NCBI GenBank assembly: GCA_003567685.1 | Contig: PWYW01000009.1 | Location: 1-64,000 of the forward strand | Source of the DNA: Gammaproteobacteria bacterium | GTDB taxonomy: Bacteria; Pseudomonadota; Gammaproteobacteria; Xanthomonadales; Wenzhouxiangellaceae | Direction of reading: 5' to 3' | DNA: 64,000 bases | Shown: piece after piece, positions 1-64,000 of the stretch | How positions within the stretch are numbered: the first letter of the stretch is position 1 | Layout: every line of letters begins with the position of its first letter | Program-made: the position numbers and the translations under genes | Notes under the pieces: model-generated | Databases searched by the model: none | What the model saw: the letters and a program-made list of their open reading frames with translations, nothing else | Told to the model about the DNA's origin: nothing

Positions 1-2544
1 GTGATCACGCGCCAGCCGGCCGAGGAAGCGCGGGTCGATCGGCCCGGGGTCGGCGGCCACGTGATCCATGACCAGAATGGCCTCCAGAACGTCTTCACCA
101 CGATCGTTGACGGCACTGATCGGGCTCAACCAGTGCTCGTCGCGCCAGAAAACCGGCTCACCGGTGGGCTCGGGACCGCCGCCGGTGAACATCCGCTCAT
201 CCAGGCTCATCGACCAGCCCGGCGGCAGGTCGTAAATTTGCAGGCGGGCCGTGTCGATGTAGGCAATTTCTTCCATCGGCTCGGCGATCTTCAGCTCGAA
301 GCGACCGTCGCGGGGCACAATGCTGTCCGGCGGGAACAGGAAGAACTCCCAGGGTCGGGGCTGCGAGTAGCGGCCCGGTGCCTGGAAAAAGCCGATGCCG
401 GCCACGCCCAGCAGGTCACTAACGAACTCATGCCGTTCGCCGTTCCAGGCAAACAGCACCGGGCAAGAGGCCAACTGGCGCTGTAGCTCGCTGATCCGAT
501 GCACCTCGCCCGAGGCCAGGTCCATCTCGGTCTGGAGCACGCCATCCGACCAGAAGAACTGGACGAAATCGGCCCGGTCGCGACCGCCCAGGCCCACGGC
601 CACCGGCTGCAGGCTCTGGCCCGGCGCGGAATGACGCGGGTAGGTGTCGGTGACCGACCAGCGACTGCCCACCCGAACCAGCAGGCCGGTACCGATACCC
701 GAGGCGTTGGAGCGCATGCCGTCGCCGGGGTCGGTCATCCCGCTGGGCGCAATGGCAACAAAGGGCGCGCGATCTGCCGAGGCCGGCCACAACCTGAGTT
801 CGCGCCCTTCATCGGAATCAACCACGCCCAGCAGCGCGGGGCCAAGTGACGGGACGATCAGAATGGGGGTCAGTGCAGCCAGGGCCAGCGATTCCTCATG
901 CAGCACGCTGGCCTGGCCTTGTTCATCGACAGCCAGAACCTGAAAGCCGCCGGCGTGCTGGACCAGAATGTCCGGACGGCCATCGCCGCTGAAGTCCAGG
1001 CTGGACAGCGCTACCGGCGACGATGCCTCGACCCCAAGGTCCATCAGTTCGGTAGCCGGCCACTGGCCCTGTTCGTCAGCGCGCCAGCGCCACAATCGGC
1101 CCTGGCCGTCCAGCGTGACCAGGTCCACCTGACCGCGCGCGTCGAAATCGGCGGCAGTGACGGCCTGAATATCGGCCTGACGGAACGCATCAAATCCGGG
1201 GTGAGGCTGGTATTGCCAGAGCCGGTCATTGCGCAGCACCTCATGCGGCGCCTGATCGTGAACCAGCACCAGGTCGGCATCACGATCACCGTCCAGATCC
1301 ACGGCAATGGCCTGGCGCACTGGCCGCGGCCCGGGCGCAAAGCCGGCATGCGGGTCGTCACTGAGACGCCGCCAGCTGCCGTTGAGGTTGTTGTTGAAAA
1401 GCTCGACCGGCGCGATGCGCGACAACAGCAGCACGTCGAGGTCACCGTCATGATCGGCGTCGACAACCACGCCGTCATGACAGGGCGGAAGCTCGGCCAG
1501 GTCGGCCTGCCCCGGTGATTCAGTCCATTCATCGCCATTCAGGCTCAGGAGCCGGTTTTCCCCATCGCGGCACAGCAGCACGTCAAGCTGGCCGCTGTTG
1601 TCGAAGTCTGCCCACAGTGCCGCATTGACCTGGTCGATCTCAGCCAGCGGATGCGCATCATCCGGCGTGAAACCCTGCTCACTAGCCAGCAAAACCCGGT
1701 TACGCGGGCCGCCCGTCAGAAACACATCGAGCCGGCCATTGCCGGTAAGGTCGACAACCGTCAGGCTGGAGACCGGCTCACCCGATGACAGCGGCAGCAG
1801 CATTTCGCTGTCGCCGAACAGCTCGCCATCGAAGCGCCACTCTGCCGCTTCAGTGCCTGCCCGACTGACGGCCAGGGCCTCGGCCAGCACGCCCTTGCGG
1901 GTGTAAACAAACTCGGCCAGTTGGGCGCGCGGGTTGTTGGCAAAACGCTGGTAGATCGTGAGCAGTTCACGAGCGCGGTCGGTATCACCCAGCTGACGAT
2001 ACGCCAAGGCGGCGCCGTAGTAGCCACTTCGGAGATAAGGATCCAGCGCCATGGCGCGCTCGTATTCCACCAGCGCGGCTTCCACGTCACCCAGCTGGCT
2101 GAGTGCCTGCCCGGTGAAGTAAGCGACATAGGCATCATCCGGTGCCAGCGCCGTCACCTGGCGAAAATGCGCCAGGGCCTGTTCGGTATCGCCGGTGTAA
2201 AGACGCATCAGCGCCGCGACGTAGCGGGCACGGGCGTGGTCGGGATGGTCCTCAAGCAGGGCCTCGGTGATGCGCAGCGCCTCGAACTCGTCCCGTTCTT
2301 CCTGGCGGTTGAGGATGGCAATGGCCAGATTGACTTCGACGTCCACCCACTCGGGCGCTTCTTCGTGAAGCGCGGCGAAGACTTGCCGGGCATCCTCATT
2401 GCGGTACTGGCCCATCAGCGCCACGCCGCGATTATTGCGCTCGATCTGGTCCTCGTTCGGCTCGAAGATCGCATCCCGCTGACCGCAGGCCGCGAGCAGA
2501 CCAACAGACAACAAGGCAAGAGCGGGCAAAAGGCGGTTGATCAT
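1..2544 (-). CDS. TPR / FG-GAP / ASPIC-UnbV (CRTAC1-type) lipoprotein, 3' end outside window
   Basis: I read an uninterrupted frame of about 848 codons from ATG at 2544 to the window edge with no stop. The N-terminus is a lipoprotein signal (hydrophobic stretch, then LLAACGQ), so the protein is probably anchored by Cys20 at a membrane. Residues ~30-240 are helical TPR-like repeats. Residues ~260-580 hold repeated Asp-rich FG-GAP/VCBS-type motifs such as DLTGNGRLDV, DFDNSGQLDV, DADHDGDLDV and DLDGDRDADL, typical Ca-binding beta-propeller blades. Then comes NASGIGTGLLVRVG, the signature of the ASPIC/UnbV domain of CRTAC1-family proteins. A further C-terminal region continues past the edge. The start lies 3 bp after the stop of the nitrilase-type gene, so the two are probably co-transcribed and translationally coupled. 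Function is unknown; binding or adhesion is an inference. Confidence 0.85.
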   Translation of the reverse strand, partial: MINRLLPALALLSVGLLAACGQRDAIFEPNEDQIERNNRGVALMGQYRNEDARQVFAALHEEAPEWVDVEVNLAIAILNRQEERDEFEALRITEALLEDHPDHARARYVAALMRLYTGDTEQALAHFRQVTALAPDDAYVAYFTGQALSQLGDVEAALVEYERAMALDPYLRSGYYGAALAYRQLGDTDRARELLTIYQRFANNPRAQLAEFVYTRKGVLAEALAVSRAGTEAAEWRFDGELFGDSEMLLPLSSGEPVSSLTVVDLTGNGRLDVFLTGGPRNRVLLASEQGFTPDDAHPLAEIDQVNAALWADFDNSGQLDVLLCRDGENRLLSLNGDEWTESPGQADLAELPPCHDGVVVDADHDGDLDVLLLSRIAPVELFNNNLNGSWRRLSDDPHAGFAPGPRPVRQAIAVDLDGDRDADLVLVHDQAPHEVLRNDRLWQYQPHPGFDAFRQADIQAVTAADFDARGQVDLVTLDGQGRLWRWRADEQGQWPATELMDLGVEASSPVALSSLDFSGDGRPDILVQHAGGFQVLAVDEQGQASVLHEESLALAALTPILIVPSLGPALLGVVDSDEGRELRLWPASADRAPFVAIAPSGMTDPGDGMRSNASGIGTGLLVRVGSRWSVTDTYPRHSAPGQSLQPVAVGLGGRDRADFVQFFWSDGVLQTEMDLASGEVHRISELQRQLASCPVLFAWNGERHEFVSDLLGVAGIGFFQAPGRYSQPRPWEFFLFPPDSIVPRDGRFELKIAEPMEEIAYIDTARLQIYDLPPGWSMSLDERMFTGGGPEPTGEPVFWRDEHWLSPISAVNDRGEDVLEAILVMDHVAADPGPIDPRFLGRLARDH

Positions 2545-2547
2545 GAT

Positions 2548-3552
2548 TCAGTCGGATTGGGTGGGGGATGTGTCGGATGACAGCGCCGTCTTGCCTTCGG
2601 CAATTCGCTTTTTAAGGGCGTCAATGGTCGGTGGCTGCTGACCGCCACGGGCAAGTCTTGAGGTTTGGGTGTAGGGGTGCATCTCGGCACGATAATGCGC
2701 TCGCGTGTCATGCCCCTGGCGGCGGCTGCGTTCGGCCCGCAGCCGCTCGATGTCAATCGGCGCCACCACCACTTTCTCGCCGGGCCCGGGATCAGCCTGT
2801 GCCAGGATGCGGCCATCGTAATCAACGCACATGGAACCGCCCGGCCACGAAAACGGCGGGTAATGGTGCATGTCGGCGCCCTGGTTGGCAGCCACCACGT
2901 AGGCGGTGTTCTCCAGGGCGCGAGTGCGGTTGATCAGGGTCCACCAGTTGACCGGCTCGGCGGTGCCCCAGGGGTCCATGTAGGCCGATACGCGAATCAG
3001 CACTTCGGCTCCGCGAAACGCCAGTTCGCGGATAGTTTCCGGAAACAGCCAGTCATAACAGATGGCAACACCGAGCCGGCCTAGCTCGGTATTGACCACC
3101 GGAAACGGTTCATCCGGGTAGTTGGACAGGTCGTGCGGGCTGGTGTGCACTTCCCAGGGAATCCAGGGATTGACCTTGCGGTATTTCGACAGAATGCCCT
3201 GAGGGCCAATCAGGCAGGTGGTATTGAAGACATGGCCGGGAAAGCGGTCGTCGCGCTCCAGGAAAGTCCCGGTCTGGATGTAACAGCCGTATTTTTTCGC
3301 CAGCCGGGTATAGGCCTCGGTGTGCTCGTTGGGAATTTCCACCGCCAGATCGGCATGCAGACGCGCTGCCGTCTCGTGGACAGGTACGGCGTGGGCGAAT
3401 TCCGGGAACACCAGCAGACGCACATCGAAGAAGGGCTCATAGCCGATGATGGTCTGCTCGACCATTTCGCCCATGCGCCGGGTACGCTCGGCGATTTCGT
3501 TACGATGGCGGGGCGCCGGAAAGTTGGTCTGGCAGGCGGCGGCGTAATACAT
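2548..3552 (-). CDS. Carbon-nitrogen hydrolase (nitrilase superfamily)
   Basis: A 334-aa protein of the nitrilase/amidase superfamily, which hydrolyses C-N bonds of amides or nitriles in the cytoplasm. The Glu-Lys-Cys triad is visible: E51 in FPEF, K126 in KYRKVNP and C165 in AICYDWLFPE, followed by the expected EN-T-A-YVVAANQ segment. No signal peptide is seen. The C-terminal ~60 residues are charged and probably not part of the alpha-beta-beta-alpha fold. The substrate cannot be named from sequence. ATG at 3552 has no clear Shine-Dalgarno sequence, and the gene begins only 48 bp beyond the lpdA terminator, in an AT-rich stretch that may hold its promoter. It is followed at 3 bp by the TPR/ASPIC lipoprotein gene. 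Confidence 0.9.
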   Translation of the reverse strand: MYYAAACQTNFPAPRHRNEIAERTRRMGEMVEQTIIGYEPFFDVRLLVFPEFAHAVPVHETAARLHADLAVEIPNEHTEAYTRLAKKYGCYIQTGTFLERDDRFPGHVFNTTCLIGPQGILSKYRKVNPWIPWEVHTSPHDLSNYPDEPFPVVNTELGRLGVAICYDWLFPETIRELAFRGAEVLIRVSAYMDPWGTAEPVNWWTLINRTRALENTAYVVAANQGADMHHYPPFSWPGGSMCVDYDGRILAQADPGPGEKVVVAPIDIERLRAERSRRQGHDTRAHYRAEMHPYTQTSRLARGGQQPPTIDALKKRIAEGKTALSSDTSPTQSD

Positions 3553-3599
3553 ACGCCAAGTTTAATGTTTTTTTAAGCCATTTCCGAGCCCGTCGACGC

Positions 3600-3639
3600 A
3601 AAAAGCGCCCGGATGGTTGACCATCCGGACGAGAGCGCT
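3600..3639 (-). terminator. Rho-independent terminator of lpdA
   Basis: An 8-bp perfect stem (3609-3616 with 3621-3628) has a 4-nt loop and is extended by a second pairing of AGCGC (3604-3608) with GCGCT (3635-3639). On the minus strand it runs into five T residues (complement of 3600-3604). It overlaps the lpdA stop codon, so it ends the pyruvate dehydrogenase operon. Confidence 0.8.
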
Positions 3640-5413
3640 ATTTCTTGCCCGGCAAGTAAAGATCAGTGATGGTTCCCTCGTAGACCTCTGCCGCCATCAT
3701 GATCGACTCCGACAGGGTCGGGTGAGGGTGAATTGTCAGGCCGATATCTTCGGCATTGCAGCCCATCTCGATGGCCAGGCCCAGCTCGCCAATCAGATCG
3801 CCCGCGTGCATACCGACCACGCCTGCGCCAATCAGCCGATCGGTCTTGCGGTCAAAGATCAGTTTGGTGAAACCTTCCGAGCGGTCCATGCCCAGCGCCC
3901 GGCCGGACGCTGCCCAGGGGAACTTGCCCAGGCCGTAGTCGATACCTTTCTCCCTGGCCTGGTTCTCGGTCAGGCCCACCCAAGCCACTTCCGGGTCGGT
4001 ATAGGCCACCGAGGGAATGGTGCGGGCATCGGCCGCGCGCTTGTGACCGGCGGCCACTTCGGCGGCAATCTTGCCTTCATAGCTGGCCTTGTGCGCCAGC
4101 ATCGGCTGGCCAATGATGTCGCCAATGGCGAATATATGCGACTGGCCGGTTCGCAGCTGACCATCAACCGGGATGAAGCCGCGCTCGTCGACCTTGACGC
4201 CGGCCTTGTCGGCATCAATTTGATCACCGTTCGGGCGACGTCCAACCGATACCAGAATGCGGTCGAAGTCGGCCGATTCACTGCCGCTGGCGGTCTCGAA
4301 GTGGGCGGTCAGCGCATCCTCACCCGCCTCGACCTTGTCCACTTTGGTCTGCAAGCGGAAATTCACGCCCAGCTTTTTCATGTGCTGCTGGAGTGGCTTG
4401 ACCAGGTCGGCATCGGCGCCCGGCATCAGCTGTTTCTGCAGCTCGACCACGGTGACGCGCGCGCCCAGCGCGCGGTAAACGCAGGCCATCTCCAGGCCGA
4501 TGATGCCGCCACCGATAACCAGCAGTCGGTCGGGGATTTTTTTCAGCTCCAGCGCGCCGGTCGAGTCCATCACACGCTCATCATCCCAGGGCACGTTGGG
4601 GATCTGGATGACCCGCGAGCCAGCCGCGATGATGCACTGGGCAAAACTCACCGTCCGCGTTTCGCCCTCGTGGCTGACGAAGAGCTCATGCTCGCTGGCG
4701 AAACGGCCCTTGCCCTGGATCACCTCGACCTGGCGCTTCCTGGCCATGCCGGCCAGACCGCCGGTGAGCTTGCCGACCACGTTGTTCTTATAGTTGGCCA
4801 GCGCGCGAATATCGATCTGTGGGGCGCCAAACTGCACGCCGTGTTCGCCAAGATGATCAGCCGCATCGATGATCTGGCCAACGTGAAGCAGGGCCTTGGA
4901 CGGAATGCAGCCGACGTTCAGGCATACCCCGCCCAGGCTGGGATAGCGCTCGACCAGGGCAACCTTCAGCCCGAGATCGGCCGCGCGGAAAGCCGCCGTG
5001 TAGCCCCCCGGACCGGAGCCCAGCACGACCAGATCAAAATCATGGTCGCCACGGTCAGGTTTCCCGCCTGCCGGCCCAGACGCTTCCTCGGAGTGGCCAC
5101 CCGACTCCGTTTTTGTCGTCTCCCCTCTTCCGTCTCCCGTCTTCCCTTTACCAGCTTCCCCACCGTCAACATCGGTCACTTCAACAACGGCAATCACGTC
5201 GCCCTCGCCCACTTCATCGCCCTCCTGGACCTTGAGTTCGACAAGTTTGCCGGCCGCCGAGGCAGGCACCTCCATCGTCGCCTTGTCGGATTCCAGCGTG
5301 ACCAGCGACTGCTCCTTTTCCACCTCGTCGCCCTCGGCCACCAGGATTTCAATCACCGGTACTTTGTCGAAGTCGCCAATGTCGGGAACCTTGATTTCGC
5401 GCTTGTTGCTCAT
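3638..5413 (-). CDS. lpdA: Dihydrolipoyl dehydrogenase (E3) with N-terminal lipoyl domain
   Basis: A 591-aa flavoprotein that reoxidises dihydrolipoamide with NAD+ as E3 of the pyruvate dehydrogenase complex. Residues 1-80 form a complete lipoyl domain with the lipoylation lysine K44 in ESDKA. A charged, flexible linker (~81-125) follows. The FAD-binding motif VVLGSGPGGYTAAFRA starts near 129, the redox disulfide is GGVCLNVGCIPS (C164 and C169), the NAD-binding glycine motif is VIGGGIIGLEMA, and the C-terminal HPHPTLSES carries the active-site His. The extra lipoyl domain makes it about 115 residues longer than a plain E3; such E3 forms are known in Neisseria and Ralstonia/Alcaligenes. The first 50 residues are almost identical to those of aceF, pointing to domain duplication. 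It is the last gene of the aceE-aceF-protease-lpdA series, separated from the protease gene by a palindromic repeat. Confidence 0.96.
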   Translation of the reverse strand: MSNKREIKVPDIGDFDKVPVIEILVAEGDEVEKEQSLVTLESDKATMEVPASAAGKLVELKVQEGDEVGEGDVIAVVEVTDVDGGEAGKGKTGDGRGETTKTESGGHSEEASGPAGGKPDRGDHDFDLVVLGSGPGGYTAAFRAADLGLKVALVERYPSLGGVCLNVGCIPSKALLHVGQIIDAADHLGEHGVQFGAPQIDIRALANYKNNVVGKLTGGLAGMARKRQVEVIQGKGRFASEHELFVSHEGETRTVSFAQCIIAAGSRVIQIPNVPWDDERVMDSTGALELKKIPDRLLVIGGGIIGLEMACVYRALGARVTVVELQKQLMPGADADLVKPLQQHMKKLGVNFRLQTKVDKVEAGEDALTAHFETASGSESADFDRILVSVGRRPNGDQIDADKAGVKVDERGFIPVDGQLRTGQSHIFAIGDIIGQPMLAHKASYEGKIAAEVAAGHKRAADARTIPSVAYTDPEVAWVGLTENQAREKGIDYGLGKFPWAASGRALGMDRSEGFTKLIFDRKTDRLIGAGVVGMHAGDLIGELGLAIEMGCNAEDIGLTIHPHPTLSESIMMAAEVYEGTITDLYLPGKK

Positions 5414-5443
5414 TGTCGAGTTACCGTTTTTGATTCAAATTGA

Positions 5444-5578
5444 CTAACCGCGAAGACCCCAGACTAACTGACCGCAAAGACGCAAAGAGCACCAGGAAAA
5501 ACCGGGCTTTGCCAAATTCGCTTTTTAACAATAAGCCTCTGGAAATCGTCTTCGCGCCCTTAGCGCCTTCGCGGTTAG
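5444..5578. repeat. Long palindromic intergenic repeat, copy 1
   Basis: The left end reads CTAACCGCGAAG and the right end CTTCGCGGTTAG, a perfect 12-bp terminal inverted pair. Inside the left arm a second near-copy, ACTAACTGACCGCAAAGACG, follows. The copy sits between lpdA (start 5413) and the protease gene (end 5610). A second copy with matching arms lies at 43755-43835. No coding potential and no transposase are present. It looks like a REP/MITE-like palindromic element able to form a long hairpin in RNA. Confidence 0.75.
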
Positions 5579-5609
5579 TAGGGTTTTTGCCTTTGTGCCA
5601 AGTCCCGGT

Positions 5610-6116
5610 TTATTCCGAAACCAGGCGCAGTTCGTTGTCGCGCTGGGTCAGTTCCAGGTGGCGCAGGAAGCTCATGCCCAGCAGCACCGAATCGTGACGC
5701 CCCGGGTTGATCGCGGCGGCCACGTCCCGCTTGACGATCTCACCCAGGCGGACTTCCTCCAGCCGCGTGGACCAACCCTGCACCGGCCCCGCCGCCGTCA
5801 TCAGCTGGATCGACGCCTGGCGCGGCAGATTCAGCCGGTCGGCCAGGCTTTCCGGCACCGAGACCAGGGTCGCGCCGGTATCAACAAGGAACGTCACGTC
5901 GCGGCCATTGATTTGCCCGGTGGCGACGAAATGACCGCGCCGGTCGCCTTGCAGGCGCACCTCGGTGCGGTCATTCGCCATCGTGCTGTAGACCACCCGG
6001 TTGGGGTTCTGACTCTGGTCGATCTGGCCGCTGAAGAACCAGGTCAGCAAGGCCAGCAGCCCGAAGGAGGCCGCCAGCATCATGCCGGTTCCGGTTCGTC
6101 GCGGGTCAGCACTCAC
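5610..6116 (-). CDS. Retropepsin-like clan AA aspartic protease, membrane anchored
   Basis: A 168-aa protein with one transmembrane segment (about residues 11-29), then a single retropepsin-type domain facing the periplasm. The catalytic triplet is FLVDTGATLVSVP with D79, and a C-terminal LLGMSFLRHLEL block matches the second conserved region of the TIGR02281-type bacterial single-domain aspartic proteases. Such proteins would act as homodimers. The start is GTG at 6116 and overlaps the aceF stop by four bases (GTGA), implying translational coupling to aceF. A protease in a pyruvate dehydrogenase operon has no obvious metabolic reason; the substrate is unknown. Confidence 0.85.
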   Translation of the reverse strand: MSADPRRTGTGMMLAASFGLLALLTWFFSGQIDQSQNPNRVVYSTMANDRTEVRLQGDRRGHFVATGQINGRDVTFLVDTGATLVSVPESLADRLNLPRQASIQLMTAAGPVQGWSTRLEEVRLGEIVKRDVAAAINPGRHDSVLLGMSFLRHLELTQRDNELRLVSE

Positions 6117-7534
6117 AGCAGCTGGCGACGCAAGTCTTCCAACTGGCCAGCCAGGTAGCGGGTGAAGCGCGCCGCATCGGCACCGTCAATCACCCGGTGG
6201 TCATAGGACAGCGACAGCGGCAGCATCAGCCGCGGCTGGAACTGCTCGCCGTCCCAGACCGGTTTCATCGCCGAGCGCGACACGCCCAGAATGGCCAGCT
6301 CGGGCGCATTGATGATCGGCGTAAACGCCGTCCCGCCAATGCCGCCCAGGCTGGAGATGGAAAAACAACCGCCCTTCATCTCATCGCCCTTGAGCTTGCC
6401 GTCGCGGGCCCGACCGGACAAGTCGGTCAACTCGGCCGACAGTTCCAACAGGCCCTTCTTGTCACAATCCCGAAGCACCGGCACGACCAGACCATTGGGC
6501 GTATCCACCGCCACGCCGATGTGGAAGTATTTCTTGCGAATCAGTGTTTCGCCGTCGTTCGACAGCGAGGCATTGAAGTGCGGGAATTCCTTCAGCGCGG
6601 CTACCACCGCCTTGATCAGGAAGACCAGCGGGGTGAGCTTCGTGCCGGCCTTTTCAGCCGTCGATTGGCTGGCCTTGCGGAAGGCCTCCATCTCGGTAAT
6701 GTCGGCCTCGTCGAATTGGGTAACGTGCGGAATCGACACCCAGTTGCGATGCAGATTGGGCCCGGAAATGCGCTTGATGCGCGAAAGCTTTTCTTCCTCG
6801 ATTTCGCCAAACTTGGCGAAATCGACCTTGGGCGGCGCGGCCACCGACAGACCGGCACCGCCAGCGGCAGCCGGCGCACCGGCCGAGCCCTGGCTCATCT
6901 GCTGCTTGACGTGGCCCTTGAGGTCCTCTTCGGTAATCCGGCCCTTGCGCCCGGAGCCCTCGACGGTTTGCAGGTCCACCCCCAGTTCTCGAGCCAGCTT
7001 GCGCACCGACGGCGAGGCATGCGGCAGCGTACCCGGGTCATGATCCATTTCATCGAACGGGATTGGCGGCGGCGGCAGACCATCTTCCCAGCCTGGCACC
7101 TCCTGCCCAGCCCCTGCCGGCGCCGATTTCCCCGACGTCTCTGATTCCTCAGACTTCCCGGACTCTTCGGTCTCTCTTGAATCCTTATCCTTCTCCCGTC
7201 TTCCTTCTTCCCTCTCCCCCGGTTCGTCTTCCTTCTTCTCTGACTCCCGGCCCTTTTCCTGACGGTCATCTCCCTCATCACCATCGGCGTCGTCAGCGGA
7301 TTCAACGATGGCGATCACATCACCCTCGCCCACTTCATCGCCTTCTTTGACTTTCAGCTCGACCACCTTGCCCGCCGTCGAGGCCGGCACTTCCATGGTC
7401 GCCTTGTCCGACTCCAGCGTGACCAGTGATTGCTCCTGCTCGACCTCGTCGCCAACGGCCACGAGAATTTCGATCACCGGCACCTTGTCGAAGTCGCCAA
7501 TGTCGGGAACGCGGATTTCCTGTTGCTTGCTCAT
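6113..7534 (-). CDS. aceF: Dihydrolipoyllysine acetyltransferase (E2 of pyruvate dehydrogenase)
   Basis: A 473-aa core subunit that transfers the acetyl group from lipoamide to CoA. It has one lipoyl domain (1-80, K44 in ESDKA), a strongly charged linker (~82-140, rich in Glu, Lys, Arg and Ser instead of the usual Ala-Pro linker), a peripheral subunit-binding domain (~172-210, ASPSVRKLARELGVDL), and the catalytic domain with SYDHRVIDGADAARF (H446, D450). I chose ATG at 7534 because the lipoyl domain begins there and the frame upstream is antisense-like sequence inside aceE. It lies 28 bp after the aceE stop and overlaps the protease start. One lipoyl domain is fewer than in E. coli (three), but E3 here carries another. 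Confidence 0.96.
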   Translation of the reverse strand: MSKQQEIRVPDIGDFDKVPVIEILVAVGDEVEQEQSLVTLESDKATMEVPASTAGKVVELKVKEGDEVGEGDVIAIVESADDADGDEGDDRQEKGRESEKKEDEPGEREEGRREKDKDSRETEESGKSEESETSGKSAPAGAGQEVPGWEDGLPPPPIPFDEMDHDPGTLPHASPSVRKLARELGVDLQTVEGSGRKGRITEEDLKGHVKQQMSQGSAGAPAAAGGAGLSVAAPPKVDFAKFGEIEEEKLSRIKRISGPNLHRNWVSIPHVTQFDEADITEMEAFRKASQSTAEKAGTKLTPLVFLIKAVVAALKEFPHFNASLSNDGETLIRKKYFHIGVAVDTPNGLVVPVLRDCDKKGLLELSAELTDLSGRARDGKLKGDEMKGGCFSISSLGGIGGTAFTPIINAPELAILGVSRSAMKPVWDGEQFQPRLMLPLSLSYDHRVIDGADAARFTRYLAGQLEDLRRQLL

Positions 7535-7562
7535 TGTTCGCCTGTTCCTTGGTTGGTGCCGG

Positions 7563-10235
7563 TTACACCGACAGTGGCAGCGGTTTGTCGGGGTCGATAT
7601 CCAGGTGGCTGCGCGCTTTGCCCAGCTGTTCGCGGTCGAAATCACCGCGGTTGGCCAGGGCCACCAGGGCGGCCCAGGCAATCTGGTGACGATCAACCTC
7701 GAAGAAGCGACGCAAGTTCTCGCGCGTGTCCGAGCGGCCGAAGCCATCGGTGCCGAGCACGATGTAGTCGCGCTGCGGAACGAACTCACGCACCTGGTCG
7801 GCATGGGCCCGAATATAGTCGGTGGCCGCGACGACGGGTCCCTGACGGCCTTCAAGCTGGCGGGTTATCCAGGCTTGGTCGGCGCGCTGGTCGGGGTTTA
7901 GCCGGTTGCGTCGACTCACTCGCAGCCCATCGCGCCCCAACTCGTTGAAGCTGGTCGCCGACCAGATGTCGGCCGCGATGCTGAACTCATTTTCCAGTAG
8001 CTCAGCGGCAGCCATCACTTCACGGAGAATCGCACCCGAACCCATCAGCTGAACCCGTGGTTCGTCGCCCCGCTCGCTTTCCTTCAGCAGGTAGAGCCCT
8101 TTGCGGATGCCTTCCTCGCAGCCTTCCGGCATGGCCGGGTGGGGATAGTTTTCGTTCAGCACAGTGACGTAGTAATACACGTCTTCCTGTTCGGCATACA
8201 TCCGCTTCAGGCCATCCTGCAGGATCACCGCCAGTTCGTAGCCGAAGGTCGGGTCGTAGCTGACGCAGTTGGGCACGGTGGCGGCAAACACGTGGCTGTG
8301 GCCGTCCTCGTGCTGCAGGCCTTCGCCGTTCAGCGTGGTCCGGCCCGAGGTGCCACCAATCAAGAAGCCGCGGGCGCGCATGTCGCCGGCCGCCCAGGCC
8401 AGGTCGGCAATGCGCTGGAAGCCGAACATGGAATAGAAAGTGTAGAACGGAATCATCGGCAGGCCGTTCGAGGCGTAGCTGGTGGCCGCGGCAATCCACG
8501 AACTCATTGAGCCGGCCTCGGTGATGCCTTCCTGCAGCACCTGGCCTTTCTGGTCTTCCTTGTAGTACGCCAGCTGGTCGGAATCCACCGGCTCGTAAAG
8601 CTGGCCAAACGGCGCATAGATGCCGATTTGGCGGAACAGCCCTTCCATGCCGAAGGTGCGCGCCTCGTCACAGATAATCGGCACGATGTGCTTTTTCAGC
8701 GCCTTGTCGCGCAGCAGCACGGCCAGGCAGCGAACGAAGGCCATGGTGGTCGAGATTTCACGATCGCCCGAGCCCTTGGTGATGGATTCAAAAGCCGACA
8801 GCTCGGGCGTTTCCAGTGCGCCACCTTCAACCCGGCGCTGCGGCAGGTAGCCGCCCAGCTTTGTGCGCTGATCTTTGAGGTACTTGACCTCCTCAGAGTC
8901 CTCGCCCGGGTGATAGTAGGGCACCTCGGCCAACTGTTCGTCCTTGACCGGCACGTTGAAGCGGTCGCGGAAATAGCGCACGCCGTCTTCGTTGAGTTTT
9001 TTTTGCTGGTGCGAAATGTTCTGGCCTTCGCCGGACTGGCCCAGGCCGTAGCCCTTGATGGTCTTGGCCAGGATCACCGTCGGCTGGCCGGTGTGATTGG
9101 TTGCCGCGTGGTAAGCCGCATAGATCTTGTGCGGGTCGTGGCCGCCGCGATTCAGGCGCCAGATGTCCTCGTCGGACAAGTCGGCGACCATTTCCTTGAG
9201 TTCGTCGTAGGCGCCAAAGAAGTGCTCGCGCACGTAGGCACCGTCGTTGGCCTTGTACTTCTGGTAGTCGCCGTCCAGCGCTTCCTCCATGCGCTTGCGT
9301 AGCAGGCCCTTGGTATCGCGAGCCAGCAGCGGATCCCAGTAGGAGCCCCAGATCACCTTGATGACGTTCCAGCCGGCGCCGCGGAACACGCCTTCCAGTT
9401 CCTGGATGATCTTGCCGTTGCCCCTGACCGGCCCGTCCAGGCGCTGCAGGTTGCAGTTGACCACAAACACCAGGTTGTCGAGCTTTTCGCGCCCGGCCAG
9501 CGAAATGGCGCCCAGTGATTCCGGCTCGTCGGTTTCACCGTCGCCCATGAAACACCAGACCTTGCGCTTTTCAGCCTCGACCAACTCACGGTTGTGCAGG
9601 TATTTCAGGAAACGGGCCTGATAGATGGCCATGATCGGCCCCAGGCCCATCGATACGGTCGGGATCTGCCAGAACTCCGGCATCAGCCAGGGGTGCGGAT
9701 AGGAACTCAGGCCCTCGCCGTCGACTTCCTGGCGGAAACGGTCGAGTTGTTCTTCGCTGATCCGCCCTTCAAGGAAGGCACGAGCGTAGATGCCCGGCGA
9801 AGAATGGCCCTGAATAAACAGCAGGTCCGAGCCGTCTTCGTGGTCCGGACCCTTGAAGAAATGGTTGAAACCGACGTCATAAAGCGATGCCGCCGAAGCA
9901 AAGCTGGCGATATGGCCGCCCAGCTCACCGCCGCGACGGCCGGCACGTACCACCATGGCCATGGCGTTCCAGCGAATGATCGAACGGATACGCCGTTCCA
10001 GCGCGCCGTCGCCCGGCATGGCCGGCTGGCGATGCGGCGGGATGGTATTCAGGTAGGCGGTGGTCAGGTCAAACGGCAGATGGGCGCCCGAACGCCGCGC
10101 CAGTTCAACCAGCCGCTCGAGCAGAAAGTGAGCCCTGTCCGGCCCGTCCCGGTCAACCACGGCGGCCAGTGCTTCCAGCCACTCGCGGGTCTCTTCGGGA
10201 TCCATATCCTTGGGATGGGGAAATTGATCAACCAT
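7563..10235 (-). CDS. aceE: Pyruvate dehydrogenase E1 component (homodimeric type)
   Basis: An 890-aa thiamine-diphosphate enzyme that decarboxylates pyruvate and acetylates E2 lipoyl groups. Length and sequence fit the homodimeric AceE of Gammaproteobacteria. The N-terminus reads DMDPEETREWLEAL, the ThDP motif includes FMGDGETDEPES, and the pyrimidine-domain stretch EGITEAGSMSSWIAA is present. ATG at 10235 opens the operon aceE-aceF-protease-lpdA. A TACAAT hexamer 42 nt upstream is a candidate -10. No PdhR-type regulator gene is nearby, so control of the operon cannot be read from this window. Confidence 0.97.
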   Translation of the reverse strand: MVDQFPHPKDMDPEETREWLEALAAVVDRDGPDRAHFLLERLVELARRSGAHLPFDLTTAYLNTIPPHRQPAMPGDGALERRIRSIIRWNAMAMVVRAGRRGGELGGHIASFASAASLYDVGFNHFFKGPDHEDGSDLLFIQGHSSPGIYARAFLEGRISEEQLDRFRQEVDGEGLSSYPHPWLMPEFWQIPTVSMGLGPIMAIYQARFLKYLHNRELVEAEKRKVWCFMGDGETDEPESLGAISLAGREKLDNLVFVVNCNLQRLDGPVRGNGKIIQELEGVFRGAGWNVIKVIWGSYWDPLLARDTKGLLRKRMEEALDGDYQKYKANDGAYVREHFFGAYDELKEMVADLSDEDIWRLNRGGHDPHKIYAAYHAATNHTGQPTVILAKTIKGYGLGQSGEGQNISHQQKKLNEDGVRYFRDRFNVPVKDEQLAEVPYYHPGEDSEEVKYLKDQRTKLGGYLPQRRVEGGALETPELSAFESITKGSGDREISTTMAFVRCLAVLLRDKALKKHIVPIICDEARTFGMEGLFRQIGIYAPFGQLYEPVDSDQLAYYKEDQKGQVLQEGITEAGSMSSWIAAATSYASNGLPMIPFYTFYSMFGFQRIADLAWAAGDMRARGFLIGGTSGRTTLNGEGLQHEDGHSHVFAATVPNCVSYDPTFGYELAVILQDGLKRMYAEQEDVYYYVTVLNENYPHPAMPEGCEEGIRKGLYLLKESERGDEPRVQLMGSGAILREVMAAAELLENEFSIAADIWSATSFNELGRDGLRVSRRNRLNPDQRADQAWITRQLEGRQGPVVAATDYIRAHADQVREFVPQRDYIVLGTDGFGRSDTRENLRRFFEVDRHQIAWAALVALANRGDFDREQLGKARSHLDIDPDKPLPLSV

Positions 10236-10276
10236 GGTTGTGCTCTACCCGTCAATACGTGTTGTTATGACCCAAC

Positions 10277-10282
10277 ATTGTA
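10277..10282 (-). promoter_or_regulatory. Candidate -10 element upstream of aceE
   Basis: On the minus strand the hexamer is TACAAT, 42 nt from the aceE ATG. No good -35 is visible at 16-18 bp. The same hexamer or TATAAA is found at nearly the same distance in front of fba, gap and maeB. Confidence 0.35.
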
Positions 10283-10344
10283 GACCCTGAACGACGGCGG
10301 TTTGGTTGCCAGTCGTCAAGAATCGACTGGAGGCCTTTGAACAC

Positions 10345-10375
10345 AAAAAAGCGCGGGCCGTCGAACGGCCCGCGC
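10345..10375 (-). terminator. Rho-independent terminator of the giant CSLREA gene
   Basis: A perfect 11-bp GC-rich stem (10351-10361 with 10365-10375) with a 3-nt loop, followed on the minus strand by six T residues (complement of 10345-10350). It lies 20 bp after the stop codon of the 2230-aa protein. Confidence 0.9.
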
Positions 10376-10395
10376 AAGCACACCCGCGATGTCTG

Positions 10396-13300
10396 CTACT
10401 GGAAGCGATCCGAGAAAATCACATCCCCCAACTCGCCCAGCCCCACTGGCAGGGAGAACTCCGAGCTGTTGCCCGCATCGTCGGTCGCCATGCCCACCAG
10501 CTCGTCACTGGGCGAAAGCAATCCGGCCGGCACGCTGAATGCACCGTCGACGAACTCGGTAGCGTCGGGCGCCGCGTAGGTCTCGGTATGCAAGAGGCGA
10601 TCAGGCTGTCCCGCGACAATCTGGTAGATATCGATCCTAATCGGGTAATTGGCGTTGCTGGCCAGGGTGTCGACCCGAACCCTGAAGTTCACCGTATTGG
10701 ACCCCTCGTCGAACAGGGTTCCATCGGTATCGAACTCGGGCGGATTCTGCAGACGGTTCGGGCCGTCCTGGCCGCCGCCCGGGTCGGTTCCGCCGGCTGA
10801 ATCACCCAACTGCACCGGCACATCGGTCGCCACGAAACGGTTGCCACGCAGGCTGTTTCGAAGAATGACTGAATTGCTGTCGGTGCTGTTGAGCAGAATA
10901 CCGGTTGCCTGGTGGCCAATGACATTGCCAAAGGCGCCAGCACTGGCATCAGCATGGTTGGCGGGGATGGTCACCGTCGCCCCGTAGCCGACGATATTCT
11001 CCAAAGTGGTTGGACCCGCCGAGCCGGTCGTGATCAAGACCCCGACCGGGCCGTTTCCAGCCGGCGAGCCGTCCGGAAGCACACCAATCCAGTTGCCCCG
11101 AATACGGTTGCTGCGGCCGGTCGCCAGGCCAATACCGCGTTCCTGGTTGAAGGCAATGATGTTGCCGTCACCATCGTCACCACCAATGTCGGTGCGCCCG
11201 GCGCCCATGCCGAACAGGCCCGTGCCGTTGGGTCGGGGCTGGTCGTCCTCGTCGACACCAATGCGGTTGCGGTAGAACTCGATCAGACCGTCCGGCGACG
11301 TATCGAAGGGGTGGCTGTACACGACACCAGTCTGCTGGTTGCCGCCAATCATGTTGTCTTCAATGACTTGTCCGCCGGCAAAAATCTGGATGCCGTGGGC
11401 CGAGTGGTCGAGCAGGTGACTGCCGGCAACACGGTTGCCAGTGCTGGCGATACGCACGCCAACGGAGTGATTGGCGATTCGGCTGGCAACGATCTCATGG
11501 CCCGAACCCTCATCAATCCGGATGGCGGTGGTTGGCGCACCGACATTGACACCGCCCGGCGTCACCCCGACAAAGGCACCGGCAATGACATGCCCACTGC
11601 CTTGCAGCAAGATGGCCGAACTACCGCCATGGCCGATAACGTTGGCGCCCTGACCGATTACCAGGCCACTGGTGAGCTGGTGGTTTTCGCCAAACAGGCG
11701 AACGCCGATGCTGGCATGGCCGAAATTCTCATCGGCCGGGTCATCCGGATTGACCCCAACCCAATTTGAGGCCATTGATACGCCGTCGTTTTGCACATTG
11801 ATGCCAATGCCATTGGCAACGATGACATTGCCCTGACACACCTGGTTGGGCGGCAGCCCGGTGCACTGCCCGATATGGATATCCGCCCCGGCATTGCCAG
11901 TGATATCGACACCCCGGTTATTGCCGGCCGGGCTCAGACTGCCGTTGGCCAAACGCCCGGCACCGATCACGTTGCCGACAACCACCGCCTGGCTGGCTGA
12001 GGCCTGCATGATGATGCCGCGCTCACCATTGTCGGCAATCCAGTTGTTGTCAATCAGTATGCCGCTGACACTGTTGACCACGATCCCATCCAGGTTGTTG
12101 CCCGCTGCCACGAAGGCGCCGTTCTGCGGACGCAAGCCCACCAGATTGTCGCGGAACACCAGGTTGCTGCCGCCGTCGATTCTCAGCCCGGACGTGGGCG
12201 AGTTGATCAGCGCGACATGCCGAATTTCGCTGTTGCTGGCCGAGACCAAGCGCAGCAGGCGATCAGCCCCACTGAGGTTGGCGCCCGAGACCACCACGGA
12301 CGGCCCATTGGCCGGGTTGAAGTCCGGGTGGGTTTCGCCGGCCAGGGTCACGTTGCTGCCAATGGGTGGCAGTTCACTGGTCGGGCTGAAAGTGGTTATG
12401 CCGTTGGTCGCCAGAATGTCTTCCCAGAAAGTAATGGTGACCGGCTCAGCGCGGTTATTGGCGGCCTGGATGGCGGCACGCAGCGTGCAGGTGGGCACGC
12501 CCGGCGCCTGGAATGGTGCGCCGGTATCGCAGACCGTGCTGTTCGGGTCGGCATTGGGCTGGTCGATGAAGGTGCTGATCACGATCCCTTCGATCGGATC
12601 CACACCCGGCTGCAGCTCGACCGGCGCGGCAGTGAACTCCGAGCTGTTACCGTCGGCGTCGGTGGCCATTGCCACCAGCAAGGCGCCTTCCAGGTCATGT
12701 CCACCCACCGGGCTCAGGCTGCCACTCAGCCAGTTCTCGGCCGAGCTTTCGGGATAAACCGTCGACCCGATGTACAGGCGCCCTTGTGCCTCGCCGGCAT
12801 CGGACAGGTAGAAATCCACGCGCAGCGGATATTCGGCGTTGGCCGGGGCGGTGGGCACCTGCAGGCGATAAACCAGATTGCCGGTTGCCGTGTCGATGAA
12901 GGTAGCCGCCGGGTCCAACTGCGGATGATTCATCAAGCGATTGGGGCCTTCCTGCGCGCCACCAGGGTCGATAAAGCCCGCATTGGGACCAAGTTGAACG
13001 CCCGCCTCGGCATTATCGTAGATCTGGTTACCGCGGACGCGAATCTGGTTTAGGTTGACATTCGATTGAGCCGTGTTGATCAACACGCCGTAATCATTAT
13101 GAGCAATGACATTGCCGAACGCACCGACGTCGCCGCCCACCGGATTGGCGGGAATCACATCATTGGTATTGAAGCCAACCAGGACGGAACCGCCGGCGGC
13201 ACTTGAGGCCAGCGACGTGATGGCGATACCAGGGCCCTGGTTGCCGGCAGGCGTGCCATCCGGCAACACGCCGACCCAGTTACCCTTGATCTCGTTTCCG

Positions 13301-16300
13301 GCAGCGCGGTCCAGGAAAATACCGGCCACGGTGTTGAACGCGACAATGTTGCCGTCGTTATCATCGTTTCCAATCCGAGCCAACCCCGGGTTGGATGCGT
13401 AAATACCGGTGCCGTTCGGCAACGGTGAGTCATCGAGGTCTACCCCAATTCGGTTGCGCAAGATATTGACGATTTCACTGTTGGGGCTTTCATGCCCGTA
13501 GAGCACGCCAAACTGGCCGTTACCACCAATCACGTTCTGCGTGATCTGCTGGGGACCGGTGTTGACCTGAATGCCATGGAGCTGGTTATTGAGAATGCGT
13601 GAGGTCTGGACCGTGGTGCCAACACCTTCGAGCACGATGCCGCGCTCGTTATGGGCAACCCGCGCCGCGACAATGAAATTATTGTTTCCGGACTCGACAT
13701 GAATGCCATAGCGACCATTGCCCACATCGCCCCCGCCCGGAACCATGCCGGAAAACACAGCAACGGTCGAGTGACTGTCGCCGTTAATCACCAGTCCGTC
13801 GTTGCCCGAGTGGCCAATGATGTTGGAACCATCACCGATAAAGGTACCGCCCAGGCCACCGACCATCGTATGGTTCGTTCCGAACAAACGAACGCCGTCC
13901 TGCTGGCTGCCGAAACTGGCATCGGCCGGGCTGTCGGGATTGACTCCCACCCAATTGCCAGCCATGTAGACACCGCTGCCGTCGATCAACAGCCCGGTGC
14001 CGTTGGCGACCACGGTATTCCCCGGGCAGTCGACGATAGGCGGCATACCCGTGCATTGACCGATTCGGATATCGCTGCCGGCCGTGGGCAACACGTTGAT
14101 ACCCACATTGTTTCCAAGCGGCGTCAGATTGCCAGCGCTATCCCGGCCGGCACCGATAACGTTGCCGATCAGCAGAATATCCGTTGCCCCACCGCGCAGA
14201 TCCACGCCTCGCTGACCATTATCAGCGGACCAGTTGTCAAGCAATTGAACGCCAGAAGAGCTTGTTACTTGAATCCCGTTGAGGTTGTTCCCGGCAGCAA
14301 CAAACGCCCCCGCTTCCGGCCGAAGGCCGATCAGTGTGTCGCTGACAAGCACGTTGCTGCTATTGGAAATTGAAAGTCCTTCTCGCGGTGAATTGACCAG
14401 CGCAATATGTCTCAGCTCGACATCGCTGGCCCCGCTGACACGAAGCAGGCCATTACTGGTCGACTGGCTCTGACCGCTGATCACCACGGCTGGCCCATTG
14501 GCCGGGTCAAAGGCTGAATGGCTTTCACCAGCCAGGGTTACCGATGCGGAAATTGCAGGCAACGGGGTCAGCGGCGAGAACGTGGATACGCCGCCTGGCG
14601 CGACCAGCCCCTCCCAGAACGTAATGGTCACCGGGTCAGCATGATTGTTGGCTGCCTGGATCGCTGCGCGCAGGGTGCAGTTGGGCACACCGGGCGCGAC
14701 GAATGGCTGGCCGGTATCGCAGTTCAGGCTGGCCGGGTCGGCATTGGGCGCATCGCCGAACGAACTGATGATGATGTTATCCAGCGGCGATGGGCTGCCG
14801 AACGACAAGTCGGCTGGCATGGCGCTGAACTCTGAACTGTTGCCCTGGTTATCGGTGGCCATCGCCACAATGAGCGCCGACTCCAGGGCATAGCCACCTA
14901 CCGGCGAGAACGAACCCGACACCCAGGTGTTGGCATCAGCGGCCTCGTAGTCAACTGAACCGAGGTAGAAACGTCCTTGTGACTCTCCCGAATCGGTAAT
15001 GTGGAAATCCAGCCGCAGCGGGTAGCTCGCCTGGCTCGCTGCCGTGGGAACCCTGACTCGATACTCGATGGTTCCGGATCCGGCATCAAAAAATGTGGCG
15101 TTGTCGTCCAGTTGCGGATGGTTCAGCAAACGATTGGGACCTTCGCCAGCGCCCTCGTTAATGCCGCCAATAGTGCTGAAAATCTGGACGCCGCCATCGC
15201 TGTTGGCAAAGATCCGATTACCCCGAATTCGATTGCGCTCGGCCGACATACTGGTTGATTCACGGGTGACGCGAACGCCGACCGAGTTATAGGCAATGAT
15301 GTTGCCCATTCCACCGCCGCCGAGACCGTCTGGCACATGATCGGCTGGAATGGCCTGAACGGTGCCATAACCAACCAAATTGAAATCAGCGGGGAAGCTG
15401 GCAATGGTGCCGTTGATAAGCACCCCGTAACCCCCGTTGCCGCGCGCAGTCCCATCAGGCATCACGCCAATGAAATTGGACCGCACCGTACTGCCCTCGC
15501 TTGAGTTGAGCACCAGCCCATCCGTGACGTTGGCAGCGATCACGTTGCCGTCGTCAGGACCACCCCCGACAATCACCGTGGCAGCATTGACCCCAATGCC
15601 ATTGGCGTTCGGGATCGACGCTCCATCCGGTCGAACGCCTACATAGTTTGCACGCAACTCGGCGGCTTCGGTGACACCACCAGGATAGGACAGGCCCAAG
15701 CCGAGGATCTCATGCAGACCGACGACGTTTTCTTCAATCACATGACGCCAGTCATTGATCTGAATGCCGACGCCGCCGTTTTTGATTACCTCATTACCGT
15801 TGATCAAGGTTGGCCCGCTCGACGAGTTGATACCGCCACCGTTTGCGGTAATCAGGTTGCCAGCGATGGTGTGGCCGCCTCCGGCGACAATGCGGATACC
15901 GTTGCCAACATTGCCAAATTCAGTGCCATCATCCAGGCCACCAATCCGGTTATCCGAAATGGTGTTGTCATTGCCGGAGGCAATCAGCACCCCTTCTTCA
16001 CCGCTATAAGCAATGGTATTGCCTGAGTTCAAGCCACTTGGCCCAAGGCCTGAGCCAACGAAAACATCACTGGCTGCAATTCGAATACCAGCGCCACCAT
16101 TCCCGAAATTAGCGTTGCCGGGGCTGTCAAAGTTCGCGCCGATGGTGTTGAACACCACGCTCTGTTGAGACCGCTGAATATGGATGCCATGGCCGTCATT
16201 GGCGACGACGAAATTGCCCTGGCAGAAGTTGCTGACTGGCGGCAGAATCAGGCAGCGTCCGATTTCGTTGTTGGCGCCGGCCGAACTCAGGATATGGATG

Positions 16301-17088
16301 CCCGGTCCGCCATTGCCACGTGGGGTCAGGTCACCGCTCGGCAGCAATTGCGCCCCGACCAGATTGCCGGCAATCAGGGAATTGGTGGACCCGGAGCCGG
16401 CAACCCGGATGCCGCCCTGGTCGTTGTCAGCAATCCGATTGCCGAGAACCTGAGAACCGCTGCTATTGTTCAGGCTGACCCCGAAATTGCTGTTGCCGGC
16501 GGGCACGTCAAGACTGAGCAGGTTGTACAAGCCAAGCCGGTTGTCCTGGATGACGACGTTATCGGCATTGCTGACGGAAATACCGTGGTTGGCGGCATCA
16601 CGGATGGCAACATTGCGAATGATCGTTCCACTGGCCGCGCTGCCGCTGATGAAAAAGCCGCTGCTGTTCGTCGTGACGTTGCCGCCATCGATTTGGACGC
16701 GCTGGAAACCAGTGCCGGCGTCAAAATTGGGATGGGTTTCGCCAGAGATCGTGATTCGTCGGCTTATCGTCGGCAAAGCGCTGCCAAGAATGATCCGTGA
16801 GGAAACTCCGTCGTTGATGCCATCGCCCGCCGGTGGCACGGGAATCTCACTGAAACTCACCGTCACATTGGTAGAGGTCCGATTATTGTTGGCCTGAATG
16901 GCCGCACGCAAGGTGCAGGTTCCAGCGGTGGACACGCAACTGATCGAGCCGGTGGTGGCCAGCGGCTCATCGCCCACGGAGTTGACCAGGAAGGTCTGCC
17001 CCCAGGCCATGGGCACCAGGCCCAACCAGACAATGGCAGCCACCATGGGCCACCCCGCCCCGCGACGTTTGTGAGACTCCCCGATCAT
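10396..17088 (-). CDS. Giant secreted CSLREA-domain right-handed beta-helix protein with three tandem modules
   Basis: About 2230 aa starting at ATG 17088. I prefer this start because AGGAG lies 9 nt upstream and a signal peptide follows (hydrophobic VAAIVWLGLVPMAWG, cleavage before QTF). Upstream in-frame codons back to 17190 overlap the maeB terminator. Three modules follow (residues ~31-766, 767-1499, 1500-2221). Each opens with a CSLREA-type N-domain (Cys, then CTLRAAIQA-NN), continues as many Asn/Gly-rich right-handed parallel beta-helix coils (for example GNVIGAG, NWVGVNPD, NRIGV-DD), and ends with a beta-sandwich segment closing in ATD-GNSSEF. The protein ends in DVIFSDRFQ. The family is known as secreted or surface protein in environmental bacteria; its ligand is unknown. 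Adhesion or polysaccharide binding is an inference. It has its own terminator, so it is probably a single-gene transcript. Confidence 0.9.
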   Translation of the reverse strand: MIGESHKRRGAGWPMVAAIVWLGLVPMAWGQTFLVNSVGDEPLATTGSISCVSTAGTCTLRAAIQANNNRTSTNVTVSFSEIPVPPAGDGINDGVSSRIILGSALPTISRRITISGETHPNFDAGTGFQRVQIDGGNVTTNSSGFFISGSAASGTIIRNVAIRDAANHGISVSNADNVVIQDNRLGLYNLLSLDVPAGNSNFGVSLNNSSGSQVLGNRIADNDQGGIRVAGSGSTNSLIAGNLVGAQLLPSGDLTPRGNGGPGIHILSSAGANNEIGRCLILPPVSNFCQGNFVVANDGHGIHIQRSQQSVVFNTIGANFDSPGNANFGNGGAGIRIAASDVFVGSGLGPSGLNSGNTIAYSGEEGVLIASGNDNTISDNRIGGLDDGTEFGNVGNGIRIVAGGGHTIAGNLITANGGGINSSSGPTLINGNEVIKNGGVGIQINDWRHVIEENVVGLHEILGLGLSYPGGVTEAAELRANYVGVRPDGASIPNANGIGVNAATVIVGGGPDDGNVIAANVTDGLVLNSSEGSTVRSNFIGVMPDGTARGNGGYGVLINGTIASFPADFNLVGYGTVQAIPADHVPDGLGGGGMGNIIAYNSVGVRVTRESTSMSAERNRIRGNRIFANSDGGVQIFSTIGGINEGAGEGPNRLLNHPQLDDNATFFDAGSGTIEYRVRVPTAASQASYPLRLDFHITDSGESQGRFYLGSVDYEAADANTWVSGSFSPVGGYALESALIVAMATDNQGNSSEFSAMPADLSFGSPSPLDNIIISSFGDAPNADPASLNCDTGQPFVAPGVPNCTLRAAIQAANNHADPVTITFWEGLVAPGGVSTFSPLTPLPAISASVTLAGESHSAFDPANGPAVVISGQSQSTSNGLLRVSGASDVELRHIALVNSPREGLSISNSSNVLVSDTLIGLRPEAGAFVAAGNNLNGIQVTSSSGVQLLDNWSADNGQRGVDLRGGATDILLIGNVIGAGRDSAGNLTPLGNNVGINVLPTAGSDIRIGQCTGMPPIVDCPGNTVVANGTGLLIDGSGVYMAGNWVGVNPDSPADASFGSQQDGVRLFGTNHTMVGGLGGTFIGDGSNIIGHSGNDGLVINGDSHSTVAVFSGMVPGGGDVGNGRYGIHVESGNNNFIVAARVAHNERGIVLEGVGTTVQTSRILNNQLHGIQVNTGPQQITQNVIGGNGQFGVLYGHESPNSEIVNILRNRIGVDLDDSPLPNGTGIYASNPGLARIGNDDNDGNIVAFNTVAGIFLDRAAGNEIKGNWVGVLPDGTPAGNQGPGIAITSLASSAAGGSVLVGFNTNDVIPANPVGGDVGAFGNVIAHNDYGVLINTAQSNVNLNQIRVRGNQIYDNAEAGVQLGPNAGFIDPGGAQEGPNRLMNHPQLDPAATFIDTATGNLVYRLQVPTAPANAEYPLRVDFYLSDAGEAQGRLYIGSTVYPESSAENWLSGSLSPVGGHDLEGALLVAMATDADGNSSEFTAAPVELQPGVDPIEGIVISTFIDQPNADPNSTVCDTGAPFQAPGVPTCTLRAAIQAANNRAEPVTITFWEDILATNGITTFSPTSELPPIGSNVTLAGETHPDFNPANGPSVVVSGANLSGADRLLRLVSASNSEIRHVALINSPTSGLRIDGGSNLVFRDNLVGLRPQNGAFVAAGNNLDGIVVNSVSGILIDNNWIADNGERGIIMQASASQAVVVGNVIGAGRLANGSLSPAGNNRGVDITGNAGADIHIGQCTGLPPNQVCQGNVIVANGIGINVQNDGVSMASNWVGVNPDDPADENFGHASIGVRLFGENHQLTSGLVIGQGANVIGHGGSSAILLQGSGHVIAGAFVGVTPGGVNVGAPTTAIRIDEGSGHEIVASRIANHSVGVRIASTGNRVAGSHLLDHSAHGIQIFAGGQVIEDNMIGGNQQTGVVYSHPFDTSPDGLIEFYRNRIGVDEDDQPRPNGTGLFGMGAGRTDIGGDDGDGNIIAFNQERGIGLATGRSNRIRGNWIGVLPDGSPAGNGPVGVLITTGSAGPTTLENIVGYGATVTIPANHADASAGAFGNVIGHQATGILLNSTDSNSVILRNSLRGNRFVATDVPVQLGDSAGGTDPGGGQDGPNRLQNPPEFDTDGTLFDEGSNTVNFRVRVDTLASNANYPIRIDIYQIVAGQPDRLLHTETYAAPDATEFVDGAFSVPAGLLSPSDELVGMATDDAGNSSEFSLPVGLGELGDVIFSDRFQ
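10426..16998 (-). repeat. Triplicated ~2.2-kb coding modules
   Basis: Approximate module limits are 14791-16998, 12591-14790 and 10426-12590 (about 2208, 2200 and 2165 bp). Modules 2 and 3 are most alike: both open with NADP(A/N)S---CDTG-PF-APGVP-CTLRAAIQAANN, and their DNA is also clearly similar near 12460-12560 and 14640-14740. Module 1 is more diverged in its first part. The near-equal lengths indicate duplication of a whole domain unit. Confidence 0.8.
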
Positions 17089-17174
17089 GATCCTGCACTC
17101 CTGCTTGACGATGTAATTGGAAAAAGCCGCGCGCCAACAGGCCCCAGCGGTCCAGCCCTGATTTCGCAAGACGG

Positions 17175-17203
17175 AAAAAAAAACGGCCACCCGAAGGTGG
17201 CCG
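17175..17203 (-). terminator. Rho-independent terminator of maeB
   Basis: A perfect 8-bp stem (17184-17191 with 17196-17203) with a 4-nt loop, followed on the minus strand by nine T residues (complement of 17175-17183). It lies between the maeB stop and the giant gene start, which separates the two transcripts. Confidence 0.9.
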
Positions 17204-17231
17204 ATGGACCTATCAAGCAGAGACAGCCGCT

Positions 17232-19535
17232 TCAGATCAACTCGGGTTGGGCATGAGAGGCTTCATCGTTCTGCGCATCAACCACAGCAATCGCCGTCAT
17301 GTTGACCACCCGGCGAACCGTGGCCGAGGGGGTGAGCACATGGGCCGGGCGACCTGCCCCCATCAGGATCGGCCCTATCGTGACGGCCTTGCCGATGATG
17401 CGCGCCATATTGAAGGCGATATGGGCGGCATCCTGATCGGGCATGATCAGCAAGTTGGCCGGCCCTTTGAGCTGGCTGTTGGGGAATACCCGGTCGCGAA
17501 TGGCCGGCATCAACGCCGCGTCGGCACGCATTTCGCCTTCAATCTGCAGATTTGGCGCGCGCTCGCGCACTAGGTTGAAGGCTCGGCGCATTTTGGATGC
17601 CTGCGGGTCGACGTGCGAGCCGAAGCTGGAGTGCGAGACCAGGGCGACCTTGGGCTCGATACCAAACATCCGGACCTTTTCAGCCGCCATGATCGTGAGA
17701 TCGGCAATTTGCTCAGCAGTCGGATCGGGATTGACATGGGTATCACAGACGAACAATGTCTCAGTATCGGTCGCCATGGCCGATAGCGCGCCAAGCGTCT
17801 GGCAGCCCGGTTTCAAACCCAGCACTTCGGTCACGTATTTCAACTTCTTGTGGTACTGGCCGACGACGCCGCAGATGAGTGCGTCGGCCTCGTTTCGATG
17901 AACCATCAGGGCCGCGATCACCGTATTGCGGGTGCGAACAATGGCCTTGGCCGAGTCGGGCGTAACGCCACGCCGCTCGGTGATTTCATGAAAGGTCTGC
18001 CAGTACTCCTTGAAACGGGGATCGGATTCGGGATTGACCAGCTCGAAATCCGATTCCGGCCGAATGCGCAGGCCAGCCCGCTCGATACGCATGTCAACGA
18101 CGCCGGGACGACCGATCAGAATAGGTTTTGCCAGACCATCATCGACGATTGTCTGAACAGCCCGCAGCACCGTTTCTTCCTCGCCTTCGGCAAATACCAC
18201 GCGACGCGGGTCTTTTCGGGCGCGATCGAAAACCGGTTTCATGGCCAGACCAGAACGGTAGACGTACTGGCTCAGGCGTTCACGGTAGGCAGCAACATCC
18301 GGCAGCGGTCGGGTGGCAACACCGGACTTCATGGCGGCTTCTGCCACCGCCGGTGCCACCTGCACCAGCAAACGCGGGTCGAAGGGCTGAGGGATCAGGT
18401 AGTCAGGGCCGAAGCGCGGCAGCTGGCCGCCATAGGCTGCGGCCGATACGTCGGAAGCTTCCATCCGCGCCAGTTCGGCAATGGCATGAACACAGGCCAT
18501 TTTCATCTCATCATTGATAGCCGTGGCCCCGACATCCAGCGCGCCGCGGAAAATGTACGGAAAACAGAGCACGTTGTTGACCTGGTTAGGATAGTCCGAC
18601 CGGCCCGTTGCAATCAGCGCATCCGGACGAACCTCGCGCGCCGCGTCGGGCATGATCTCCGGCACCGGGTTGGCCAAAGCCAGGATGATCGGACGGTCGG
18701 CCATGGCCTTGACCATCTCGGGCTTGAGCACATTGGGTGCCGATACGCCCAGGAACACGTCAGCCCCGGCAATCACTTCGCCCAGCGTACGCGCCTCGGT
18801 GTCAACGGCATACTGGGCCTTGCGGTCGTCCATCTCCACCTCGCGCCCGGTGTACACCACGCCTTCGCGATCGCAAACGGTGACGTTTTCGCGCTTGACG
18901 CCCAGGGTAACCAGCAGGTCAAGGCAGGCCATACCGGCGGCCCCGGCCCCCGACGCCACGACACGGATATCTTCAATGTTCTTGCCCACCAGCATCAAGC
19001 CGTTGACCACCGCAGCCGACACGATGATGGCCGTGCCGTGCTGGTCGTCATGAAATACCGGGATGCCCATGCGCTCCTTTAGCGCCTCTTCCACCCTGAA
19101 ACACTCCGGTGCCTTGATATCCTCCAGGTTGATACCCCCAAAGGTGGGCTCGAGGCTGGCGATGATGTCGATCAGTTTTTCGGGGTCTTTTTCGTCGATT
19201 TCGATATCGAAGACATCAATGCCTGCAAATTTCTTGAACAGAACGCCCTTGCCTTCCATCACCGGCTTGGCCGCCAGTGGGCCGATATCGCCCAGGCCCA
19301 GCACCGCCGTACCGTTGGAAATCACCGCCACCAGGTTGCCGCGTGCGGTGTATTCGCGGGCGGTGTCAGGCTCGGCATGGATTTCCTCACTGGCTGCCGC
19401 TACGCCAGGCGAGTACGCCAATGCCAGGTCCTTGGCCGTCGTCAAGGCCTTGGTTGGCGAAATCCGGATCTTGCCAGGGATGGGAAAGCGGTGGTAATCC
19501 AGTGCGGCTTCGCGGAATTTTTCGTTATCTTTCAT
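17232..19535 (-). CDS. maeB: NADP-dependent malic enzyme with C-terminal phosphotransacetylase-like domain
   Basis: A 767-aa hybrid enzyme that decarboxylates malate to pyruvate with reduction of NADP+. The N-terminal malic enzyme part (1-~425) shows [46 protein letters not shown] and the nucleotide-binding [17 protein letters not shown]. The C-terminal ~330 residues match the phosphate acetyltransferase fold (for example [15 protein letters not shown] and [13 protein letters not shown]), which is regulatory in MaeB proteins. ATG at 19535 starts the conserved N-terminus. It stands alone between two terminators. A TATAAA hexamer (complement of 19576-19581) lies 41 nt upstream of the start, right beside the fba terminator, and is the likely -10. 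Confidence 0.96.
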
Positions 19536-19582
19536 GGTGTCGCTCCAACCCCCGAGGACAGATGATTTCCAGACTTTTATAC

Positions 19583-19616
19583 AACAAAGGAGACGGCCAC
19601 CTTCGCGACCGTCTCC
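19583..19616 (-). terminator. Terminator of fba, next to the maeB promoter
   Basis: An 8-bp stem GGAGACGG/CCGTCTCC (19589-19596 with 19609-19616) with a 12-nt loop. The minus strand continues TTTGTTG, only moderately T-rich. A TATAAA candidate -10 for maeB follows at once (complement of 19576-19581). Confidence 0.6.
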
Positions 19617-19659
19617 CTTTCTTTCATCGCTTGCGCGTCGTGTCCGCTGAAGCGTTCGA

Positions 19660-20688
19660 TCAACCGCCGCTTTCTTCGTCCTCGTCCCACTCGCCCAGTG
19701 AAGCAGCCGAGTTCATGCGGGCACGATGCAGCAAAACCTGCTGCGCCTTTTCGCGATTGCCTTTCGGGTCGGCCGCCCAGGTCTTCAGGCATTCGGCCTG
19801 CAGGGCGCGGCCATAGGAGAAACTCAGCGGCCAGGGCATGTCGCCCATCTTGTTCATGGCATCCAGGTGACGGGTGGCTTCCACATCACCTTGTCCGCCC
19901 GACAGGAACACGATGCCGGCAGTGGCCGCCGGGACGGCGTTGAGCAGGCAGTCCACCGTGGCTTCAGCCACTTCCTCAATGCCGGCACGGTCGGAGGCAT
20001 CACTGCCGGAAATCACCATCGACGGCTTGAGCACACAACCCTCCAGCATCACGTTCTGGTCGTAGAGGGCATTGAACAGTGCTTTCAGGGCCGCCTCGGT
20101 CACGTCGAACGAGGTGTCCAGGTCATGGTCGCCGTCCATCAGCACTTCGGGCTCGACGATGGGGACCAGGCCAGCTTCCTGGCACAACGCGGCATAGCGG
20201 GCCAGAGCGTGCGCATTGGCGTCAATGCAGGCGCGCGAGGGGATGTCATCACCAATGGTGATCACCGCACGCCACTTGCAGAACTTGGCACCCAGCTCGA
20301 CATATTCCGCCAGGCGCTCGCGCAAGCCGTCCAGGCCTTCGGTAACTTTCTCGCCTTCGAAGCCAGCCAGCGGCTTGGCCCCGGTATCCACCTTGATGCC
20401 GGGCAGAATGCCAGCCTCTTCCATCCGCTTGACCAGCGGCGTGCCATCCGGCAGTTTCTGGCGCAAGGTCTCGTCGAACAAGATTGCACCTGAAATGAAC
20501 TGGCCGAGGCCGGGCGTGGTAAGCATCATGGAACGGTAGTCGAGGCGGTTGGCCTCGGTACACTCAACGCCGACGCCGTCGAAGCGCTTTTTGATGGTCC
20601 CTGACGATTCATCAATGGCCAGGATTCCCTTGCCCGGGGCCACCATGGCCTGGGCGATTTCTACAAGCTGTTCCAGATGATCGGTCAT
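19660..20688 (-). CDS. fba: Fructose-bisphosphate aldolase, class I
   Basis: A 342-aa Schiff-base aldolase that cleaves fructose 1,6-bisphosphate to dihydroxyacetone phosphate and glyceraldehyde 3-phosphate. Motifs of the animal/plant-like class I family are GKGILAIDESSGTIKKRF (residues 19-36), KVDTGAKPL near 99, AKFCKWRAVI with K138, PIVEPEVL near 177, and the Schiff-base lysine K221 in CVLKPSMV. ATG at 20688 is preceded by GGAG at 7 nt, and the protein family begins there; the longer frame upstream is not homologous. It is transcribed in the same direction as pyk, 144 bp downstream of it. A TACAAT hexamer in that gap suggests its own promoter. Confidence 0.96.
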   Translation of the reverse strand: MTDHLEQLVEIAQAMVAPGKGILAIDESSGTIKKRFDGVGVECTEANRLDYRSMMLTTPGLGQFISGAILFDETLRQKLPDGTPLVKRMEEAGILPGIKVDTGAKPLAGFEGEKVTEGLDGLRERLAEYVELGAKFCKWRAVITIGDDIPSRACIDANAHALARYAALCQEAGLVPIVEPEVLMDGDHDLDTSFDVTEAALKALFNALYDQNVMLEGCVLKPSMVISGSDASDRAGIEEVAEATVDCLLNAVPAATAGIVFLSGGQGDVEATRHLDAMNKMGDMPWPLSFSYGRALQAECLKTWAADPKGNREKAQQVLLHRARMNSAASLGEWDEDEESGG

Positions 20689-20731
20689 GGTCCACTCCAC
20701 TGACGGTCGGTTGAAATTGGCGAATCCCTCT

Positions 20732-20737
20732 ATTGTA
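20732..20737 (-). promoter_or_regulatory. Candidate -10 element upstream of fba
   Basis: TACAAT on the minus strand, 44 nt from the fba ATG, inside the 144-bp pyk-fba gap. The -35 region is weak. Confidence 0.35.
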
Positions 20738-20832
20738 GCCAGCCTGAGCACCAAGTTGAGCGCTTGATGCCGCTTTTCGAAGCCAAGGAACCTGCAAGCG
20801 ACGATGCGCCGGGCGTTTCCAGGCAACGCCGA

Positions 20833-22260
20833 TTACGAGACCGTCAAAATCTTCAGGGTATTGGTTCCGCCCAGCACACCCATCTCGTCGCCCAGCGTCA
20901 TCAGCACCCGGTCGCCTGGCTCGACCAGGCCAGCCTCACGCACCCGCGCCAGGGCCCGCTGTTGTACCCGGTCAATTCGCTCGCCCACCGACGGGGCGAA
21001 GAAAAGCGGCTGCACATGCTGGAACAATCGCACCTTTCGCAATGATGCACGGTTGGGACTCAGTGCCACGATGGGCACCGGCGAGCGCACCCGGCTCAAC
21101 CATTGGGCGGTTGAACCGGATTCGGTCAGGGCGATGATTGCCTTGACCTGCACCTGGTTGGCAGTCATCATCGCCGCCATGGCGATGGCCTGGTCAATCC
21201 TCTGGGCGCGCACGTTCAGCATGCGGCTGGTCTGATGAGCCTGAACGTGCCGCTCGGCACCCTCGCAGATACGCCCCATCGCCTCGATCACCCGGGCCGG
21301 GTGCCTGCCGACCGCTGTTTCCGCCGACAGCATGACGGCATCCGTGCCGTCGATTACCGCGTTGGCCACGTCCAGCACCTCGGCCCGGGTCGGCACCGGG
21401 CTGTCGATCATGGACTGCATCATCTGTGTCGCCGTGATCACCGGCCGATTCTGGTTCAGGCTCATCGCAATGATGCGCTTTTGCAAGCCGGGCAACTCGG
21501 CCTCACCGATCTCCACACCCAGGTCGCCCCGCGCGACCAGAACCGCGTCCGATGCATCGATGATGGCCTCGAGATTGTCAATCGCCTCGGTTCGCTCGAT
21601 CTTGGCAACCAGCGCCGCTGTGCCACCGGCCTTGCGCAGCAACGCGCGGGCCTGCTCGATATCCTCGGCACTCCTCGGAAAGGACACGGCAAGGTAGTCG
21701 ACCTGCCACTCCGCCGCCCGCTCAATATCCGCGGCATCGGCCGTCGAAAGGCCTGGAATCGACAGCCCTCCGCCACGCAGATTCAGACCCTTGCGGTCTG
21801 ACAGGCTACCCTGGGTAAGCACCCGGCAGCGGATCTCGTCACCTACCACCTGCTCGACCCGCATGGCGATCAGACCATCGTCGAGCAACAGCTCGCTGCC
21901 CGGCTTTACATCACCAGCCAGACCGAGATAACCCACGCCGACGCCCTGGCGATCACCGGCAGGCGGATTTCGACGCGCATACAAGACGAAGGCATCGCCG
22001 GCGTCCAGTTCCACCCGGCCTTCGCGGAAACGTTCGATGCGAATTTTCGGTCCGGCCAGGTCGCCCAGAACGGCCACGTCGGTATCCAGCTCGCGCGCCA
22101 CGGCGCGCACCATGCGAATGCGACGGGCGTGGGTGTCAGGATCCCCGTGCGAGAAGTTCACACGCACCACGTCACAGCCCGCGCGAATCAGTCGTTCCAG
22201 CACCTCCGGCTCGTCGGTGGCCGGGCCCAGCGTGGCAACAATCTTGGTTCGGCGAATCAT
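20833..22260 (-). CDS. pyk: Pyruvate kinase
   Basis: A 475-aa enzyme of lower glycolysis that converts phosphoenolpyruvate and ADP to pyruvate and ATP. Family motifs are RRTKIVATLGPATDEPEVL at the N-terminus, GCDVVRVNFSHGD, LGDLAGPKIRIE, the catalytic VAKIERTEAIDN, ARGDLGVEIGEAELP and MLSAETAVGRHPA. The C-terminal regulatory domain is complete. The length is normal for type II bacterial enzymes. ATG at 22260 begins the conserved N-terminus. It precedes fba on the same strand, as in the pgk-pyk-fba order known from xanthomonads, but here pgk lies 20 kb away. Confidence 0.97.
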   Translation of the reverse strand: MIRRTKIVATLGPATDEPEVLERLIRAGCDVVRVNFSHGDPDTHARRIRMVRAVARELDTDVAVLGDLAGPKIRIERFREGRVELDAGDAFVLYARRNPPAGDRQGVGVGYLGLAGDVKPGSELLLDDGLIAMRVEQVVGDEIRCRVLTQGSLSDRKGLNLRGGGLSIPGLSTADAADIERAAEWQVDYLAVSFPRSAEDIEQARALLRKAGGTAALVAKIERTEAIDNLEAIIDASDAVLVARGDLGVEIGEAELPGLQKRIIAMSLNQNRPVITATQMMQSMIDSPVPTRAEVLDVANAVIDGTDAVMLSAETAVGRHPARVIEAMGRICEGAERHVQAHQTSRMLNVRAQRIDQAIAMAAMMTANQVQVKAIIALTESGSTAQWLSRVRSPVPIVALSPNRASLRKVRLFQHVQPLFFAPSVGERIDRVQQRALARVREAGLVEPGDRVLMTLGDEMGVLGGTNTLKILTVS

Positions 22261-22444
22261 GGGTTGGAGTGTAGCGGAAGCAAACGGTCAGGCGAGCATC
22301 GCGAAGGCAGACATACAACCCCACCGGCTGCGGTGGAATCGATCAGCGCGATGGTCACCTCATTCATTCGGCGCGCTCAAGCTTTTCGGCATCCCGCGCA
22401 CTCCGGGAAGACCCGGAGTGTCAAACCTTGATTGCAGAAACGCC

Positions 22445-22885
22445 TCAGACCTCGCCGACGGCAGGTTTCGCGGAAGCCAGCATTTTACGGTACCCCGCTA
22501 CTTTCACCCAGTAGATGATGAAGGTGATCAATGCGACCAGCGCGGCAATGAAACCAATGAACGGAATAATCGAGACAATGATGCAAATGGCGTAGACCAA
22601 CCCGATGGTTTTGCCGCCGTCTTCGACATTGATGCCACGAGCCTGTCCCTCGGCAATCACTGAGTCGGCCAGCTTGATCACGGTAATGAAAATCCAGACC
22701 AGGTTGAACAGCGGGATCAGGTTCAACCACACCAGTCCGGGCTGCATTTCACGATTCGCCTCACTGACTTCCTTGAGACACTTGTGCAAGGAAAGCAGGA
22801 AAAGGACCATGATGGCCAGGCCAATCAAAAAGCCAATAAAGCCGAATCCCAGTAGGGCCAGAAAAAACGCTTCTTCGTCACTCAT
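22445..22885 (-). CDS. Small membrane protein of unknown function
   Basis: A 146-aa protein with three hydrophobic segments: residues ~6-34 (ALLGFGFIGFLIGLAIMVLF), ~52-72 (LVWLNLIPLFNLVWIFITVI) and ~95-128. A short polar segment with ADSVIAEG sits between the last two. I chose ATG at 22885 because AGGGAG lies 8 nt upstream; an earlier in-frame ATG (22927) has no such site. I do not recognise a named function; the WLNLIPLFNLVW pattern is shared with other uncharacterised bacterial membrane proteins. It stands alone, with 184 bp to pyk and 130 bp to the hydrolase gene. Confidence 0.7.
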   Translation of the reverse strand: MSDEEAFFLALLGFGFIGFLIGLAIMVLFLLSLHKCLKEVSEANREMQPGLVWLNLIPLFNLVWIFITVIKLADSVIAEGQARGINVEDGGKTIGLVYAICIIVSIIPFIGFIAALVALITFIIYWVKVAGYRKMLASAKPAVGEV

Positions 22886-23015
22886 CTGAATTACTCCCTT
22901 ATTTGTTTTTCGAGTGGTCTTGCTCAATGCCGACGGTGATGGCGAATTGTCGACATGTCAACAAGAGTAACGGATTTTTCAACGTGATCCAGCCAGGCAT
23001 CGACGCCGGGGCCCT

Positions 23016-24263
23016 TCAGTCAAGCCATTGGCGAAGCCGGTACAGCACGCGCGCCTGGTAAATGAGATCGATATGCCCAAGACGGCGAAACACCTGCTTT
23101 TGATGAGTTGGCACGGGCCAGCAGAGTTCGGGGCGACGGTTCTCACCCAGGGCACTGGACACGGGCACCAGGCCGTCGCCAAGCGTTCTGGAGCGCAACG
23201 ATCGGGCTGAACTGTCAAGGGTGGCGGCAACCGCGAAGGGCTTTATATGATCTGCCAATCGAACAGACTGGCGGGCGTCTGGTTCGGGCCGAAAGCGATC
23301 TTGCCCCTGCCAGTCTTCGGGGCGCACATTACCAAAACGCAAATCGGTTATGCCGGCCGATCGGAGACGGCCCAGCCGGGAAAACGGCGCGCTGTAAGGG
23401 CTAAAACCCAGAAACTGGTGGACATGCGCGCCAATGCGTTCAAGTGGAGCGCCTTGATGAGGACTGCCCAGGGTGATCACGGCGCGCGCCTCGTTCAACC
23501 AGGCCAGGCCGTGAAGTTCGGCATGATGGCAGGCGCTGCATGCAACCAGCCCACCCATGCTGTGACCCAACAGCACGATCTCGTCCAACGGCACGGGCCA
23601 GATGGCGCGCAGGCAATCAAGCGCCTCCGCCAACTGCGCACCGTTATCGGAAATATGCCGACCGCTGTTGTACCGGACAAAAACCGGGGTGTAGCCACGA
23701 GATTCCTCTAGGCCCATCGGCAAATTCTGCTCGCCCCCTTTGCGGAACCAGCAAGACTCGTTCAGACACAGGCCATGGACACTGACAAGGAGCCGGCGGC
23801 GAGCCAGGGGCGCCTGCACGCCAGTTAGCCCCTGCTGGCAATCGAGGGGTTGATCGCCCAAAAACAGCTGCATACCGATAGCGAGAGGATTGGCGCGCGC
23901 CTCGAGGTAGTCGCCCATGACGCCATTCAACACGCTGACCCAGGCATCCCGATCGATCTTTCCACTGTGCACTGGCGGCGTGAATCGCCCGAGGGCCCAG
24001 CCGGCACCCTTGCCCGACAGCGTGGCAATCTGACGAACCGAGCGATAAACGAGGCCGCTGATGCCACTCAGACTTCCCCGTGGAGCACGCCCCAGCGGCA
24101 GCGCCAGACTGGCGATACTGTGATGCAGATGCTCGACGATCCGGCTGGTTTCGACCACACCATCAGCCACCAGCAGGCTAAGGCCGCGCAAATCGGATGA
24201 GGTGATGGGTGACTGATTCATGGCAAAGCCGTAGTCGGCGCTCAAAGAGCCTTTTGAGATCAT
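23016..24263 (-). CDS. Alpha/beta hydrolase, lipase/PGAP1-like
   Basis: A 415-aa protein with an alpha/beta-hydrolase domain in its C-terminal 260 residues. The oxyanion segment is LLVSVHGLCLNESCW (~158-172), the nucleophile elbow is LLGHSMGGLVA with S235, and LGSPHQGAPLERIG follows. The likely acid is in LGDGLVPV, and the catalytic His is in RRLGHIDLI near the C-terminus. The first 150 residues are a helical region with no recognised domain. No signal peptide is seen. The overall pattern is that of lipase class 2/PGAP1-like esterases; the substrate is unknown. The start is uncertain: ATG 24263 and ATG 24221 both lack a strong ribosome-binding site. Confidence 0.8.
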   Translation of the reverse strand: MISKGSLSADYGFAMNQSPITSSDLRGLSLLVADGVVETSRIVEHLHHSIASLALPLGRAPRGSLSGISGLVYRSVRQIATLSGKGAGWALGRFTPPVHSGKIDRDAWVSVLNGVMGDYLEARANPLAIGMQLFLGDQPLDCQQGLTGVQAPLARRRLLVSVHGLCLNESCWFRKGGEQNLPMGLEESRGYTPVFVRYNSGRHISDNGAQLAEALDCLRAIWPVPLDEIVLLGHSMGGLVACSACHHAELHGLAWLNEARAVITLGSPHQGAPLERIGAHVHQFLGFSPYSAPFSRLGRLRSAGITDLRFGNVRPEDWQGQDRFRPEPDARQSVRLADHIKPFAVAATLDSSARSLRSRTLGDGLVPVSSALGENRRPELCWPVPTHQKQVFRRLGHIDLIYQARVLYRLRQWLD

Positions 24264-24375
24264 ACCGCGAAAGCTTCACCCCCCAGCCGCGACCCTGATG
24301 AGGCCGCTTTGACGCCCCAACGGTCACACTTAGCCGTTGCTGCATTCTAAAACATTCATATTCAAGGCTATATTC

Positions 24376-24663
24376 ATGGACCGGCACCGCATGAAGTCGA
24401 AGTCGAGAAAGCAACCGTTGTCCGAGACGGATCGCTCGCGGGTGATCGAAATGGCCTGGGAAGACCGCACGCCCTTCGAGGCCATTGAAGCGAATTATGG
24501 CCTGCCGGAGAAAGCCGTTATCGAATTGATGCGCCAATCCCTGAAACCCGCCAGCTTCCGGCTTTGGCGCAAGCGTGTATCCGGCCGCAAGACAAAACAC
24601 CGCGCACTTCGTCCTGACGAAGTGTCTCGCGGCTACTGTCCCACCCAGTACAAACCGCGCTAG
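24376..24663 (+). CDS. TIGR03643 / DUF2805 family protein
   Basis: A 95-aa basic protein. The conserved core runs ETDRSRVIEMAWEDRTPFEA, then YGLPEKAVIELMR and SFRLWRKRVSGRKTKH, which I recognise as the TIGR03643/DUF2805 family. The first half resembles a helix-turn-helix. I chose ATG at 24376 (AAGG 9 nt upstream) over 24337. It is followed at 4 bp by a TIGR02450-type small Trp-rich gene; these two families often neighbour each other, and in some bacteria they lie near cryptochrome/photolyase-related genes. No photolyase gene is in this window. The molecular function is not known. Confidence 0.8.
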   Translation: MDRHRMKSKSRKQPLSETDRSRVIEMAWEDRTPFEAIEANYGLPEKAVIELMRQSLKPASFRLWRKRVSGRKTKHRALRPDEVSRGYCPTQYKPR

Positions 24664-24667
24664 CGCC

Positions 24668-24883
24668 ATGAATCGCATCCATCCCAAGAAACTGCTGCAC
24701 AGCAAGTGGACGGCCGTGACACCGATCAATCGGGAAAAACACTTCGTCGTAACCGAGGTCGACTTCGATGACGACCAGACGGTCATTCACTGTCGCATCG
24801 AAGCGGTCATGTCAAAACGCAGTCAGGACATCGACTGGCGTGATTTGAAGAACACACAGCATTGGCTACCTGGCTGGCGCTAG
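24668..24883 (+). CDS. TIGR02450 family small Trp-rich protein
   Basis: A 71-aa protein starting at ATG 24668, 4 bp after the TIGR03643 stop. Features typical of the family are N-terminal MNRIHPKKLLHSKWTAV, then PINREKHFVVTEV and a closing WRDLKNTQHWLPGWR with three Trp. It has no signal peptide or membrane segment. The tight spacing indicates a two-gene operon. The function is unknown. Confidence 0.8.
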   Translation: MNRIHPKKLLHSKWTAVTPINREKHFVVTEVDFDDDQTVIHCRIEAVMSKRSQDIDWRDLKNTQHWLPGWR

Positions 24884-24968
24884 TTGGCTACCGGTGATTC
24901 CTTGCCTGCCAGAGCCGGCAGGCCGCGCCCCGCGCCTTTGTCCATCGCAGCCACCGGACTCTTCCCCG

Positions 24969-26072
24969 CTAGTGGCGTCGTAACACCGGCCAGGCAAGCA
25001 AGAAAGCGAACAAAGCGAACACCAGCAACGCCCATGGCGCTTGGCCAAACAGGGGGACACCGATGGCTGGTGACGGCGTTGCCGCCAGTCCCTGCGCCAT
25101 CCAGCGCCCGACCAGGCGAGGCTCGATGAAGCCGGGCAGACCGATCGTGTCAAACAGCAACCAGGAAGCCGGGTCGTACACCTCGACCTGCGAAAACTGA
25201 GTATTGAGAAGATAGACACGTCCATCCGTTGGATGCACCGCCGAACTGAAATAGAAGCCAGCGCCAGTCGAGACTGGACCAGACACCATCTGGTTACTTG
25301 TATCGATCTCGGTAACCTCTCCGTTGAATGCCAGTTGATAGGCGCTGGATGAAGGTTCGGGATCGACAGCGACATGCCAACCGGAGGCAGCAAGCGTAGC
25401 GACAACACTGGAAGCTATTGGATCAATGACCACTAATTGGTTGGGCGGTGAGCCACTGGGCACGTAAAGGAGGTTATTGGAGGCATCAAGGTCAATGCCG
25501 TTAGTGCCGCTCAAGGCACCTGCCGGCAGCGATGCATCTACCGTCATGGATGACGATGTGATATCCAGCACATTGACCTCATCCGAGCCGGAGTCGGCAA
25601 CCAGCAATCGGGCACCCGAGCCATCTACGATAATGTCGCGGAACACGGCACCGGGCATGGTCAATGTATCGGTCACCGCCATGGAGGGAGCCTGCAAATC
25701 AATCGCTTTCAACAAGCCATTCGGGTTACAGCCGACATAGAGAAACGTCGCATCGGGGTTCAAGGCGGGCACGGAATCGCTGGTGCAATTGGGCAAACCC
25801 AGGGTGGGAGGAATTGCTTGCAGTGCCGCGGCATCCACTTCGGTAATACTGTCAGCTGAATAGAAGTAGGCGCGATCGTTACCGCCAACCGCAACACTCC
25901 AGGGGAATTGTCCCACGCCAAGACTATTTGTCACAAGACTATTGGTGGAAGTGTCAATGACGGCGACCTGGCCGGTGTCGTAGTCGGTGATAGAAGCCAG
26001 CACATTGGCCATTGCTGACGACGAAAAAAACAAAACCCCGCGAGACATCAAGATCAAGCCTATGGTTTTCAT
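24969..26072 (-). CDS. Secreted beta-propeller (YVTN/NHL-like) protein with tripartite C-terminal sorting-type tail
   Basis: About 367 aa from ATG 26072; GGGAG lies about 11 nt upstream, and a signal peptide starts there, ending near SSSAMANV. The long in-frame extension to 26309 has no signal sequence and overlaps the divergent gene. The body consists of repeats of the type VAVIDTSTNSLVTN, LVVIDPIASSVVATL and VNVLDITSSSM, as in YVTN-type seven-bladed propellers. The C-terminus has a short motif (VPLFGQAPW), a hydrophobic helix of ~16 residues and a basic end (RRH), the layout of IPTL-CTERM-like signals recognised by exosortase-type proteases. No sortase gene is in the window. The gene is divergent from the NTF2-like gene across 166 bp. 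Confidence 0.8.
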   Translation of the reverse strand: MKTIGLILMSRGVLFFSSSAMANVLASITDYDTGQVAVIDTSTNSLVTNSLGVGQFPWSVAVGGNDRAYFYSADSITEVDAAALQAIPPTLGLPNCTSDSVPALNPDATFLYVGCNPNGLLKAIDLQAPSMAVTDTLTMPGAVFRDIIVDGSGARLLVADSGSDEVNVLDITSSSMTVDASLPAGALSGTNGIDLDASNNLLYVPSGSPPNQLVVIDPIASSVVATLAASGWHVAVDPEPSSSAYQLAFNGEVTEIDTSNQMVSGPVSTGAGFYFSSAVHPTDGRVYLLNTQFSQVEVYDPASWLLFDTIGLPGFIEPRLVGRWMAQGLAATPSPAIGVPLFGQAPWALLVFALFAFLLAWPVLRRH

Positions 26073-26238
26073 GGAACCGGACTCCCTGTTTGGCTCACTG
26101 CTGACATGACGACTGGCACCAGCAACCATCAGTGACCGGTCGATCCCTCCAGCAAATAACATGCACGGTGCGATTGCAAGCCCAGCCAGTCCGCTACCTG
26201 CATTTGGCGTTGAACAACGATGATGGTATTTTTGCCGG

Positions 26239-26685
26239 ATGAAGCTTTCTTTTACCAAAGCGCTGACCACCGCCCTGATACTCCTGGCCAGCGGCTTTGC
26301 CGCGGCCAATGATGACGAGAAAGTGATCGCCAGTCTGCTCGATACGTTCTTGCAGGAGGCATCGGCGAACGATATCGAGGCGCATGATCGCTTCTGGTCC
26401 GAAGACCTGATCTACACCAGTTCGAGCGGCGAGCGTTTTGGCAAGACTGCCATCATGGCTGGATTGGCCGAGGCAGGGGCTGATGCGGATGGAGACTCCA
26501 ACCCACGCTATCGGGCCGAAGCCGTGACCATACAGGTGTTCGACGATACCGCACTGCTCACTTTCGAACTGGTGGCTAAACATTCGGATCAAAGAGTCGA
26601 ACGTTTTTACAACAGCGGTGGATTGCGTCGTCTCGATGGAGACTGGAAAGTGATTGTCTGGCACGCCACCCGCCGAGATCACTGA
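26239..26685 (+). CDS. Secreted SnoaL/NTF2-like (DUF4440-type) protein
   Basis: A 148-aa protein with a signal peptide (LTTALILLASGFAAA, cleavage before NDDEK), then one NTF2-like domain: helix EKVIASLLDTFLQEASANDI, FWSEDLIYTSSSGERFGKT, and strands ending LRRLDGDWKVIVWHATR. This pattern fits DUF4440-type proteins of the periplasm. The catalytic or binding role is unknown. It is followed at 3 bp by a small membrane protein gene, so the two are probably one operon. Confidence 0.8.
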   Translation: MKLSFTKALTTALILLASGFAAANDDEKVIASLLDTFLQEASANDIEAHDRFWSEDLIYTSSSGERFGKTAIMAGLAEAGADADGDSNPRYRAEAVTIQVFDDTALLTFELVAKHSDQRVERFYNSGGLRRLDGDWKVIVWHATRRDH

Positions 26686-26688
26686 CTG

Positions 26689-27051
26689 GTGGACAGCAAA
26701 CGCAACCTGATGGTCATTTTCAGCGCAGCCTGTCTGGCCAGCATGACCATGCTCTTGATGCTCGGTGAGAGCACGCTGCCACTGTTCGGCGGCAACAGAG
26801 AGTTGGCCGGACACGTGTACGTGACGATATTCATGCTGTTCGGCGCATGGACAGTCGCGGGTCTCGCTGTGCTCGGAATGCAAATCATGAAGCGTTTCAC
26901 CGACTATTTACTCAGCGAACGGCCTGATGTTCCGCATGTACAGGCGATGAACTGGTTGTGCACGCATACTCAGCCCATCGTATTCACAATTTTCATCCTG
27001 ATCGGGATTGCCATGGCAGTGTGGGTTTGGGCATTTGACACCGGTTGGTAG
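26689..27051 (+). CDS. Small membrane protein of unknown function
   Basis: A 120-aa protein with three hydrophobic segments (about residues 8-27, 43-64 and 95-115) and Cys/His in WLCTHTQP. The start is GTG at 26689, 3 bp after the NTF2-like stop; ATG at 26710 is an alternative, and neither has a strong ribosome-binding site, consistent with coupled translation. I do not recognise the family. Confidence 0.65.
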   Translation: MDSKRNLMVIFSAACLASMTMLLMLGESTLPLFGGNRELAGHVYVTIFMLFGAWTVAGLAVLGMQIMKRFTDYLLSERPDVPHVQAMNWLCTHTQPIVFTIFILIGIAMAVWVWAFDTGW

Positions 27052-27187
27052 GCATGCAGACGCATCACGCTGATACTGCGATGAGGCGACCTGATTCCAA
27101 TGGCTTTTTCTTCGCGGGCCGTGCCGTTCGGACCGGACAGTAACGGGACAGGCGCTCTGAACGCGCCGTTGATAGTAGACTCGACCA

Positions 27188-27631
27188 ATGAACAGCAATG
27201 ACCAGACGATGAAATCGGCGGTGAGCCCGGGTATCGGACTGATCCTGTGGATCACGATAGTGATTTGTGCATTATCCGGGGGTGCGCTGATGTTCGAGCG
27301 CAACTTCATGCTCTGGAACGTTGGCCTCGTCACCGTCTTGGTTGGCTCGGCACTGCCGCTCTGGATGCTGTTTGCAACTTTCTATCGACTTGAAAGCGAT
27401 CGACTTGTCGCACGATCGGGTCCGTTCCGCTGGCGGGTGAACTACAGCGACATCCGTTCAGTGAAGCGTTGTAAAACCCTGCTTGCCGGACCAGCCCTGT
27501 CTTTCGACCGACTCCTGATCACCTATGGTGATTACAACGTTTTCCTGGTGATCTCGCCCATCTCGCCTGATGCATTCCAGAAAGCCCTGGAGTCACGCAT
27601 GGGCGCGTTCGCTAAAGAAAATGGCCAGTGA
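27188..27631 (+). CDS. Membrane protein with bacterial PH-like domain
   Basis: A 147-aa protein with two transmembrane helices (about residues 15-35 and 43-64), then a cytoplasmic beta-rich domain: YRLESDRLVARSGPFRWRV, YSDIRSVKRCKTL, LSFDRLLITYGDYNVFLV and ISPISPDAFQKALESR. The pattern YRLE-D-LV-RSG ... I-Y-DI-SV fits bacterial PH domain (bPH2/YdbT-like) proteins. The function is unknown. It stands alone, with 136 bp upstream. Confidence 0.7.
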   Translation: MNSNDQTMKSAVSPGIGLILWITIVICALSGGALMFERNFMLWNVGLVTVLVGSALPLWMLFATFYRLESDRLVARSGPFRWRVNYSDIRSVKRCKTLLAGPALSFDRLLITYGDYNVFLVISPISPDAFQKALESRMGAFAKENGQ

Positions 27632-27669
27632 CACGGCACTGACCATTCAGCAGAACGATCCTGTCTGGG

Positions 27670-28224
27670 TCAACGCGTTCTCGATCGACGCGCTGGCCGT
27701 CGGTCGGGCTGGCCATTTTCACCCACGTTCATTCCGCCTCTCACGACCCTTTTGCCGCAATCGTTAAAGAAATCCCGATAGGCCGAATCGGGGCCATAGG
27801 GTGGCGGCTCAGACAACGTAATGGAACTTGATCCATCGGCGCAGGAATAGGTGTATCCCTGACTGGCTGCCGCGCGTTCACGCAAGGACAAACCCCGAAC
27901 TTCGGTATTACCCGCATGCTCCCCGACGGTACAGCTTGAACCGTGACCGCCCGAACAGGCGACTTCACCCAGGTGTGCATGATGGGTTCCGCATTCATAC
28001 GCCATTGGACGACCGGCCTTTTCGATAATGCAGTAGGCCTTGCCGCTTCCCTGCTGAACGGTTCCTTCGTATTGCGACTCAACCAGGTCGTCGGGCATTT
28101 GAACGCCCTGCTCTTGAGGCCCTGTCGCACTTTGTGACCAAACCCCGGCAGCTGCCAGCAAGCCGGCCACAGCAAACAACAGTTGCATTGATGAAAGACG
28201 TCTATTACGAATGCCCTGACTCAT
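27670..28224 (-). CDS. Secreted protein of unknown function with several cysteines
   Basis: A 184-aa protein from ATG 28224, preceded by AAGGAG. The signal peptide is LLFAVAGLLAAAGVWSQ. The mature part has six Cys (AYCII, AYECGT, VACSGG, SSCTV, YSCADG, NDCGK), compatible with three disulfides, plus a His-rich GTHHAHLGE segment. The last 20 residues are basic. No known family is recognised. It is convergent with the PH-domain gene, with a 38-bp gap. Confidence 0.65.
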   Translation of the reverse strand: MSQGIRNRRLSSMQLLFAVAGLLAAAGVWSQSATGPQEQGVQMPDDLVESQYEGTVQQGSGKAYCIIEKAGRPMAYECGTHHAHLGEVACSGGHGSSCTVGEHAGNTEVRGLSLRERAAASQGYTYSCADGSSSITLSEPPPYGPDSAYRDFFNDCGKRVVRGGMNVGENGQPDRRPARRSRTR

Positions 28225-28406
28225 TGTGCTTCTCCTTTTAGAGTGAGATAACACTGGTTCGAGTGACTTTGATTCCCCAAGTCATCTCTGTTGGAATGAC
28301 GAGCTCTGGCTCCCTCTTTCCCTCAGTGTTGGCTGAAGGTTAGCCCGCCCAAGCTGAATTCCTACTGAATCCTTAAAAACCTGGATGTCTTCCATGCCCG
28401 CCCCGA

Positions 28407-30743
28407 TCACTCTTCGAATCGATCACCGAAAAGTTCATCGGGGAGCGGCTCGCTTGATTCCAGCGTCAGGGGAGTCAGCGTGAACTGACTGGTATTCCCA
28501 TTGCTGTCTGAAGCCGTCGCGACAATCTGATCGCCAACAGAAATTGATGCCATGGGCGAAAGTGTTCCCGTGATCCACTGCGCCGCGGCACTCGCCTCAT
28601 AGACCAGTGAGCCCAGGTAAACTTCACCCTGCGCCGCGGTATCACCGCTGTGCTGGTAGAAATCGATAAACAGGGGGTAACTTGCGTTGGCACTGGTTGT
28701 ATTCACCCGAACGCGGTAATTCAACTCTCCGGTAGCCGGGTCCAGCGAACTCTCGTCGGCATCGAACTCCGGCCAGTTGAGCAGGGTATTGGGCCCGTCC
28801 ATCGCCCCGCCCGGGTCAATTTCATTCATCTCCGGCCTGAAAACGATGCCTTGGGCGTTGTTGCGGAAGACATTCCCGCGCACGGTCACCCGCTCGAGGT
28901 TGCCGCCCAGTTCCTGGTCAAGCAAAACGCCAATTGACGTGCTGTTGGCGATGACATTGCCAATGGCCGGATTGGCACCAAGGTCAGTCCCGATGCTGCC
29001 GCCAATCAAATGGTCTACGGCTTCCTGCTGCGAGTCCTCGACGCGAAGCCACACGGCCCTCTGGTTGGGTGCCGCCGTGCCGTCTGCCAACTCGCCGAAA
29101 CGATTGCCCTGGATCCATATCCCGGAGGTCGACTGAAATGATCGAACGCCGACTTCATTGAAGCCAATGGTGTTTTCAAAGATATTGACCAGATTGTCGG
29201 GTTGGCTGACGACGATGCCAAAAGCGTTGCCACGATCGGTACCGTCAGCATCCACGCCGATGAAGTTGTTTCGTATGGTGGTAATACCCGTGCCGGTTTC
29301 CTTGACCCAAATGCCTACTGGGCTGTCGAATACCCGATTGGCATCAGCGGCGTCGGATGAACCGATCTGTCCGGCCCCAAGCATCTCAATGCTGGCTTGG
29401 GTGGCAAGGCTCAGTCTGTTTCGCTGAATGACATTGCCTGTTCCACGCGCAGTGATATTGAATGTGTGATTGGCAATGGTTGCATTACGGATGGAAGTGC
29501 CATTGCCATTGATTATGTCAATTCCCCATTGGGCACCGACATTGTCATCATCAGGCGTTACGCCGATCCGATTGCCACGGATCTGGTTGTTATTGGCCGG
29601 CGTTGCGCCCGTTCCAACGCGGATTTGTGCCACCGGGCTATTACCAATGAAATTGGTGGCAGATCCGCTACCGCCAATCGTGTTGCCCGAACTTTCCAGA
29701 ATGATCGCCGCGTCCTCATTGCCATAGTCGGCCAGCGTAAAGGACCCCGTTGGCTGAAACTCTGGCGGGAGCCCAATCAGGTTGCGGGTGATATTGGTCT
29801 GCGGCGCCCGCACAATGATTCCACCCGAACGGGCGTACGAAACCACGTTGACTCCGAAACCACCAATGATGTTGTTCGGTCCGGCGCTGGCCGCAATTTG
29901 AATGCCTGCACCCTGGATCTGGCTGGGCTCGAACGGTTGGAAAACGGTCAGGCCAGCCCGGCGCAGCCCGATGATGTTTCCAAACATGAGGGTTGCTTCT
30001 GCGCCATTGCGAACATGAATGCCGTCACCATCAACCTGGGTAATGACGTTGTCCCGGATAATTGTCACCTCAGAACCGGTGCCGGAAGCACCATTGACAT
30101 CAATGCCATGACTACCGATTCGGCCGCCGGCGTTGGAGCCCCCGCCCAACCAGACAATGCCGATCGCATTGTTGCTGATCATGTAGCCGCTGCCACCGTT
30201 CAGGAGAATGCCGCTGCCGGTAAAGCTGACGATACCGATTGCGTTGACGGTCGAACCCGAGCCGCCGCCGTTGGAAGAAAAGCGAATGCCGCTGACGGTA
30301 CTGGACGAAGGGCCCGTGTATCGGATACGAAGGGGCACATTGCCGTTACCCTGATAATTCGGGTGAGTCGATCCGTCAATCGTGACCTGGTTCTGGATGA
30401 AGGGCAGCCCGGTTTCAATACCAATCTGCGAGTTGCCGTTAGTCGTAGGAATACTCTGGGAAAAAATGATATTGACGGGTTCATCCGCGTCATTGGCCGA
30501 CTCGATGGCCGCTCGCAAGGTGCACTCGGGCACCTGGGGCGGCACGATGTTTCCGGTAAAGCAGAACAAACCCGAACTGGCCGCTTCCTGTCCATCATCC
30601 CCAAGCGAATTCACCGCAAAGGTAAGCTGCCCAAAGGCAGGAACCGAAGCCAGCAAAAACACGAAGGCCAAACCGACGCCGGGGGCGGCCTTTTGCCGCC
30701 AAACCTTGCTGAGCCAGTTGAAACACGAAAAACAGTTATTCAT
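28407..30743 (-). CDS. Secreted CSLREA-domain right-handed beta-helix protein, single module
   Basis: A 778-aa protein with ATG at 30743 behind GGAGAG. The signal peptide ends in LASVPAFG before QLTF. Then come a CSLREA-type N-domain (FAVNSLGDDG ... CTLRAAIESAND), a long Asn/Gly-rich beta-helix (repeated GNxIGG and NNFIGVDADG coils), and a beta-sandwich (YPLFIDFYQHSGD ... GEVYLGSLVYEAS) closing with SDSNGNTSQF. It ends in DELFGDRFEE, closely like the tail of the 2230-aa protein. The architecture equals one module of that protein. It is probably exported to the surface; function is unknown. It lies downstream of the DUF418 gene on the same strand, with a 115-bp gap. Confidence 0.88.
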   Translation of the reverse strand: MNNCFSCFNWLSKVWRQKAAPGVGLAFVFLLASVPAFGQLTFAVNSLGDDGQEAASSGLFCFTGNIVPPQVPECTLRAAIESANDADEPVNIIFSQSIPTTNGNSQIGIETGLPFIQNQVTIDGSTHPNYQGNGNVPLRIRYTGPSSSTVSGIRFSSNGGGSGSTVNAIGIVSFTGSGILLNGGSGYMISNNAIGIVWLGGGSNAGGRIGSHGIDVNGASGTGSEVTIIRDNVITQVDGDGIHVRNGAEATLMFGNIIGLRRAGLTVFQPFEPSQIQGAGIQIAASAGPNNIIGGFGVNVVSYARSGGIIVRAPQTNITRNLIGLPPEFQPTGSFTLADYGNEDAAIILESSGNTIGGSGSATNFIGNSPVAQIRVGTGATPANNNQIRGNRIGVTPDDDNVGAQWGIDIINGNGTSIRNATIANHTFNITARGTGNVIQRNRLSLATQASIEMLGAGQIGSSDAADANRVFDSPVGIWVKETGTGITTIRNNFIGVDADGTDRGNAFGIVVSQPDNLVNIFENTIGFNEVGVRSFQSTSGIWIQGNRFGELADGTAAPNQRAVWLRVEDSQQEAVDHLIGGSIGTDLGANPAIGNVIANSTSIGVLLDQELGGNLERVTVRGNVFRNNAQGIVFRPEMNEIDPGGAMDGPNTLLNWPEFDADESSLDPATGELNYRVRVNTTSANASYPLFIDFYQHSGDTAAQGEVYLGSLVYEASAAAQWITGTLSPMASISVGDQIVATASDSNGNTSQFTLTPLTLESSEPLPDELFGDRFEE

Positions 30744-30858
30744 GGTCTCTCCAATCCCATAGTGAACCAGCGGACGAAATGGCCGCTACTTCAGTTACTA
30801 CGGATAGGACCCAATAAACCTGCCAGCACCCAGCCCGACTGGGGCAGATACTACCAGG

Positions 30859-32085
30859 TTAATGGCGGACTGGCTGACGCGCCCAATAGGTCAACGAGCG
30901 CCACAGCCATTCGGCGGGACCAAAACGGAAATAATGCAGCCAGGCCAGGCTGAACAGAATATTGGCCGCCCAAGTTCCCAATAGGATCCAGGCCAGTTCG
31001 GGAAACTCCAGCTGCTGATAAAAACCCAGCGCCCAGCCGTGGAAAATGACGGCACCGATGACGGAGTGCATCAGGTAGTTGGTCAGCGCCATTCGGCCAA
31101 CGGCGGCCAGGGCAATTTGCAAGGGTCGGAAGACCGAAAATCGGGCCAGGAGCATGACGACCCCAAGATACCCAAGGGCCATGGGCACGGACAGCAACAT
31201 GGACACCGTGAACCAGACGGCGGAGCGATAACTGGCGAAATCACCAGCCTGCAACCAGGCAAAGGCGGCTATCGACAGCGGTAGCCCAATCCCGAAGCTG
31301 ATGCCACTGAGCTTCAAATAAAAACGGGTGGACCTCTCGCCGGTCAGCACTCCCTGCTTGGCCAGACTCAGTCCGATCAGCATGGTGCCCGCCAGGCCCC
31401 AGAACACCACGAAGGGGAACATGGCCATCATTTGGGCCACGTGCACAATGCGATATCTCACGCCATCCAGGAAAGAGCCAGCATGGCCTTCAATCTGCAT
31501 CTGGCGGAACTCTGCCATCATTTCCGGCTCGCTCGTTTCGAGAAAAGCCATCAGCAAGCCCATCAGCAGATAACCAAGCAGTGAAAGCCCATAAGCACCG
31601 GCCCCAATCCACATCAGGTGTCGAGCCGGCATCTTTCGTAACCACCACAACCCCAGCATCCCGCAAAGCGCGTAGGACAACAGAATGTCGCCAAAAAACA
31701 GGAATACAGCGTGCGCTCCACCAATCACCGCCAGCCAGAACATGCGCTGATACCAAAGTCTGGCACCGGCCTTCAGGCCAGGTTCGTTGTGCTTGCCGTC
31801 GAAAAACAGGACGCTGGCGCCAAACAGCATAGAAAAGAGAAAAATGAAGTTGCCGACACCCAGAACGGCCTGAATCCAGATGAACGGGGCATTGGCACCA
31901 GCGAAATCCAGACCATGACGCGGATCCACGGAGTCCATGGGCTGGGAGAACACGAAAATATGAACCAGCATGAGACCTAGAACCGCCACGCCGCGGAGCA
32001 TGTCGACGGCAATCAAACGGTCCGCTTGCGGTCTGGGCATGTTGGCCGGCGTTGGCGACACGAGCGACTCAGCGGCGGTGGTCAT
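30859..32085 (-). CDS. DUF418 family (YeiB-like) membrane protein
   Basis: A 408-aa polytopic membrane protein. The N-terminus DRLIAVDMLRGVAVLGLMLV and the C-terminal block MALTNYLMHSVIGAVIF followed by LAWLHYFRFGPAEWLWRSLTY are the signature of DUF418/YeiB proteins, which have about ten transmembrane helices and are related to acyltransferase-3/HGSNAT-type proteins. ATG at 32085 starts a short Pro-rich cytoplasmic tail. The reaction is not established for the family. No neighbour suggests a substrate. Confidence 0.9.
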   Translation of the reverse strand: MTTAAESLVSPTPANMPRPQADRLIAVDMLRGVAVLGLMLVHIFVFSQPMDSVDPRHGLDFAGANAPFIWIQAVLGVGNFIFLFSMLFGASVLFFDGKHNEPGLKAGARLWYQRMFWLAVIGGAHAVFLFFGDILLSYALCGMLGLWWLRKMPARHLMWIGAGAYGLSLLGYLLMGLLMAFLETSEPEMMAEFRQMQIEGHAGSFLDGVRYRIVHVAQMMAMFPFVVFWGLAGTMLIGLSLAKQGVLTGERSTRFYLKLSGISFGIGLPLSIAAFAWLQAGDFASYRSAVWFTVSMLLSVPMALGYLGVVMLLARFSVFRPLQIALAAVGRMALTNYLMHSVIGAVIFHGWALGFYQQLEFPELAWILLGTWAANILFSLAWLHYFRFGPAEWLWRSLTYWARQPVRH

Positions 32086-32226
32086 GATGGGGTCCGTCCT
32101 CGAAAATCACGAAGCATCACGATAACTTCGCGTTGCACTCGCCAACAGTCCCTAAAGTCACTGTTGGCTGCACCATTCCGGGCCCGGAAATCGCGCAGAC
32201 CCACCATGGGCCTGCGCGACCAGTAC

Positions 32227-32559
32227 TCAGTTGATGAAGGTAAGCTTGCCCTGGAAAATCGGGCCGATCAGAGGAATCGGCTGCTGTTTTTCCTGGATGG
32301 CGTTGATCAGACCGATGACCCACAGCACGATCAAACCCAGGTTGACAAAAAAGAAAAGCAGACCAATGAATGGAATGATCGCGCCGAGGATCATGCTGAG
32401 GAGACTCAGCGCGATGGCTACAATGATCAAACCCAGTGACTGCTCGATGTGAAAGCCGGCGGCTGCCGAGCGATCGTCGTTGGTCTTGTGCAGGACGAAC
32501 GCGATGATCCAGCCAATAATCGTGATGTAGCTGATGATACCGATGGCCTTGTTTGACAT
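32227..32559 (-). CDS. DUF4870/Tic20-like small membrane protein
   Basis: A 110-aa protein from ATG 32559, preceded by AGGAGGG, a strong ribosome-binding site that rules out the longer frame to 32712. Three hydrophobic segments and the motif RSAAAGFHIEQSLGL (the conserved polar loop of DUF4870/Tic20-like proteins) are visible, then LINAIQEKQQPIPLIG at the C-terminus. It is common in Proteobacteria, with unknown function. Confidence 0.8.
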   Translation of the reverse strand: MSNKAIGIISYITIIGWIIAFVLHKTNDDRSAAAGFHIEQSLGLIIVAIALSLLSMILGAIIPFIGLLFFFVNLGLIVLWVIGLINAIQEKQQPIPLIGPIFQGKLTFIN

Positions 32560-32758
32560 GACTCCCTCCTGTGAAATCGCTTGTCGGTCGTTGGATTCAG
32601 GCCCCTTACATTGCACGAAAACCACGCTCATTACCAGCGGTAAACGCGCTGCTTGGCAACAGTGCATCTCACAGAAGCCCGGCTTAACTGCAGCCTCTGT
32701 CAGATCGCTCACGGGAAGGGATCACAATAAAGGCAGTTGCTCCGAAGAGAAATACACC

Positions 32759-32941
32759 ATGTTTGGATTTTTCAAATCAGACCCGGCCAAGGCCCTGCGC
32801 AAGAAATACGACGCCAAGCTTGACCAGGCCCTGGCGGCTCAGCGCAATGGCGATATTCGAGCCTACTCGACCTTGACGGAAGAGGCCGAAGCGATCTGGA
32901 AAGAGCTGGAACCGCTGGAAAACGCCAGGAAAGAAGACTGA
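32759..32941 (+). CDS. DUF6435-like small protein
   Basis: A 60-aa protein starting at ATG 32759: MFGFFKSDPAKALRKKYDAK, then ALAAQRNGDIRAYSTLTEEA and a charged helical end. The pattern FGxFKxDPxKxLxKxY ... AQRNGDIRxYxxLTExAExI matches the small helical family I know as DUF6435. A predicted helical hairpin with no membrane segment. A bidirectional-looking terminator follows at 32958. The longer frame starting at 32534 is not supported. Confidence 0.7.
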   Translation: MFGFFKSDPAKALRKKYDAKLDQALAAQRNGDIRAYSTLTEEAEAIWKELEPLENARKED

Positions 32942-32957
32942 GCAAACAGAGAAAACG

Positions 32958-32982
32958 GCCGCCGGCATTGGCTGCCGGCGGC
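32958..32982. terminator. Hairpin terminator between DUF6435-like gene and XRE regulator, probably bidirectional
   Basis: A perfect 10-bp stem (32958-32967 with 32973-32982) and a 5-nt loop. The plus side continues TTGGTTATTTA and the minus side CGTTTTC, so it can end both convergent transcripts. Confidence 0.7.
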
Positions 32983-33009
32983 TTGGTTATTTAGGCGGCT
33001 AATTAGCGT

Positions 33010-33636
33010 TCAATCCTCGCCAGACAGCGACTTGTCGGCCTGGCCTTCACCCACCAGCCAGCGGGACAGCACCCAGGGCCAGAGCATGAACAGGGCGCCC
33101 GCGCCAACCAGGACGGCACCGGGCAGCCACCACCAGACCCCGGAGACGCCGAAGCCCAGCAATAACACGGCAAGCCCGCAAATCAGCACCGACAAACCGC
33201 TTTGAGCCAGCTCGGAGTGCAGCCAGGGTTTCAGCCCGGCGGCGCGACGCATGGCATTGAGTTGCCCCACACCGTGCAATACCAGCGCGCTAATCTGGAA
33301 GGCCGAGCCGGAAACCAAAAGAACTGGATTCAAATCCGCTAACAGACCCACCACCAGGATCAAGGTACCGACCATCATCAAGGTGACCCACGGCATTTCA
33401 CTGTCGGCAAGACTGACCCGTCCGGCAGCGGAGCGGAAACACAGCCGCCCAAGCGGCACGTCAAAGGCTGCGGCCAGACTCAGCTTGGTTTCGCGCGAGC
33501 CGCGGCCTTCGGCCTCGACGCGTTGAATGGTGCGCAGGCTCAAACCGGCGACTTCGGCCAGGTGTTCCTGGGACCAGCCTCGTGCTTCGCGCAGGCTTCG
33601 GACGTTTTCGGCATTGATGGACATTTCTTTGATCAT
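33010..33636 (-). CDS. XRE-family HTH regulator with membrane domain
   Basis: A 208-aa protein from ATG 33636, with AGGAG 10 nt upstream. The N-terminal HTH is of the Cro/C1 type (VRSLREARGWSQEHLAEVAG, then LSLRTIQRVEAEGR). Four hydrophobic segments follow in residues ~80-200, so the regulator is probably membrane-bound. Such HTH-plus-membrane proteins are common in Proteobacteria; the signal and the regulon are unknown. It lies convergent to the DUF6435-like gene and upstream of nothing on its own strand that is closely spaced. Confidence 0.8.
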   Translation of the reverse strand: MIKEMSINAENVRSLREARGWSQEHLAEVAGLSLRTIQRVEAEGRGSRETKLSLAAAFDVPLGRLCFRSAAGRVSLADSEMPWVTLMMVGTLILVVGLLADLNPVLLVSGSAFQISALVLHGVGQLNAMRRAAGLKPWLHSELAQSGLSVLICGLAVLLLGFGVSGVWWWLPGAVLVGAGALFMLWPWVLSRWLVGEGQADKSLSGED

Positions 33637-33767
33637 ACTGGGCTTGCTCCTGAAAGGGAATGAGCCCATAGCGTGTTACAAGCCGTTCTGGCAGACCACG
33701 ACACTGCCCGGCCAAATGGCCGCCAGCGACCCGCCACTTTAGTGACAAAGCACTGACGACCCTTGGT

Positions 33768-34001
33768 TCACGGCTGTCCCAGCATCGCAATACCAACGCC
33801 GCCGAGCACGCCAAACAGCACGCCAATGACAATCATGATCAGCATCCACAGCAGGGTGGCCTTGGCCCAGTTGGCCTTGCTGACCGGCGTGCTGCCGGAA
33901 AACGCCCAGACCAGCAGCATGATGAGGTTGACCAGGGGAATTGCCATGATCAGGAGGGTGAGCATCCAGTTGCCCAGGGTGACGGGTTGTTGTTCGTTCA
34001 T
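33768..34001 (-). CDS. Small two-helix membrane protein
   Basis: A 77-aa protein with ATG at 34001 behind AAGGAG. Two hydrophobic helices (about residues 12-34 and 49-73) are separated by SGSTPVSKANWAKA. This NWAKA-loop arrangement is widespread among short uncharacterised membrane proteins. The function is unknown. It is 114 bp downstream of the amidohydrolase gene on the same strand. Confidence 0.65.
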   Translation of the reverse strand: MNEQQPVTLGNWMLTLLIMAIPLVNLIMLLVWAFSGSTPVSKANWAKATLLWMLIMIVIGVLFGVLGGVGIAMLGQP

Positions 34002-34115
34002 GTCGGCTCCTTGTAGGTTGATGACTCTGGCGGGGCCACCGAATCGGCAGCCCTCTAGAGGTTTAAACGTAGTCCGACCGGAAAACCTGCAACCTCCCCC
34101 TCGTGCTGGCGAGCG

Positions 34116-35735
34116 TCAGTCTGGAGTGAGGCCGGGCTGGCGCAGCACCCGATTCTCCCCTTCCCAGGCCTCGCGAACCCGTTCGCGCAGTTCGGCCCGT
34201 AGCTCGACGGCATCGAAGATGACCCCGTCCTTGATGGTGTAGCTAACGCCGCCGGCCCGATAAACCCGGTTGTCGGCATCGACCCGAATGGCGCCGGTGC
34301 CGTAGAGCAGCTTGAAGTTCTGCAATGGGTTATCGGGCACAACGACCAGATCGGCCAGCTTGCCGACCTCGATGGTGCCCAGTTCGCCGTCGACGCCCAG
34401 CGCCTCGGCCCCGCTGAGGGTGGCCGAACGAATCACTTCCAGCGGATGAAAGCCGGCTTCCTGCAGCAATTCCAGCTCGCTGACGAAGCCGAAACCGTAG
34501 GTTTTGTAAATGAAGCCCGAATCCGAACCGGTGGCGACCCGCCCGCCGTGATTCTTGTAGTCGTTGAGAAACGCCATCCAGCGACGGTAGTTGTCTTTCC
34601 AGTCGATTTCGATGGCGGTGGTCCAGTCGAACCAATAGGAACCGTGCGCGGTTCGCGACGGCTCGAAGAAATCCCACAGGGCCGGCTTGGTGTAAAGCGG
34701 ATGCCATTCGGCGGTGCGCTCGCGCATCAAGTCGCGGTTGGCCTGGTAGATGTTGAGCGTGGGCACGATGGTGAAATCCAGAGCGATCAGTTCATCGCGT
34801 ACTTCATGCCAGCGCGGGTCGTCGGGGCCGGCGGCCTGGCGCCACAGCCGGCCGGCCTCGGCGAAGCGGTCCTGCTCGTCGCTGTAGTTGTAGTCGTGGG
34901 GGTAATTCTGAACCCGGCGGTCGGTGAACATCGATTCCGGCAGGCCGTACCAGTGCTCCATGCTGCCCAGGCCCATGCGCGCGGCATCCAGCATGTGGGT
35001 GCGTGTGACGTGGAGCTGGGCCAGATGCATGGTCGTGCCGATGCCGACCTCGCCCGCCTCGTCGATGGCCGCTTCAAGCACGTCCGGGCGGGCGCCGAAG
35101 AACTTGATGCCGTCGGCACCGGCCGAGGCGATGTCGCGCACCCACTGGCGGGCCTGTTCCGGCGTGGTAATCGGCCCGTCGTGGCCGCGACCGAAGGTCA
35201 CGTAAACGTGCAGCCGGGGCGCCAGGATGCGGTTGTCGGCGCTTTTTTGCTGGTGGTCAAGCATCCAGTCGATGCCGGCACCGCTGCCGGGGTCGCGTAC
35301 GCTGGTGACACCGTGGGCCAGCCAAAGGCGAAACACGTAGTCGGCCGACACGCCCTGGCCCTGGCCGCCGACGTGGCCGTGCAGGTCGACAAAGCCAGGC
35401 AGGATGTACTGGCCGCTCAGGTCCAGCTCGCGGGTGTTTTCATCGGCCTGCGGGCGGCGGCTGTCGTCGACGAACACGCCGCCCATCGCCACGTTGCGAA
35501 TTTCCCGGATTCGGTTGCCTTCAATGACGATATCGACCGGCCCCGACGGCGGCGCGCCGGTGCCGTCGATCATGATCGGCCCGCGCAGGATCAACCGCTC
35601 GAAGGGACCCTCGCCGGCGTGGTTCTCCGGCACCTCGCCTGGCCAGACGGGCGCCTCGTCGGCGGCTGCCATTGATGCAAGACAGACAACAAGCAGGCAC
35701 AGGGCCAGCGATCGGGCAATGGCGTTGTGGATCAT
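34116..35735 (-). CDS. Exported amidohydrolase-family metal-dependent hydrolase
   Basis: A 539-aa protein with a signal peptide (ALCLLVVCLASMAAADE). The amidohydrolase fold is shown by the first metal motif GFVDLHGHVGG (H119, H121), later TTMHLAQLHVTRTHML and MGLGSMEHWYG, the active-site Asp in RVATGSDSGF, and the C-terminal GELGTIEVGKLADLVVV that closes the small beta-domain. The family includes imidazolonepropionase-like and prolidase/Xaa-Pro dipeptidase-like periplasmic enzymes; the substrate cannot be assigned. ATG at 35735 begins the signal peptide. The upstream aminotransferase ends 45 bp away on the same strand. Confidence 0.88.
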   Translation of the reverse strand: MIHNAIARSLALCLLVVCLASMAAADEAPVWPGEVPENHAGEGPFERLILRGPIMIDGTGAPPSGPVDIVIEGNRIREIRNVAMGGVFVDDSRRPQADENTRELDLSGQYILPGFVDLHGHVGGQGQGVSADYVFRLWLAHGVTSVRDPGSGAGIDWMLDHQQKSADNRILAPRLHVYVTFGRGHDGPITTPEQARQWVRDIASAGADGIKFFGARPDVLEAAIDEAGEVGIGTTMHLAQLHVTRTHMLDAARMGLGSMEHWYGLPESMFTDRRVQNYPHDYNYSDEQDRFAEAGRLWRQAAGPDDPRWHEVRDELIALDFTIVPTLNIYQANRDLMRERTAEWHPLYTKPALWDFFEPSRTAHGSYWFDWTTAIEIDWKDNYRRWMAFLNDYKNHGGRVATGSDSGFIYKTYGFGFVSELELLQEAGFHPLEVIRSATLSGAEALGVDGELGTIEVGKLADLVVVPDNPLQNFKLLYGTGAIRVDADNRVYRAGGVSYTIKDGVIFDAVELRAELRERVREAWEGENRVLRQPGLTPD

Positions 35736-35780
35736 GGCAGCGTCTCGTACAGCGGGACTGAACAGTGTAGCGGCAGCGAC

Positions 35781-36872
35781 TCAGTCAGGCAGACGGGCCA
35801 GCTCGGTCAGGGCGCTTTCCAGTTCGGCCAGGTCTGCCGCCGCCCCCAGGCACAGGCGAAGCCCCTGGTCTCGCGCTGGTCTCAAGGTGAAGGCATCCGG
35901 CGCAGGCAGCACAATTCCGCCGGCGGCAGCCTGCGCATGACGCTGGGCGCTTGCTTCCGGGCTACCGGGCCACCAGCGGTGCGGACACCAGGGGCTGGCG
36001 GCCGGCCACATGCGCTCGCCAAGAATCTGGTTGGCCAGACGATTGCGCTTTGCCAATTCTTCACGGCAGTCTATGAGCAGGGAGAAGGCATGGTCAGCAG
36101 CCACCAGGCGGGAAAACAGGGCATGGCCGGGCTGCGGCATGCCCAGACCACGTGGCCAAAGCCGCTCAAGCAAGGCCTCACGCTGGCCCGGCAGCGGTCG
36201 AATCCAGGCGACCCTCAAGCCCGGCATCAGCGCCTTGGATGCCCCGCCGACGTAGACGCACTGATCAGGCAGCAGGCTGTGCATGCTGGGCATCTCATTG
36301 GCATCGTCGACATCCAGGCCGGCATAGACATCGTCTTCGACAACAACAATGCCCTGGGCGCGACACACTTGGGCCAATTCGCGACGCCGCGACGCGCTGT
36401 AATTCGCGCCCGTGGGGTTTTGCAGGCTGGGCACCATCACCACGCACCGTGCTCCGCTTCCGGCAGCGGCCGCCGCCAATGACTCGGGCAGCATGCCGTC
36501 GCGGTCCACGCTGACCGGCAAAGCTTTCAGTTGCAGGGCGCGGGCGATATCCTTGAGTGCCGGGTAGCCCGGGGATTCCAGTAGCACCGGATCGCCAGGC
36601 TCAAGCTGCTGCTTGAGCACCAAAAACAAGGCGCCCAGCGCGCCATCGCAGACCACCCAGTCGGCGGCCTGGTCTGACTGATCAGGGCGGACCACCGCCA
36701 ACCAACGGCTGATCGATTCGCGCAAGCTCTCGCTGCCGCCCAGCTCGCCGTAGTCGGCCAGCCGTCGGCAGTCGGTCGGATCGGCGGCCAGCCCGGCCAT
36801 CGCGGCCGACAGCGCCGCGGCAGCCTGATCCAGCGGCGGCACGTTAACCGACAGGTCGATGCGGCGCGTCAC
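35781..36872 (-). CDS. PLP-dependent aminotransferase, MocR-like catalytic domain without HTH
   Basis: A 363-aa fold-type I PLP enzyme. Seen are ADYGELGGSESLRESI (~39-54), LLESPGYPALKD (~97-108), VPSLQNPTGANY with N152, VVVEDDVYAGLD with D180/D181, and the Schiff-base lysine K213 in GGASKALMPGLRVAWI. The sequence style is that of the C-terminal domain of MocR/PdxR regulators, but the N-terminal GntR helix-turn-helix is absent, so it should be a free enzyme. Its start codon overlaps the egtB stop by four bases (ATGA), strongly implying joint expression. In ergothioneine synthesis the last step uses a PLP C-S lyase (EgtE); this protein could fill that role, but that is only inferred from context. 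Confidence 0.85.
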   Translation of the reverse strand: MTRRIDLSVNVPPLDQAAAALSAAMAGLAADPTDCRRLADYGELGGSESLRESISRWLAVVRPDQSDQAADWVVCDGALGALFLVLKQQLEPGDPVLLESPGYPALKDIARALQLKALPVSVDRDGMLPESLAAAAAGSGARCVVMVPSLQNPTGANYSASRRRELAQVCRAQGIVVVEDDVYAGLDVDDANEMPSMHSLLPDQCVYVGGASKALMPGLRVAWIRPLPGQREALLERLWPRGLGMPQPGHALFSRLVAADHAFSLLIDCREELAKRNRLANQILGERMWPAASPWCPHRWWPGSPEASAQRHAQAAAGGIVLPAPDAFTLRPARDQGLRLCLGAAADLAELESALTELARLPD

Positions 36873-38161
36873 CGGGCCAGGCGAAGGCCGGAGAACTGCC
36901 AGCGGGCAGTGGCCGGCATGAAATTGCGATAGCTGGCGCGGATATGGTTCCGTGGCGTGACGCAGGATCCACCGCGCAGTACGTACTGGTCACTCATGAA
37001 CTTGCCGTTGTATTCACCCACGGCACCGGCCGCCGGGGCAAAGCCCGGATACGGCGCGTACTCGCTGCGGGTCCATTCCCAGACATCCCCGAACAACTGG
37101 CCAAGCTGTCTTTCCTGTCGTGGGTGGCCAGCAGCCAGAGGATGAAATGCACCCGACTCGAGAAAATTCCCGTGGTCGCCCGGCAACTGCTGGCTGGCGG
37201 CCCGCTCCCACTCGGCTTCAGTGGGCAGGCGGCCTCCGGCCCAACGGGCAAACGCTTCGGCTTCGTAAAAACTCAGATGACAGACCGGGCTGTCGGGGTC
37301 TATCGGCATTTCTCCGTGCAGGGTGAAAACGTGCCACTGGCCATCACGCTGGCGCCAGTACAGCGGCGCTTGCCAGTCGTTCTCCTGGATCGTTCGCCAG
37401 CCGGCAGACAGCCACAGCTCCGGGCGTCGATAGCCACCATCGTTGATGAAGTCCAGATACTGGCGATTGCTGACCGGATGGCTAGCCAGTTCGAAGGGCT
37501 CCAGCCAGACCTTGTGACGCGGACTTTCGTTGTCGAAGGCAAAGCCCCCGCCAGAGTGCCCGATTTCCACCAGACCTCCCGCGAAGGCTTGCCAGCCCGC
37601 CGCCGTGTTCGCCAGCGATGCCGGCTTCCAGCCGGGTCGATAGGCCGGATTGAGCGGATTGCGGGAAAACAGGTGTTTCAGATCGGTCAGGATCAATTCC
37701 TGATGCTGTTGCTCATGATGCAGACCAAGCTCGACCAGTTCGAGGGCCTCGTCCACCATCCTTCCCGACTGAAGCAAGGTGAGCAGACGCTCATCAACGG
37801 ACCGGCGGTAGGCCTTGACCGTTTCGAGGTCCGGCCGGGTAACCAGCCCGCGTTCCGGGCGGGGGTGCTTGTCCCCCACGCCTTCGTAGTAGGAATTGTA
37901 GAGCACGCGAAATGCCGGATCAAACGGTTTGAAATTCGGCTCGAAGGGTTCGAGCAGGAAGGTTTCAAAGAACCAGCTGGTGTGTGCCAGATGCCACTTG
38001 ACCGGGCTGGCATCCGGCATGGACTGCACCACGCAATCCTCAGGCGAAAGCGGTTCGGCCAGCATCGTGGTCACCGATCGCACCTGCTCGAAGCGGTGCT
38101 CGATGGCGGCCTGCGAGTCGATGGTGTCCGGTGCGGCGCGGGCGTGATCAACGGAACTCAT
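36869..38161 (-). CDS. egtB: Ergothioneine biosynthesis sulfoxide synthase EgtB
   Basis: A 430-aa iron enzyme that joins hercynine to gamma-glutamylcysteine or cysteine. The N-terminal DinB-like domain carries the iron-binding residues: H60 in KWHLAHTSWFFETF and H149/H153 in HHEQQHQE. The C-terminal FGE/sulfatase-modifying-factor domain shows VSNRQYLDFINDGGY, LPTEAEWERAA, FGDVWEWTRSEYAPYPGF and closes with LRGGSCVTPRNHIRASYRNF. No C-terminal methyltransferase is present, so it is EgtB and not OvoA. The histidine methyltransferase EgtD normally needed is not in the window. ATG at 38161 is behind AAGGAG. It is divergent from yghU across 174 bp and coupled to the aminotransferase gene. Confidence 0.93.
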   Translation of the reverse strand: MSSVDHARAAPDTIDSQAAIEHRFEQVRSVTTMLAEPLSPEDCVVQSMPDASPVKWHLAHTSWFFETFLLEPFEPNFKPFDPAFRVLYNSYYEGVGDKHPRPERGLVTRPDLETVKAYRRSVDERLLTLLQSGRMVDEALELVELGLHHEQQHQELILTDLKHLFSRNPLNPAYRPGWKPASLANTAAGWQAFAGGLVEIGHSGGGFAFDNESPRHKVWLEPFELASHPVSNRQYLDFINDGGYRRPELWLSAGWRTIQENDWQAPLYWRQRDGQWHVFTLHGEMPIDPDSPVCHLSFYEAEAFARWAGGRLPTEAEWERAASQQLPGDHGNFLESGAFHPLAAGHPRQERQLGQLFGDVWEWTRSEYAPYPGFAPAAGAVGEYNGKFMSDQYVLRGGSCVTPRNHIRASYRNFMPATARWQFSGLRLAR

Positions 38162-38335
38162 GGGTGCTCCTTGAGGCTTGTTGATGCCGGAATCGGGATA
38201 TTGCTTGCAAGTCTAACAGCCGGCCTGTGGATCCGTCGCGGGCGGGGTCCAGACCGATGCCCGACCCGCGCTCGGCATGGGCCATCATGACTGCGTTTTA
38301 TACTGGCCGCTGAGCTCAGCGTCTGGAACAGTGCC

Positions 38336-39190
38336 ATGACTGATACCAATTACGAACCGCCACGGATCTGGCAATGGGAAAAAGGCAACGGCGGGAAATT
38401 CGCCAATATCAACCGGCCGACAGCCGGCGCCCAGCACGATACCGCCCTGCCGCGCGGTGAGCATGCCCTGCAGCTCTACTCACTGGCCACACCCAACGGC
38501 CAGAAAGTGACCATTTTGCTGGAGGAGTTGTTGGCACTCGGCATCGACTCGGCCGACTATGATGCCTGGGTGATTGATATTGGTGAGGGCGAGCAATTTG
38601 GCTCGGACTTTGTCGCCGCCAATCCCAATTCCAAGATTCCGGCCCTAGTGGATTACAGCTCAACGCCCCCGCAGCGGGTGTTCGAGTCTGGCGCCATTCT
38701 GCTTTACCTGGCCGAAAAACACCGGCATTTCTTGCCGACGGCTCCTGCCGCACGCACTGAATGCCTGAACTGGCTGTTCTGGCAGATGGGTTCGGCGCCC
38801 CTGCTGGGCGGGGGCTTCGGCCACTTTTATGCCTATGCACCAACCAAGATCAAGTACGCCATCGACCGCTACGCCATGGAGGCCAAGCGCCAGCTTGACG
38901 TGCTGGACCAGGCCCTGGCCGACCGGGAATGGATTGGCGGTAGCGACTACAGCATTGCCGACATAGCCATCTGGCCCTGGTATGGACAACTGGCCCTGGG
39001 GCGGCTTTATGAGGCCGCCGAATTCCTGCAGGTCGAGGAGTATCGCCACGTTCAGCGCTGGGCCCAAGCCATTGACCAGCGCCCGGCCGTTCAACGCGGA
39101 ATCATCGTCAACAAGGTGTGGGGCGATGAAAACCGCCAACTGGCCAATCGCCATTCAGCGGCGGATATTGACAAAGTGCTGGCGGGCTGA
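38336..39190 (+). CDS. yghU: Glutathione-dependent disulfide-bond oxidoreductase (GST superfamily, YghU type)
   Basis: A 284-aa glutathione S-transferase-like protein. The N-terminal extension PPRIWQWEKGNGGKFANINR is specific to the YghU/Ure2p-like group, followed by a thioredoxin-fold domain (LQLYSLATPNGQKVTILLEE, then NPNSKIPALVDY and ESGAILLYLAEK) and an all-helical C-domain with DYSIADIAIWPWY. Members reduce disulfides with glutathione in the cytoplasm. The length is normal. It stands alone, divergent from egtB and convergent with the EamA gene (4-bp gap). Both thiol-related genes lie back to back, which fits redox housekeeping. Confidence 0.93.
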   Translation: MTDTNYEPPRIWQWEKGNGGKFANINRPTAGAQHDTALPRGEHALQLYSLATPNGQKVTILLEELLALGIDSADYDAWVIDIGEGEQFGSDFVAANPNSKIPALVDYSSTPPQRVFESGAILLYLAEKHRHFLPTAPAARTECLNWLFWQMGSAPLLGGGFGHFYAYAPTKIKYAIDRYAMEAKRQLDVLDQALADREWIGGSDYSIADIAIWPWYGQLALGRLYEAAEFLQVEEYRHVQRWAQAIDQRPAVQRGIIVNKVWGDENRQLANRHSAADIDKVLAG

Positions 39191-39194
39191 ATAG

Positions 39195-40082
39195 TCAGCC
39201 GGCCCGACGCGCCAGGCCGACCACCGCCAACAAGACCACGGCGAAGCCCAGCCACTGCAGGGCTTCCAGCCGCAGCCCCAACAAGGTGGTTTCGGCAAGC
39301 AGGGTCAACAGCGGCGCCAGGGCAATCAGGCTTGCCGCAATCGAGGCAAAGGCGCGCTGAAACACCTGATAAAGCGCGATGGCAAACAGGCCCATGCTCA
39401 GCCCCGACAACGACGTCCACACCCAGGCCATTGCCGGTAATTCCGACAGGCCAGGCAGGACCCGCGGCAACAGCACCAGCAGAATCAACAGCCCGCCGAG
39501 GGCACGGCCCGCGGCCACCACTTCGGGCGTGGCCTGTTTGAGCGACCGCTTGGCGATCACGTCCGACAGGCCGATCAACGGCAGGGTGGCCAACAATAAC
39601 CAGAACGGCCAGCCGGTCAGGCTGATGCCGTTGTTCTGGCTCAAGTCGACATTCATCAGCACCAGGCCAGTACAAACCAGGACAATCCAGCCGTAGGCGA
39701 CCAGCGACAACCGCTCGCCAAGCAGCCAGCGTGCCGCCAGGGCCGTCGCCACCGGATAGGCAGACTGGAACAGCGCGCGATTGGAGGCCGTGGTCTCGGT
39801 AAGGGCGAGAATGCCAAACAAGGGCACGAGACCCGAACCCATGGCACCCACCAGCAGGATGGCCAGCCACTCGGCCCGAGTAAGCTGGCGCAGTTCGCCA
39901 CCCTGCCCTCGGAATAGCAGCCAGCCGAATACCACGCAGGCCGCGATAATCGCGGTCGACAGGGCAACGGTTGAGGGACCGGCGCCGGCGTTCAGGGCCA
40001 GTTTCTTGACCAGCGGTGCCGCCCCCAGGCCAAGCACTGCAACGGCCAGCCAGCCCCAGATTGACATCGGTCGGGTGGACAT
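39195..40082 (-). CDS. EamA/DMT-family transporter (second of two)
   Basis: A 295-aa membrane protein with ten predicted helices in two EamA repeats. Typical elements are WGWLAVAVLGLGAAPLVKKL at the start, NRALFQSAYPVATALAARWL at the end of the first repeat, and LASIAASLIALAPLLTLLAE-like sequence in the second. The C-terminus LLAVVGLARRAG is cytoplasmic and basic. Family members usually export amino acids or other metabolites. It is the last gene of an ATP-grasp/EamA/EamA series; the gap to the first EamA gene is 12 bp. The direct repeat of EamA genes may give a heterodimer, as known for some DMT pairs, or two separate transporters. Confidence 0.88.
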   Translation of the reverse strand: MSTRPMSIWGWLAVAVLGLGAAPLVKKLALNAGAGPSTVALSTAIIAACVVFGWLLFRGQGGELRQLTRAEWLAILLVGAMGSGLVPLFGILALTETTASNRALFQSAYPVATALAARWLLGERLSLVAYGWIVLVCTGLVLMNVDLSQNNGISLTGWPFWLLLATLPLIGLSDVIAKRSLKQATPEVVAAGRALGGLLILLVLLPRVLPGLSELPAMAWVWTSLSGLSMGLFAIALYQVFQRAFASIAASLIALAPLLTLLAETTLLGLRLEALQWLGFAVVLLAVVGLARRAG

Positions 40083-40094
40083 CGGAAAAATCCT

Positions 40095-40958
40095 TTATTG
40101 CGCTCGCAGATCAGACGCAGCAGAGCGGCGCCAAGGTGAAATTACCAGCAAGATGCCGCCGAGAATCGCCAGGCCAGCCAACAACAAGCGGCCGCTTAAC
40201 GCCTCACCCAGCAACAGAACCGCCAGTACGGCGGTGATGACGGGAACCAACAGCTGGGCCACGGCAGCCGTGGCGCGACGGATTCGCGCCAGTGCGGCAT
40301 ACCAGACGGCATAGCCCAGGCCCGATGCCAGGGCACCTGAGGCGACGGCTAGCCAGAAACCGGCGACATCCCACCGAAGTCGAGGCCAGAAAATCGCCAA
40401 CAGCGGCAGGACCAGCAAACTGGCCAGCAGGAAGTTTCCGCAGTTGGCTCGCAGCGGCTCGCCACTGGCAGCGCCGCGCAGGGTGTAAACCGCCCAGGCC
40501 ACCCCGGCGATCACCATAGCAACGGCCGGCATCAGGGGCGGCTGCTGCAGGCCCGGCAACAGCAGCCAGACCAGCCCGCCCGCCGCCAGTAAAAAGCCCA
40601 GCCAGCTTGAGCGATCAAAGCGCTCCCCCCGGTTGAGGGCCCAGGCCAACATGCTGAGCTGCACGGCACCGAACAGCAACAGCGCACCGGTCGCAGCCCC
40701 CAGCGCCAGGTAGGCCCAGGAAAAGCCCAGTGCATACGCCAGAAGGGCCAGCGACGAGGCCAGCGAGAACCTACCCGGAGCAGACCGCGCTCGCCAGGCG
40801 ACGATCACGGCCAGCATGACGGCTCCACTGCAAAGCCTGATCACGGTGAAACTGACCGGATCAATGGCCGTTGCGGTCAGCGCCTGACGGGCCAACAGCG
40901 AGTTGGCGGCAAAGGCCATCAGGGCCAGAGCGGTCAGTGCGGCAGCCGTCAGGCGCAT
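40095..40958 (-). CDS. EamA/DMT-family transporter (first of two)
   Basis: A 287-aa ten-helix protein. The first repeat reads MAFAANSLLARQALTATAID, FTVIRLCSGAVMLAVIVAWR; the second has VWYAALARIRRATAAVAQLL and PVITAVLAVLLLGEAL, the standard EamA pattern with the P-V---L-LGE motif. ATG at 40958 immediately abuts the ATP-grasp stop codon (40959-40961), so translation is coupled. Its similarity to the next gene is at family level only, so the pair is not a recent duplicate. The substrate is unknown; the upstream ligase suggests export of its product (inference). Confidence 0.88.
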   Translation of the reverse strand: MRLTAAALTALALMAFAANSLLARQALTATAIDPVSFTVIRLCSGAVMLAVIVAWRARSAPGRFSLASSLALLAYALGFSWAYLALGAATGALLLFGAVQLSMLAWALNRGERFDRSSWLGFLLAAGGLVWLLLPGLQQPPLMPAVAMVIAGVAWAVYTLRGAASGEPLRANCGNFLLASLLVLPLLAIFWPRLRWDVAGFWLAVASGALASGLGYAVWYAALARIRRATAAVAQLLVPVITAVLAVLLLGEALSGRLLLAGLAILGGILLVISPWRRSAASDLRAQ

Positions 40959-41951
40959 TCAGTGAGCCAGCTGGTTGGCCAGGAAGCGCGCCAGCTGCTC
41001 GTAGGCTCGCTGTGTGCCGCCGGCTTCCATCTCGGCCTGCTGGTTGTAGTTGGTGTTGGTATTGATGTCGTAGACGTAACGATGGCCCTGCGAGTCTTCG
41101 ACAAACTCAGCCGCACCAACGCGAATGTCATTGGCCTTGAAGCAAGCGGTCAGGGCATCGACCAGGGCGGCATCGCGGAAATCCCGATCGATTCGGAAAC
41201 GGCCCGGCGCTTGGCTGGCCGCCGGGCCGGTCGGGCAAAAGGCCGACTCCTCAACGGCACAGCCATCCGCCGGACACAATTCAAAACCACCGGTGGCATC
41301 CACCTGAACCGCGTAGATGAACTCCCCGCCAATGAATTCAAGCCGGGTGATATGGCCCGAGACCGGTTGAATGTAGCGTTGCACCAGCGTGATGCCATCG
41401 GGCGAAAAGGCTTCTGGCGTGGCGCTCTCCAACCAGCGCTCCAAGGCATCGGGACTGTCGAACAGTTGCACACCCAGGCCTTTTCCACCGCGATTGGGCT
41501 TGATGATGAAGCGCTCGGCCGCCAGCGCGCGAGCGGCCGAAAGAATCGCCTCGGGACCGGCGGCGACCAGCGTTTCCGGCGTCCGAATACCATGGGCGGC
41601 CAGCGTCAGGGCCTGCTCGGCCTTGCGCACTTCCAGGTGCAGGGCTTGCGGTCCATTGACCACCACCCGGCCATGAGCCTTCAACCAGGCCAGCAGCGGC
41701 TCACACAGCTCCACCGAAAAACGATGGTCACGGGTGTGCGAGGAGGCGCTCATGCGGTTATAGAACACGCCTTCAGGCGGTTCGGCGGTCAGTGAGAACA
41801 AGCCCTGGTGGATGAACCAGTTTTGCCAGGGTGTACCCTGAGCATCCAACGCCGCTTGCAAAGGCGCCAGCCATTCGGCGTTTTCGTGAATGACGTACAC
41901 GGCAGGGCCGGCAGAGACCGGCATCGATAACAACGAGGAAGATGGGTGCAT
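40959..41951 (-). CDS. ATP-grasp ligase (RimK / amino-acid ligase-like)
   Basis: About 330 aa. The ATP-grasp fold is shown by FIIKPNRGGKGLGVQLF (ATP-binding loop with Lys), ITLVQRYIQPVSGHITRLEF (hinge and substrate arm), VGAAEFVED and the metal-binding YVYDINTNTNYN (D-x-N). The N-terminal ~110 residues resemble the pre-ATP-grasp domain with FYNRMSASSHTRDHRF. Such enzymes join a carboxylate to an amine through an acyl phosphate. The start is ATG 41951; the frame extends to a TTG at 41963. It is followed with no gap by one EamA exporter gene and then a second, so a small peptide or conjugate may be made and exported. The substrate is unknown. Confidence 0.85.
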   Translation of the reverse strand: MHPSSSLLSMPVSAGPAVYVIHENAEWLAPLQAALDAQGTPWQNWFIHQGLFSLTAEPPEGVFYNRMSASSHTRDHRFSVELCEPLLAWLKAHGRVVVNGPQALHLEVRKAEQALTLAAHGIRTPETLVAAGPEAILSAARALAAERFIIKPNRGGKGLGVQLFDSPDALERWLESATPEAFSPDGITLVQRYIQPVSGHITRLEFIGGEFIYAVQVDATGGFELCPADGCAVEESAFCPTGPAASQAPGRFRIDRDFRDAALVDALTACFKANDIRVGAAEFVEDSQGHRYVYDINTNTNYNQQAEMEAGGTQRAYEQLARFLANQLAH

Positions 41952-42040
41952 GATAGACGTCAAGCCTTAAACCGGGAAGTATGAACGACCCTGGCGATTG
42001 ACGAGTCAAAGAGCCCGATCAACCAGCATGGACCAAGCCG

Positions 42041-42535
42041 ATGGGATGGATTGCACGAAAGGCCGATAACCTGGGCAGTGCCTGTTGCGGGGCCGGTGGC
42101 GGCATGGGGCTGTCGCAAGCGCCAGCCTTTACCCAGGCCTATCTGCAGCGCTTGGGCGGCCACCTCGATGAGGCTCGGCGCACCCTCAGACAAGTGGAGT
42201 CCGGTGAACTGCTGGGCTACCTGAGCCCGCCGGAACGCGCCCAGGCAGTGGGCCAGTTCAACGAACGCGTCATCGAGCTCGATCAGGCCTATCGTTCCAT
42301 CAGTGAAGCCACGCCCCTGATGCAGCCGCTGATGACTTTGCGATATGCCGACAGCGAAATCGCCGCGCGCGCCTGGGAGTCCTTCACCCCGGCCATACCG
42401 ATTGATCCGCCATCCCTGATTTACACCGGGGTCGGCGTGGTCGTCGCACTGCTGGTTTACGAACTGATCAAATCACCGGCCGCCCTGTTTGGCGGCCGGC
42501 GAAACGAAAAGGTGCAGCGGAACAGTAACCGCTAA
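42041..42535 (+). CDS. DUF2937-like membrane-associated protein
   Basis: A 164-aa protein. The core [20 protein letters not shown], then helical sequence to [12 protein letters not shown] and [20 protein letters not shown], followed by one transmembrane helix ([17 protein letters not shown]) and a basic end, is like the DUF2937 family. The family usually has an N-terminal hydrophobic segment; here it is short and contains CCGAGGG. The stop codon overlaps that of the convergent pgk gene by three bases, leaving no space for a separate terminator. Confidence 0.65.
42476..42499. terminator. Perfect hairpin inside the DUF2937 3' coding end, possible pgk/DUF2937 terminator
   Basis: A 9-bp perfect stem (42476-42484 with 42491-42499) with a 6-nt loop. 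It lies inside the DUF2937-like frame, just beyond the pgk stop on the minus strand. Neither side has a long T run (minus side TGATTTGAT), so termination is possible but weak. Confidence 0.3.
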
Positions 42536-43701
42536 GCCGCCTTGGCCCGGAGCGCGGCCAGTGCCGGCAGTGTCTTGCCTTCGACGTATTCCAGGAAGGC
42601 ACCGCCGGCAGTGGAAATGTAATCGACCCGATCGGCCACCTTGAATTTTTCAATCGCAGCGATGGTGTCGCCACCGCCCGCCAGGGTGAAGCCCTGACAA
42701 TCAGCCACTGCGCGAGCCAGGGCCCGGGTGCCGGTCTGAAAGGCATCGAACTCGAACACGCCCAGGGGGCCGTTCCAGAGCACCGTGCCCGCCTGGCGCA
42801 CAATATCCGTCAGACGAGCCGTGGTTTCCGGGCCAACATCAAGAATCATTTCGTCCTGATGGACGCGCTGGACGTCGCGGAGGCTCGGGTGAGCGTCCTG
42901 ATGAAAGCGCTCGGCAGTGATCACATCGGTCGGCAGGGGAATCGCCGCGCCCTTGGCTTCGGCCTGGCGCATCAACTCGCGCGCCGTCTCGACCAGATCG
43001 GGCTCGTGCAAGGAGGCACCAACCGGATGACCGGCAGCCGCCAGGAAGGTATTGGCAATACCGCCGCCCACGATCAACTGGTCGACCTTGTCGATCAGGG
43101 CTTCCAGAACGGTGAGCTTGCTCGATACCTTGGCGCCGCCAACGATGGCCACCAGCGGGCGCGCCGGGTCAGCCAGGGCCTTGTCGAGTGCCTTGACCTC
43201 AGCGGCCAGCAAGGGCCCCGCGCAGGCGGCCCGGGCATGCCGGATCACGCCCTCGGTCGAGGCCTGGGCCCGATGGGCGGTCGCGAAGGCGTCCATCACG
43301 ACCAGATCGCACAACGCCGCCATTTTTTTCGCCAGTGCCTCGTCATTGGCCTTTTCACCGTTGAGAAAACGCACGTTCTCCAGCAGCACCAGATGGCCCG
43401 GCGAGACGGATACGCCGTCAATCCAGTCGCTGACCAGCTCGACCGGCCGGCCCAGCAGTTCGGTCAGACGTTCAGCCACCGGCTTCAGCGAAAAGGCCGC
43501 TTCGGGCTGGCCTTCGGTGGGCCGGCCAAGATGCGACATCACCATGACAGCTGCACCGGCATCCAGGGCCTGGCGGAAGGTTGGCAGCGAGGCCTGGATG
43601 CGGGCATCGCTGGTCACCTGGCCGTCGCGGATCGGCACGTTCAGGTCAGCACGAATCAGCACGCGCTGGCCCTTGAGTTCGAACTGGTCAAGCGTTTTCA
43701 T
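42532..43701 (-). CDS. pgk: Phosphoglycerate kinase
   Basis: A 389-aa glycolytic enzyme that transfers phosphate from 1,3-bisphosphoglycerate to ADP. Visible motifs are [14 protein letters not shown] near the N-terminus, [76 protein letters not shown] and the Gly-rich [12 protein letters not shown] start at ATG 43701 (GGGA upstream); the frame continues to a TTG at 43725 but the family begins [11 protein letters not shown]. It lies downstream of gap on the same strand, with the second palindromic repeat in the 175-bp gap. Confidence 0.97.
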
Positions 43702-43754
43702 GACATGTCCCGTGATTACGGTCAAAAACTCTGCCTACCAAGGAATTAAAACGG

Positions 43755-43835
43755 ACTAACCGCGAAGACGCAAAGAACGCCGAGAAAATTGACTGGCCTT
43801 CCATCCTTTGCGTTCTTCGCGCCTTTGCGGTTAGT
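43755..43835. repeat. Long palindromic intergenic repeat, copy 2
   Basis: The left arm 43755-43780 and the right arm 43810-43835 form a 26-bp inverted repeat with three mismatches, around a 29-nt spacer. The arms share CTAACCGCGAAG...GCAAAGA with copy 1 at 5444-5578. It sits between gap and pgk. Transcribed, it would fold to a long stem, so it could act as a terminator or an mRNA-processing site between these genes. Confidence 0.8.
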
Positions 43836-43876
43836 GATTGTTTAAATCCCCAGCGTCGCCGCGCCCGTCAAATGCC

Positions 43877-44884
43877 TCAGGCCTTGGCCAGAACCGTTGC
43901 GGTGTCGAGCATGCGGTTGGAGAAGCCCCACTCGTTGTCGTACCAGCTCAGTACTTTGACCAGGCGGCCGCCGGAGACTTTGGTCAGCGAGGCATCAAAG
44001 ACCGAGGAACGCGGGTCGTGGTTGAAGTCGACCGAGACCAGCGGGGCATCGTTGTAGCCCAGGATGCCCTTGAGTTCGCCTTCGCTGGCAGCCTTGACCA
44101 CGCGGTTGACTTCTTCAACGGTGGTGTCGCGGCTGGCGATGAACGACAGATCCACCACCGACACATTGATGGTGGGCACACGCATGGCAAAACCGTCGAG
44201 CTTGCCGTCGAGTTCCGGCAGCACCAGACCCACGGCAGCCGCGGCACCGGTCTTGGTCGGGATCTGGCTCATGGTGGCCGACCGCGCGCGACGCAGATCC
44301 GAGTGGTATACGTCGGTGAGCACCTGGTCGTTGGTGTAGGCATGAATGGTCGTCATCAAGCCCGATTCCAGGCCGATGGAGTCGTGCAGCGGCTTGACCA
44401 GCGGAGCCAGGCAGTTGGTGGTGCAAGAGGCGTTCGAGACCACGTCGTGCTCGGCCTTGATCACGTCATGGTTGACGCCGTAAACCACGGTCGGCAGATC
44501 CTTGCCCGCCGGGGCGGAAATCAGCACCTTGCGGGCGCCGGCCTTGAGGTGGGCCGAGGCCTTGTCCTTGCTGTTGAAAAAGCCGGTGCACTCCATCACG
44601 ATATCGACGCCCATCTCGCCCCAGGGCAGTTGCGAGGGATCGCGCTGGGCCAGCACGCGGATGCGATCACCATTGACGATCAAGTGGTCACCATCGACCT
44701 GGACATCGCCGTTGAACTTGCCGTGGGCGGTGTCAAAACGGGTCAGGTGTGCGTTAGTTTCCGTGTCGCCCAGGTCATTGATCGCAACAATCTGGATATC
44801 GCCATTGCGGCCCGACTCATACAGCGCGCGCAGAATGTTCCGGCCGATGCGGCCATAACCGTTGATCGCTACCTTGATCGTCAT
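43877..44884 (-). CDS. gap: Glyceraldehyde-3-phosphate dehydrogenase, type I
   Basis: A 335-aa NAD(P)-dependent enzyme that oxidises and phosphorylates glyceraldehyde 3-phosphate. Motifs are [19 protein letters not shown] (Rossmann fold), [12 protein letters not shown] with catalytic C154, [31 protein letters not shown] and [14 protein letters not shown] use ATG 44884 (GGAGAG at 7 nt) instead of 44899. A TACAAT hexamer lies 41 nt upstream. Erythrose-4-phosphate dehydrogenase (Epd) is the close alternative; the pgk neighbour and the tkt-gap-pgk order favour gap. Confidence 0.95.
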
Positions 44885-44924
44885 TTCGAGACTCTCCATC
44901 CGGTGAGAAATAGGGTAACTTGCT

Positions 44925-44930
44925 ATTGTA
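44925..44930 (-). promoter_or_regulatory. Candidate -10 element upstream of gap
   Basis: TACAAT on the minus strand, 41 nt from the gap ATG, in the 142-bp region shared with the divergent sigma-factor gene. The -35 region is GC-rich and weak. Confidence 0.35.
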
Positions 44931-44990
44931 ACGCCCTGCCGCGCCGCGAACCAGACGCCAGCCCGCGAACTGCCGGCGTTTCGATTTGGG

Positions 44991-44996
44991 TATAGT
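44991..44996 (+). promoter_or_regulatory. Candidate -10 element upstream of the ECF sigma gene
   Basis: TATAGT on the plus strand, 30 nt from the ATG at 45027, the only AT-rich hexamer in a GC-rich stretch. No good -35 is visible. Confidence 0.3.
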
Positions 44997-45026
44997 TGAA
45001 ATCATCGAAACCTGCCGGCCAGACTC

Positions 45027-45617
45027 ATGGATGAAGTCAGCGACGGAGAAGTCACCCAGCTAATCGAAGAACTGCGCCAGGATCCCGACCAGTTCGAGCG
45101 GCTGATCCCGCTGATGTACAACGACCTGCGGCGAATTGGTCATAACCAGCGCGCGGCAGCCGGTTTCATCGCCGGACCGACCCTGCAAACCACCGCCCTG
45201 GTCAACGAGGCCTTCCTGAAGCTTCGCGGACGCCTTGACCAGGGCTGCGAGAACCGCCTCCACTTCCAGCGCCTGATGGCCAAGGTGATGCGCCAGCTGA
45301 TCATCGACTACGCACGTCGACAGTTGGCCGAGAAGCGCGGAGGCTTGCAGGCACATGAAACACTTACCGAGGCTCACCATGCGGCCGACGACCAGGCCAG
45401 TCAGGATTCAGACTTCACCCTAGCGGTCGAAGAGGCGCTGAAAACGCTGGAAGCCGACAACCCACGGCAGGCCGAGATCCTCGCCGCCACGCTCTATGCC
45501 GGCTATACCTCCAGGGAATTGGCCGACATCCTTGACTTGTCAGAGCGCACGATCAGGCGGGAGCTGCAAAAAGGACGCGCCTGGTTGATGATTGCGCTGG
45601 ACGATGCTCGGCCCTGA
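45027..45617 (+). CDS. ECF-type RNA polymerase sigma factor (TIGR02999-like)
   Basis: A 196-aa extracytoplasmic-function sigma factor. Region 2 is present: LMYNDLRRIGHNQRAAAG, LQTTALVNEAFLKLRGR, then FQRLMAKVMRQLIIDYARRQ and AEKRGG. Region 4 shows a helix-turn-helix: YTSRELADILDLSERTIRRE. The sequence style (ALVNEA-LKL ... ARRRAA-KRGG) matches the TIGR02999 group. No anti-sigma gene follows; instead two Ser/Thr kinase genes lie downstream on the same strand (117 bp). For some ECF groups linked to kinases (EcfP/PknT of Vibrio parahaemolyticus) phosphorylation of the sigma factor is required; this locus may work likewise (inference). Confidence 0.93.
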   Translation: MDEVSDGEVTQLIEELRQDPDQFERLIPLMYNDLRRIGHNQRAAAGFIAGPTLQTTALVNEAFLKLRGRLDQGCENRLHFQRLMAKVMRQLIIDYARRQLAEKRGGLQAHETLTEAHHAADDQASQDSDFTLAVEEALKTLEADNPRQAEILAATLYAGYTSRELADILDLSERTIRRELQKGRAWLMIALDDARP

Positions 45618-45734
45618 GCTGCCGATGAAAACGTTCTCCATGGCCTTGGTGATCGGTCGCTCGGCAGAGTCGCAGCCGGGCGTTTCAGACGGGCTCAGAC
45701 TTGAATGTTCCACCCTCGGGAAAGGACGATAAGC

Positions 45735-48305
45735 ATGGCTCTACCGTTGACCCCTCGCCGCCATCGACTGATTGACCGGTTACTTGACGACCTTCTCGAC
45801 CTGAATGAAGAAGAGCGGGAAGAGCGTCTTGACGCCTTGGCAGAGAGGCATCCTCGCGTTCACAAGATGCTGGTTCGGCTGTTACGGGCCAGTGTCGCGC
45901 CCACGCTGGCGATCGGGCAATCGATTGCCCAACTCGCTCTAATGGAAGCCGAGTCCGGCCGAGTCGAAGAAAATCACCTGCCCGCTGGCACCCGTCTCGG
46001 ACCTTGGAGAATTCTTGGGCCTGCCGGCAAAGGCGGCATGGGGTTGGTATATGAAGGCGAGCGGGCCGACGGTGCTTTCAAGATGCGGGCAGCGATCAAG
46101 CTGATTCGACTGAGAAAGCGTGACCTCGAAGAACGCCTGCAGCAGGAAAGAGAACTGATGGCTCGACTAAGCCATCCAGGCATTGCGCGTCTGATCGACG
46201 GCGGTGAAACTCTTGATGGCGGTGCTTACCTGGTCATGGAATGGATTGACGGCGAGGATTTGAGCCACGCATGGCGGCCGGGTGAAAACACTGTTGATCA
46301 AACAATCTCCCGATTTTTCGGCCTGTGCGATGCAATCTCACATGCACATCAACGGCTAGTCATCCACGGCGATATCAAGCCCGGGAATGTCAGGATCGAC
46401 AGTGACGGCAATCTACGATTGCTGGATTTTGGCATCTCCCGTTTGCTTCAGGATGGCCCTGCTACGAAGGGGCAGCCCCGCGCGATGACGCCGGGGTTCG
46501 CCGCCCCCGAATTGCAAGCCGGTGGCCACGGCGGAACGACCGCCGACATCTGGGCCCTGGGCGCGCTCCTTTTCTGGATGCTAACTGGGCAAAACCCCGA
46601 CTTGGTGACAGGGTCCAGCATCCGCGCCGTGACCAACCGGTTGCCAGCTTGCCCCCGGCAGAGGGATCTTGCCGCAATCCTGATCCGAGCCTGCCAGATT
46701 GAGCCTTCTCAGCGATACGCAAGTGTCGGCGAACTGGCTTCTGACCTTTCGCGATATCAGCGCGCTGAGCCGGTTTCCGCTCGGCCAGCGAAACGTACCT
46801 ACTTGCTCGCGCGATTCATCGGACGTCACCGCATGGCCAGCACGATGACGGTTGCCGCGCTGCTTGGCTTGGCGAGCCTATCGATGGTCGCCGTTTTTCA
46901 GGCGCGCCTCGCCGGTATCGAACGCGATCGAGCGCAGCTGGAAGCGACTCGAGCAACCCAAGTCAGTGATTTTCTGGTGAACCTGTTCGAACAAGCCGAC
47001 CCAGGTCAACATCTCGGTGAACGCCTCAGTGTCTATGAACTGCTCGATATCGGCCGCGACCACGCGAAAGACCTGGTCTCCATACCTGACCAGCAGGCCA
47101 TCATGCTGATTACCTTGGCCAGAGTCTACCGCGCACTGGGCCAGCCAGATCAAGCGGTCGAACTGGCCCGGCAAGCAGTCACCATCGACACTATCGATGA
47201 TGCCGATTGGCGGGCAGCGGCGTCGCTCACCCTGGCGCGCTCCCTGATTGACACTCATCAGGCTACAGAAGCAGAGCAGTTGCTGGACAGACTGGCACGA
47301 ATAGCAAAGGATTCGGAAAACACCATTGATTCTCGGCCAACCACCTACCCCCATCATTACCTTGAAATTTTGCTTGCGCAGGCGCGCCTGGCGAATACGA
47401 CGGGCAACGAGGAGCGCGCCATCGACCTATTGAACTCGGCCGAGGCACTATTCAGCCAGGACACGCCTCCGCGATTGCAGGCCGAGCAACAGACTCTGCT
47501 CGGCGCGGCTCGGTTTCAAAACAGCGACTACGCCATGGCACAGCGCCATTTCGAAAACGCGTTGGAACTGCATACGGTTGCCCGAGGCGCGCGGCACCCG
47601 CGCACTCTCGACACGATCAACTTCCTCGCACAGTCACTGGCCCAGCTTGGCCGTGTCGATGAGGCCAGAGAGCGCCTGATGGCCTCCTTGGCGATTCGCC
47701 AGCAGGTGCTGCAGATTGGTCATCCCCTGATTGCCTATGATCTGCATAGCATCGGCTCGACTTACTGGCTGGAGCGAGACTTCGACAACGCCCTGCACTG
47801 GTGGAAACGGGCACTGGAAACTCGCCAGCAACAACAGCCACCAGACCTGGCCGAGCTGAGCACCACTCAGAACGGGCTCGCCTTGGCTTTAATGGAAACA
47901 GGGCAAAAAAAAGAAGCTGAAGCGATGCTTGAGGATGCGCTGGAAAACGCCTTGGCTGTCTATGGCCGAGAGCATTTGCGGGTCGCGTCGATCATTGCGA
48001 ATCAGGGCATCCCGCCATCACGAAGGGGTGAGCTGTCGACTGCGCTGGGCTTCCATCGGGAGGCGTTGGCTATCCGTCGAAAAATTGCCGGCAAATACCA
48101 TCACCACACTGGGCATTCGAAAGCCAGTATAGCGGGAATATTTTTGCGCAAAGGCGATCTGGAGGAGGCTGAGCGATGGCTGGGCAAGGCACTCCCCGTG
48201 TACGACGAAATCTTTCCCGAGTCCGATCACCCGCAGCGTGCCATGCTTCAACGGATTGAACGTGATTTAACTCTGGCGATTGAGGACAGTCGAGACAATG
48301 ACTGA
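45735..48305 (+). CDS. Serine/threonine protein kinase with transmembrane helix and TPR domain (paralog 1)
   Basis: An 856-aa protein. ATG at 45735 is behind AAAGGAC. Residues 1-75 are a conserved helical N-segment shared with the next gene. The Hanks-type kinase domain (~90-345) has GPAGKGGMGLVYEG, K122 in AAIKLIR, E140, HGDIKPGNV with D213 and N218, and DFG at 231. The catalytic loop is HGD instead of HRD, a non-RD kinase. One membrane helix (~365-385) is followed by a ~470-residue TPR region with repeats such as AEQLLDRLARIAKDSENTI and YAMAQRHFENALELH. TPRs presumably sense or recruit partners outside the cytoplasm. The start of the next kinase gene is 30 bp downstream. It is probably in one operon with the ECF sigma gene. 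Confidence 0.92.
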   Translation: MALPLTPRRHRLIDRLLDDLLDLNEEEREERLDALAERHPRVHKMLVRLLRASVAPTLAIGQSIAQLALMEAESGRVEENHLPAGTRLGPWRILGPAGKGGMGLVYEGERADGAFKMRAAIKLIRLRKRDLEERLQQERELMARLSHPGIARLIDGGETLDGGAYLVMEWIDGEDLSHAWRPGENTVDQTISRFFGLCDAISHAHQRLVIHGDIKPGNVRIDSDGNLRLLDFGISRLLQDGPATKGQPRAMTPGFAAPELQAGGHGGTTADIWALGALLFWMLTGQNPDLVTGSSIRAVTNRLPACPRQRDLAAILIRACQIEPSQRYASVGELASDLSRYQRAEPVSARPAKRTYLLARFIGRHRMASTMTVAALLGLASLSMVAVFQARLAGIERDRAQLEATRATQVSDFLVNLFEQADPGQHLGERLSVYELLDIGRDHAKDLVSIPDQQAIMLITLARVYRALGQPDQAVELARQAVTIDTIDDADWRAAASLTLARSLIDTHQATEAEQLLDRLARIAKDSENTIDSRPTTYPHHYLEILLAQARLANTTGNEERAIDLLNSAEALFSQDTPPRLQAEQQTLLGAARFQNSDYAMAQRHFENALELHTVARGARHPRTLDTINFLAQSLAQLGRVDEARERLMASLAIRQQVLQIGHPLIAYDLHSIGSTYWLERDFDNALHWWKRALETRQQQQPPDLAELSTTQNGLALALMETGQKKEAEAMLEDALENALAVYGREHLRVASIIANQGIPPSRRGELSTALGFHREALAIRRKIAGKYHHHTGHSKASIAGIFLRKGDLEEAERWLGKALPVYDEIFPESDHPQRAMLQRIERDLTLAIEDSRDND

Positions 48306-48335
48306 GGTGCCTCTTTCGACACTTTGGTGCGAGTC

Positions 48336-50951
48336 ATGACGGCTCCACTTACGCCGGCTCGGCGCCGATTGCTGGATCGACTCCTCGATGAGTTGCTGGA
48401 CATGGCGCCTGCCGAACGCGAACAACGACTGGTCGCGATGGCCCAGCGTCAGCCTCGCTTGCACCGGCTGGTGAATCGGCTGGTGGTCGCCAGCACCACG
48501 CCAACCGAGCTGTTCTCCGAGTCGGTATCGCGCACGGCACAGCGGGCAGCCGAACAGCGGCGGGGTTCAGAACCCTTGCTGGAGTCGGGCGAATGCCTGG
48601 GTTCATGGCGAATCCTGGCACCCGCAGGTCGTGGTGGCATGGGCGTGGTGTATGAAGCCGAACGCGCCGATGGCGCCTTCGAGATGCGGGCGGCCATCAA
48701 ACTGATTGGTTCTGATCGACCCGGCATGGCAGAACGTCTTGCCCTGGAACGCCAGTTGCTTGCCCGGCTGAACCACCCCGGCATCTCACGCCTGATCGAC
48801 GGCGGCATCGCCGATGATGGTCACGGCTATCTGGTCATGGAGTGGGTAGACGGCGATGTTCTCAACAACGACCTGCGCCGGCAGTTCGACCCCCTGGCCT
48901 TGTTCGGCGACATTGCCGATGCCTTGATGCATGCGCATCAGCAATTGGTGGTTCACGGCGACATCAAGCCCGGCAACGTCCTGGTCTCCGGCGAAGGCCG
49001 GGCACGGCTGGTGGATTTTGGCGTTGCCCGGCTGCTGGTGGATGAGCAGCTTGCCGTCGAACCCGGGCTGCGGGCGCTGACTCCCTCCTTTGCCGCCCCC
49101 GAACTGCTGGCCGGCGAACCACCCAGCACCCAATCCGACATCTGGGCCCTGGGCGTGCTGCTGAGCTGGCTGCATACCGGCCGCCTGCCAAACGGTGACG
49201 GCTCGCCGCCGAGCGCGCCAATCGTGAACCACCCCCGCTCGGCAGACCTCGATGCAGTGATTGCCAAAGCCTGCGCCGCCGACCCGGCCCAGCGCTATCC
49301 GTCGGTGGCCGCGCTGGCCGACGAGATTCAATGCCTGCGACAACACGTTGGCATCCAGGCGCGACCGCCCGGTGCCGTCCGGCGAATGCGCCTCTGGTCA
49401 CGCCGCAACCCGGTCGGGGCCGGCCTGGCGGCCACACTGACGATTGGCGTGTTATTAGCAGCCTCGGTGTTCGGCTGGCAGGCTCAGGTTGTCCGTGCCG
49501 AACGCGACCTCGCCCGGCTGGAAAACCTTCGCTGGGAAGTCATGCGCAACCAGATGGTCGAGCTGTTCAGTGCCGCCGCACAAGACCACGCCGATGAAGA
49601 GGTGAGCGCGCGCAACCTGCTTGACGGCTCGGTTGAACGAATGGAAGCACTGCTCGCCGGAGATACCCTGGGTCGTGCCTACACCAGCAGCATGCTGGGT
49701 TCGCTGTACGTGGCCCTGCAGGATTACCACAATGCGGCCCAGGTACTGCGGCCGCTGCTGGACGAGACCGGAGACCCTCTGCCGCCGATGCTGAAAAGCG
49801 GCATCTTCGGTGACCTGGCGCTGGCAGAAGTCCACTTGGGCAATCATCAGCGCGCACTGGAGCTATCCGAGCAGGCGCTGGAGATGGTCGAGCGACAAGC
49901 CGGGGACTATCGCCAACGTCAGTCCCAACTCCACCAGACTCGAGGCAGCGCGCTGCGTGGGCTGGGGGACTGGCCGGGCTCAATTGATGCCCTTGAGCGG
50001 GCTGTCAGCCTGGCCGAAGCCGTGGATCGTGGCCCCAATCGCACCCTGGCCATGGCCCAGAACAACCTCGGTGTAAGCCTTTTCTACGCTGGGCAGCTGG
50101 AACCGGCGCGTGTCACCATGGAAGCCGCACTGGCTCATTGGCAGGCCCTGGGGCTGGGCGAGTTTGCCGATGCCCTGACGGTAATAAACAACCTGGCGAC
50201 GATCTATCACCAGCAAGGCGATTTGTCCCGTGCCCAGCAAGCCTATCGCGAGACCATTGCTCAGCGACGCCAGCGCTTCGGCGATTCGGCGGCGCTGGCC
50301 GCCACCATGAACAACCACGCACAGGTTCTGATGATCCAACACCGGCTGCCCGAGGCGCGCTCGGAAATCGACCAGGCTCTGGAAATGATGGGACGGTTCA
50401 ACGGCGTAAACAGCCCGCACTACGCGCTGATCCTGCGTTCTGCCGCTCAGCTGGCCTTGCTGGAAGATTCACTGGCCGAGGCGCGCGACCGGCTTGATCA
50501 GGCCGAAGCCATTCTGCTGGACTCACTGGGTGCCGACCACCTGTTCACCTTGCTGGTCAAGGCCCAATCCGCGCGCCTGCTGGCCAGGCAGGCTCCGTTG
50601 GACGCGCTGGAGCAATTTGACGAGCTGATTGACCGCCTGCGGGCGATGGGTCCCGGCACTGAAACTCACCTGGCCTCGGTTTACTGCGAACAAGCCATGG
50701 TGCAACTGCGGCTTGGCGATGCAGCATCGGCCACGGACACAGCCGGGCGGTGCCTGGCCTTGCGCACCGAGCGCCTGCCAACCGGGCACTGGGAGATCAG
50801 CGAGGCTGCTGCGCTTCAATCAGCCGCGCGCGTTCAGGCCGGGCAAGAGGAGGCCGCATCAACACTCAGCCACCAAGTGGAGCAACTTGCCCAGGTCTAT
50901 GGCCAACAACATCCGCGCCTGCAGTGGCTGCAGGCGCAGGTTGATCGTTAG
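48336..50951 (+). CDS. Serine/threonine protein kinase with transmembrane helix and TPR domain (paralog 2)
   Basis: An 871-aa protein, start at ATG 48336 (the frame reaches TTG 48324). The layout equals the preceding gene: N-segment LTPARRRLLDRLLDELLDM, kinase domain with APAGRGGMGVVYEA, K122 in AAIKLIG, HGDIKPGNV with D209 and N214, and DFG near 227, then a membrane helix (about residues 365-388) and a long TPR region (for example YHNAAQVLRPLLDETG, LSRAQQAYRETIAQRRQ). The N-segment and kinase parts are close to paralog 1, the TPR parts much less, so the sensor half diverged. Catalytic residues look intact, so it is not an obvious pseudokinase. It is convergent with tkt at 11 bp. Confidence 0.92.
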   Translation: MTAPLTPARRRLLDRLLDELLDMAPAEREQRLVAMAQRQPRLHRLVNRLVVASTTPTELFSESVSRTAQRAAEQRRGSEPLLESGECLGSWRILAPAGRGGMGVVYEAERADGAFEMRAAIKLIGSDRPGMAERLALERQLLARLNHPGISRLIDGGIADDGHGYLVMEWVDGDVLNNDLRRQFDPLALFGDIADALMHAHQQLVVHGDIKPGNVLVSGEGRARLVDFGVARLLVDEQLAVEPGLRALTPSFAAPELLAGEPPSTQSDIWALGVLLSWLHTGRLPNGDGSPPSAPIVNHPRSADLDAVIAKACAADPAQRYPSVAALADEIQCLRQHVGIQARPPGAVRRMRLWSRRNPVGAGLAATLTIGVLLAASVFGWQAQVVRAERDLARLENLRWEVMRNQMVELFSAAAQDHADEEVSARNLLDGSVERMEALLAGDTLGRAYTSSMLGSLYVALQDYHNAAQVLRPLLDETGDPLPPMLKSGIFGDLALAEVHLGNHQRALELSEQALEMVERQAGDYRQRQSQLHQTRGSALRGLGDWPGSIDALERAVSLAEAVDRGPNRTLAMAQNNLGVSLFYAGQLEPARVTMEAALAHWQALGLGEFADALTVINNLATIYHQQGDLSRAQQAYRETIAQRRQRFGDSAALAATMNNHAQVLMIQHRLPEARSEIDQALEMMGRFNGVNSPHYALILRSAAQLALLEDSLAEARDRLDQAEAILLDSLGADHLFTLLVKAQSARLLARQAPLDALEQFDELIDRLRAMGPGTETHLASVYCEQAMVQLRLGDAASATDTAGRCLALRTERLPTGHWEISEAAALQSAARVQAGQEEAASTLSHQVEQLAQVYGQQHPRLQWLQAQVDR

Positions 50952-50962
50952 GGAGACTTGAC

Positions 50963-52966
50963 TCAGCCAGCCAGCAGGCGTCGCACGGCATCCACGGCCG
51001 CTTGCGTGGTGAGGCCGTACTCGGCAAACAGCTGGTCAGCCGGGGCTGAGGCACCGAAGCGGTCAATCCCCATCACCTCACCGACATCGCCCACCAGGTG
51101 GCGCCAGTACAGGCTCACCCCGGCCTCGATGGCCAGGCGCGCCTTGACCGAACCAGGCAGCACCGATTCGCGATAGTCGGCCGGCTGGCTGGAAAACAGA
51201 TCCGGGTTGGGCATGGATACCACGCGCACATTGACCTTATCCTCGGCCAGCTTTTCGGCAGCGGCGACGGCCAGACCCACTTCGGAACCAGAGGCCATGA
51301 TGATGGCATCCGGCTGGCCGGCACCACTCTGGCGCAGCACGTAACCACCGCGATTGATGTTGCCCAGTTGAACTTCGTCGCGGGTAAGGTGCGGCAGGCC
51401 CTGGCGGGTGAGCACCAGCGCTGTGGGCGCGGTACGGCGCTGGATGGCGACACCCCAGGCGGCCAGGGTCTCGACCTTGTCGGCAGGACGCCAGACCTGA
51501 AGGTTGGGAATCAGACGCAGCGAGGCCACGTGCTCGACCGGCTGGTGCGTCGGGCCGTCCTCGCCCAGTCCAATCGAATCGTGGGTGTAAACGTGAATCG
51601 CGCCGGTCGGAATCAGGGCGGACATGCGAACCGCATTTCGAGCGTAATCGGAGAACACCAGGAAGGTGCCGGTGTAGGCGATGAAGCCGCCGTGCAGATC
51701 CAGACCGTTGGCAATGGCAGTCATGCCGAATTCGCGAACGCCATACGATACGTAATTGCCGCGGGCGAAATCCTCGACCACATCAATCGAGCCCGACCAA
51801 TCGGTGTTGTTCGAACCCGTCAGGTCGGCGGAGCCGCCGATCAACTCAGGCAGGGCCGGGGCCAGTGCCTCGATGCTCATTCCGGAGGCCTTGCGCGTGG
51901 CCACCTTGCTTTCGTCGGCCTGCATGGCCCGAACGGCATCCTCCAGCAGGCTGTCGAAGCCTTCGGGCAGGCGGCCCTCCATGCGGCGTGCCAGCTCGTC
52001 GGCCAGTTCCGGATGCACGTCCCGATAGGCCTGCCAGCGGGCCTGCCAGTCCGCTTCCATGGCCTGGCCGCGTTCGCGAGCATCCCAGCCGGACCGAATG
52101 TCGTCGGGAATCTCGAAGGGCGCATGCGGCCAAGCGATGGCTTCACGAGTGGCGGCAATTTCCTCATCGCCCAGCGGTGCACCATGGGTATCCGCGGTGC
52201 CGGCCTTGTTCGGCGAGCCGAAGCCGATGGTGGTCTTGCAGCAAATCAGCGTGGGCTGGTCCGCATTGGCCTTGGCCTCGACGATTGCTGAGTTGACTGC
52301 ATTGGCGTCGTGCCCGTCAACGGCCTCAATCACCTGCCAGCCGTAGGCACGGAAGCGTTCGGGCGTGTTGTCGGTAAACCAGCCGTCCACCTCGCCATCA
52401 ATCGAAATACCGTTGTCGTCATAGAAAACGACCAGCTTGCCCAGGCCCCAGGTGCCGGCCAGCGAACACACCTCGTGCGAAATGCCCTCCATCAGGCAGC
52501 CATCACCAACAAAAACGTAGGTGTGATGGTCAACCACCGAGTGCTCGCCCTGATTGAAGCGCGCAGCCAGCAGTTTTTCCGCCAGCGCCATGCCTACGGC
52601 ATTGGCCAGGCCCTGGCCCAGCGGACCGGTCGTGGTTTCCACGCCGGGCGCCTCTGCATACTCCGGATGGCCAGCGGTGGGCGAATGCAGTTGCCGGAAG
52701 TTACGGATGTCATCCATCGACAGGTCGTAGCCTGCCAGATGGAGCACGGAATACAGCAGCATGGAACCGTGGCCGTTTGAGACGACGAAGCGGTCGCGGT
52801 CCCACCATTTGGGGTTGGTCGGATTGTGCCGGAGATGGTCGTTATAGAGAACCTCGGCAATGTCGGCCATGCCCATCGGCATACCAGGGTGGCCCGAGTT
52901 GGCGCGCTGAACAGCATCCATGGACAAAGCGCGAATGGCGTTGGCGAGTTGGCGACGGTCGGTCAT
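50963..52966 (-). CDS. tkt: Transketolase
   Basis: A 667-aa thiamine-diphosphate enzyme of the pentose phosphate pathway, exchanging two-carbon units between sugar phosphates. Motifs include [60 protein letters not shown] (ThDP/metal), [12 protein letters not shown]-like [17 protein letters not shown] and [20 protein letters not shown] use ATG 52966, where the family N-terminus [14 protein letters not shown] begins; the longer frame to 53032 is unsupported. A usp gene lies upstream on the same strand, 78 bp apart. In many Gammaproteobacteria tkt precedes gap; here six kilobases of sigma/kinase genes intervene. Confidence 0.97.
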
Positions 52967-52995
52967 GACAATCCGGTGACGTTGGAAAGTTTGCC

Positions 52996-53001
52996 ATTGT
53001 A
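52996..53001 (-). promoter_or_regulatory. Candidate -10 element upstream of tkt
   Basis: TACAAT on the minus strand, 30 nt from the tkt ATG, in the 78-bp usp-tkt gap. The -35 region is weak. Confidence 0.3.
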
Positions 53002-53044
53002 AGTCATGCCGGCCCTTGAAGGCTCGAATCAACCGGGCAATTCA

Positions 53045-53488
53045 TCAAGGCACGATCAACACCGGACAACGCGCGGCCTGGACAAGGGCTGACGAAGTCC
53101 CGCCCAGCAAGCGGGCAGCGAGCGGCGATTCTCCGTGCAGCCCCACGATAATGGCATCGGCGGCCCGATCCTGGGCGAGATCAAGCAGCGTTCGGGCTGG
53201 ATGGCCGTGGGTAGCCAGCAACTCACAGACCAGCCCTGCTGCCTCAACCTGGCTACGGCAGGGTTCAAGCAGGTGTGCGGCTGCCCGCGACAGCTCCTCT
53301 TCACGACGCTGCAACCGCAGCGCATTCTCTTCCGCAGTGGAAAACGTGAACGGCGTCCACGGAATCACATAGCACAGCAACAGGGTTGCTGGCCCGGGCT
53401 GAGCGTGTCGGATCGCCCGGTCCAGTGCGCGTTGACCACACTCACTGCCATCCAGGCCGACGATAAAAACCCGCTGTTGCGACATCAT
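53045..53488 (-). CDS. Universal stress protein family (UspA-like)
   Basis: A 147-aa single-domain protein with the Usp fold: RVFIVGLDGSECGQRALDRA, then AATLLLCYV-like strand PATLLLCYVIPWTPF, LVCELLATHGHPARTLLDLA, AIIVGLHGESPLAARLLGG and a closing QAARCPVLIVP. The nucleotide-binding GxxG-type loop appears as GLHGESPLAARLLGGTSSAL, the ATP-binding type. I start at ATG 53488 (AGGAGG 9 nt upstream); ATG 53485 follows directly. It precedes tkt on the same strand, with a candidate tkt promoter between them. The role is stress response, with no more specific assignment. Confidence 0.9.
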   Translation of the reverse strand: MMSQQRVFIVGLDGSECGQRALDRAIRHAQPGPATLLLCYVIPWTPFTFSTAEENALRLQRREEELSRAAAHLLEPCRSQVEAAGLVCELLATHGHPARTLLDLAQDRAADAIIVGLHGESPLAARLLGGTSSALVQAARCPVLIVP

Positions 53489-53800
53489 TGCGTTTTGCCT
53501 CCTCAACACTCGATAAGATCAAGCGACTGCCAAGCTGCGAGCCCGCTGTTGCAGACCAGTGTATGCCTCCGCCCGCTCGGCGGGAGGCACAGCGTGCCCA
53601 GCGCTGACTACAAGACCGAGTTGTGAACGTGATTTCGTTGCCAATTGTCTCCGTAAGCACCTGTTCAGTCGGCAGTTTCACAAAGACGTACTGGCAGAAT
53701 ACACAAGCTGTCTGCTACACTCGTGGCAAAAGTTAAACTTTTGTCGACTCCTGTTATCCAAGCAGGTACTTTGCAGCCTTTCAGGGATCTTGCCTTCATC
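53489..53800. other. Intergenic region between divergent usp and a secreted-protein gene
   Basis: 312 bp without a gene. It holds the usp ribosome-binding site (AGGAGG) at its left end, a GC-rich imperfect hairpin (53564-53589, TGCCTCC/GGAGGCA with an inner GCC/GGC pair), and an A/T-richer half from 53610 with a TACACT hexamer at 53716-53721 that could be the -10 of the gene starting at 53801. I see no coding potential, no tRNA and no repeat shared with elsewhere in the window. Confidence 0.5.
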
Positions 53801-54823
53801 ATGCTTAATTCACGTTCATGGATCACAGGCATTGCCTTGCTCGGCCTAACGGCCAGCGGGCTTGTGTGTGCCCAGACCGAACGTGCAATTGACCTCTCGC
53901 CGAGCGATACCCGAAGCGCGCCCTGGCAAGCACCCTCGGGCCTTGGCGCCATTGGCGGCGACCCGGTTTCTTTGGGCCGACCGCGGCTCACGATGCATTT
54001 GCCGCTCGATACGCCTGCAGACTTGGCCCGTCAGACGGAAACCGGACAGGGCCGTTTTTCATGGTCTCTGGAAGCTTGGCAACTGAACACGGCCAGCCTG
54101 GCGCACATTCACTGCAACCAGCATACGGCGACCATAGACAGCTTTATTGCCCAGGATTGCCGTTTTGTCGATCAGCCAGTGCCGGACAATGCGGTCAACC
54201 TGGTTCAGGTTCGCGGTGAATGGGTACCGGCCGCCGGGTTGTCGGTTGGCGTGGGTGCCTTCCATGGCGAGAGAACGCTCTCACCCCAGACGAATGCAGC
54301 TTCCGCCGCATTCACTCCGTTGACGGCCGGATTGGGCGACCTGGAGCTCGGCCCCGGCCGTCGCCAGGTCGATGGCCTTGATCTCAATGTCAGTTTTGGC
54401 CTGAGCACCGATCGTCTCGGCGATTTTCTGATGGGCCTGCAACTGGCGCGTTATCGCCAGCGCCACAGTCTCACTGACTTCGGTTTCCGCCCCGACGACC
54501 TGTTGCTTGGCGAGACGAACGCCGACTACCTGAACAGCGCACAACTCTCTCTCGGGTGGCGGCGCGGTAGTGTGGGCACAGAACTGCTCGGGCATTACCG
54601 GGAACTGCCATTCTGGATGAATCCGACCGGCTCATCCAGCAGCCTGAGTTCTTTTGATCTGGAATTCTCCTGGCGTCCGCGCAATTCCGCATTGAGCATT
54701 GGCATCAGCAATGTGCTCGACAGCTCACCGCGCGCGGATGAGGCGATTGACCCAGCCCGCGAAGAAGCAGCCGATTCCATCTTCGGCCGGATTCCCTACG
54801 TCCGTTACAAGCACGACCTGTAA
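53801..54823 (+). CDS. Secreted, probably outer-membrane beta-barrel-like protein of unknown family
   Basis: A 340-aa protein from ATG 53801. The signal peptide is ITGIALLGLTASGLVCAQ. The mature part alternates amphipathic strands (VNLVQVRGEWVPAAGLSVGV, LDLNVSFGLS, DFLMGLQLARYRQ, SAQLSLGWRRGSVGTELLGHY, SFDLEFSWRP, ALSIGISNVLD) with polar turns, as in an outer-membrane barrel, and ends YKHDL. SIGISNVLDSSPR is reminiscent of TonB-receptor C-terminal strands but there is no plug domain. Two Cys (HCNQHT, DCRF) may pair. I know no named family. Confidence 0.6.
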   Translation: MLNSRSWITGIALLGLTASGLVCAQTERAIDLSPSDTRSAPWQAPSGLGAIGGDPVSLGRPRLTMHLPLDTPADLARQTETGQGRFSWSLEAWQLNTASLAHIHCNQHTATIDSFIAQDCRFVDQPVPDNAVNLVQVRGEWVPAAGLSVGVGAFHGERTLSPQTNAASAAFTPLTAGLGDLELGPGRRQVDGLDLNVSFGLSTDRLGDFLMGLQLARYRQRHSLTDFGFRPDDLLLGETNADYLNSAQLSLGWRRGSVGTELLGHYRELPFWMNPTGSSSSLSSFDLEFSWRPRNSALSIGISNVLDSSPRADEAIDPAREEAADSIFGRIPYVRYKHDL

Positions 54824-54965
54824 AGCGCTCCTCGGAACCCCCTCCGCAAGATATTCCATCCCGCCCAAGCGCCAGCCACCATCGCGGCGGCGACGCGTTA
54901 CACTACGATCAAAGCGCTGGTCATGAGTCCAGAGCCCCGATGATTTGTCGTTCAATGGAGACACA

Positions 54966-55478
54966 ATGCCTGCTAAGTTGTTGACACTGGCCATCGTTGG
55001 CCTGCTTGGCCTGAGTGGTGCCGCACTGGCTGATCCAAGCTTTTCTTCGCTGGAAGAGCGCATGACCGGGCGAGAGTTTCGCGAAACCGGCTTGTACAAA
55101 CTCACTGATGACGAACTCGCAGCACTCAACCGCTGGATCCGCGAGCGATCGCTGGCCGAAGAAGATCCTCGCCAGGGTGCTGCACAGGAGCAGCCTCAGT
55201 CAAGTGTTGGCGACGCCAGCGACGACCCCCGCGGTTTTCGCTCTTCGGAAGATCGCAGCACGATCGAGACCCGCATCGTCGGATCGTTCACCGGCTGGCG
55301 TGGGCGTACCGAATTTGAACTGGAAAACGGTCAAGTCTGGCGGCAGGCAGAAGCCGGCACATTCGTCGTCCCGGAGATGCAGAACCCGGACGTCGAAATC
55401 ATTCCTGGCATGTTCAATAGCTGGCGCTTGCGAGTGAGTGGTTACAACACCCGCATTCGCGTCGAACGAGTCCGGTAA
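54966..55478 (+). CDS. Secreted protein of unknown function
   Basis: A 170-aa protein from ATG 54966 with GGAG five bases upstream. The signal peptide is LTLAIVGLLGLSGAALA, cleavage before DPSFSS. The mature part has a helical start (LYKLTDDELAALNRWIRER), a low-complexity Gln/Asp/Ser linker and a C-terminal beta-domain: IVGSFTGWRGRTEFELENGQ, VWRQAEAGTFVV, SWRLRVSGYNTRIRVERVR. The FTGWxGxTxFxLxNGQVWxQ motif recurs in uncharacterised exported proteins of related bacteria. It is convergent with the zinc-ribbon gene at 19 bp. Confidence 0.7.
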   Translation: MPAKLLTLAIVGLLGLSGAALADPSFSSLEERMTGREFRETGLYKLTDDELAALNRWIRERSLAEEDPRQGAAQEQPQSSVGDASDDPRGFRSSEDRSTIETRIVGSFTGWRGRTEFELENGQVWRQAEAGTFVVPEMQNPDVEIIPGMFNSWRLRVSGYNTRIRVERVR

Positions 55479-55497
55479 CCAGGCGGAGCAACGCGGT

Positions 55498-55836
55498 TCA
55501 GCGACGGCGTCGGTTCATCCTTAACCAGAAAAGCCAGCCGCGCGCGAAGAAATACGCGATACCGCCCAAAAATACCAGCAAGAATGCCGGAACAGGCGGC
55601 GGCAAGTGCCAGCCTGCCGCGCCGCCAAACCACCACCAGAGCGCACCAACGACCAGGGCAAGCAGGCCGAGATAGGACAGGTTGAAGGCGCGGTCAACCT
55701 TCTGGTTGAAGCGGCGCGTTTCAAGCTTGGCGCGCTCTTCAGGCGTGGATTCTTTCAGCGGATACCCGCAGTGTGGACAAGCCGCCGCGAGAGACGACAT
55801 ACGTTTGGTGCAGTTGGGACAGTTGATGATTGCCAT
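55498..55836 (-). CDS. Zinc-ribbon membrane protein
   Basis: A 112-aa protein. The N-terminus is a zinc ribbon, INCPNCTKRMSSLAAACPHC (CxxC-x11-CxxC), then a charged helix (TPEERAKLETRRFNQ), two hydrophobic segments (about residues 53-70 and 80-97) and a basic tail ending NRRRR. Proteins with an N-terminal ribbon and two helices are common and uncharacterised. It is 50 bp downstream of the histidine kinase gene on the same strand. Confidence 0.75.
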   Translation of the reverse strand: MAIINCPNCTKRMSSLAAACPHCGYPLKESTPEERAKLETRRFNQKVDRAFNLSYLGLLALVVGALWWWFGGAAGWHLPPPVPAFLLVFLGGIAYFFARGWLFWLRMNRRRR

Positions 55837-55886
55837 TTTTCAGATGGTACCGCATCGGACCTCGTCGCCGGTCAAAACGCGGGAAA

Positions 55887-57173
55887 CTACCCGTCCCGAT
55901 CCGGGAAAAACAACAGACTGACCACCAACCCGCCCTCCGGCCGATTGGCGAATTCAATTCGCCACCCGTAAAGATCGCAGAGTCGCTTGACAATCGACAA
56001 CCCAAGACCGGACCCCTTGGTACCACTGGTCTGCCGACCCCGGAAATGCCGGTCAAACACCTGCGGCAGTTCTTCCTCGGCGATGCCGGGCCCGGTATCG
56101 AGTATTTCCACCCGACCAGTCTGGATACGGACGCGCACCTCGCCTTCATTGGTATACCGGATTGCATTCCCGATCAGATTGCCCAGTGTCACCGAGATCA
56201 CTGCATCGGGCGCAATCACGCTGACGTCTGCCTGGCAATCCATCAGCAACTTGAGCGGACGCTCCCCGATCAACGGACGGTACTGCTTGATCACCTGCTC
56301 GGCAAGACGCTTGACCGACTGGGCAGGCAAGTCTCCATGGCCCGGCCGCTCATCGCGAACCAGGTGCAACAGCGCAGTCGTGGTATCGGTGGACTGTCGG
56401 GCAGCACGCGCAATTCGAAGCAGGCGGTCGCGATTGCGCTCGGAAATATCCGGCTGCGCGAGCATCAGCTCGGTCGCCCCTGAAATCACCGCCAACGGTG
56501 TTCTGAGCTCGTGCGACACATCGGCATTGAAGGCCTTGTCGCGCTCAACCAGTTCTTTCAGTCGACCCGCGTAGTCATCCAGCGCCGCCGCCAACTGGCC
56601 CAGCTCGTCATCGGGAAAGTGCGCCTTCAGCGGACTATGCTCGCCGTGCTCATCCTGGGCTTCGAGACGTCGCGCCAGGTTGGTCACCGGCGCCATGACG
56701 CGGCCTGCAGACCAGAGGCCGATTGCCAGCGACAGCAGCGAAAAGAACATCACGGAAAGCACGAGCCCGATCACGAGCCTGCGCGCCAGCTCGCGGTTTT
56801 CCGAGACGTCATAGGTCAGGAACACCCAAAAATCGTCTTCCTTGGCGATGGCAGCCTTGAACTGCCCGGCTTCGGTTCGAACGCTGTGGACCCCGCTCGG
56901 TAAATCACGAAAGGCTTCGGGCACGATGTCCGGTCGCCCGGGACGGGTCACGTAGCCCTGAATGCGGGTATAAAAGGGCTCAACCAGGGTGGGGTCTTCG
57001 CGCAGGCTGGCGATGTACTGGTCCACCTCGTCGGCCAGGGTGCGGGCGATCAGCGCGTCTTCCAGCCAGCTCTGCAAAAACAGGGCAGCCGCCGCGAACA
57101 GCACGCTCAACAGCGTGCCGAAGATCAGAAACGAGAGAACCAGTCGGCTTCTAAGCCGACGACGATACTTCAT
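55887..57173 (-). CDS. Sensor histidine kinase
   Basis: A 428-aa membrane kinase. The first transmembrane helix is residues ~11-33 and the second ~133-156, enclosing a ~100-residue periplasmic sensor region. A HAMP-like linker (GRVMAPVTNLARRLEAQ) follows, then the phosphoacceptor H221 in DVSHELRTPLAVISGA, the N box (LIGNAIRYTNEGEVRV), and G boxes DTGPGIAEEELPQ and GSGLGLSIVKRLCDLYG. Its start overlaps the response regulator end by 23 bp, so the pair is translationally coupled. The sensor signal is not evident from sequence. Confidence 0.93.
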   Translation of the reverse strand: MKYRRRLRSRLVLSFLIFGTLLSVLFAAAALFLQSWLEDALIARTLADEVDQYIASLREDPTLVEPFYTRIQGYVTRPGRPDIVPEAFRDLPSGVHSVRTEAGQFKAAIAKEDDFWVFLTYDVSENRELARRLVIGLVLSVMFFSLLSLAIGLWSAGRVMAPVTNLARRLEAQDEHGEHSPLKAHFPDDELGQLAAALDDYAGRLKELVERDKAFNADVSHELRTPLAVISGATELMLAQPDISERNRDRLLRIARAARQSTDTTTALLHLVRDERPGHGDLPAQSVKRLAEQVIKQYRPLIGERPLKLLMDCQADVSVIAPDAVISVTLGNLIGNAIRYTNEGEVRVRIQTGRVEILDTGPGIAEEELPQVFDRHFRGRQTSGTKGSGLGLSIVKRLCDLYGWRIEFANRPEGGLVVSLLFFPDRDG

Positions 57174-57843
57174 CCGCTGCCACCAGGCAGTAGCCGATAC
57201 CGTGTCGGGTGTGGATCATCGGCGTGGGAAAGGGTTTGTCGATCAAGGTCCGGAGCGTATGGATATGGACCCGCAGGCTGTCGCTATCGGGCAACTCCTC
57301 GCCCCACACGTGATGCTCAAGATCGCGACGGGTAACCACGGCCGGAGAGGCGCTCATGAGTTTTTCGAGGAGCTTCAAACCGATCGGATTGAGGTCTATG
57401 GGCCGCCCTCCCCGATTCACGGTAAGCGTTTCGAGATTGAAGCTCAGGTCGCCCACGACCAATTCACGCGGCTTGATCCGCTGACCCCGCCGGGCGAGCA
57501 CCGCCAGGCGTGCATCCACTTCTTTCAGCTCGAACGGCTTGACCAGATAATCGTCAGCACCTGACTCGAACCCGGCCAGCTTGTCATTCAGTTGGTCGCG
57601 TGCAGTCAACATCAGGACCGGCGTTTCCTTTCGCGCCTCTTCCCGCAACTTTCGGCAAACATCCAGGCCATCCATTCCTGGCAAGGCCAAATCCAGCACA
57701 ATGGCGTCAAATTCATTGACAATCGCCAGGTGCAAACCGGTGACGCCGTCGTAGGCGTAGTCGACCTCGTGGCCTCGGTCCGACAGGAAATCCCCGAGAT
57801 TCGCAGCAATATCCCGGTTGTCTTCGATGATCAGAATGCGCAT
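57151..57843 (-). CDS. OmpR/PhoB-family response regulator
   Basis: A 230-aa regulator from ATG 57843. The receiver domain has D8, phosphoacceptor D51 in AIVLDLALPGMDGL, T80 and K102 (VKPF), and the DNA-binding winged helix carries VVTRRDLEHHVWGEE and VHIHTLRTLIDKPF, ending TRHGIGYCL. The longer frame to 57954 is not supported. It precedes the histidine kinase gene, with overlap. A pilU terminator hairpin lies only 22 bp upstream of this start, and a direct-repeat box is further upstream at 57979-57995, so control may involve autoregulation and readthrough (see findings). Confidence 0.93.
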   Translation of the reverse strand: MRILIIEDNRDIAANLGDFLSDRGHEVDYAYDGVTGLHLAIVNEFDAIVLDLALPGMDGLDVCRKLREEARKETPVLMLTARDQLNDKLAGFESGADDYLVKPFELKEVDARLAVLARRGQRIKPRELVVGDLSFNLETLTVNRGGRPIDLNPIGLKLLEKLMSASPAVVTRRDLEHHVWGEELPDSDSLRVHIHTLRTLIDKPFPTPMIHTRHGIGYCLVAADEVSSSA

Positions 57844-57864
57844 GGGTATCCACCTTTGGCTGCT

Positions 57865-57900
57865 AAAAAGTGGCCCGGACGATGAGTGATCGCCCGGGCC
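57865..57900 (-). terminator. Rho-independent terminator after pilU, in the leader of the response regulator
   Basis: A 12-bp stem (57872-57883 with 57889-57900, one G-T pair) with a 5-nt loop, followed on the minus strand by AC and five T residues. It lies 22 bp from the response-regulator ATG (57843). Confidence 0.8.
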
Positions 57901-57978
57901 CACAATGCCCCGTAACCGTTGGTGCCGAGCTTGCTCCGGCTGATGAGGCACCAACAGCCGGAATGTTAAATCAAACCG

Positions 57979-57995
57979 GGTTAACCGAAGGTTAA
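57979..57995. promoter_or_regulatory. Direct repeat GGTTAA-N5-GGTTAA, candidate OmpR-family operator
   Basis: On the plus strand GGTTAA occurs at 57979-57984 and 57990-57995, a period of 11 bp, the spacing used by OmpR/PhoP-type regulators. It resembles the PhoP box (T/G)GTTTA-N5-(T/G)GTTTA. A TTAAA/TTTAA patch lies beside it (57966-57970). It is upstream of the response-regulator gene, so autoregulation is possible. Confidence 0.4.
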
Positions 57996-58017
57996 TCGTC
58001 GCGGCGTGTCAACCCGC

Positions 58018-59145
58018 TCAACGGTCATCAATCAGGTGCAGGTCGGAAAGACGGCCACTGAGCTCCTTGGAATCGGCGCCTTCGCTGAGCTTGACGGCCA
58101 GACGCAGGTCGTTTGCCGAATCGGCATGACGCAGCGCTTCTTCGTAAGAAATATACCCATGCTGGTACAGGCCCAGCAGGCTTTGGTCAAACGTCACCAT
58201 GCCGTGGTGAGTCGAATCCTTCATGATCGACTTGATCTCTTCGATCTTGCCCTTGCGAATTTTCTCCTGGATCAATGGCGTATTGATCAGGATTTCCAAT
58301 GCCACGTGACGGCGGTCACCATCGACCGACGGGACCAGTTGCTGCGCGATCACCGCCCTCAGGTTGAAAGACAGGTCAAGAAGAATCTGATTGTGCCGAT
58401 CCTCCGGGAAAAAGTGCAGGATGCGATCCATTGCCTGGTTGGCATTATTTGCGTGCAGGGTAGTCAGGCAAAGATGGCCTGTTTCAGCGAAGGTGATGGC
58501 GTGCTCCATGGATTCACGGGTTCGCACCTCACCAATGAGGATCACATCAGGCGCCTGGCGCAACGTGTTTTTCAAGGCGACATCAAAGGAATCGGTATCA
58601 ATGCCCCCCTCGCGCTGGGTGACAAGACTCTTCCGATGCTTGTGAACGTACTCGATGGGATCTTCGATGCTGATGATGTGGCCCGACGCATTCTGGTTCC
58701 GGTGCCCGATCATGGCGGCGAGGGTAGTTGATTTACCCGTGCCGGTCGCACCAACCAGAATGATGATGCCGCGCTTGGTCATCGACAGGTCGGCAAGCGC
58801 ATCCGGCAGATCGAGCTCATCGAAGGAAGGGATGCGCGTTTCAATTCGCCGGCAGACCATGCCCACACTGTTGCGCTGGAAGAACGCACTGACGCGGAAG
58901 CGCGCAATTCCCTCCAGCGACACGGCAAACTGACACTCTTTGGTCTGCTTGAATTCCTCGCGCTGGGCCGGCGTCATGATGCCGTGGATGATGTCGACTA
59001 CTGAACTGTGATTGAGCGCTTCACGGGTGAGCGGCCGAATCTTTCCGTTGACCTTGATACACGGTGGCGCGCCAACGGTGACGAACAGATCGGAGCCCCT
59101 CTTTTCGTGCAGTTGCTTGAGCCAGTCCTGAATATTGCTAGTCAT
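58018..59145 (-). CDS. pilU: Type IV pilus retraction-associated ATPase PilU
   Basis: A 375-aa PilT-like AAA+ ATPase. Walker A is VGATGTGKSTTLAAMIG with K138, followed by ISIEDPIEYVH, LRQAPDVILIGEVRTRESME (Walker B) and TGHLCLTTLHANNANQAMDR. The C-terminal part IEEIKSIMKDSTHHGMVTFD and the acidic LSEGADSKELSG tail match PilU. PilU helps PilT retract pili under load and is itself dependent on PilT. It follows pilT on the same strand, 42 bp away, as in many Gammaproteobacteria, and a terminator follows. Confidence 0.95.
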   Translation of the reverse strand: MTSNIQDWLKQLHEKRGSDLFVTVGAPPCIKVNGKIRPLTREALNHSSVVDIIHGIMTPAQREEFKQTKECQFAVSLEGIARFRVSAFFQRNSVGMVCRRIETRIPSFDELDLPDALADLSMTKRGIIILVGATGTGKSTTLAAMIGHRNQNASGHIISIEDPIEYVHKHRKSLVTQREGGIDTDSFDVALKNTLRQAPDVILIGEVRTRESMEHAITFAETGHLCLTTLHANNANQAMDRILHFFPEDRHNQILLDLSFNLRAVIAQQLVPSVDGDRRHVALEILINTPLIQEKIRKGKIEEIKSIMKDSTHHGMVTFDQSLLGLYQHGYISYEEALRHADSANDLRLAVKLSEGADSKELSGRLSDLHLIDDR

Positions 59146-59187
59146 GGGTTGTGTTCCTTGGCATCGCTCGCAATGCAGGCGGCAGAA

Positions 59188-60225
59188 TCAGGCCAATGCC
59201 TGTTTGTTCTGAGCCTTGCGCATGGCTTCGGGTTTGGCCACCAGACCGCGGCGCACCAGATCGATCAGGCACTGGTCCAGCGTCGTCATACCGACGTTTT
59301 GACCGGTCTGAATGGCAGAGTACATCTGGGCAACCTTGTCCTCGCGGATCAGGTTGCGAATAGCGGGTGTAGCCACCATGATTTCGTGGGCAGCAACCCG
59401 ACCGCCGGACACTTTCTTGAGCAGGGTTTGCGAAATCACCGCCCGCAGCGATTCGGACAACATCGAGCGAACCATTGGCTTCTCATCACCCGGAAAGACA
59501 TCAATGATTCGGTCGATGGTTTTCGGTGCCGAGGAGGTATGCAGCGTGCCGAAAACCAGGGGCCCGGTTTCGGCGGCGGTCAGGGCCAGACGGACCGTTT
59601 CAATGTCACGAAGCTCACCAACCAGAATGATGTCCGGATCCTCGCGCAAGGCCGAGCGAAGCGCCTGGTTGAATCCATGGGTATCTCGCTGAACCTCGCG
59701 CTGGTTGATCAAACAGCGCTGGGGCGTGTGAACGAATTCGATGGGATCTTCAATTGTCAGAATGTGACCTGGAACCGTTTTATTGAGGTGATCCATCATC
59801 GCGGCCAAGGTGGTGGTCTTTCCCGACCCGGTTGGTCCGGTCACCAGGACCAGGCCACGCGGGACCTCGATGATGTCCTTGAATACTGCGGGCGCGTTGA
59901 TATCCTCCAGCGACCAGATCTCATTCGGAATGACTCGAAAGGCCGCGCCGGTCCCCCGGTGCTGGTGGAACGCATTGACACGAAACCTGGCCAGGCTGGG
60001 AATGTTGTAGGAGAAGTCGACTTCCAGGTTGGCCTCGAAATCCCTGCGCTGGTGATCGTTCATCGTCGAGTAGATCAGCTCGGCAGTGTCCTTGACTTCC
60101 AGCGCGGGCATATTGATGCGATGAACGTCGCCATCCACCCGGATCATGGGCGGCAGGCCGGCCGAAATGTGCAGGTCCGAGGCCTTGTTCTTGACGGTAA
60201 AGGCAAGCAACTCGGTAATGTCCAT
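59188..60225 (-). CDS. pilT: Type IV pilus retraction ATPase PilT
   Basis: A 345-aa hexameric ATPase that depolymerises the pilus for twitching motility. Walker A is VTGPTGSGKTTTLAAMM (K136); ILTIEDPIEFVHTPQR, LREDPDIILVGELRDIETV and the PilT-specific AIRNLIREDKVAQMYSAIQT are all present. I use ATG 60225 (GGAAGAG upstream) and not 60375, whose extension is unrelated. It is divergent from yggS across 119 bp, which holds the promoters of both. The order yggS-proC-yggT beside pilT-pilU is conserved in Pseudomonas. Confidence 0.97.
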   Translation of the reverse strand: MDITELLAFTVKNKASDLHISAGLPPMIRVDGDVHRINMPALEVKDTAELIYSTMNDHQRRDFEANLEVDFSYNIPSLARFRVNAFHQHRGTGAAFRVIPNEIWSLEDINAPAVFKDIIEVPRGLVLVTGPTGSGKTTTLAAMMDHLNKTVPGHILTIEDPIEFVHTPQRCLINQREVQRDTHGFNQALRSALREDPDIILVGELRDIETVRLALTAAETGPLVFGTLHTSSAPKTIDRIIDVFPGDEKPMVRSMLSESLRAVISQTLLKKVSGGRVAAHEIMVATPAIRNLIREDKVAQMYSAIQTGQNVGMTTLDQCLIDLVRRGLVAKPEAMRKAQNKQALA

Positions 60226-60344
60226 GGCAATCTCTTCCCCGCTGTGACGAATGTAAAAACCGGATGGTAAAGTCGATGCCCCTGTCAGCTCCCCCACCCT
60301 GGGTGAGAAGCATCTTTGCGATGCATCGCCTAGGATATTAGCCC

Positions 60345-61046
60345 ATGTGTGCTTCGAATCAAAATCCCCAGACACGATTTCAAGCCGTAAAGCGACGGAT
60401 GCGCGGCGCCTGCGAGGTTGCCCGGCGTGAAATCGGGTCGGTCAAACTGCTGGCCGTCAGCAAACGACAGCCAACGTCGGCCATCCGACTTCTGCATGGG
60501 CTAGGCCAACGAGCGTTCGGCGAGAATTACGTCGATGAGGCGGTGGAGAAGATGGAGGCATTGAAGGACCTGGATATCGAGTGGCATTTCATTGGCCCGA
60601 TCCAGTCCAACAAAACGCGTCTGATCGCCGAGCACTTTGATTGGGCCCAGAGCATCGACCGGGAAAAAATTGTTCGACGCCTTGCAGCTCAGCGACCAGA
60701 AGCATCAAACCCGCTCAACGTACTGATTCAGGTCAATCTTGACGATGAAGCCCAGAAAGCCGGCTGCCACCCGAAAGACCTGCCCAAACTGGCAGCAGCC
60801 GTCGCTGCTGAGCCTCGCCTGTGTCTGCGCGGGCTGATGGCCATTCCCGCCCCGCGGGCGGACGGCAACGACCAGCAACAAGTCTTTGAGCGGCTGGCGG
60901 CCATGATGGCTGAGCTCAAGATTCATCATCCGGCCATGGATTGCCTGTCTGCCGGCATGTCAGCCGACCTGGAGGCCGCAATTGCTGCCGGCAGCACCCT
61001 GGTGCGTGTCGGCACCGACCTGTTCGGGCCCAGGTCGGACAGCTGA
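60345..61046 (+). CDS. yggS: YggS-family pyridoxal-phosphate homeostasis protein
   Basis: A 233-aa PLP-binding protein with an alanine-racemase-like barrel and no enzymatic activity known; it helps control free PLP. The PLP lysine is K40 in KLLAVSKRQPTS, and GQRAFGENYVDEAVEKM, IEWHFIGPIQSNKTR, VLIQVNLDDEAQKAGC and the C-terminal DCLSAGMSADLEAAI, then VRVGTDLFGPR are typical. ATG at 60345. It is the first gene of a plus-strand series yggS-proC-yggT-DUF4426, conserved next to pilT in Gammaproteobacteria. Confidence 0.96.
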   Translation: MCASNQNPQTRFQAVKRRMRGACEVARREIGSVKLLAVSKRQPTSAIRLLHGLGQRAFGENYVDEAVEKMEALKDLDIEWHFIGPIQSNKTRLIAEHFDWAQSIDREKIVRRLAAQRPEASNPLNVLIQVNLDDEAQKAGCHPKDLPKLAAAVAAEPRLCLRGLMAIPAPRADGNDQQQVFERLAAMMAELKIHHPAMDCLSAGMSADLEAAIAAGSTLVRVGTDLFGPRSDS

Positions 61047-61088
61047 CCGGGCACATCAGGCCTCCACGCCAAGCGATAACACACGACC

Positions 61089-61094
61089 TACAAT
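61089..61094 (+). promoter_or_regulatory. Candidate -10 just before proC, possible leaderless start
   Basis: TACAAT ends 7 nt before the proC ATG, so a transcript starting at the usual distance would begin at or next to the start codon. There is no Shine-Dalgarno sequence before proC. Weak evidence. Confidence 0.25.
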
Positions 61095-61101
61095 ATCGAC
61101 C

Positions 61102-61914
61102 ATGACTGATCAATCACTGACCTTTATCGGCGGCGGCAACATGGCGCGTGCGCTGATTGGCGGCGCCCTGGCGGCCGGTACCCAACCTGACCAAATCACC
61201 GTTATTGACCCTGGCGACTCGGCCAGAACCGACTGCCGAGCACAGTTTGGCGTGAACACCCTGGAATTCCTTGATGCAAGCAGCGCCCGGGCAACGGTCG
61301 TGGTTCTCGCCGTCAAACCCCAGGTGATGAACTCGGCTCTCACGGCACTGGCGCCTCTGCGTGGTGCCGACAGCGTGGTGATCAGCGTGGCGGCCGGGGT
61401 GACCCTGGAACGGCTCGCGGCCACCCTCGGTGCTGACTGCCCGCTGGTTCGCGCCATGCCAAACACACCGGCCCTGTTTGGCGCTGGCATCAGTGGCCTG
61501 GTGGCCTCGCCCAGCTGTTCCGAAGGGCAGCGCAAAGCGGCCAGCGCAGTGCTGGCTGCCGCTGGCCAGTGTGTCTGGCTGGATGACGAAGCGCTGATGG
61601 ATTCAGTAACGGCCGTTTCCGGTTCCGGACCCGCCTACTTCTTTCGGTTCGTCGAAGCCCTGGCCCTGGCCGGGGAACACGCTGGCCTGCCGGCAGACGT
61701 TGCCCGGCAACTGGCCCGGCAAACCGCAATCGGCGCAGGGGAGATGCTGCGCCACTCACCGCTTGAGGCCGGAGACCTGCGTCGGCAAGTCACCTCACCT
61801 GGCGGCACTACCCAGGCGGCATTGGAACAGTTCGAGAACGATGGCCTGGCAACGATCATCGACAATGCTGTGCGGGCAGCCGTAAAACGCGGCCGCGAAC
61901 TGGGAGAAAACTGA
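61102..61914 (+). CDS. proC: Pyrroline-5-carboxylate reductase
   Basis: A 270-aa enzyme of proline synthesis that reduces pyrroline-5-carboxylate with NADPH. The Rossmann motif is LTFIGGGNMARALIGG (residues 5-20), then VVLAVKPQVM, VISVAAGVTLERLA, RAMPNTPALFGAGISGL, VSGSGPAYFFRFVEALA and SPGGTTQAALEQFEND. ATG at 61102 starts the conserved N-terminus; the frame reaches far upstream inside yggS. Its stop codon overlaps the yggT start by one base (TGATG). Confidence 0.96.
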   Translation: MTDQSLTFIGGGNMARALIGGALAAGTQPDQITVIDPGDSARTDCRAQFGVNTLEFLDASSARATVVVLAVKPQVMNSALTALAPLRGADSVVISVAAGVTLERLAATLGADCPLVRAMPNTPALFGAGISGLVASPSCSEGQRKAASAVLAAAGQCVWLDDEALMDSVTAVSGSGPAYFFRFVEALALAGEHAGLPADVARQLARQTAIGAGEMLRHSPLEAGDLRRQVTSPGGTTQAALEQFENDGLATIIDNAVRAAVKRGRELGEN

Positions 61915-62453
61915 TGGGCTCAACCACTCAGGCGCTGGTGTTTCTGGTCAGCACCGTCTTTCAGCTTTATCTGTTGATCATCCTGCTACGCCTTTTACTG
62001 GAGTTCGTGCAGGCAGACTTCTACAACCCGGTGTGCCAGGTGCTGATCAAGGCGACCGACCCTCTGGTCAAACCAATCAACAGGCTGCTGCCCGGCAGGA
62101 GCCGGCTCAATCTTGCCGCGCTGATCGTGCTTTACCTGGTTCAGTGTCTGGGCCTGGTCATCCTCGCACTGATTCAGGGCGTTATGCCCGACCCACTCAT
62201 TCTGGCGCTGAGAGCCTTGCAGGAACTGGTTCGCCTGCTGCTGGTCACCTATCTGGTGCTTATCCTGGCCGGCGTTATCCTGTCATGGGTCGGCCAGGGC
62301 ATGCGCCACCCCATCGTCCCGCTGATTTTTCAGCTGACCGACCCGGTATTGGCACCGATCCGGCGCGTTCTGCCCTCGATGGGCGGCTTTGACCTGTCAC
62401 CGCTGATCGCCCTGATCGGCATCCAGTTCCTGATCATCCTGCTCGGCGTATGA
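61914..62453 (+). CDS. yggT: YggT-family membrane protein
   Basis: A 179-aa membrane protein with four hydrophobic segments in two similar YGGT halves: LLIILLRLLLEFVQADFYNP, ATDPLVKPINRLLPG, then LVLILAGVILSWVGQGMRHP and LTDPVLAPIRRVLPSMGGFD. The repeated D-P-V---R/I-LP pattern marks the family. Its function is not settled; in E. coli it has been linked to osmotic stress and in other bacteria to division or organelle-like structures. Coupled to proC by overlap. Confidence 0.95.
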   Translation: MGSTTQALVFLVSTVFQLYLLIILLRLLLEFVQADFYNPVCQVLIKATDPLVKPINRLLPGRSRLNLAALIVLYLVQCLGLVILALIQGVMPDPLILALRALQELVRLLLVTYLVLILAGVILSWVGQGMRHPIVPLIFQLTDPVLAPIRRVLPSMGGFDLSPLIALIGIQFLIILLGV

Positions 62454-62484
62454 TCATGAAGCCACTCGTTCCGGAGACCTGCCG

Positions 62485-62928
62485 ATGACCCGCCCCGCCT
62501 TTTTGATCGCCTTGACAGCACTCGCCCTTGCGACGTCTGCGTTCGCCCAACAGGCCGAACGGCATGGCGACTTCATCATTCACTACAACACCATGAATAC
62601 TCGCCTGCTGGCACCCGAATTCGCCCGCGCCTACGGTCTTGCTCGCGATGGCAATCGAGCACTCATCAATATCGCCGTGTTGCGAGTCCGAGAGAACGAG
62701 CTGGATGAACCAGTCACCGCGCGCGTGTCGGTGTCAAGCAGCAACCTGGCCGGCCAGCGACAGGACATCGAGCTCACTGAGGTCCAGGACCAGGGGGCCA
62801 TCTATTACCTTGGCAGTTTCAGGGTACGCAACGAGGAAAACATGAATTTTCGTGTGCGTGTCCATCCTGACGGGGCCGCAAGGCCCCATGAATTCACCTT
62901 CCGCCAGACAGTGTACGCCCACGATTGA
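62485..62928 (+). CDS. DUF4426 periplasmic protein
   Basis: A 147-aa protein with a signal peptide (LTALALATSAFAQ). The mature part begins with ERHGDFIIHYNTMNTRLLAPE, followed by INIAVLRVRENELDEPVTAR and FRVRVHPDGAARPHEFTFRQ, the DUF4426 pattern. The gene is normally found after yggT in Gammaproteobacteria. The function is unknown. It starts 31 bp after yggT and closes the series. Confidence 0.9.
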   Translation: MTRPAFLIALTALALATSAFAQQAERHGDFIIHYNTMNTRLLAPEFARAYGLARDGNRALINIAVLRVRENELDEPVTARVSVSSSNLAGQRQDIELTEVQDQGAIYYLGSFRVRNEENMNFRVRVHPDGAARPHEFTFRQTVYAHD

Positions 62929-62997
62929 TGAAGCCTTCGGTTGCTTCGACACATGGGCTTCCCGTCATGCTGCCGGCCTGACGAGCCGTAAGAAAAA

Positions 62998-63552
62998 TCA
63001 CCGCGCCGGCTTCTCGGGCAACGGCAAGGCCACCGCTCGATAACTGCGCAAGGCCCAATCGGCCGAGTCGTCAAAGCCACCCTGATTGATCCAACTCAGC
63101 TCAAACCAGAAACCTTCATGGGTGAATCGGCGCCGACGATACTCTTCAGGCAGCGCCGGATTCCAGCCCGGCGCATCGACGCCGAGAAGGTCTGGCCAGA
63201 GTAATTCGTCAAGGCGGTCTCGATCCAGGCTGCCCAACAACGCTGACTGGCGATCCTTCCATTCGCGCTCGCGCGGCCGGTCTGGCTCATCTTCGTGACG
63301 GACTTCAAGCACCAGCGGCAGCCAGCTCTCACCCAACCAGACCACGGTCAGGGTCATCTGCCAGGCACCGCGCTGGCGGAACAGCTCGGACCGATCACCC
63401 GCACGATGGCCCGGGCCCGCATGGTTCAAAGCTTGCTGCAGCATCAGCACCATGTCGTCGTAGTCCAGCCGTTCGGCCTCTGCCCTGACCATTGAGGGGG
63501 CCGATAGCACGAGAACAAGCAGAAAGGCGATGTGGCGACACAGCGAAGTCAT
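62998..63552 (-). CDS. Exported protein of unknown function
   Basis: A 184-aa protein from ATG 63552; the frame continues to a TTG at 63570. Signal peptide IAFLLVLVLSAPSMVRAEA. The mature part has GAWQMTLTVVWLGESWLPLV, a charged central region (EDEPDRPREREWKDRQ) and a C-terminal FTHEGFWFELSWINQGGFDD, then LRSYRAVALPL. No Cys pair or known motif. It is downstream of pdxH on the same strand, with a 65-bp gap, and convergent with DUF4426. Confidence 0.65.
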   Translation of the reverse strand: MTSLCRHIAFLLVLVLSAPSMVRAEAERLDYDDMVLMLQQALNHAGPGHRAGDRSELFRQRGAWQMTLTVVWLGESWLPLVLEVRHEDEPDRPREREWKDRQSALLGSLDRDRLDELLWPDLLGVDAPGWNPALPEEYRRRRFTHEGFWFELSWINQGGFDDSADWALRSYRAVALPLPEKPAR

Positions 63553-63617
63553 TGCTTCACCCTCGGCCAAAAGCCACCAATGGTCAAGCCCCGGACAGGA
63601 TCAAGACGCTCCGGATC

Positions 63618-64000
63618 TCAAGGGTAGAGCAGGCTTTCCTGCCAGCCGCCTTCGCCCAGTTCATAGCAGATCCGCTCATGAAGACGGTACTCCCTGCCAT
63701 ACCAGAACTCGACCCGACGCGGACGCACCCGGAACCCGGACCAGTGCTCCGGGCGGGGCACTTCTCGGCCCTCGTAGCGCGCCTCGATTTCAGTAATTCG
63801 ATCAAGCAAATCCTGACGGGACTCCAGCGTCTGCGACTGCAGGGATGCCCAGGCGCCAATCTGGCTGCCGCGCGGCCGGCTGGCGAAATAGGCATCCGCC
63901 TCAACCTGGCTAACCGGTTCGACATGGCCGTCGATCAACACCTGCTCGGCCAGTTCCCGCCACCAGAACACCAGTGAGACGGCCGGGTTGTCGGCCAGGT
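63618..64000 (-). CDS. pdxH: Pyridoxamine 5'-phosphate oxidase, 5' part outside window
   Basis: The C-terminal ~127 residues of PdxH, an FMN enzyme that makes PLP from pyridoxine or pyridoxamine phosphate. Visible are LADNPAVSLVFWWRELAEQV, DAYFASRPRGSQIGAWAS, PRPEHWSGFRVRPRRVEFWY and the closing ESLLYP, all typical of PdxH (R-R and W-G-F/V-P around the substrate). The start lies beyond 64000. PLP synthesis is relevant to the PLP-binding YggS nearby. Confidence 0.93.
   Translation of the reverse strand, partial: LADNPAVSLVFWWRELAEQVLIDGHVEPVSQVEADAYFASRPRGSQIGAWASLQSQTLESRQDLLDRITEIEARYEGREVPRPEHWSGFRVRPRRVEFWYGREYRLHERICYELGEGGWQESLLYP

Follow-up and report, generated by a model that had tools for sequence, protein, structure and literature searches.

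An ECF43-type sigma factor gene followed by two receptor kinase genes of separate origin: possible dual phosphorylation input in a Wenzhouxiangellaceae bacterium

The locus described here raises the question of how an ECF sigma factor is controlled when its gene is followed by two receptor kinase genes, and whether one or both of the kinases act on it. Within the window, i.e. the whole 64,000-nucleotide stretch of DNA analysed, the open reading frame (ORF) list places the sigma gene (45027..45617, + strand, 196 aa), kinase 1 (K1; 45735..48305, + strand) and kinase 2 (K2; 48336..50951, + strand) one after the other on the same strand. Both kinases consist of an N-segment, an HGD-type Ser/Thr kinase domain, a membrane helix and a TPR part, in agreement with the original prediction of a sigma gene followed by two kinase-TPR genes of equal layout. 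No anti-sigma gene was seen among the ORFs adjoining the unit, which we take, judging from their sequences, to be pgk and gap on one side and tkt on the other; the predicted lack of an anti-sigma factor at this locus is thereby borne out. The spacers measure 117 nt between the sigma gene and K1 and 30 nt between K1 and K2 (counted to the K2 start at 48336), and a scan of the + strand revealed no terminator-like site at either junction. The three genes are probably co-transcribed as one operon.

The gene starts were assigned as follows. The ORF of K1 opens at 45705 (866 aa) and contains an in-frame ATG at 45735, preceded by GGAAAGG and in agreement with the N-terminus of K2, while the ORF of K2 opens with a TTG at 48324 (875 aa) and contains an in-frame ATG at 48336, which is the likelier start; residue numbers of K2 are counted from 48339, one residue after this ATG. 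A 42-codon open frame (45604..45732, + strand) begins with an ATG within the end of the sigma gene, at the position of the kinase start in the orthologues, and stops 2 nt short of the K1 start at 45735; a Pfam search with it gave no match and it may be a mere relic. Looking for a shared promoter motif, as proposed with the original prediction, yielded nothing: a scan of 44850-51050 found no sigma-70-type site and no common motif is visible in the aligned upstream stretches of the sigma orthologues (n = 9).

The sigma factor matches Pfam Sigma70_ECF (9.3e-34) over residues 8-192 of its 196 residues, shows no other domain and passes the cut-off of TIGR02999 ('ECF-type sigma factor'). According to the available portions of two published studies, ECF43 sigma factors carry an uncharged region-2.2 motif with a phospho-Thr (QTTA consensus) instead of the charged DxxD/DAED (PMC13147305, PMC8999054). 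The sigma factor described here has QTTA at this place (residues 54-57; 45186..45197, + strand; assigned by alignment), and the second Thr of the motif, Thr56 (codon 45192-45194, + strand), is the phosphosite predicted from the alignment and from the part of PMC13147305 available; it is conserved in 19/19 aligned sequences, its own sequence counted. A Hanks-type kinase is also encoded next to the sigma factor, a further ECF43 trait, both here and in 8/9 relatives. Placed by motif and by alignment with EcfK-type sequences, the sigma factor shows the features of the ECF43 type.

The two kinases match Pfam Pkinase (K1, 2e-33; K2, 4.1e-32) and TPR_12 (6.9e-42 and 1.4e-30, respectively), with kinase domain cores at 46023..46598 and 48624..49196 (both + strand) in which the catalytic motifs GxGGMG, AIK, HGDIKPGN, DFG and APE are complete. 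Hydropathy suggests a single strong hydrophobic helix in each, comprising residues 370-388 in K1 (numbered from 45735; 46842..46898, + strand) and residues 359-377 in K2 (49413..49469, + strand). Both thereby show the PknS-like layout of an N-segment of ~85 aa, a kinase, one helix and a C-terminal TPR part. The catalytic loop is HGD rather than the RD-type HRD of PknS, which is a difference only, as HRD is not known to define the PknS-like group; among 96 kinases compared the loop reads HGD in 69 and HRD in 26, and one has no motif. A search with K1 as query returned 9EED as its top match among solved structures, which is the structure of the PknS kinase (PMC13147305, available part). Because the sigma factor bears the ECF43 marks and the kinases the PknS layout, the locus is best read as one in which Ser/Thr phosphorylation, and no anti-sigma factor, controls the sigma factor, and the original proposal to this effect gains support from QTTA and the invariant Thr56. 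QTTA with Thr56 and the PknS match of K1 together suggest a system of the known EcfK-PknS/EcfP-PknT kind.

Are K1 and K2 copies of each other? They are identical in 41/84 residues of the N-segment (48.8%) and 133/252 of the kinase region (52.8%), versus 12/54 of the juxtamembrane stretch and helix (22.2%) and 114/431 of the TPR part (26.5%), every alignment scoring above all 50 shuffles. From the identities of the kinase and TPR regions it follows that the kinase halves are alike and the TPR halves have diverged, as had been predicted. The notion of a paralogous pair is upheld for the alike kinases and the shared layout, but not for a pair of local duplicates: a tree holding K1 and K2 together is rejected (p-AU 1.13e-05), ruling out local duplication of one kinase, and K2, whose pairing with the sigma gene is conserved, joins its orthologues with support 100/100 in the kinase tree, K1 coming from another branch. 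As judged from these trees, K1 and K2 are separate in origin and not recent duplicates. K1 may or may not be linked to the kinases encoded upstream of sister sigma factors, the kinase-region tree grouping these with K1 (91/77, weak) and the full-length tree placing them on the K2 side (85/78).

Sigma orthologues, 60-67% identical, occur in nine relatives. Eight of these have the sigma gene (63-67% identical) directly before one kinase, the K2 orthologue (56-64% identical), with a coding overlap at the kinase start, while no kinase was seen behind the sigma gene of the ninth. No K1 was seen separating the sigma and kinase genes of the eight orthologous loci, nor was a second adjacent kinase seen in any of the 34 informative loci out of 80 sigma loci, and the two-kinase layout, judged by gene order, is rare in the loci examined. 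The sigma tree places the sigma factor of this species as the sister lineage of the eight K2-only orthologues, a position compatible with either a K1 insertion in this lineage or a K1 loss in the common ancestor of those eight. That assembly or binning wrongly joined K1 and K2 is extremely improbable: the genome assembly comprises 107 contigs, but the unit is embedded in a contig of 92 kb, and its gap-side neighbours recur in two related genomes (G005, G022). Its position between the presumed pgk-gap and tkt is also that of a K2 orthologue in G018, which there lacks a linked sigma gene, showing that linkage is no proof of pairing.

The model which we favour, at about an even chance, is that of an ECF43 sigma factor under phosphorylation control with two receptor kinases, K1 providing a second periplasmic input. 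Without signal, the sigma factor would be idle, lacking the acidic region-2.2 charge by which sigma factors grip RNA polymerase. K2 would be the long-standing activator, its TPR part sensing something periplasmic, and would activate the sigma factor by phosphorylation, most likely at Thr56 of QTTA. K1, from another branch of the family and with a different TPR part, would have entered the space separating the sigma gene from K2, or have been retained there in this lineage alone, and would most likely pass a second periplasmic signal to the same sigma factor. K1 being on the same strand, the short spacers, the intact motifs in both kinases and, as a lead, the linker Thr described below were counted for two inputs; the sigma-less relatives of K1, the G018 locus and further kinases of this genome (C4, C47, C20) were counted against. 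The latter have no sigma gene in the stretches examined, which leaves room for cross-talk and for targets other than this sigma factor.

The relatives of K1 suggest a different reading, in which the sigma factor and K2 are the only pair and K1 is a bystander from a mostly sigma-unlinked branch with other targets, a possibility we take seriously while giving it less than an even chance. No sigma gene was seen beside the three nearest relatives of K1 (G022, G005 and G029, the G005 contig ending within the gene), so a K1-type kinase need not have a sigma gene linked to it; G022 has its K1 relative next to gap and its sigma-K2 pair on another contig. K1-like matches were examined in 20 regions, including a K2 orthologue (L095) and a kinase preceding a sigma gene (L093); the other 18 have no sigma gene near the kinase, five of these kinases lying <900 nt from a contig end and one (L084) having a weak sigma match (E 4.9e-5) ~7 kb away. 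The GC3 of K1 (63) is the lowest of the nine kinases of this genome compared (others 67-75) and below all 24 window genes picked by a rule favouring high GC3 (mean 74.3, sd 4.3). A late arrival of K1 had been argued from this, but the argument is weaker upon recounting with a neutral rule, by which K1 lies only 1.6 sd below 27 window genes (mean 71.9, sd 5.6), with two genes below it that include at least one shadow of gap. Against a bystander speak the position of K1 within the sigma-K2 unit with strand, short spacers, open frame and all motifs kept, and a feature of the sigma factor: within its 9-row clade, only this species has a Thr at the second known phosphosite.

This site lies in the linker, where EcfK has a second phosphosite (PMC13147305, available part). 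An ungapped alignment from a KR pair places Thr112 and Thr114 (45360..45368, + strand) at EcfK Thr106 and Ser108. Thr112 coincides with a K1-like partner in 2/2 independent pairs, which are too few for significance and are obtained by taking kinases preceding a sigma gene as K1-like, a grouping the full-length tree does not back. Outside the clade, single-kinase sigma factors have Thr, Ser, Glu or Ala at position 112, and Thr also occurs in some sigma factors without a linked kinase. We discarded a general tie between Thr112 and K1-like partners on these grounds. A two-site switch, in which K2 would phosphorylate Thr56 and K1 Thr112 or Thr114, is rather unlikely; if true, each periplasmic signal would activate the same regulon via its own residue. 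The eight K2-only orthologues have Glu (7/8) or Gln (1/8) in place of Thr112, as if the linker charge were hard-wired where K1 is missing.

Alternatively, one of K1 and K2 might phosphorylate the other, or the two might form a mixed dimer, with only one of them contacting the sigma factor, which we judge to be quite improbable. The 52.8% identity of the kinase regions would fit such an arrangement, as would the dimerisation typically favoured by the extracytoplasmic parts of such receptor kinases (PMC13147305, available part), but the TPR parts share just 26.5%, and the interface is hypothetical. Tandem same-strand TPR kinases occur without a sigma gene within 1.5 kb in G063, G034 and G014, in the first two in the order K1-type then K2-type as here, yet K1-type and K2-type kinases each also occur alone in other genomes.

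Returning to the two-input model, its novelty lies in the second adjacent kinase, as phosphorylation-controlled ECF sigma factors with one kinase are already known. A search of titles and abstract openings, with most subscription papers outside its scope, found no description of an ECF43 sigma factor served by two kinases, and the portions of PMC8103513 and PMC11032199 available mention kinases that are neighbours or tandem duplicates, though not the present layout. The tandem kinases in G063, G034 and G014 resemble this locus in their paired arrangement but have no sigma gene nearby. In Xanthomonas citri, the ECF43 system EcfK-PknS, not named in the original prediction, likewise combines a sigma gene with an adjacent kinase possessing an N-segment, a helix and a periplasmic TPR part, and a conserved Thr in region 2.2 (PMC13147305, available part). 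It differs in having one kinase, which phosphorylates both region 2.2 and the linker, either being enough there, in its HRD loop, in the motif QATE instead of QTTA, and in the type VI secretion genes of its cluster, none of which were seen among the neighbours here. The comparison with EcfP-PknT of Vibrio parahaemolyticus (ECF43), drawn in the original prediction, is apt: its uncharged motif is STTA with the second Thr phosphorylated (PMC8999054, available part). As described in reviews, it has one kinase instead of two, and polymyxin, the signal there, is not predicted for our locus. The single-kinase orthologues of the same genus, sigma gene then K2, differ by the lack of K1, by overlapping genes and by a linker Glu/Gln instead of Thr. 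They provide ready controls and, if both kinases act on the sigma factor here, would allow one-site and two-site activation to be compared between sister species. Compared with all of these, the present locus has a second receptor, which is no recent duplicate, behind one such sigma factor. Should K1 as well as K2 prove to target it, the sigma factor itself would be the point of signal integration.

The original prediction of an ECF sigma gene followed by two kinases of the same layout, with the kinase halves being alike and the TPR halves diverged, proved accurate as judged from Pfam and NCBIfam matches, motifs and per-region identities. The sigma gene (45027-45617, plus strand; Pfam Sigma70_ECF, NCBIfam TIGR02999) is followed on the same strand by the genes encoding the receptor kinases K1 (45735-48305, in an ORF opening at 45705) and K2 (48336-50951, in an ORF opening at 48324), both matching Pfam Pkinase and TPR and each containing kinase motifs plus a single membrane helix. 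K1 and K2 are 48.8% identical in the N-segment, 52.8% in the kinase, 22.2% in the juxtamembrane region and helix and 26.5% in the TPR region. The neighbouring genes read as pgk and gap at one end of the unit and as tkt at the opposite end. A 42-codon frame on the plus strand (45604-45732) runs from an ATG inside the sigma gene end to 2 nt before the K1 start at 45735, this ATG being the one opening the kinase gene in orthologous loci. The frame may be a relic; that it couples translation is speculation.

Sigma orthologues of 60-67% identity were found in nine relatives. In eight of these the sigma gene is directly followed by one kinase gene with its ATG inside the sigma gene end, the kinase sharing 56-64% identity with K2 and 34-50% with K1 (for G016 compared over the 129 residues present on its contig), while the 4,992-base contig of the ninth, G030, shows no kinase. 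K2 and its orthologues group at 100/100 in a tree of the kinase regions of 96 kinases, and K2, the conserved partner, is likely the activator of the window sigma factor. The genome G018 contains a K2 orthologue (L095:8632-11256; 60% identical) between gap and tkt, and the 20-kb stretch around it lacks a sigma gene. Sigma-kinase linkage is loose in this family, and neither linkage nor its lack therefore proves a functional pair. At the expected place of the sigma gene G018 has a small lipoprotein-like ORF on the minus strand (L095, 11322-11846; 174 aa), for which a Pfam search gave no match.

K1 belongs to another branch than K2. In the kinase-region tree K1 pairs with the G029 kinase at 96/92, whereas in a full-length tree of 46 rows, a chosen subset of the 96, it groups with the G022 and G005 kinases at 100/99. 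Likewise, kinases encoded upstream of their sigma gene (K-then-sigma) are placed near K1 in the former (91/77) and near K2 in the latter (85/78), the two trees therefore disagreeing on both points. A full-length tree constrained to make K1 and K2 each other's closest relatives was rejected (46 rows; p-AU 1.13e-05). Among 20 regions with K1-like matches, one (L095) contains a K2 orthologue and another (L093) a K-then-sigma kinase. In the remaining 18 no sigma gene is seen close to the kinase, five of these kinases lying less than 900 nt from a contig end. The K1 side of the full-length tree, taken in its wider and weakly supported extent, includes one sigma-linked kinase, L053 of the source genome. 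In G022 the K1 relative directly adjoins gap and the sigma-K2 pair sits on a different contig. The GC3 of K1 (63) is the lowest among nine source-genome kinases compared, being just 1.6 sd low against 27 window ORFs selected by a neutral rule. In the sigma tree the eight K2-only orthologues together form the sister group of the window sigma factor, which is compatible both with insertion of K1 in the window lineage and with its loss in the ancestor of those eight. K1 may give the same sigma factor a second input, at roughly even odds.

A second adjacent kinase was found in none of 34 informative loci among the best 80 of 189 sigma loci from public genomes confirmed by scan, the other 46 being cut by contig ends or having no same-strand adjacent kinase; one informative locus, L174, has an additional kinase ~2 kb upstream of the sigma gene. 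Same-strand adjacent kinases occur at four places among all loci compared, i.e. the window, G063, G034 and G014, and only in the window does a sigma gene lie within 1.5 kb of the pair. The order in G063 and G034, K1-type and then K2-type, may point to an ancient tandem or to convergence. Such tandems of a K1-type and a K2-type kinase, with overlapping ORFs and no sigma gene nearby, lie at L083:8592-13812 and L091:8129-13889 in another genus of the family. TPR receptor kinases and ECF43-type sigma factors are numerous in the relatives, their gene order varying (sigma-kinase, kinase-sigma, divergent or unlinked), and these loci offer a good set for studying changes in kinase-sigma pairing.

The source assembly (2.74 Mb, 107 contigs) gave seven Sigma70_ECF matches and ten Pkinase matches, nine of the latter over the cut-off. 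A kinase gene adjoins a sigma gene at the window unit and at C46, C43, C62 and C24, and no sigma gene is present within the stretches examined around the kinases at C4, C47 and C20. The PP2C_2 search, covering this phosphatase family alone, yielded one match, at C89, away from the unit. Elsewhere in the window, a 2264-aa ORF on the minus strand (10396-17190) comprises seven stretches of right-handed beta-helix (Pfam Beta_helix 1.9e-33, NosD 2.5e-28), its product being a probable large surface or secreted protein, and a 366-aa ORF of low GC3 (64.6; 53723-54823) has no Pfam match at E 0.01.

The phosphosites of EcfK, the sigma factor of the Xanthomonas citri pair EcfK-PknS, were placed by using part of PknS as query against 299 genomes of the order. 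Four genomes, presumably Xanthomonas, had a kinase of 91-93% identity, and sigma proteins were recovered from six of the eight loci. Those of L206-L209 contain QATE and the stretch VTLTISLS, the numbering of L208 and L209 agreeing with the published T51, T104, T106, S108 and S110. Gapless counting from the preceding KR, with which the alignment agrees, assigns T106 to Thr112 and S108 to Thr114 in the linker of the window sigma factor. The T106-equivalent is Glu in seven and Gln in one of the eight K2-only orthologues, Glu in three sigma factors without visible kinase, and Thr in ten sister-clade proteins from K-then-sigma loci and in one protein at a contig edge. In EcfK, phosphorylation at one of T51 and T106 is enough (PMC13147305). 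As a lead on mechanism, a two-site, two-kinase switch on the window sigma factor would fit, but this contrast of Thr and Glu/Gln comprises just two independent pairs, and the position is likewise Thr or Ser in other single-kinase clades.

Residues 54-57 of the window sigma factor read QTTA, Thr56 being invariant across all 19 sequences of the alignment, and the protein has no solved-structure match at E 0.01. In the ECF43 group a QTTA-type motif takes the place of the acidic residues by which sigma factors bind the beta' subunit, its second Thr being the target of phosphorylation by the linked kinase (PMC8999054, PMC13147305, PMC8103513). PknS shares the layout of K1 and K2, its N-segment of 83 residues being followed by kinase, helix and TPR (PMC13147305), and in a structure search with K1 as query the best solved match was the PknS structure 9EED. 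Among the differences of K1 and K2 from PknS is the HGD catalytic loop, HGD being present in 69 of the 96 compared kinases and HRD in 26, with the motif absent in one. The system is a sigma-kinase pair of known kind, as EcfK with its single kinase PknS, plus a rare second receptor.
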